Source: Bacteroidia bacterium (GTDB lineage: Bacteria; Bacteroidota; Bacteroidia; JAESSM01; NORP286). From it: a stretch of 18,979 nucleotides of DNA. Of the stretch, positions 1 to 18,979 are shown in pieces. The notes under the pieces were generated by a model. That model was not told the DNA's origin and did no database searches. It saw only the letters and a list, made by a program, of their open reading frames with translations. Where the stretch lies: contig JAESSM010000044.1 of NCBI GenBank assembly GCA_016764115.1, forward strand, positions 1 to 18,979, given 5' to 3'. Both the position numbers and the translations under genes were made by a program. The number at the start of each line of letters is the position of its first letter. Position 1 is the first letter of the stretch.

Positions 1-1
1 G

Positions 2-994
2 CAAAACATCGCAAATGTTATCAACTGCTCCACCAACGAAGTATGGTTCACATCCGGTGGTACAGAATCTAATAATTGGCTGTTAAAGGGTTTGGTTCAA
101 CCCGCTTTAAAAAATGGAAAAAAACATTTTGTTATTTCTTCTATAGAGCATAAATCAATACTGAGAACTGCCAAATATATAAGTGATTCTTATAACATAG
201 ATCTAACTCTTTTACCCGTTAATACTGATGGCATAGTTGAATTGAACGACTTAAAAAATGCCATAAGAGAAGATACTTATTTAGTATCTGTAATGCTTGC
301 CAATAATGAGACAGGCATTATACAACCTATCAAAGAAATTGCCCAAATTTGTAAAGAGAAAAACGTCATTTGTCATACAGATGCCGTATGTTCTTTAGGA
401 AAAATGCCCATAGATTTTAAGGCTTTGGGGGTAGATTCCATGTCATTCTCTGCACATAAACTATACTCCCCTAAGGGTGTAGGAGTGTTGATATTAAAAG
501 AAAATATTGAGATTGACCCTTTAATTCACGGGTGCGGACAGCAATGTGGTATGCGTAATGGTACTGAAAATGCAGCCGGAGCAGCTGCATTCGGAAAGGC
601 ATTGGAGTTATTACAACAAGGAGAATTTGCAAATCAAACATCTTCAGAAGAATTATCTGCAGTGTTAAAACTTGGCTTACAAGAATCGTTTAATGACCGT
701 GTTACATTTCATGGAAATGGAGATAGATTATCAAATACTATTTCAGCGACTTTTGAAGGAATGTCAGCTGATTTTCTTCAAACTGAACTGTCCAATCATG
801 GCATTTGTGTTTCTGCCGGAGCAGCAGCAACAACCGGTGATCCCTCGCATGTGCTAACAGCAATGAAAATTTCAAAAGAAGTTGCTCAGTCAACTTTAAG
901 AATTAGTTTTGGTTGGGGAACCACAAAAGAAGACATCAGTTATTTTGTAAATACCATTTCCAAAATTTATGAAACTGAAAAAGTATTATCATGA
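2..994 (+). CDS. NifS/IscS-like PLP enzyme without the catalytic cysteine, 5' end cut by window edge
   Basis: Fold-type I PLP enzyme (aminotransferase class V, cysteine desulfurase family). The frame is open from base 2, so the N-terminus lies outside the window; a TTG at 92 is internal. Seen: GGTESNN (PLP phosphate loop) near 56-76, ANNETG near 299-316, HTDAV at 374-388, and SAHK with the PLP-binding lysine at codon 458-460. RNGTEN and PSHVL follow. Odd: where desulfurases read SSGSAC, this protein reads SAGAAA, so the persulfide-forming cysteine is alanine (codon 827-829), and the loop to PSHVL is about two residues short. The position of the PLP-contacting Gln (IscS Q183) is Cys (389-391), and the IscS His104 position is Leu (296-298). 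It overlaps the cysteine dioxygenase gene by ATGA at 991-994. Classical desulfurase activity for Fe-S assembly is unlikely; cysteine sulfinate desulfinase, selenocysteine lyase or cystine lyase activity is inferred as more plausible. Confidence 0.88.
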   Translation, partial: QNIANVINCSTNEVWFTSGGTESNNWLLKGLVQPALKNGKKHFVISSIEHKSILRTAKYISDSYNIDLTLLPVNTDGIVELNDLKNAIREDTYLVSVMLANNETGIIQPIKEIAQICKEKNVICHTDAVCSLGKMPIDFKALGVDSMSFSAHKLYSPKGVGVLILKENIEIDPLIHGCGQQCGMRNGTENAAGAAAFGKALELLQQGEFANQTSSEELSAVLKLGLQESFNDRVTFHGNGDRLSNTISATFEGMSADFLQTELSNHGICVSAGAAATTGDPSHVLTAMKISKEVAQSTLRISFGWGTTKEDISYFVNTISKIYETEKVLS

Positions 995-1554
995 TTGACA
1001 ATATCCTAACCATTAAATCCGTAGAAACCCTGGTCAATTCACTTGATCCTGAAGTGAAGAATTTTGTGGAGTATGGCAATGTTATGAATGCCATTGATAT
1101 GGACGAAAACGATTTGAAGCCATATTGTCATTGGCGAAAGGAATTTTACACAAGAAACCTTATTGAAAGAACTAAAGCATATGAGTTAATTGTGCTTTGT
1201 TGGGATGTTGGACAATACAGCCCTATCCATAACCATGAGGGTCAAGATTGCTGGATGTATATTGCTAAAGGCCAAATGGAAGAGGTTCAATATAAAATTG
1301 AATCTGAAGAAAACGACAACTGCGTTTTAAAAGAAACTAACGAAACAATCTTTGCTAAAGGGCAAGTAGCATACATTCACGATGGTATCGGTTTACACAT
1401 CATTAAGAATTCAGGAAAAGAACCTGCAATTACAATTCATCTATACGCAAATCCAATAAATTTTTGCAACGTTTACGATCTGGAAAAAGGGAAAATAAAT
1501 AAACGAAAATTGACTTATTTCTCTGAAAAAGGGGAATTAACCAGCAATTCCTAA
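991..1554 (+). CDS. Cysteine dioxygenase
   Basis: Cupin-fold, non-haem iron enzyme that oxidises L-cysteine with O2 to cysteine sulfinate; cytoplasmic, no signal peptide. At 187 residues it is close to the roughly 200 of mammalian CDO. Seen: YTRNL, with Arg55 matching the carboxylate-binding Arg60 of rat CDO; the metal pair His80 and His82 in SPIHNH; the third ligand His136 in GLHIIKN; Tyr152 in IHLY at the position of rat Tyr157. Cys87 lies at the position of rat Cys93, so both residues of the Cys-Tyr thioether cofactor of animal CDOs are present, whereas many bacterial CDOs have Gly there (family knowledge). The arginine favours a true cysteine dioxygenase over the mercaptopropionate dioxygenase branch. 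The ATGA overlap with the PLP enzyme gene indicates translational coupling and a joint role in cysteine or sulfinate catabolism. Confidence 0.9.
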   Translation: MIDNILTIKSVETLVNSLDPEVKNFVEYGNVMNAIDMDENDLKPYCHWRKEFYTRNLIERTKAYELIVLCWDVGQYSPIHNHEGQDCWMYIAKGQMEEVQYKIESEENDNCVLKETNETIFAKGQVAYIHDGIGLHIIKNSGKEPAITIHLYANPINFCNVYDLEKGKINKRKLTYFSEKGELTSNS

Positions 1555-1560
1555 GTCGGG

Positions 1561-1634
1561 TATTCGTAAAATCGTTAATTCGTAATTTGTAGATATTAGT
1601 ATCATTTGTATTCATTAGTATATTCGCATTATTA
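1561..1634. repeat. AT-rich intergenic run of short repeated words
   Basis: Between the dioxygenase gene and the DUF368 gene the sequence reuses the words ATTCGTAA, TTCGTAAT, ATTAGTAT (1595-1602 and 1614-1621) and TATTCG (1561 and near 1621). It has no credible coding potential. It looks like degenerate short-word repeats of the kind dispersed in Bacteroidota intergenic DNA, but family membership cannot be shown from one copy. Confidence 0.3.
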
Positions 1635-1690
1635 GAAAAACAAGTACTACTCAGTTATAAACTACAATTGTCCCCGATCCGGTTCCTTTT

Positions 1691-2701
1691 ATGAAAAATT
1701 TTAAATACTACATTTCTGTTGCCATAAAAGCAATGGCTATGGGAGCAGCAGACGTAATTCCAGGAGTTTCCGGAGGCACCATCGCTTTCATTACAGGTAT
1801 TTATGAAAAGCTCATTGGAAGCTTAAACAGCGTTGATCTAGAGGCTGTTAAACTTTTATTTACAGGGAAATGGAAAGCATTAGAAGAAAAAATTAATGGC
1901 TACTTTCTAATTGCATTGGTGTCTGGAATCTTGTTGGCTGTACTTTCCTTAGCCAAATTGATAAAATTTTTACTCTCAAATCATGAAATAGCACTGTGGT
2001 CGTTCTTTTTTGGGTTAATAGTTGCCTCTACATTTGTAATTGGGAAAACCATCAAGTGGGAAATTAAAGATTTCATCGGATTAATTGCTGGGGCTGCAAT
2101 TGCATTTTATTTAACAACTGTTTCCCCTATTGATATGCCCGACACACCATTATATTTGTTTTTTGCAGGAGTCATTTCAATAATTGCCATGATCCTTCCG
2201 GGTATTTCTGGCTCATTCATCCTGGTAATTCTAGGTAAATATAAATACATCATTAGTATTGTTTCAGATATTAGTGAAGGGTTAAAAGGAATAATTAGTT
2301 CTGTGATAAAAGGTGACTTTAACGGGATTCCTCCTTATTGGGCAAGTATGGACGTTCTGACCTTGCTTATATTTTGGCTAGGAACCCTAACCGGTATTCT
2401 AGGATTTTCAAGAGTTCTCAACTGGTTATTTTCAAAATTCAGAAACCTTACAATTGCATTACTTACAGGTTTTATGATTGGCTCACTCAATAAAGTATGG
2501 CCATGGAAACATACTATATCAATATATACCGATAGGCATGGAAATGTTAGGCCGCTTGTTCAGGAAAGTGTTTTGCCCGGTACATTCAATGAACTTACAG
2601 GAAACGAATCATTTCTTTCAACTGCATTGGGACTAGCCATATTAGGGTTTGCTATAGTTTTTATTTTAGAATATGTTTCAAATAAGAAAAAGCTTGCCTG
2701 A
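1691..2701 (+). CDS. DUF368 family polyprenyl-phosphate transporter (PopT-type)
   Basis: Integral inner-membrane protein of 336 residues with about eight or nine hydrophobic segments. Two related signature loops are visible: ADVIPGVSGGT around residue 20-30 and ILPGISGSF around residue 160-170. This internal repeat is diagnostic of DUF368. Members have been shown in other bacteria to recycle undecaprenyl phosphate from the outer to the inner face of the cytoplasmic membrane, supplying the carrier for peptidoglycan and surface polysaccharides; assigning that role here is by family. The ATG at 1691 puts the first signature at its usual distance from the N-terminus. The stop TGA (2699-2701) shares its last base with the ATG of aroE, so the two are probably one transcription unit. 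No convincing promoter was found; TACAATTG at 1663-1670 is one base off the Bacteroidota -7 consensus. Confidence 0.87.
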   Translation: MKNFKYYISVAIKAMAMGAADVIPGVSGGTIAFITGIYEKLIGSLNSVDLEAVKLLFTGKWKALEEKINGYFLIALVSGILLAVLSLAKLIKFLLSNHEIALWSFFFGLIVASTFVIGKTIKWEIKDFIGLIAGAAIAFYLTTVSPIDMPDTPLYLFFAGVISIIAMILPGISGSFILVILGKYKYIISIVSDISEGLKGIISSVIKGDFNGIPPYWASMDVLTLLIFWLGTLTGILGFSRVLNWLFSKFRNLTIALLTGFMIGSLNKVWPWKHTISIYTDRHGNVRPLVQESVLPGTFNELTGNESFLSTALGLAILGFAIVFILEYVSNKKKLA

Positions 2702-3441
2702 TGAGACTTTTTGGCCTTATCGGTTATCCGCTTGAACATTCATTTTCTCAAAAACACTTCAGGACTAAATTCAAAGACAGCAACATATTAGATGTTGACT
2801 ATGAATTATATCCTATTGATACCATCGAAAAGTTTCCTTCAGTAATTACTACAAATCCTGGATTAGCTGGCCTCAATGTCACTATTCCTTACAAAGAACA
2901 AGTAATACAGTTCTTAGACGAATTAGATGAAACAGCAAGTGAAATAAATGCCGTTAACACGATCAAAATCCTTCGTGAAAATGATCACGTAAAAACAATT
3001 GGCTTCAATACAGATGCTTATGGATTTGAAATTTCCCTTAAACCACTTTTAAAGGCTCAACATAAAAATGCTTTGATACTTGGGTCAGGAGGTGCATCAA
3101 AGGCAGTTAGTTTTGTTTTACAAAAGCTGAACATTCCCTATCAAATTGTATCACGCGAATCCCATGCTGATCAATTATCTTATAGTGATCTTCCATACAT
3201 AATTAATGATCATCCCCTCATCGTCAATACAACTCCTGTAGGAACATTTCCCGATACACAACACTCTCCCAATATTCCTTACGATTTGCTTGATGAAAAT
3301 TATTTATTGTATGACCTCATTTACAATCCAGAAGAAACTGAATTTTTAAAACAGGGCAAGGCTCAGGGTGTCGTAATTAAAAATGGCCTGGAAATGCTGG
3401 AACTTCAAGCTGAAAAAGCATGGGAAATTTGGAATAATTGA
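2701..3441 (+). CDS. aroE: Shikimate dehydrogenase
   Basis: Catalyses NADPH-dependent reduction of 3-dehydroshikimate to shikimate in chorismate synthesis (cytoplasm). Seen in order: N-terminal substrate-binding GYPLEHSFS with Ser14 and Ser16; GLNVTIPYK with catalytic Lys65; EINAVNT; GFNTDAYG with catalytic Asp105; the nucleotide-binding glycine loop GSGGASK at about 128-134; NTTPVGTFP; DLIYNP; and C-terminal NGLEMLELQAEKAW. At 246 residues it is shorter than the roughly 270 of E. coli AroE, as is common in Bacteroidota. The ATG overlaps the DUF368 stop by one base, implying translational coupling. An aromatic biosynthesis gene tied to lipid-carrier recycling is probably an operon of convenience. 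Confidence 0.96.
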   Translation: MRLFGLIGYPLEHSFSQKHFRTKFKDSNILDVDYELYPIDTIEKFPSVITTNPGLAGLNVTIPYKEQVIQFLDELDETASEINAVNTIKILRENDHVKTIGFNTDAYGFEISLKPLLKAQHKNALILGSGGASKAVSFVLQKLNIPYQIVSRESHADQLSYSDLPYIINDHPLIVNTTPVGTFPDTQHSPNIPYDLLDENYLLYDLIYNPEETEFLKQGKAQGVVIKNGLEMLELQAEKAWEIWNN

Positions 3442-3478
3442 ATGCTATATAGAGGTTGCCTTAATAGTAAAAAATTCA

Positions 3479-3507
3479 TGTCATCCTTCACTATGTTCAG
3501 GATGACA
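3479..3507. repeat. Inverted repeat TGTCATCCT / AGGATGACA
   Basis: A perfect 9-bp inverted repeat (3479-3487 and 3499-3507) with an 11-nt loop, 37 bp after the aroE stop. It is followed by A-rich rather than T-rich sequence on the plus strand, so it is a poor intrinsic terminator for aroE. The words resemble the GTCATCCTGAAC-type palindromic repeats found scattered in many Bacteroidota genomes; that is recollection, not a search. Confidence 0.5.
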
Positions 3508-3607
3508 AAAAATGAGCTTTAGAGATAGGCACTGGTCAAAATAACACGGGTTATTAACTTACCTGAATTCATTTTTAATTATTTTGTAAATTGACTTGAA
3601 TTATCCT

Positions 3608-5638
3608 ATGAAATTCGATCTTACATCTGAATTTAAACCTACAGGAGATCAACCTGACGCTATTGAGCAATTGAGCTCGGGAATTGAAAGTGGTGAAAAG
3701 TATCAAACTCTTCTTGGTGTTACCGGTTCAGGAAAAACATTTACTATTGCTAATGTTGTTCAAGAGGTCCAACGACCAACATTAGTTTTAAGTCATAATA
3801 AAACATTAGCAGCTCAACTTTATGGTGAGTTCAAGAGCTTTTTCCCTAACAATGCTGTAGAGTACTTTGTTTCCTACTATGATTATTATCAACCTGAAGC
3901 TTATGTCCCGTCTATTGATCTTTATATTGAAAAAGATGCTTCGATCAATGAAGAAATTGAAAAACTACGATTAAGAACCACTTCCTATTTAATGTCAGGA
4001 AGGAGAGATGTCCTAGTGGTATCTTCAGTATCCTGCATTTATGGTATTGGCAATCCTGAAGATGTTAATCAAAATGTAATTCATATAAAAGCAGGGCAAA
4101 CTATAAGTCGAAATCAATTTCTATTTGATTTGGTAGACATCCTTTATTCCAGGACTGAAATCGAAATGAAAAGGGGAAACTTCAGGGTAAAAGGAGATAC
4201 TGTTGATATATATCTTGCTTACGCAGATTACGCTTACCGCATAACTTTTTGGGGTGATGATATTGAAACCATCGAAAGTTTTGATCCGGAAACAGGAAAA
4301 ACCATCAACCAATGGGATGAAGCCAACATTTATCCGGCAAATATTTTTGTTACTTCTAAAGACAAAATGAAAGATACCATCAGGCAAGTTCAAGATGATA
4401 TGGTAAAGCAAGTTGAATATTTTAACTCCATTGGTAAAGGATTAGAGGCAAAGAGATTGGAAGAACGAGTGACTTATGATTTAGAAATGATGAGAGAGCT
4501 GGGGTATTGTTCGGGTATAGAAAATTACTCACGATATTTTGACGGCAGACAATCCGGATCAAGGCCTTTCTGTTTATTAGATTATTTTCCTGATGACTTT
4601 CTTGTCGTAATAGATGAAAGTCATGTTACATTACCACAAGTAAGAGCTATGTTTGGTGGAGATAGATCAAGAAAAAGCAATCTAGTTGAACATGGTTTCA
4701 GACTCCCTGCAGCAATGGACAACCGGCCCCTGAAATTTGAAGAATTTGAAGCAGTTGCTAATCAGATAATTTATGTAAGTGCTACCCCTGCAGATTATGA
4801 GCTCGAAAAATCTGAAGGAATAATTGTAGAGCAAGTAATTCGCCCTACAGGTTTGCTTGACCCAATAGTTGATATCAGGCCATGCACTACTCAGGTTGAT
4901 GACCTTTTGGACGAAATAAATGAACGAGTCATGCAGAAAGAAAGAGTGCTCGTTACAACATTGACCAAAAGAATGGCGGAAGAATTATCTAAATACCTGG
5001 ACAGGATGGGTGTAAAATGCAGATATATTCATTCAGAAGTAGATACACTTGAGCGGGTTGAAATATTAAGGGAATTGAGATTAGGAGTATTTGACGTACT
5101 AGTTGGGATAAATCTTTTGAGAGAAGGATTAGACCTGCCGGAAGTTTCTCTCGTTGCGATACTTGATGCAGATAAGGAAGATTTTTTACGCTCTGAAAGA
5201 GCATTGATTCAAACCTCTGGGAGAGCCGCAAGAAATATTAATGGGAAAGTGATCATGTATGCTGATACTATTACAAATTCCATGCAAAGGGCAATTGATG
5301 AAACCAATCGTAGAAGGGAGAAACAAGTTGCTTATAACAATGAACATAATATCACTCCTAGAGCAATAATCAAATCCAAGGAATCTATTATGGAGCAAAC
5401 TTCAATAATTGATAACAAATCAGGATCAAAGAAAAAAGGCAAAGCTTATATTGAAAATACAGAAATAAGCATGGCTGCTGATCCCGTAGTACAATACATG
5501 AGTAAACCGGAGCTAGAGAAACTGATCAATGAAACAAAAAGGAAAATGGAAAAGGCAGCAAAAGACCTTGATTTTGTAGAAGCTGCTAAATTGAGAGATG
5601 AAATGTTTGCTTTGGAAAAGTTGTTTAAGTCAAAATAA
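3608..5638 (+). CDS. uvrB: Excinuclease ABC subunit B
   Basis: Damage-verifying helicase-like subunit of UvrABC nucleotide excision repair, acting with UvrA and UvrC on DNA. The 676 residues match the family (about 670). Seen: N-terminal FKPTGDQP; Walker A GVTGSGKT at 37-44; the beta-hairpin region YYDYYQPEAYVP that clamps DNA; DESH at 336-339 (Walker B); VSATP; helicase motifs HSEVDTLER, GINLLREGLDLPEVS and QTSGRAARN; and a C-terminal UVR motif (about 635-672) that contacts UvrC. I chose ATG 3608 because the protein then begins MKFDLTSEFKPTGDQP like relatives; the in-frame TTG at 3596 would add four residues. It is transcribed away from aroE after a 166-bp gap, so probably independently. No SOS box is recognisable. 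Confidence 0.97.
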   Translation: MKFDLTSEFKPTGDQPDAIEQLSSGIESGEKYQTLLGVTGSGKTFTIANVVQEVQRPTLVLSHNKTLAAQLYGEFKSFFPNNAVEYFVSYYDYYQPEAYVPSIDLYIEKDASINEEIEKLRLRTTSYLMSGRRDVLVVSSVSCIYGIGNPEDVNQNVIHIKAGQTISRNQFLFDLVDILYSRTEIEMKRGNFRVKGDTVDIYLAYADYAYRITFWGDDIETIESFDPETGKTINQWDEANIYPANIFVTSKDKMKDTIRQVQDDMVKQVEYFNSIGKGLEAKRLEERVTYDLEMMRELGYCSGIENYSRYFDGRQSGSRPFCLLDYFPDDFLVVIDESHVTLPQVRAMFGGDRSRKSNLVEHGFRLPAAMDNRPLKFEEFEAVANQIIYVSATPADYELEKSEGIIVEQVIRPTGLLDPIVDIRPCTTQVDDLLDEINERVMQKERVLVTTLTKRMAEELSKYLDRMGVKCRYIHSEVDTLERVEILRELRLGVFDVLVGINLLREGLDLPEVSLVAILDADKEDFLRSERALIQTSGRAARNINGKVIMYADTITNSMQRAIDETNRRREKQVAYNNEHNITPRAIIKSKESIMEQTSIIDNKSGSKKKGKAYIENTEISMAADPVVQYMSKPELEKLINETKRKMEKAAKDLDFVEAAKLRDEMFALEKLFKSK

Positions 5639-5643
5639 AATGA

Positions 5644-5860
5644 TCACCAGATCATCACTTTGCATATTACAAACACCCTACCAAGTCATTACCCGGTAAG
5701 GATTATCCTTTAAGTGGTATCAATTACACATTGTTTGAACAAGATTATTATGAAAAACTATAGAGGAAATAGTTAGAATCGAGTTACTTCTGCTTAACAT
5801 TCTTTTTTAATGGAAAAGCGTATATTGAAAATGAAGAAATCTGTGAACATTAGTTGTAAG
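5644..5860 (+). pseudogene. Possible decayed coding remnant after uvrB
   Basis: Frame 1 reads 39 sense codons with protein-like composition (SPDHHFAYYKHP, then LSGINYTLFEQDYYEKL) with no start codon and a TAG at 5761. After another TAG at 5770 the same frame continues to GKAYIENEEICEH and a stop at 5858. The last part echoes uvrB: bases 5812-5840 match 5441-5469 at about 25 of 29 positions, and both translate as GKAYIEN. This may be a broken gene or a partial uvrB duplication. I do not recognise a family for the first part, and chance is possible in such AT-rich DNA. Confidence 0.22.
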
Positions 5861-5891
5861 GAACAGCATTAGTTATTTATTTTTATTTGTG

Positions 5892-8800
5892 ATGCAAACC
5901 ATCAAGATTTTTATATTCTTCTATTTCATTTGCACTACCAGCTTGATAGTTGCTCAACAATTACCTTTTTGGAATTATGGTGTGGATGATGGCCTGCCAA
6001 GCTCTAAGATCTACGGAATCATTCAAGATTCTAAAGGATTTATATGGATAGCTACTACTAATGGTGTTTGTCGTTTTGATGGAATTAAATTTACAACATT
6101 TACTATGAACAATGGAATACTGGATAATGAAGTCATTAAGATGTATGAAGATAAAGAAGAAAGAATTTGGATGATCTCTCTTTCCGGTAAGTTATCCTAT
6201 TACTATCAAAATAAGTTTTTCAACTATGATTCACTTGACATATTAAAAAGAGTTAGGGTATGTGGAATCATGCAAGATAGGAATCATAATTTATGGTTAG
6301 GTACCTGGAAAGCTGGTATTATTAAGATCACCCAAGATAGTGTGATCCAATTTTCAAATGAAAAGTTAAATTCAAAAGGTGCTATCGCTCCATATGTGGA
6401 AGACTCAACGGGTGCTATTTTGTGTGCTTCTTTCCTGGAATTTATAGTGATCACAGATTCTACTATAAATCACCATAGTTTCCAAGCTAACGATGTTAGC
6501 TACAATAGAAGAATTCTTCATAATCAGGATGATAATATTTATTATACAATAGGAGGAAGCATAATTAAGTTCAATAGAGAAAGTCAGGATGAATTAATTT
6601 GCAATATTAATAAAAACCTAAAGACCGAAAGTGATATCAGTTGGTTGGTTGAATACGAAAAGAATAATTACTGGGTAAGCACTTTCAATAATGGAGCATT
6701 ACAGATAAAAAATGGGTTTGAAAACTGGAATCAAGCACAGTACTATTTAGAGGACCAAAATTTATCTATGATCATTGCAGACCATGAAGAAAATATATGG
6801 TTTTCGACATTAGGTAATGGCCTTTACTTTTTACCAGCGAATTCAAGATATTGTATCAATTACAATAAAGAAACAGGGTTAATTGATAATAATATCAATT
6901 GTGTTACAAAAGATAAAGCAGGTCGTATCTTATTGGGTACAAGTAATGGAAATTTAAATTTCATTAATAATAATGAGGTAAAGGAGATCTTATTAAATCC
7001 GAGGCAAACTAATAGAACTGTAACCTGTATCTTGTCCCATTCCAATGGATCTACCTGGGTAGGTACTACACTCGGCATTATGATCTTAAAGGACAAAACC
7101 GTTGTAAAAGACTTTTTTACTTTTGTCGGAATAAAAGATTTACATGAAGATAAAAATGGTAATGTATGGGTAAGTACTTCATTTAGAGTATTTCATTTAG
7201 AAAATTTTGAGATTATAAAATTGCATCAGACAGCCCGTAATCATTGTATTTTTATTGATCATAGCAATAAAACCTGGATTGGTGGGGAAAATGGATTAAT
7301 GTACATTCAAAATGACTCCATCTATGTATTTAATGGGCTAAATGATGTATTTAACTACCAGGTAACTGACATTAAAGAATCATCCGATAGTACCCTATGG
7401 ATTGCTACTCAAGGAAACGGAATTGTAGGATTAAAAAAGCAAAAAATAAACTTCCACATAAAAGCTAAGGATGGATTAGTAAGTGATTTTTGCAACTCGC
7501 TGTTTGTGAATTCCGAGAAAAATGTATTGGTCGGTTCAAACTCAGGAATAAGCGACATAAGGTTTCATAATGATCGGGATAGACAGTTTAGCATAGAAAA
7601 TATCAATATCAGGAATGGCCTTATCTCAAATGAAGTTAGAGGGATCTTCAAACAAAATGATACTACCTGGATCACCACCAGAATGGGGGTAACCATGCTC
7701 TTTGAACAGTATCAGAAACATAAATTAAGCACCCCCTCAATCAATTTAACCGGTTTTAAGGTCAATAATATAGAGCTAAAAAGAGGCTCAAACATAGTAC
7801 TTGATCATGACATGAATGATATTCAATTTGATTTTGTTGGCATCTCTTATAAGAGCTACGGACAAATCAAGTACAAATATAAATTGATTGGAAGTGACAG
7901 TTCCTGGAAGTATACAAGCGCAACAACACTACACTTTCCTTCCTTGATACCAGGTAATTACGAATTTTCAGTCATTGCTCAGGATATTGAAGGCAAATGG
8001 AGTAAAATGTCCACTAATTTAAAATTTGTAATACTTCCCCCTTTTTGGCAAACTTGGTATTTCCAGGGTTCACTATCACTTTTGATCTTACTCAGTGGGG
8101 TGGGCTTTTACCGATGGAGAATAGCTAGTTTAAAGAGAGATAAGAAATTACTTCAGCAGAAAGTTGAAGAGAGAACAAAAGAGTTGGCTCAAAAGAATAA
8201 AGATATTACGGACAGCATTACTTATGCCAAGCAAATTCAAAGTGCAATTTTACCTCCATTAGAAAATATCTCAAGTATCATTAAAGACTACTTTGTTTTA
8301 TACAAACCCCGAGATATTGTCAGCGGTGATTTTTATTGGTTTCATAATATTGATCAAAACAAGTACATCATTGCTGCATGCGACTGCACTGGTCATGGAG
8401 TTCCGGGGAGCCTCATGTCAATGGTTGGGAATGATCTATTGAACCAAATTGTTGTTGAGAAGAGAGTAAGCGAACCTGGAGATATACTAGAGAAACTGCA
8501 CACAGGTATCAGAAGAGTTTTACGCCAGGATTCTATTGATGTAAAAGCCAGAGATGGAATGGACATGGCTCTTTGTATTATTGATATAAATAAGATGGAA
8601 TTTCAGTATTCCGGAGCACACAACCCTTTATTTTATGTTACTAAACACGAATTAATTGATATTCCGGAAACCAAAACTTTTAGGATACACGAATTCGATA
8701 GTGAATATAAATTATTGGAAGTTAAAGGAAATAAATATGGTATTGGTGGGGAAGTAATGGGTAAAGAAAGAAAATATGAAAGCCATTCTTTCAATTTTAA

Positions 8801-9020
8801 TGCTGGTGATTCCATTTATTTATTTTCGGATGGTTACCAAGACCAATTTGGAGGACCAAGAGATAAAAAATTATCACCAAGAAAACTGCGCGAGGTTTTG
8901 ATTCAGAATCAAAATACATCAATGAAAAATCTCAAAAATACATTGGATGAGGAAATAGAAAAGTGGAAAGCTGATTCCGAACAAACGGATGATATATTAG
9001 TAATTGGGATAAAGTTATAA
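5892..9020 (+). CDS. Propeller sensor with cytoplasmic PP2C/SpoIIE-type phosphatase
   Basis: Transmembrane signalling protein of 1042 residues. Order: signal peptide (1-22, ending SLIVAQ); a long periplasmic region of Reg_prop beta-propeller repeats, visible as recurring short IWIAT/VWVST/TWIGG-type blades each preceded by D.xGxxW-like turns (about 30-610); a Y_Y_Y domain (about 620-715); one membrane helix (about 725-745); a coiled coil (QQKVEERTKELAQKNKDI); and a PP2C-like Ser/Thr phosphatase (about 795-1042). The phosphatase keeps the acidic metal-site motifs GDFYW (812), DCTGHGVPG, SDGYQDQ (Asp980) and QTDDILV (1033-1034), so it should be active. These sensors usually carry a histidine kinase; here the output is SpoIIE-like, expected to dephosphorylate an STAS anti-sigma antagonist, though no partner gene is in the window. 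ATG 5892 is preferred to the adjacent GTG 5889. It converges on the TPR gene with a 13-bp gap. Confidence 0.9.
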   Translation: MQTIKIFIFFYFICTTSLIVAQQLPFWNYGVDDGLPSSKIYGIIQDSKGFIWIATTNGVCRFDGIKFTTFTMNNGILDNEVIKMYEDKEERIWMISLSGKLSYYYQNKFFNYDSLDILKRVRVCGIMQDRNHNLWLGTWKAGIIKITQDSVIQFSNEKLNSKGAIAPYVEDSTGAILCASFLEFIVITDSTINHHSFQANDVSYNRRILHNQDDNIYYTIGGSIIKFNRESQDELICNINKNLKTESDISWLVEYEKNNYWVSTFNNGALQIKNGFENWNQAQYYLEDQNLSMIIADHEENIWFSTLGNGLYFLPANSRYCINYNKETGLIDNNINCVTKDKAGRILLGTSNGNLNFINNNEVKEILLNPRQTNRTVTCILSHSNGSTWVGTTLGIMILKDKTVVKDFFTFVGIKDLHEDKNGNVWVSTSFRVFHLENFEIIKLHQTARNHCIFIDHSNKTWIGGENGLMYIQNDSIYVFNGLNDVFNYQVTDIKESSDSTLWIATQGNGIVGLKKQKINFHIKAKDGLVSDFCNSLFVNSEKNVLVGSNSGISDIRFHNDRDRQFSIENINIRNGLISNEVRGIFKQNDTTWITTRMGVTMLFEQYQKHKLSTPSINLTGFKVNNIELKRGSNIVLDHDMNDIQFDFVGISYKSYGQIKYKYKLIGSDSSWKYTSATTLHFPSLIPGNYEFSVIAQDIEGKWSKMSTNLKFVILPPFWQTWYFQGSLSLLILLSGVGFYRWRIASLKRDKKLLQQKVEERTKELAQKNKDITDSITYAKQIQSAILPPLENISSIIKDYFVLYKPRDIVSGDFYWFHNIDQNKYIIAACDCTGHGVPGSLMSMVGNDLLNQIVVEKRVSEPGDILEKLHTGIRRVLRQDSIDVKARDGMDMALCIIDINKMEFQYSGAHNPLFYVTKHELIDIPETKTFRIHEFDSEYKLLEVKGNKYGIGGEVMGKERKYESHSFNFNAGDSIYLFSDGYQDQFGGPRDKKLSPRKLREVLIQNQNTSMKNLKNTLDEEIEKWKADSEQTDDILVIGIKL

Positions 9021-9033
9021 TTCACCATAATCA

Positions 9034-10263
9034 CTATTGCACATATTTTAAATAATAAACATTAGCCTGATGAATTAAATTGTTTAATAAGTATCTATTG
9101 GAATTCACTTCTATCTCTTCTGCTTTATATTTCTTTTTAAACTCTCTTAACATGAATTGGATATCTACATCATACAATTGAGTTTTCTCAATTTTTATAA
9201 ATGACTTCAATGCTACAGAAAAGTTGTTTAATGCCTCATTATAGCCTTTAAAACGAACATGTACTAATCCAAGTGAATTATATATTTTTCCAACATCAGG
9301 ATGATATGTTCCATGAGTATTTTTAAATATATTTAACGCTTTGAGAAAAAAGTCTAACGATTCATCCCGATTATCCATATACATATTAACACCTCCCAGA
9401 TTATTATAAATACCCCCAATGTAAGTGTGATCATCTCCATAAACTTCAATCCACTTTTCCAATACATCATTATATATATCCAATGCCAATTCGTACTTTT
9501 TCTGATGGCTACGGACTATCCCAATATTATGCAATGACATTAATGAATTTGAGTGTAATGTATCATGGATAGAAAGGTATATGTTTAGTGCCTTTCTATA
9601 GTATGCTAATGCATTTTCATATTCACCCAAATCATAGTACACTACACCCAAGTTATTGTAACTATGCGCAGTTCTTTCATGATTTTCTCCAAGTTTATTT
9701 CGCTTAATTTGTAATGCTTGCTGGTAATACTCAATTGATTCAGTAAAATCAGCATTTTGTCTATATACAACTCCTAAATTATTATAAATCTGAGCAACTG
9801 ATTGATGATCCCTACCTCTGGCATCAATCCAAATATTTACGCACTTTTCAAAATTCTCTACCGCACCAACATAATCTCCTTTGGATTGAAGTAAAAGTCC
9901 CAAACTATTATACATTCTGCCAGTATATTCATGCTCCCTTCCATAATTTTCAAAACCACATTTGAATCCCTTATCTATCCATAATGATGCCTTATCAAAC
10001 TCTTTTTGGTAAACGTAATTATAAACAATAAATGAGCACATCTGGATATACATATCCCAATCCTGCTTTCTTTTGCTTACTTCGGAACACTTTATCATGT
10101 AATATGTAGAACTATCATAATGCCCTGCATAAAAGAAAGAATCTGAAATGGACACTAACCTCTTTACATCATCGCTAATTGGTGGAATTGGAGAAATGGA
10201 AGTTGCGTATAAGCTATTTGTAAAGAATATTGTTAGTATCAGAAGCTTTCCGAAAATGTTCAT
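9034..10263 (-). CDS. Exported tetratricopeptide-repeat protein (kinesin-light-chain-like TPRs)
   Basis: A 409-residue protein with an N-terminal signal peptide (MNIFGKLLILTIFFTNSLYA, cleavage near 20-22), so periplasmic or surface-exposed. From about residue 105 to 350 there are six TPR units of about 42 residues, with the spacing and words of the kinesin-light-chain type (IYNNLGVVYRQ, SYNNLGVVYYDLGEYENALAYY, IYNSLGLVHV) linked by GRDH, GENHERT, GDDHTY and GTYHPDV turns. Such repeats bind proteins or peptides. No enzymatic domain follows: the C-terminal 60 residues are plain, whereas related proteins often continue into a CHAT protease or a histidine kinase, so this may be a stand-alone scaffold or a shortened relative. 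It sits tail to tail with the propeller phosphatase; a shared function is possible but unproven. Confidence 0.85.
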   Translation of the reverse strand: MNIFGKLLILTIFFTNSLYATSISPIPPISDDVKRLVSISDSFFYAGHYDSSTYYMIKCSEVSKRKQDWDMYIQMCSFIVYNYVYQKEFDKASLWIDKGFKCGFENYGREHEYTGRMYNSLGLLLQSKGDYVGAVENFEKCVNIWIDARGRDHQSVAQIYNNLGVVYRQNADFTESIEYYQQALQIKRNKLGENHERTAHSYNNLGVVYYDLGEYENALAYYRKALNIYLSIHDTLHSNSLMSLHNIGIVRSHQKKYELALDIYNDVLEKWIEVYGDDHTYIGGIYNNLGGVNMYMDNRDESLDFFLKALNIFKNTHGTYHPDVGKIYNSLGLVHVRFKGYNEALNNFSVALKSFIKIEKTQLYDVDIQFMLREFKKKYKAEEIEVNSNRYLLNNLIHQANVYYLKYVQ

Positions 10264-10286
10264 TTAATTCTCTAAAGGTGACACTG

Positions 10287-10309
10287 ACTTTAAGTGTTTC
10301 TTAAAGTTA
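10287..10309 (-). promoter_or_regulatory. Palindrome and near-consensus -7 box upstream of the TPR gene
   Basis: An 8-bp perfect inverted repeat (ACTTTAAG at 10287-10294, CTTAAAGT at 10300-10307, loop TGTTT) lies 24 bp before the TPR start. It overlaps TAACTTTA on the minus strand (10309-10302), one base off the Bacteroidota -7 consensus TAxxTTTG. No -33 TTG was found at the right spacing. It could be an operator over the promoter or a leader hairpin. Confidence 0.3.
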
Positions 10310-10325
10310 AACTTTTATTAACCAA

Positions 10326-10402
10326 AATGAAGAAGCCTGTCAGCTCCCCAGCCGACAGGCTATTTAACAACCAAGTTCACCCAAAAATTGAAATGTACAA
10401 TA
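10326..10402. repeat. 77-bp direct repeat, copy 1
   Basis: Identical over 77 bases to 13251-13327 in the same orientation; by eye, identity stops exactly at 10325/13250 and 10403/13328. It contains the hairpin at 10334-10361 and a tail without clear coding content. The two copies bracket the three plus-strand accessory genes. Confidence 0.93.
10334..10361 (-). terminator. Hairpin in repeat copy 1, terminator-like on the minus strand
   Basis: AGCCTGTC and GACAGGCT form a perfect 8-bp stem, extended through one A-C mismatch by GCT/AGC around a CCCC loop. Read on the minus strand it is followed by TCTTCATTTTGG, a moderately T-rich tail. On the plus strand the tail is ATTTAACAACC. No minus-strand gene ends just upstream of this copy, so it may be a displaced duplicate of the mfd terminator. 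Confidence 0.4.
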
Positions 10403-10555
10403 ATTAATAAAGATGTCAATATCTATCATTCACAATGTACTGATAATGAATAATATAACAAAATTGTCATGAAAATGTCGTAGAGGTGTCGTGGCGCCCA
10501 ATTAAAATGATTTGTAGAATTGCCGTTTCATTTGTAAACTTAAACCCACAACATC

Positions 10556-11182
10556 ATGGACAAAAACTTTATTTCAGAAAAGATCATTTATTACAGAAAA
10601 TTAAAAGGTCTTACTCAAGAAGAATTGGCAGAAAGAACAGAATTAAGCACCAGAACAATTCAGCGAATCGAGTCAGGGGAAGTTGACCCACGGCTATACA
10701 CATTAAAATCAATTGCTGACGTACTGGAAGTTAGTATGGAGATATTTAATCCTCCTCCTTCAGGTGATGAAAAGGTTCAACTTGCGTTAGTTCACTTCAG
10801 TGCCCTTTCAGGTTTGTTGTTTCCATTGGGCAATATTCTTGTCCCACTTATTTATTGGTTATATAAAAAGAACAACATCAATCAACTTAACCGGCAAGGC
10901 AGAGCCCTATTAAATGCACAAATTAGTTATACCAGCTATGCTTTTTTAACGGCAATTTTATTTCTTGCTATGGTTATTGAAGGCGATTTGGCTTTTAGTG
11001 TTCACAGTAAACTAGAAATTTTAGATATATTTTATGGGGATAATTTGCTCCTTGCTTTACCCTTAATGTTCATTTTAACAGTTTTGATTTTAGCTTGTCT
11101 CGTCCCCGTATTTAATGGCATAAGAATATACAACGGAAGAAACATGTTAAAATACCCCTTGACCATTAACTTTATTCGTTAA
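10556..11182 (+). CDS. Membrane-anchored XRE-type HTH regulator with DUF4870-like C-terminal domain
   Basis: Residues 8-62 form a clear XRE/Cro helix-turn-helix: ISEKIIYYRKLKGLTQEELA, then STRTIQRIESGEVDPRLYTLKSIADVL. Residues 80-205 are a DUF4870-like membrane domain with three hydrophobic helices (about 82-104 with PLGNILVPLIYWLYKK, 122-142 and 163-190) and the conserved RQGRALLNAQISY stretch between the first two. The protein is thus probably a transcription factor tethered to the inner membrane. ATG 10556 is the first start that includes the whole HTH; no Shine-Dalgarno is visible. TTCATTTG at 10527-10534 is one base off the -7 consensus and would give a leader of about 15 nt. It is the first of three plus-strand genes between the 77-bp repeats; its targets are unknown, and autoregulation would be typical. 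Confidence 0.85.
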   Translation: MDKNFISEKIIYYRKLKGLTQEELAERTELSTRTIQRIESGEVDPRLYTLKSIADVLEVSMEIFNPPPSGDEKVQLALVHFSALSGLLFPLGNILVPLIYWLYKKNNINQLNRQGRALLNAQISYTSYAFLTAILFLAMVIEGDLAFSVHSKLEILDIFYGDNLLLALPLMFILTVLILACLVPVFNGIRIYNGRNMLKYPLTINFIR

Positions 11183-11204
11183 CCAGGTATATTTTACGCT
11201 CTCA

Positions 11205-11220
11205 TTTGTGTCTTCACAAA
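11205..11220. terminator. Small hairpin after the HTH gene
   Basis: TTTGTG and CACAAA form a 6-bp stem with a TCTT loop 22 bp after the HTH stop. No T tract follows, so termination is doubtful. The remaining gap to the next gene (11221-11345) holds a second weak stem (TATCTT/AAGATA, 11268-11286), a third (TATCA/TGATA, 11298-11313) and a direct repeat CAATCGGA (11287-11294, 11331-11338). Confidence 0.25.
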
Positions 11221-11322
11221 CAAGCAATCAGATTCTGATAATTAGTAAATAACCCCATTGGATTCCATATCTTAGCGGTAAAGATACAATCGGAGTTTAT
11301 CATATATGTGATATATGCCTAT

Positions 11323-11331
11323 GTTGTGTGC
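11323..11331 (+). repeat. Cassette-border-like inverted repeat, left arm (GTTGTGTGC)
   Basis: Exact reverse complement of GCACACAAC at 12559-12567. It lies 14 bp before the ATG of the lipoprotein gene, and its partner lies 13 bp after that gene's stop. The sequence differs by one base from the integron core-site consensus GTTRRRY, with the matching change in the partner. Integrons cut between G and TT, which would place the unit start at 11324. Confidence 0.5.
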
Positions 11332-11345
11332 AATCGGATCCAAAA

Positions 11346-12545
11346 ATGAGAAGAATAACAATGGGTATTAAAATGAGGTTTGTAACAGGATTGTCATTTC
11401 TAATCTTGATAGGTTGTTCTGATAGGTCACCAAAATCAAAGCTGAATACAAATTCACATTTCGAGATACAAAAAGTTATTGATGAATTTGAACATCAATT
11501 AGCAAAAGATGTTGAAGAAGATGATATAGCAAGTTTGTCTGCTGCGATAGTTATTAAAGACAAAGTGGTCTGGTCAAAAGCATTTGGCATGTCAGATGTT
11601 GAGAATAAAATCAACGCTGATACATCTACAATATATCGAATATCATCAATGTCAAAGACTTTTACCGCATTTTTAATGATGCAACTAATGGAAGATGGAT
11701 ATTTTAATCTGGATGATACCGTAGAGAATTACTTTCCTGAAATTCAGCAATTAATAGGATATTCAGACTCTACTAAAATTACATTTAAACATTTAGCAAG
11801 TCATACTTCTGGATTGATCAGGGAACCAAAAAACCGTGAAGAAGTCGCTTCAGGACCAATTGCTGAATGGGAAGAAAAACTATTGTTAGCAATACCAACT
11901 ACCTCCTTCAAGTACAGACTTGGAGAAAAATATAGTTATTCCAATATTGGATACGGCATACTTGGACTTGCAATTTCAAGAGCGGCAAATAAACCGTTTA
12001 TGGAATTGGTTAAAGAGAAAATATTTAAGCCTTTAAAAATGACAAATAGTTTTTTCATAGTTCCTAATGAAGATACACCAAGAAATGCTATTGGCTATGA
12101 TGGAGGGCCAATGGGTGAAATTAAGACAGAAATCCCCAAAGAAGAACATAAAGGTCGAGGGTATAAAGTACCGAATGGAGGAATCTACTCTACATCCAAT
12201 GATTTAGGAAAATTTTTAATAGCTAATAGGATAGTTTCCGATCAACCAATACTTAAAAGAGAAAATTGTGAATTAATGCAAGAAATCTGGACTCCTAAAG
12301 TAGATGGGTGGAGGAACAAGTACGGCTTGGGTTATCACATAATTGAACATAAAGGGTTGATGGTATGCAATCATGGAGGGAATAACTTAGGATATTCATC
12401 AATGTTCATGTTTGAAAAAAATAAAAAAATAGGTATAATAATCTTGAGGAATTACGCTTGGGGTATGACATGGCAGGTCATGAGATCTTGGATGTTGATA
12501 AAAAAATTATCAGAAATAATTGAAAAAGAAAAAATCAAGCAATAA
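11346..12545 (+). CDS. Beta-lactamase-fold serine hydrolase lipoprotein
   Basis: Pfam beta-lactamase (class C/penicillin-binding) fold, 399 residues. The N-terminus has a lipoprotein signal (FVTGLSFLILIGC, lipobox LIGC), so it is probably an anchored envelope protein. Catalytic motifs are intact: SMSK at 101-104 (nucleophile Ser101, Lys104), YSN at 198-200, and HGG at 343-345 in place of KTG, as in esterase/peptidase members. True class C beta-lactamases have KTG, so D-aminopeptidase, esterase or peptidoglycan-related activity is more likely than antibiotic resistance; the substrate cannot be read from sequence. Starts: GTG 11328 would overlap the inverted-repeat arm and is rejected; ATGs at 11346, 11361 and 11373 all leave a workable signal peptide, and 11361 has GAGAAG upstream. 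It is flanked closely by 9-bp inverted repeats, like a mobile gene cassette. Confidence 0.87.
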   Translation: MRRITMGIKMRFVTGLSFLILIGCSDRSPKSKLNTNSHFEIQKVIDEFEHQLAKDVEEDDIASLSAAIVIKDKVVWSKAFGMSDVENKINADTSTIYRISSMSKTFTAFLMMQLMEDGYFNLDDTVENYFPEIQQLIGYSDSTKITFKHLASHTSGLIREPKNREEVASGPIAEWEEKLLLAIPTTSFKYRLGEKYSYSNIGYGILGLAISRAANKPFMELVKEKIFKPLKMTNSFFIVPNEDTPRNAIGYDGGPMGEIKTEIPKEEHKGRGYKVPNGGIYSTSNDLGKFLIANRIVSDQPILKRENCELMQEIWTPKVDGWRNKYGLGYHIIEHKGLMVCNHGGNNLGYSSMFMFEKNKKIGIIILRNYAWGMTWQVMRSWMLIKKLSEIIEKEKIKQ

Positions 12546-12558
12546 CCGAAAACCAACA

Positions 12559-12611
12559 GCACACAACAAAAAATAAAGCACATTAAAACGTGCTTTATTC
12601 AAACCGTTAGC
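12559..12611 (+). other. attC-like recombination site after the lipoprotein gene
   Basis: Parts in order: GCACACAAC (12559-12567, R''-like), AAAA, AATAAAGCAC (12572-12581), an 8-nt loop, GTGCTTTATT (12590-12599), CAAACC, then GTTAGC (12606-12611, R'-like). If the unit 11324-12606 were a circle, the final G would join TTGTGTGC, giving a 9-bp outer stem, an internal loop and a 10-bp inner stem. That is the folded layout of an attC site, about 56 nt long. As drawn it lacks the extrahelical bases of classical attC. The inner stem could alternatively serve only as a terminator. No integrase is in the window. Confidence 0.4.
12572..12599 (+). terminator. Perfect 10-bp hairpin between the lipoprotein and GNAT genes
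   Basis: AATAAAGCAC and GTGCTTTATT pair perfectly around ATTAAAAC, 26 bp after the lipoprotein stop. The downstream arm ends in CTTTATT, giving a short T-rich end on the plus strand; the complement is equally T-rich in the other direction. It may terminate the upstream transcript while also being the inner arm of the attC-like site. Confidence 0.5.
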
Positions 12612-12618
12612 AAAAAAA

Positions 12619-13161
12619 ATGAATATAAAAGAGTTTAACCTTCAAGACAAGGAATTGCTACTTGACATACTTCTGAATAATGAATGGGAATTTCATTCTG
12701 CATCAAAGTTAACTAAAAAGGAAATTGAACACAGAATACAATCGGGATATTATACAAAGGATGAAAGCAAAACATTTTTGATTTTTAATAATAAGAATCA
12801 GGCAATAGGATTCTTTCGGTTATTTGATTTGGGCAAAGATAAATCTGACAGCGAAACTCCTTTATTTGACATAAGAATAAGAAAAGAAGGAAGAAATGAA
12901 GGGATTGGTAAACAAGCGGTTAATTGGCTTACGAATTATATATTTTCCAATTATCCAAACAAGAATAGAATTGAAGCAACAACAAGACATGATAATATTG
13001 CAATGAGAAAAGTTTTGCAACAATGTGGTTATCTAAAAGAAGCGCATTATAGACAATCTTGGCCAACTCAAAATAAAACTAAAGCAGATACCATTGGTTA
13101 TGGTATTTTAAGGCATGACTGGGAAAATAATACTTTAACTCCAGTCAATTGGAATGAATAA
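12619..13161 (+). CDS. GNAT family N-acetyltransferase
   Basis: Transfers an acetyl group from acetyl-CoA to an amine; the acceptor is unknown. 180 residues, cytoplasmic. The central strand FDIRIRKEGRNEGIGKQAV carries the acetyl-CoA pyrophosphate loop (R/Q-x-x-G-x-G, here RNEGIG at about residues 93-98). It is followed by the helix AVNWLTNYIF and by IEATTRHDNIAMRKVLQQCGY, the conserved N-x-x-(M/A)-x-x-(V/L)-x-x-x-x-G-(F/Y) pattern of RimJ/RimL-like GNATs. The start follows the GTTAGC border-like word by only seven bases, and A-rich sequence replaces a Shine-Dalgarno. The position just after an attC-like hairpin fits a gene cassette, and acetyltransferases are common cassette cargo (established), but the gene's own 3' border is unclear. 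The C-terminus is full length for the family. Confidence 0.88.
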   Translation: MNIKEFNLQDKELLLDILLNNEWEFHSASKLTKKEIEHRIQSGYYTKDESKTFLIFNNKNQAIGFFRLFDLGKDKSDSETPLFDIRIRKEGRNEGIGKQAVNWLTNYIFSNYPNKNRIEATTRHDNIAMRKVLQQCGYLKEAHYRQSWPTQNKTKADTIGYGILRHDWENNTLTPVNWNE

Positions 13162-13250
13162 AAAAATGGCTTCAGCCAGAGGCTTGGTAATTGTTTAAGA
13201 AAAAGTAGTTAGCTGATAGTCCAACTTGATGTCGGACTCTCACTGATACC
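13162..13250. other. Intergenic stretch with no gene seen
   Basis: Between the GNAT stop and repeat copy 2 there is a second GTTAGC (13208-13213), the same word that starts the GNAT unit at 12606. There is also a weak 5-bp stem AGTCC/GGACT (13218-13238). I found no complementary GCTAAC that would make this a clear attC-like end. Confidence 0.3.
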
Positions 13251-13327
13251 AATGAAGAAGCCTGTCAGCTCCCCAGCCGACAGGCTATTTAACAACCAAG
13301 TTCACCCAAAAATTGAAATGTACAATA
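13251..13327. repeat. 77-bp direct repeat, copy 2
   Basis: Identical to 10326-10402 at an offset of 2925 bp. It lies 103 bp beyond the mfd stop, in the expected place for mfd transcription termination, which suggests that this site is the native one and that the insert or a duplication produced the other copy. Confidence 0.93.
13259..13286 (-). terminator. Probable mfd terminator hairpin (repeat copy 2)
   Basis: Same hairpin as in copy 1: an 8-bp stem AGCCTGTC/GACAGGCT plus an inner 3-bp stem and CCCC/GGGG loop. On the minus strand, the direction of mfd, it is followed by TCTTCATTGG. Its location after mfd and its GC-rich stem in AT-rich DNA support intrinsic termination; the T tract is short. 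Confidence 0.5.
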
Positions 13328-13430
13328 TAGTTATCTAAATACATTCCAAACTGGACAAAACACATAAAGGTTTGATTACCAGTCGTAAAGGGTGTTTCGA
13401 AAGATCAACAAAGTATCAAAACGAAACAGA

Positions 13431-16400
13431 TCAAGATTGCAATTCTTCTTTCTTTTTTTCCATCCCAGCCATTTTGGTCAACTTTTGAATTGCAACTGCA
13501 ATTGTATCGATCAAATTGATCCTAAGAATCAAACTTTTTGCCGTTTCTTTCATTTCGCAACCACTTGGATGTGTTTGCACATATTGAAGTATGCTTGAAA
13601 AGATATCAGAATTATAATAGTCTTCATTTTTTTTAACGAAGTAACAGTTCATCACTTGATTTTTCATAACGATTCTTTCAAATCCAAGTTTGGTAGCTAA
13701 CCACCTCAACCTTACTGTATCAAACAACTCCTCCACCTCAATTGGCGATTTCCCGAATCTATCTACCATTCTAGATTTAATTTTTTTCAAGCCCTCCTCA
13801 TCCTTTTGAGCATTGATCTCATTATACAAATTCAACCTTTCAGAAATATTCTCAACGTAGGAATCTGGGATTAAAATGGACAAATCAGTATCGATTTGGC
13901 AGTCATTGACAAACTCTTTTGGTTTTTGATTTTTAAATAGATCCTTAAACTCATCCTCTTTCAATTCCTTTATTGCTTCATCCAAAATTTTATGATACAT
14001 GTTAAAGCCCATTTCGGATATATAACCACTCTGCTCAGCTCCTAATAAATTTCCGGCTCCACGGATATCCATATCGCGTAAAGCTACATTGAAACCGCTT
14101 CCTAAATCAGTAAATTCCTCAATTGCGCTGAGTCGTTTTCTAGCTTCCTGGGTTATAGTTGATAATGGTGGTGATATCAGATAACAAAATGCCTTTCTAT
14201 TTGATCTTCCTACTCTACCTCTCAATTGATACAAATCACTTAAACCAAAATTCTGTGCATTGTTAATGATCATAGTGTTGGCATTCGGAATATCCAATCC
14301 CGATTCAACAATAGTGGTACAGAGCAGTACACCATACTCCCCTCCAATAAAATCCAGCATCACTTTCTCTAACCGCTTGTTATCCATCTGCGCATGACCA
14401 ATTCCAATATGTACACCCGGGCAAATTTTTCTTAACAGTACCGCTACATCTTCAATGTCTTTGACTCTATTATGTATAAAAAATACTTGCCCACCCCTTG
14501 ATATTTCATAGTTAATAGCCTCACGTATAACTTCTTCATTAAAAATATGCAGTTCTGTATCTATCGGTTGTCTATTGGGCGGAGCTGTATTTATTATTGA
14601 CAAGTCTCTGGCCCCCATCATTGAAAAATGTAATGTTCTTGGAATTGGTGTGGCAGTTAAGGTTAAAGTATCAACGTTTTCCCGAAACTGTCTTAGCTTC
14701 TCTTTGATTGATACACCAAACTTTTGTTCTTCATCAATAATTAATAATCCAATATCCTTAAATTTAACATCCTTACTGACCAACCTATGTGTGCCGATCA
14801 AAATATCAATTTTGCCCTCTTCTAATTCCTTTATTGTTTTCTTTTGCTCCGCATTGCTCTTGAATCGGTTCAAATAATCCACAGTGCACGGAAAATCTTT
14901 CAACCTTTCAGTAAAAGTTTGATAATGCTGAAGCGCTAAAATAGTTGTAGGAACTAAAATTGCAACCTGTTTACTATCGCTGACAGCTTTGAATGCAGCA
15001 CGTATGGCAACCTCTGTTTTTCCGAAACCAACATCACCACAAATCAATCTATCCATCGGGTTTTCCTTTTCCATATCAGTTTTTACATCCTCTGTGGACT
15101 TGAGCTGATCAGGAGTATCCTCATAAATAAATGAGGCTTCAAGCTCTGATTGAAGATAGGTATCGGGTGAGAAAGCAAAACCTTTCTGTGCTTTACGTTT
15201 TGCATAAAGTTTTATCAATTCATTGGCGATATCCTTAACTTTGGACTTGGTTTTTTTCTTCAGATTTTCCCATGATACAGATCCCAATTTATTCAATTTG
15301 GGAGCCATAGCATCTTTGCCGGTATATTTAGATATTCGATGCAAAGAATGAATATTCACATATAGCAGATCCTGATCTTTATATACGATCTTAACAGCTT
15401 CCTGCAATTTCCCATCTACTTCAATTCTTTCCAGTCCTGCAAATTTTCCAATTCCGTGATCGATGTGCGTAACATAATCTCCTGGCTTGAGCTCCTGAAG
15501 CTCCTTTAATGAAATAATTCTTTGCTTGGAATATGCCTTCCGTAATTTGAATTTATGGAATCTGTCAAAAATTTGATGATCTGTATAACATGCTATTCTT
15601 AAGCTCTTATCTACAAACCCCTTATGGATACTTAATTCAATTGCTTCATATTCTACTTCTTCCTCAATATCATTGAAAATCTCAATTAACCGATTTCTTT
15701 GCTTTTCCGAATCGGCACAGATGATGTTTTTGATTCCTTGTTCAGTGTTTTGGATAAGATTGGATACCAACAATTTAAAATCCTTATGGAAATCCGGTTG
15801 TGGTGATGATCGAAACTCAATGCTATTCGTTGCATCGAAGTAAAAGTGCGGTCCAAGTTCAACTATTGAATGTTGCTCTAATCCGCCTAGCAATGCATCA
15901 GCACTCAAAAAATAGCGGTCCGAATTTTTAAAAATTTGGTTTACCTCATCGTAATTAGCCCACGATTCGTCAATATCATGATCATTTAATTCAGCGCAAC
16001 TCTTTGTAATAACTTGCTTCGAAAACTCAACATCCTTTATCCAAACGGTAGTACCTTCAGGTAATAAATTTAAAAATGAGTCGTATTGCGCATTACTCTC
16101 ATCAAACTGAATTTTGGGAATGATCACTGCTTCCGATACTATCTCAACAGAGGATTGGGTTTCAGGATCAAAGGTTCTTATCGATTCTATTTGATTCCCA
16201 AAAAACTCAAACCGAAAAGGAAGTTCATTAGAAAACGAATAAATATCAACTATTCCCCCTCGCACTGAAAACTGACCAGCTTCATACACATAATCTGATC
16301 TCTGAAAATGATTATCGATCAATAATTCTGCTAAAAACTCCAATTCAACTTCTTCATTACTTCTCAGCTTAATAGTCTTTGCTTTCAGCGATTCTTGATT

Positions 16401-16805
16401 GACGATTCTTTCTCCCAAGGCATGAGGAAATGTAACGATCAAATTTGTTGAATTCCCATTTTCTGAAATTTTGGACAAGGTTTCAATCCTTTCCAGTACC
16501 AGTGCATTGCTATAAGAATCAGGGAAATAGGGCCTCTTGAATGCACTAGGGAAAAAGAAAACATTACTCTTTTTAGCCAGATTTTGGAGATTATTAAAAA
16601 AGTAGGCAGCTTCTTCTTTTTCTGACAGCACAAACAAATGAGTTCGATTCACAGAATCGGCAACAGCAATACTTAAACAAGCATCCATTGACCCAACCAA
16701 GCCCTTTAGCTGAATTTTTTGCTTGTCCTTATCTCTAAGCAGATTGCTTATTGTTTCTACCTCAGTAGTTTCGCGGTAGTATTTTAGTATATGTTCAGAT
16801 TCCAT
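13431..16805 (-). CDS. mfd: Transcription-repair coupling factor
   Basis: Mfd removes RNA polymerase stalled at lesions and recruits UvrA for excision repair. The 1124 residues match the family (about 1150). Seen in order: a UvrB-like N-terminal module without helicase motifs (from about 1 to 330; FPDSYSNALVLERIE and the RGGIVDIYSF strand resemble UvrB); the RNA polymerase-interacting domain (GDYVTHIDHGIGKFAGLERIEVDG, about 445-470, with YVNIHSLHRISKY); and a RecG-like translocase with Walker A GDVGFGKTE (590-598), Walker B DEEQ (691-694), TATPIPRTL and SGLDIPNANT. QLRGRVGRS and the TRG motif MDIRGAGNLLG follow, then the C-terminal TRCF domain. ATG 16805 overlaps the stop of the upstream DUF218 gene by 11 bp, so expression is probably coupled to it. 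Downstream lies a hairpin in the 77-bp repeat. Confidence 0.97.
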   Translation of the reverse strand: MESEHILKYYRETTEVETISNLLRDKDKQKIQLKGLVGSMDACLSIAVADSVNRTHLFVLSEKEEAAYFFNNLQNLAKKSNVFFFPSAFKRPYFPDSYSNALVLERIETLSKISENGNSTNLIVTFPHALGERIVNQESLKAKTIKLRSNEEVELEFLAELLIDNHFQRSDYVYEAGQFSVRGGIVDIYSFSNELPFRFEFFGNQIESIRTFDPETQSSVEIVSEAVIIPKIQFDESNAQYDSFLNLLPEGTTVWIKDVEFSKQVITKSCAELNDHDIDESWANYDEVNQIFKNSDRYFLSADALLGGLEQHSIVELGPHFYFDATNSIEFRSSPQPDFHKDFKLLVSNLIQNTEQGIKNIICADSEKQRNRLIEIFNDIEEEVEYEAIELSIHKGFVDKSLRIACYTDHQIFDRFHKFKLRKAYSKQRIISLKELQELKPGDYVTHIDHGIGKFAGLERIEVDGKLQEAVKIVYKDQDLLYVNIHSLHRISKYTGKDAMAPKLNKLGSVSWENLKKKTKSKVKDIANELIKLYAKRKAQKGFAFSPDTYLQSELEASFIYEDTPDQLKSTEDVKTDMEKENPMDRLICGDVGFGKTEVAIRAAFKAVSDSKQVAILVPTTILALQHYQTFTERLKDFPCTVDYLNRFKSNAEQKKTIKELEEGKIDILIGTHRLVSKDVKFKDIGLLIIDEEQKFGVSIKEKLRQFRENVDTLTLTATPIPRTLHFSMMGARDLSIINTAPPNRQPIDTELHIFNEEVIREAINYEISRGGQVFFIHNRVKDIEDVAVLLRKICPGVHIGIGHAQMDNKRLEKVMLDFIGGEYGVLLCTTIVESGLDIPNANTMIINNAQNFGLSDLYQLRGRVGRSNRKAFCYLISPPLSTITQEARKRLSAIEEFTDLGSGFNVALRDMDIRGAGNLLGAEQSGYISEMGFNMYHKILDEAIKELKEDEFKDLFKNQKPKEFVNDCQIDTDLSILIPDSYVENISERLNLYNEINAQKDEEGLKKIKSRMVDRFGKSPIEVEELFDTVRLRWLATKLGFERIVMKNQVMNCYFVKKNEDYYNSDIFSSILQYVQTHPSGCEMKETAKSLILRINLIDTIAVAIQKLTKMAGMEKKKEELQS

Positions 16806-17394
16806 CTAAGTTCAGAGATCGATATAAAATTTTCATGTATTCGCTATATATTTCAATTAGGCCTTGCTCTTGTTCCCACCAGGCATCCATCTTGAAACTT
16901 ATAGGGTTTGTAGGTAAGATCATCAAATTGATTCCATGTTGCTCAAATTTGTCTCTTGCCAAGTCATTGATGTTTTTGGTTTTATACATTTCTATTGGTG
17001 CTAACACCTTGCACAGATCATTTCTATCACAGTAGGAGATAATGGAATCTATGTATTCCCTGATTCCCTTGGGCTCCCTGATAAGTACTATTTTATCTTT
17101 CGGAATTCCTTTTTGAATTAGCGCTTGCTTAAAAGTATCAGCGCTTGAATATTCTATTCCCAATGCTCTCAGATCCATCAAACTGGCATTTCCTAAAATA
17201 ATTATTTTCTCTCCTAATCCTTGTTTATATAAAGCTTCGATCTTTTCCAGGTTGTAATCAACTAACCAAATTAGATCAGCACGTTCAATTTCATCTTCAA
17301 CCACCAAATAATTTCCTAATCCTTTAAGAATAGGAACTTTAAGAAGGTAGACAGATAAAACAATTACTATAATGGAAATTAACGCCTTTTTCAT
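16795..17394 (-). CDS. DUF218 (YdcF/SanA/ElyC-like) membrane-anchored protein
   Basis: A 199-residue protein with an N-terminal hydrophobic segment (KKALISIIVIVLSVYLL, residues 2-18) acting as a signal anchor, followed by a soluble alpha/beta domain outside the membrane. Residues 28-190 follow the DUF218 pattern: LGNYLVVEDEIERADLIWLV, then a helix with EALYKQGLGEKIIILG, GIPKDKIVLIREP, APIEMYKTKNINDLARDKFEQHGINLMILPT, and a C-terminal WWEQEQGLIEIYSEYMKILY. The family is linked to envelope and peptidoglycan/lipid-carrier homeostasis (SanA, ElyC), but its chemistry is unsettled and the divergence here is high. I chose ATG 17394 because the alternative TTG 17415 would lie inside a consensus -7 box (17420-17413). 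Its stop is inside mfd (11-bp overlap), an unusual pairing of an envelope gene with a repair gene. Confidence 0.7.
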   Translation of the reverse strand: MKKALISIIVIVLSVYLLKVPILKGLGNYLVVEDEIERADLIWLVDYNLEKIEALYKQGLGEKIIILGNASLMDLRALGIEYSSADTFKQALIQKGIPKDKIVLIREPKGIREYIDSIISYCDRNDLCKVLAPIEMYKTKNINDLARDKFEQHGINLMILPTNPISFKMDAWWEQEQGLIEIYSEYMKILYRSLNLDGI

Positions 17395-17412
17395 TAAGGA
17401 AAATTCTGAAGG

Positions 17413-17420
17413 CAAAATTA
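17413..17420 (-). promoter_or_regulatory. Bacteroidota -7 box for the DUF218-mfd operon
   Basis: Minus strand TAATTTTG matches TAxxTTTG exactly. It would start transcription about 12 nt before ATG 17394. No -33 TTG was found at the usual 17-23 nt spacing, so the promoter is only half supported. Confidence 0.4.
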
Positions 17421-17483
17421 ATAAAAGGTAGGTTATAAATGGAAAGTTAACTAATCAGTTTGAAGAACGAAGCATTTGAATTA

Positions 17484-17571
17484 CGTCATTGCGAAGGAGG
17501 AACGACTGAAGCAATCTCCGACTTTGAATTACCGTAGGAGATTACCACGTCACTTCGTTCCTCGCAATGAC
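17484..17571. repeat. Palindromic dispersed-repeat-like element
   Basis: About 87 bp with long imperfect inverted arms: GTCATTGCGAAGGAGGAACG (17485-17504) against CGTTCCTCGCAATGAC (17556-17571), and GCAATCTCC (17511-17519) against GGAGATTACC (17537-17546), with a short AT-rich centre. It has no coding content. It resembles the GTCATTGCGAG...AAGCAATCTC palindromic units that occur in many copies across Bacteroidota genomes (recollection). Lying between two minus-strand genes, it could also form a large RNA hairpin after the caspase gene. Confidence 0.7.
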
Positions 17572-17587
17572 TTGTAAAACTGAAGGA

Positions 17588-18931
17588 TTATTCCTTCAAA
17601 ATAAAAATGAACTGACCACCTTCATCTCCTGTATTTTTAATAGACTGGAACTTAGGAGATTGGTTTGAGTTATTAATTACAGGGATCTTTATGTCCGCAT
17701 AAAGCTGACTGGCATCAAAAAACTTACTTGTATTTTCTTTTAGTGATTTCAAAAGGTAATAAGCAAAAACTGAATGCCCGTCCTGGCCTCCATCCATAAC
17801 CGGCTCAATACCACCTGAGGTTATTGCTTGTCGCGATGCTAAATTATGAACTAAATTAAAGTAACGCTCCGATTCTTCGAAAGGGACAGAAACTGTGTGC
17901 CCGCGAAACACATCGCCACTAAAACAAGCATCAGAAACAAGTAATGTATGTTTAGACTTTATACCTCCTAAAAATGTTTGCAGATCATTGTTAGAAATAA
18001 ATTCAGAGGTAGACTTGGAGCTTGCATCAACAGGAACCCAATAACCTTTGTTTAGTTCATTTTTGAATTCACCATGCCCGGAGTAATAAATAAAAACATT
18101 GTCATCCTTTTCAACATTGGCAACTAACCATTCCAGCTTTTTGATGATGTTCGCTCTCGTAGCATCCTCATTCAGTAATGTAATAGAGTGGTCTAACTTA
18201 TATTTTTCGGTCAAAAGATCATTAATAGCATTAGCATCATTTACAGCATTATTCAAAGATTCCCATTCTCCTTTGTAAGTATCAATACCAATTACTAATG
18301 AATAGTACTTACCTATTTTCATTTCCTTTGCCTTGGTAACATTTAGTCCTTTTAATGGATCTCCACCACGCAATGTTTGATCCTTATAATGATCCACTCC
18401 AATGTTAACAGCCATATCAGCACCTTCTACTTTTATTTTATATTTAGAAGCAACTCGAACATTGATAACTGTATTTTCCGGGATCTCAGCATTTTTTCCG
18501 GGTATCAAAAGAAACAGAAGGTTCGGACCAGGCATTACAAAACATCCTATGCAAAATAGCGTCTCAACAATATCACGATCATCACCCTTTATTTTATATT
18601 CATCTGTTAAATTGATCAATTGTCCATCAACAGCTGTTGTAGACAGGAAATGCAATTCAACCTTCCCGCCTTTACCTCTGACTTTTGCTTTCCTTCGTTC
18701 CACTTCAACTTCAACTGCTGTACCCATTTCGATGAGAACATTTCCATCTAGATCCAAAACATTTTGATCGACAATAACCTGGGCTACAACATTTTTCTTA
18801 CTGTTTAAGTCATTTTGAGTTTTAACCCTTATAGCAGATCCGGAATTAATGATCCCTACTTGTGCATGAGCACAAATCCCAATAATTAGCAATAAACAAA
18901 TGATATTTACTCTGGCAAGAAGCATGAACAT
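17588..18931 (-). CDS. Exported caspase-fold (peptidase C14) protein
   Basis: 447 residues. A signal peptide (1-23, ending ICAHAQ) points to export. Residues 28-165 form a beta-rich domain of the GSAIRVKT...GTAVEVEV...RGKGGKVELHF...AVDGQLINL type, ending with a glycine/proline-rich hydrophobic segment (about 126-145) and NAEIPENTVINVRV. I recognise the pattern but no name. Residues 205-445 are a caspase p20-like domain: YYSLVIGIDTY; NDANAINDLL; VFIYYSGHGE with catalytic His286; LLVSDACFSGD with catalytic Cys336; then TSGGIEPVMDGG and GHSVFAYYLLKSL. The dyad is intact, and the Asp before the Cys resembles metacaspases and paracaspases, which prefer basic P1 residues (family knowledge). ATG 18931 is used; ATG 18925 is equally possible. 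A consensus -7 box lies 20 bp upstream. Role unknown: protein processing or a stress/death protease are options. Confidence 0.9.
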   Translation of the reverse strand: MFMLLARVNIICLLLIIGICAHAQVGIINSGSAIRVKTQNDLNSKKNVVAQVIVDQNVLDLDGNVLIEMGTAVEVEVERRKAKVRGKGGKVELHFLSTTAVDGQLINLTDEYKIKGDDRDIVETLFCIGCFVMPGPNLLFLLIPGKNAEIPENTVINVRVASKYKIKVEGADMAVNIGVDHYKDQTLRGGDPLKGLNVTKAKEMKIGKYYSLVIGIDTYKGEWESLNNAVNDANAINDLLTEKYKLDHSITLLNEDATRANIIKKLEWLVANVEKDDNVFIYYSGHGEFKNELNKGYWVPVDASSKSTSEFISNNDLQTFLGGIKSKHTLLVSDACFSGDVFRGHTVSVPFEESERYFNLVHNLASRQAITSGGIEPVMDGGQDGHSVFAYYLLKSLKENTSKFFDASQLYADIKIPVINNSNQSPKFQSIKNTGDEGGQFIFILKE

Positions 18932-18950
18932 ATATAGTCAAATTCTATAC

Positions 18951-18958
18951 CAAAGCTA
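18951..18958 (-). promoter_or_regulatory. Bacteroidota -7 box for the caspase gene
   Basis: Minus strand TAGCTTTG matches TAxxTTTG exactly and sits 19-27 bp before ATG 18931, giving a leader of about 13 nt. The expected -33 TTG would fall at or beyond the right edge of the window. Confidence 0.45.
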
Positions 18959-18979
18959 CAGAATATGCCGTGATTTTAC

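What the first reader, a model, noticed from the sequence alone, without database searches (positions are those of the whole stretch)
2..1554. Cysteine dioxygenase coupled to a NifS-like enzyme that has lost its catalytic cysteine: a possible cysteine sulfinate desulfination pathway
Seen: the PLP lysine and fold motifs are intact, but SSGSAC is SAGAAA (Cys to Ala, codon 827-829), the Cys loop is about two residues shorter, and two more active-site positions differ (IscS Q183 to Cys, H104 to Leu). The gene overlaps, by ATGA, a cysteine dioxygenase with a complete active site. Established: E. coli CsdB/SufS with its cysteine changed to alanine loses cysteine desulfuration but can still release Se from selenocysteine and sulfite from cysteine sulfinate. 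Inference: the dioxygenase makes cysteine sulfinate and the Cys-less enzyme turns it into alanine plus sulfite, a dedicated two-gene cysteine catabolic route rather than Fe-S cluster supply.
Basis: partly seen in the sequence, partly recalled or inferred. Interest (0 to 1): 0.7.

Follow-up and report, generated by a model that had tools for sequence, protein, structure and literature searches.

The report
Cysteine-less NifS paired with cysteine dioxygenase
A bacterial gene pair probably breaks cysteine down in two steps: one enzyme oxidises its sulfur and a NifS-type enzyme that has lost its usual catalytic cysteine then releases it as sulfite; the same coupled pair recurs in a distant bacterial phylum, so it looks like a dedicated, apparently undescribed pathway.

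Summary
Window 2-994 is a group I NifS-like PLP enzyme, cut by the contig edge; the catalytic Cys is Ala (827-829), the loop is two residues shorter and IscS Q183 is Cys. IscS H104 is not lost (His, 149-151). It overlaps, by ATGA, a cysteine dioxygenase (CDO, 991-1554) with a complete active site.

It is no lone decayed gene. It belongs to one well-supported clade with a four-site switch: Cys328 to Ala/Ser/Gly/Thr, Gln183 to a small residue, Gly233 to an invariant Cys (HGCGQQ), Glu236 to Gln. The PLP set is kept. In Planctomycetota, 18 of 21 loci have a CDO directly downstream, 17 with an in-frame start at the same 4-nt overlap; of 118 other NifS-like loci, one has a weak CDO-like hit nearby. 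Window and planctomycete genes lie on opposite sides of the clade's deepest split. Two Bacteroidota relatives pair CDO with a cysteine-sulfinate-decarboxylase-like enzyme instead.

Best reading (0.72): a dedicated cysteine sulfinate desulfinase (alanine plus sulfite), translationally coupled to CDO. The reaction is known; a natural Cys-less clade coupled to CDO was not found in ten paper searches. No activity was tested. The role of the new invariant Cys is open.

The parts
2..994 (+). Cys-less NifS-like PLP enzyme (proposed cysteine sulfinate desulfinase), 330 aa, 5' end cut by the contig edge (about 53 aa missing)
   Evidence: Aminotran_5 225.8 bits; NifS model 314.9 of 530.75 bits; full-length relative P0001 98%; member of the Cys-less clade
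149..151 (+).
   Evidence: sequence; His in 120 of 120 members
389..391 (+). Cys at the position of IscS Q183 (lost Gln)
   Evidence: A67/C42/S6/T3/G2 in 120 members, Gln in 130 of 131 others
458..460 (+). Schiff-base Lys (IscS K206)
   Evidence: Lys in 120 of 120 members
533..535 (+). new invariant Cys in HGCGQQ (IscS G233 position)
   Evidence: this Cys defines the set of 120; the 131 others have Gly 96, Ala 34, Lys 1
542..544 (+). Gln at the position of IscS E236
   Evidence: Gln in 117 of 120 members, Glu in 129 of 131 others
827..829 (+). Ala at the position of the catalytic Cys (IscS C328)
   Evidence: A105/S8/G5/T2 in 120 members; all 131 others have a Cys in this loop
899..901 (+). Arg equivalent to IscS R356 (substrate carboxylate)
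   Evidence: Arg in 120 of 120 members
991..994 (+). ATGA stop/start overlap joining the two genes
   Evidence: sequence; in-frame candidate start at the same 4-nt overlap in 17 of 18 planctomycete pairs
991..1554 (+). cysteine dioxygenase, CDO_I family, 187 aa
   Evidence: PF05995 81.2 bits; the 20 distinct solved sequences matched are all cysteine dioxygenase type 1
1147..1446 (+). CDO active-site set: Y58 (1147-1149), R60 (1153-1155), H86 (1228-1230), H88 (1234-1236), C93 (1249-1251), H140 (1396-1398), H155 (1438-1440), Y157 (1444-1446); rat CDO numbering recalled

Best explanation
A two-gene operon for oxidative cysteine breakdown. CDO oxidises cysteine to cysteine sulfinate (CSA). The Cys-less NifS-like enzyme binds CSA as a PLP aldimine, deprotonates C-alpha (Lys206), passes through a ketimine/quinonoid and expels SO2 (sulfite) from C-beta, releasing alanine. 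CSA carries its own leaving group, so the Cys nucleophile that accepts sulfur from cysteine is not needed. Replacing Glu236 by Gln and Gln183 by a small residue would reduce negative charge and make room for the sulfinate. The 4-nt overlap couples translation so that CSA does not accumulate. Shown: the genes, their overlap, the clade, the residue switch, the retained PLP set, the CDO active site. Inferred: substrate, product, translational coupling, direction of flux and the role of each changed residue.
For: Absence of Cys328, Gln183 and (117 of 120) Glu236 goes with Cys at 233 in 120 non-redundant proteins, while H104, D180, H205, K206 and R356 stay in 120 of 120 and N155 in 119: a changed, not a dead, enzyme. 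One clade, SH-aLRT 100, with the four trait columns left out of the tree. CDO directly downstream in 18 of 21 planctomycete loci, with an in-frame start at a 4-nt overlap in 17 of 18, and likewise in the window, on the other side of the clade's deepest split. All 18 linked CDOs and the window's keep the complete CDO set. In Bacteroidota kin G004 and G062 a CDO with the full residue set stands beside a PF00282 decarboxylase; that of L014 is closest to GADL1 and CSAD and that of L016 is its homologue (588 bits): CDO beside an enzyme that would consume CSA. The genome has three other class V proteins (L001-L003) scoring above the window gene, each with Gln183 and the catalytic Cys, so sulfur supply need not rest on this one. 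A Gln183 change (Q183E) cost IscS its desulfurase activity (abstract of PMC9978102), which fits a clade that no longer does that job. PLP-dependent CSA desulfination by an E. coli NifS-like protein is on record (passages of PMC3276061 and PMC6100217).
Against: No substrate, product or kinetics were tested. The invariant new Cys is not needed by the simple desulfination mechanism. Three of 21 loci lack the adjacent CDO: L140 (one CDO elsewhere in that genome), L146 (no CDO found in its genome G847) and L186 (genome not searched); the last two are of a GCGHQ subgroup. CDO also occurs without this partner: of 19 genomes of the order, 12 have a CDO-family hit; the 11 besides G820 have no class V gene in the flanks held and are not among the 20 genomes with a clade member, and 4 of those 11 are good hits of 70-99 bits. 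Cys93 and Arg60 of the CDO do not single out linked ones: Arg60 is in 44 of 44 rows, Cys93 in 6 of 11 unlinked ones. No sulfite-handling gene was looked for. In Bacteroidota the clade was found only in the window's genome (1 of 395 and 1 of 395).
Confidence: 0.72

Rival explanations
1. CSA aminotransferase: the enzyme swaps the amino group of CSA with a 2-oxo acid, giving 3-sulfinylpyruvate that falls apart to pyruvate and sulfite.
For: Same substrate logic and same CDO pairing. Gln183 is replaced by a small residue, as in several class V aminotransferases (recalled, not tested).
Against: The clade resembles NifS-type enzymes, not aminotransferases: best curated models are NifS, DndA and IscS; the best solved folds are NFS1, IscS and NifS. 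Models of 2-aminoethylphosphonate aminotransferases score about 50 bits or less.
Confidence: 0.11
2. Cysteine desulfurase with a relocated catalytic Cys: Cys at the HGCGQQ position takes over from Cys328 and the protein still makes a persulfide from cysteine.
For: The new Cys goes with the absence of Cys328 in 120 of 120 members and is absent in 131 of 131 others. The loop leads to the Thr that contacts the PLP phosphate (IscS T243, recalled; Thr268 of ToCDS in a passage of PMC5426080; that the two are equivalent is inferred).
Against: A desulfurase and a CDO would compete for cysteine, so coupling them would make little sense. Gln183, described as stringently conserved in desulfurases and selenocysteine lyases (PMC3343029 passage), is lost. 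The position is not on the mobile loop that hands sulfur to acceptors.
Confidence: 0.08
3. Cyst(e)ine C-S lyase of the C-DES type: no catalytic Cys, acts on cystine or another cysteine S-conjugate, giving pyruvate, ammonia and a persulfide.
For: C-DES of Synechocystis also lacks the catalytic Cys (passage of PMC8300815).
Against: It would not explain the CDO pairing. C-DES is described as a monomer; the oligomeric state here is unknown and no alignment to C-DES was made.
Confidence: 0.05
4. Alanine-forming lyase on another substrate, such as selenocysteine or another sulfinate made by a CDO-family dioxygenase from a different thiol.
For: Cys-free NifS-type enzymes are recalled to still release Se from selenocysteine.
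Against: Selenocysteine lyase SclA model 100.5 of 525 bits. The CDO keeps Arg60, recalled as the carboxylate ligand of true CDOs, but so do all 44 CDO-family rows compared, so this is weak.
Confidence: 0.04

Closest known systems
NifS/IscS group I cysteine desulfurases (TIGR03402, TIGR02006; NifS-like 1ecx, E. coli IscS 1p3w, human NFS1)
   Same: Fold (TM about 0.9), PLP lysine, His, Asp, carboxylate Asn and Arg
   Different: No catalytic Cys, loop two residues shorter, Gln183 lost, Glu236 to Gln, invariant Cys at 233; P0001 352.4 of 530.75 bits for TIGR03402
E. coli CsdA, 'cysteine sulfinate desulfinase' (4lw2)
   Same: Proposed reaction; PLP-dependent desulfination of CSA
   Different: CsdA is class II (PMC8300815 passage), has a catalytic Cys (recalled) and is not known to me to be coupled to CDO; P0001 100.6 bits or less to CsdA models
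Synechocystis C-DES
   Same: PLP enzyme of the desulfurase group without the catalytic Cys (PMC8300815 passage)
   Different: Cyst(e)ine lyase, monomer; no CDO link in the passage seen
L-aspartate beta-decarboxylase
   Same: PLP enzyme named as catalysing desulfination (PMC6100217 passage)
   Different: Other family; side activity (recalled)
CDO plus CSAD (hypotaurine route), here in Bacteroidota kin G004 and G062
   Same: CDO beside a PLP enzyme that would use CSA
   Different: Decarboxylase family (PF00282) and divergent orientation; predicted product hypotaurine

Membership tests
group I cysteine desulfurase (NifS/IscS) | PLP Schiff-base Lys with stacking His, Asp and His | tested here: met
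   K206, H104, D180, H205 in 120 of 120 members; window residues
group I cysteine desulfurase (NifS/IscS) | substrate carboxylate Asn155 and Arg356 | tested here: met
   Asn 119 of 120, Arg 120 of 120
group I cysteine desulfurase (NifS/IscS) | catalytic Cys (IscS C328) on the mobile loop | tested here: not met
   Ala in the window; A/S/G/T in 120 of 120 members; Cys in the loop in 131 of 131 others
group I cysteine desulfurase (NifS/IscS) | Gln183 (IscS) conserved | tested here: not met
   0 of 120 members; 130 of 131 others
group I cysteine desulfurase (NifS/IscS) | curated NCBIfam cut-off for NifS, IscS or DndA | tested here: not met
   P0001 352.4 of 530.75 (NifS), 280.8 of 643.2 (IscS), 292 of 480 (DndA)
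cysteine sulfinate desulfinase (activity class) | CSA to alanine plus sulfite | not testable with these tools
   needs purified enzyme
cysteine sulfinate desulfinase (activity class) | source of CSA in the same operon (supporting, not defining) | tested here: met
   CDO in the window with ATGA overlap; 18 of 21 planctomycete loci
cysteine dioxygenase type I | three-His iron site, Arg60, Tyr58, His155, Tyr157 | tested here: met
cysteine dioxygenase type I | Cys93 for the Cys-Tyr crosslink | tested here: met
   Cys at 1249-1251; in 18 of 18 linked CDOs, but also in 6 of 11 unlinked ones
selenocysteine lyase | catalytic Cys and curated model | tested here: not met
   no Cys at the position; SclA 100.5 of 525 bits
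selenocysteine lyase | Sec specificity residue (human SCL D146) | tested here: inconclusive
   the residue after His103 is Lys, Arg, Trp or Ala in 120 members, but that this column is the D146 position is only my guess, and the other rows are mostly Pro or His there
C-DES cystine lyase | monomeric Cys-less lyase | not tested
   no C-DES sequence was aligned

The most novel reading that the evidence does not exclude
The invariant HGCGQQ Cys is catalytic: a NifS-type enzyme in which the reactive Cys has moved from the mobile loop to the loop that leads to the PLP phosphate, where it acts on the sulfinate, as proton donor to C-beta (as Cys27 is computed to do in the unrelated desulfinase DszB) or as acceptor of the sulfinyl group in a thiosulfonate intermediate. 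This would be a new catalytic design in the desulfurase superfamily, specialised for sulfite release in a coupled CDO pathway.
Probability: 0.25. Interest if true: 0.8.

Novelty: new variant of a known kind. Interest (0 to 1): 0.62.

Why it matters
What bacteria do with the cysteine sulfinate made by CDO is not well settled, and CSA desulfination by NifS homologues has mostly been seen as a side activity (both recalled). A natural clade without the desulfurase Cys, with another invariant Cys and next to CDO in most loci examined would be a dedicated enzyme for that step. It would show how a sulfur-supplying scaffold was turned into a catabolic one. It also warns that genes named 'cysteine desulfurase' in planctomycete MAGs may have nothing to do with Fe-S cluster or thiocofactor supply. 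The pair is small, so the claim is directly testable.

Tried and rejected
Decay to a pseudogene: rejected, since the PLP set is kept and the same switch recurs in 120 non-redundant proteins. H104 to Leu: rejected from the sequence. The nearby Cys (806-808) as a substitute nucleophile: rejected, Cys in 7 of 127 rows. Defence function (PADLOC SspA 385 bits and DndA 376 bits): taken as the general NifS resemblance, since the curated NCBIfam DndA cut-off is not reached (292 of 480) and the 11 window ORFs scanned with Pfam gave no evident ssp or dnd partner (the large ORFs 3596-5638 and 13431-16805 were not scanned). Cys93 of CDO as a marker of linked CDOs: first looked so among planctomycete CDOs (Gly in L108, L151, L167, L172, L173), then found in 6 of 11 unlinked CDOs, so dropped. 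Conserved third gene: a Cupin_7 protein lies upstream in L163, with a 66% identical homologue in L162, and beside CDO in L188; the upstream ORFs scanned in L160, L161 and L165 had no Pfam hit and the other loci were not scanned; not pursued. The genome-contig scan used general PLP motifs and gave mostly ordinary NifS genes; only L029 and L051 belonged to the clade. Nine ordinary rows that seemed Cys-less were misaligned by one residue and do have the Cys. Phyla of L096 and L071: 0 of 259 and 0 of 269 at the strict cut-off; the tool warns that an empty answer without a positive genome shows nothing. Atom distances could not be read: the structure tool gave no coordinates. In one search a motif regex failed on ten of eleven loci and was replaced by the alignment.
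Full report
Setting. The window is contig G000:C103:1-18979 of a draft genome of 2.09 Mb in 244 contigs, 69% complete. Its sampled relatives share only its class or phylum; a near-identical CDO, P0121, is named 'Bacteroidia bacterium', so the phylum is taken as Bacteroidota.

The two genes. ORF 2-994 lacks its 5' end at the contig edge. Pfam gives Aminotran_5 (225.8 bits); the best NCBIfam model is NifS, far under its cut-off (314.9 of 530.75; 352.4 for the full-length P0001). ORF 991-1554 is CDO_I (81.2 bits). The start ATG of the second gene overlaps the stop of the first as ATGA (991-994). Downstream, after 136 nt, come an undecaprenyl-phosphate-translocase-like gene and a protein with a shikimate dehydrogenase domain, with no evident link.

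The residue switch. One search scored 8000 candidates and listed the best 120; counted from the alignment and the loops printed, 108 of the 120 lack the catalytic Cys and have GCG(Q/H) where the other 12 have GG or GA. With proteins from the fetched loci, 262 distinct rows were aligned; after clustering at 97% identity 120 rows carry Cys at the IscS G233 position and 131 do not. The 120 have A105/S8/G5/T2 at C328, A67/C42/S6/T3/G2 at Q183 and Gln in 117 at E236. The 131 all have a Cys in the loop, with Gln in 130 and Glu in 129. H104, D180, H205, K206, R240 and R356 are kept in 120 of 120 and N155 in 119. Six of the 120 have a Cys elsewhere in the loop at unconserved places. The rows were found by similarity to the window gene and its kin, so the count describes the clade and is not an unbiased sample of all desulfurases. 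The DndA structure paper calls the Asn/Gln/Arg trio equivalent to IscS N155/Q183/R356 stringently conserved among the desulfurases and selenocysteine lyases its authors examined (passage of PMC3343029). The clade breaks that rule at the Gln alone. In IscS, changes at Asp180 and Gln183 cost activity (abstract of PMC9978102); this fits loss of the desulfurase role but by itself would also fit a weak enzyme.

One clade. In a tree of 92 rows (46 of the 127 Cys-less rows, 46 of the 135 others; chosen subset; the four trait columns left out) the Cys-less rows form one side of one branch (SH-aLRT 100, length 0.6). They split into a 10-row group with the window's relative P0001 (98) and a 36-row group holding all planctomycete loci in the tree (99). 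Two rows, L141 and L170, are the same gene fetched twice.

Distribution. With the profile A1: own genome only among 395 Bacteroidota genomes (tool cut-off 1e-90, clade membership read from the bit-score gap 509 against 407) and among 395 of the own class; 8 of 392 Planctomycetota genomes (the tool's tally at 1e-125 is 19, the clade read from the gap 488 against 439 and from the GCG motif); 20 of 154 genomes in the order of G820; 0 of 259 and 0 of 269 in the phyla of L096 and L071. The six listed clade members that carry an organism name are Planctomycetes or Planctomycetota. The clade thus looks mainly planctomycete, with a second branch to which the window belongs and whose other hosts are unknown.

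Pairing with CDO. Of 21 distinct planctomycete loci (L139-L146, L174-L186; 20 from one order plus L140) 18 have a CDO directly downstream on the same strand within the 1.5 kb flank. Exceptions: L140, whose genome has a CDO on another contig, and L146, whose genome G847 shows none; L186, whose genome was not searched for CDO. L146 and L186 are of a GCGHQ subgroup. The loci are related, so 18 is not a count of independent events. Control: of 120 other NifS-like loci examined, two (L029, L051) are further fetches of clade members and do have CDO; of the remaining 118, one (L151) has a weak CDO-like hit (52.8 bits) nearby. Control flanks reach up to 6 kb, some cut short by contig ends. In 17 of the 18 pairs the CDO frame has a candidate start (ATG, GTG or TTG) overlapping the stop by 4 nt; in several other candidate starts lie nearby, so the used start is not proven. 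L181 has a TAG stop and its only near candidate 20 nt downstream. The window shows the 4-nt overlap. Since the two sides of the clade's deepest split both have the pairing, it is either ancestral or was passed on as a unit. In a CDO tree the planctomycete linked CDOs and the window-like CDOs lie near each other, but supports are modest.

The CDO. It matches cysteine dioxygenase type 1 among solved structures (97 bits) and keeps Y58, R60, H86, H88, C93, H140, H155 and Y157, as do all 18 linked CDOs. Six of 11 unlinked CDOs from the same order also have Cys93. Conversely, of 19 genomes sampled in that order 12 have a CDO-family hit; besides G820 none of the 11 has a class V gene in the flanks held.

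A parallel. Of the 12 CDO-family loci found in Bacteroidota kin (L014-L025), L014 and L016 keep the full residue set; L022 and L023 lack only Cys93, and the other eight have further changes. L014 and L016, and no other of the 12, stand beside a PF00282 decarboxylase, in divergent orientation. That of L014 is closest to GADL1 (298 bits), then two CSADs (292, 290), ahead of GAD1 (251). CDO beside an enzyme that would use CSA thus occurs with two unrelated partners.

Other desulfurases. L001, L002 and L003 of the same genome score above the window gene for Aminotran_5 and have Gln183 and the catalytic Cys.

Structure. The AlphaFold2 model of P0001 on A1 has mean pLDDT 93, pTM 0.91, with lower confidence at residues 231-240 (mean 72) and 321-330 (75), which are the very regions of interest. 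Foldseek's best solved structures are NFS1, M. tuberculosis IscS, the NifS-like protein 1ecx and E. coli IscS, TM-score about 0.9. Distances to PLP could not be measured.

Mechanism. CSA desulfination by PLP enzymes is known (CSD and L-aspartate beta-decarboxylase, named in a passage of PMC6100217; CSD also in PMC3276061). It needs no nucleophilic Cys because sulfinate can leave as SO2 (inference). Loss of Cys328 would then remove unproductive cysteine desulfuration next to an enzyme that needs cysteine. Loss of the Glu charge and of Gln183 fits a more anionic, larger substrate. The invariant new Cys is the point that this reading does not explain. In DszB, unrelated, density functional calculations have Cys27 give its proton as SO2 leaves (abstract and passages of PMC6100217), which offers one idea.

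Novelty. Paper searches: (ten, open-licence PubMed Central only; listings seen, capped at 10 to 20 rows each, and passages of PMC9978102, PMC8300815, PMC3343029, PMC5426080, PMC3266904, PMC3266270, PMC3276061, PMC12093155 and PMC6100217). None of the listings describes a NifS-type clade lacking the Cys beside CDO; 'cysteine sulfinate desulfinase' with 'cysteine dioxygenase' and 'cysteine desulfurase' with 'Planctomycet' and 'cysteine dioxygenase' gave no paper. Subscription papers, among them the bacterial CDO paper of Dominy and co-workers (not held), could not be read.

Verdict. I hold it at 0.72 for CSA desulfinase. The chemistry is known, so I file it as a new variant of a known kind.

Noticed in passing
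L014:1465-3508 and L016:1465-3445: In two Bacteroidota relatives a CDO with the full residue set stands divergently beside a PF00282 decarboxylase; that of L014 is close to GADL1 and CSAD: a likely bacterial hypotaurine route.
   Followed up: partly
L015, L017-L020, L025: Bacteroidota CDO homologues with an altered iron-site position (H88 to Tyr or Phe) and some with H155 or Y157 changes: possibly not cysteine dioxygenases.
   Followed up: no
L146 and L186: GCGHQ subgroup of the Cys-less clade without an adjacent CDO; no CDO found in the genome of L146. Its substrate may differ.
   Followed up: no
L163:9825-10214, L162:10024-10428, L188:2391-3308: A Cupin_7 (ChrR-like) protein lies directly upstream of the Cys-less gene in L163, a 66% identical homologue has the same place in L162, and a Cupin_7 protein lies beside CDO in L188. 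Possible third component.
   Followed up: partly
17588-18931 (-): Caspase-domain protein (PF00656, 73 bits) with a long N-terminal part.
   Followed up: no
5889-9020 (+): Two-component-regulator propeller plus Y_Y_Y plus SpoIIE phosphatase domain, 1043 aa.
   Followed up: no
P0006 and P0124: A Cys-less enzyme and a CDO from the same source with identical longest-contig length (2109), probably one contig.
   Followed up: no
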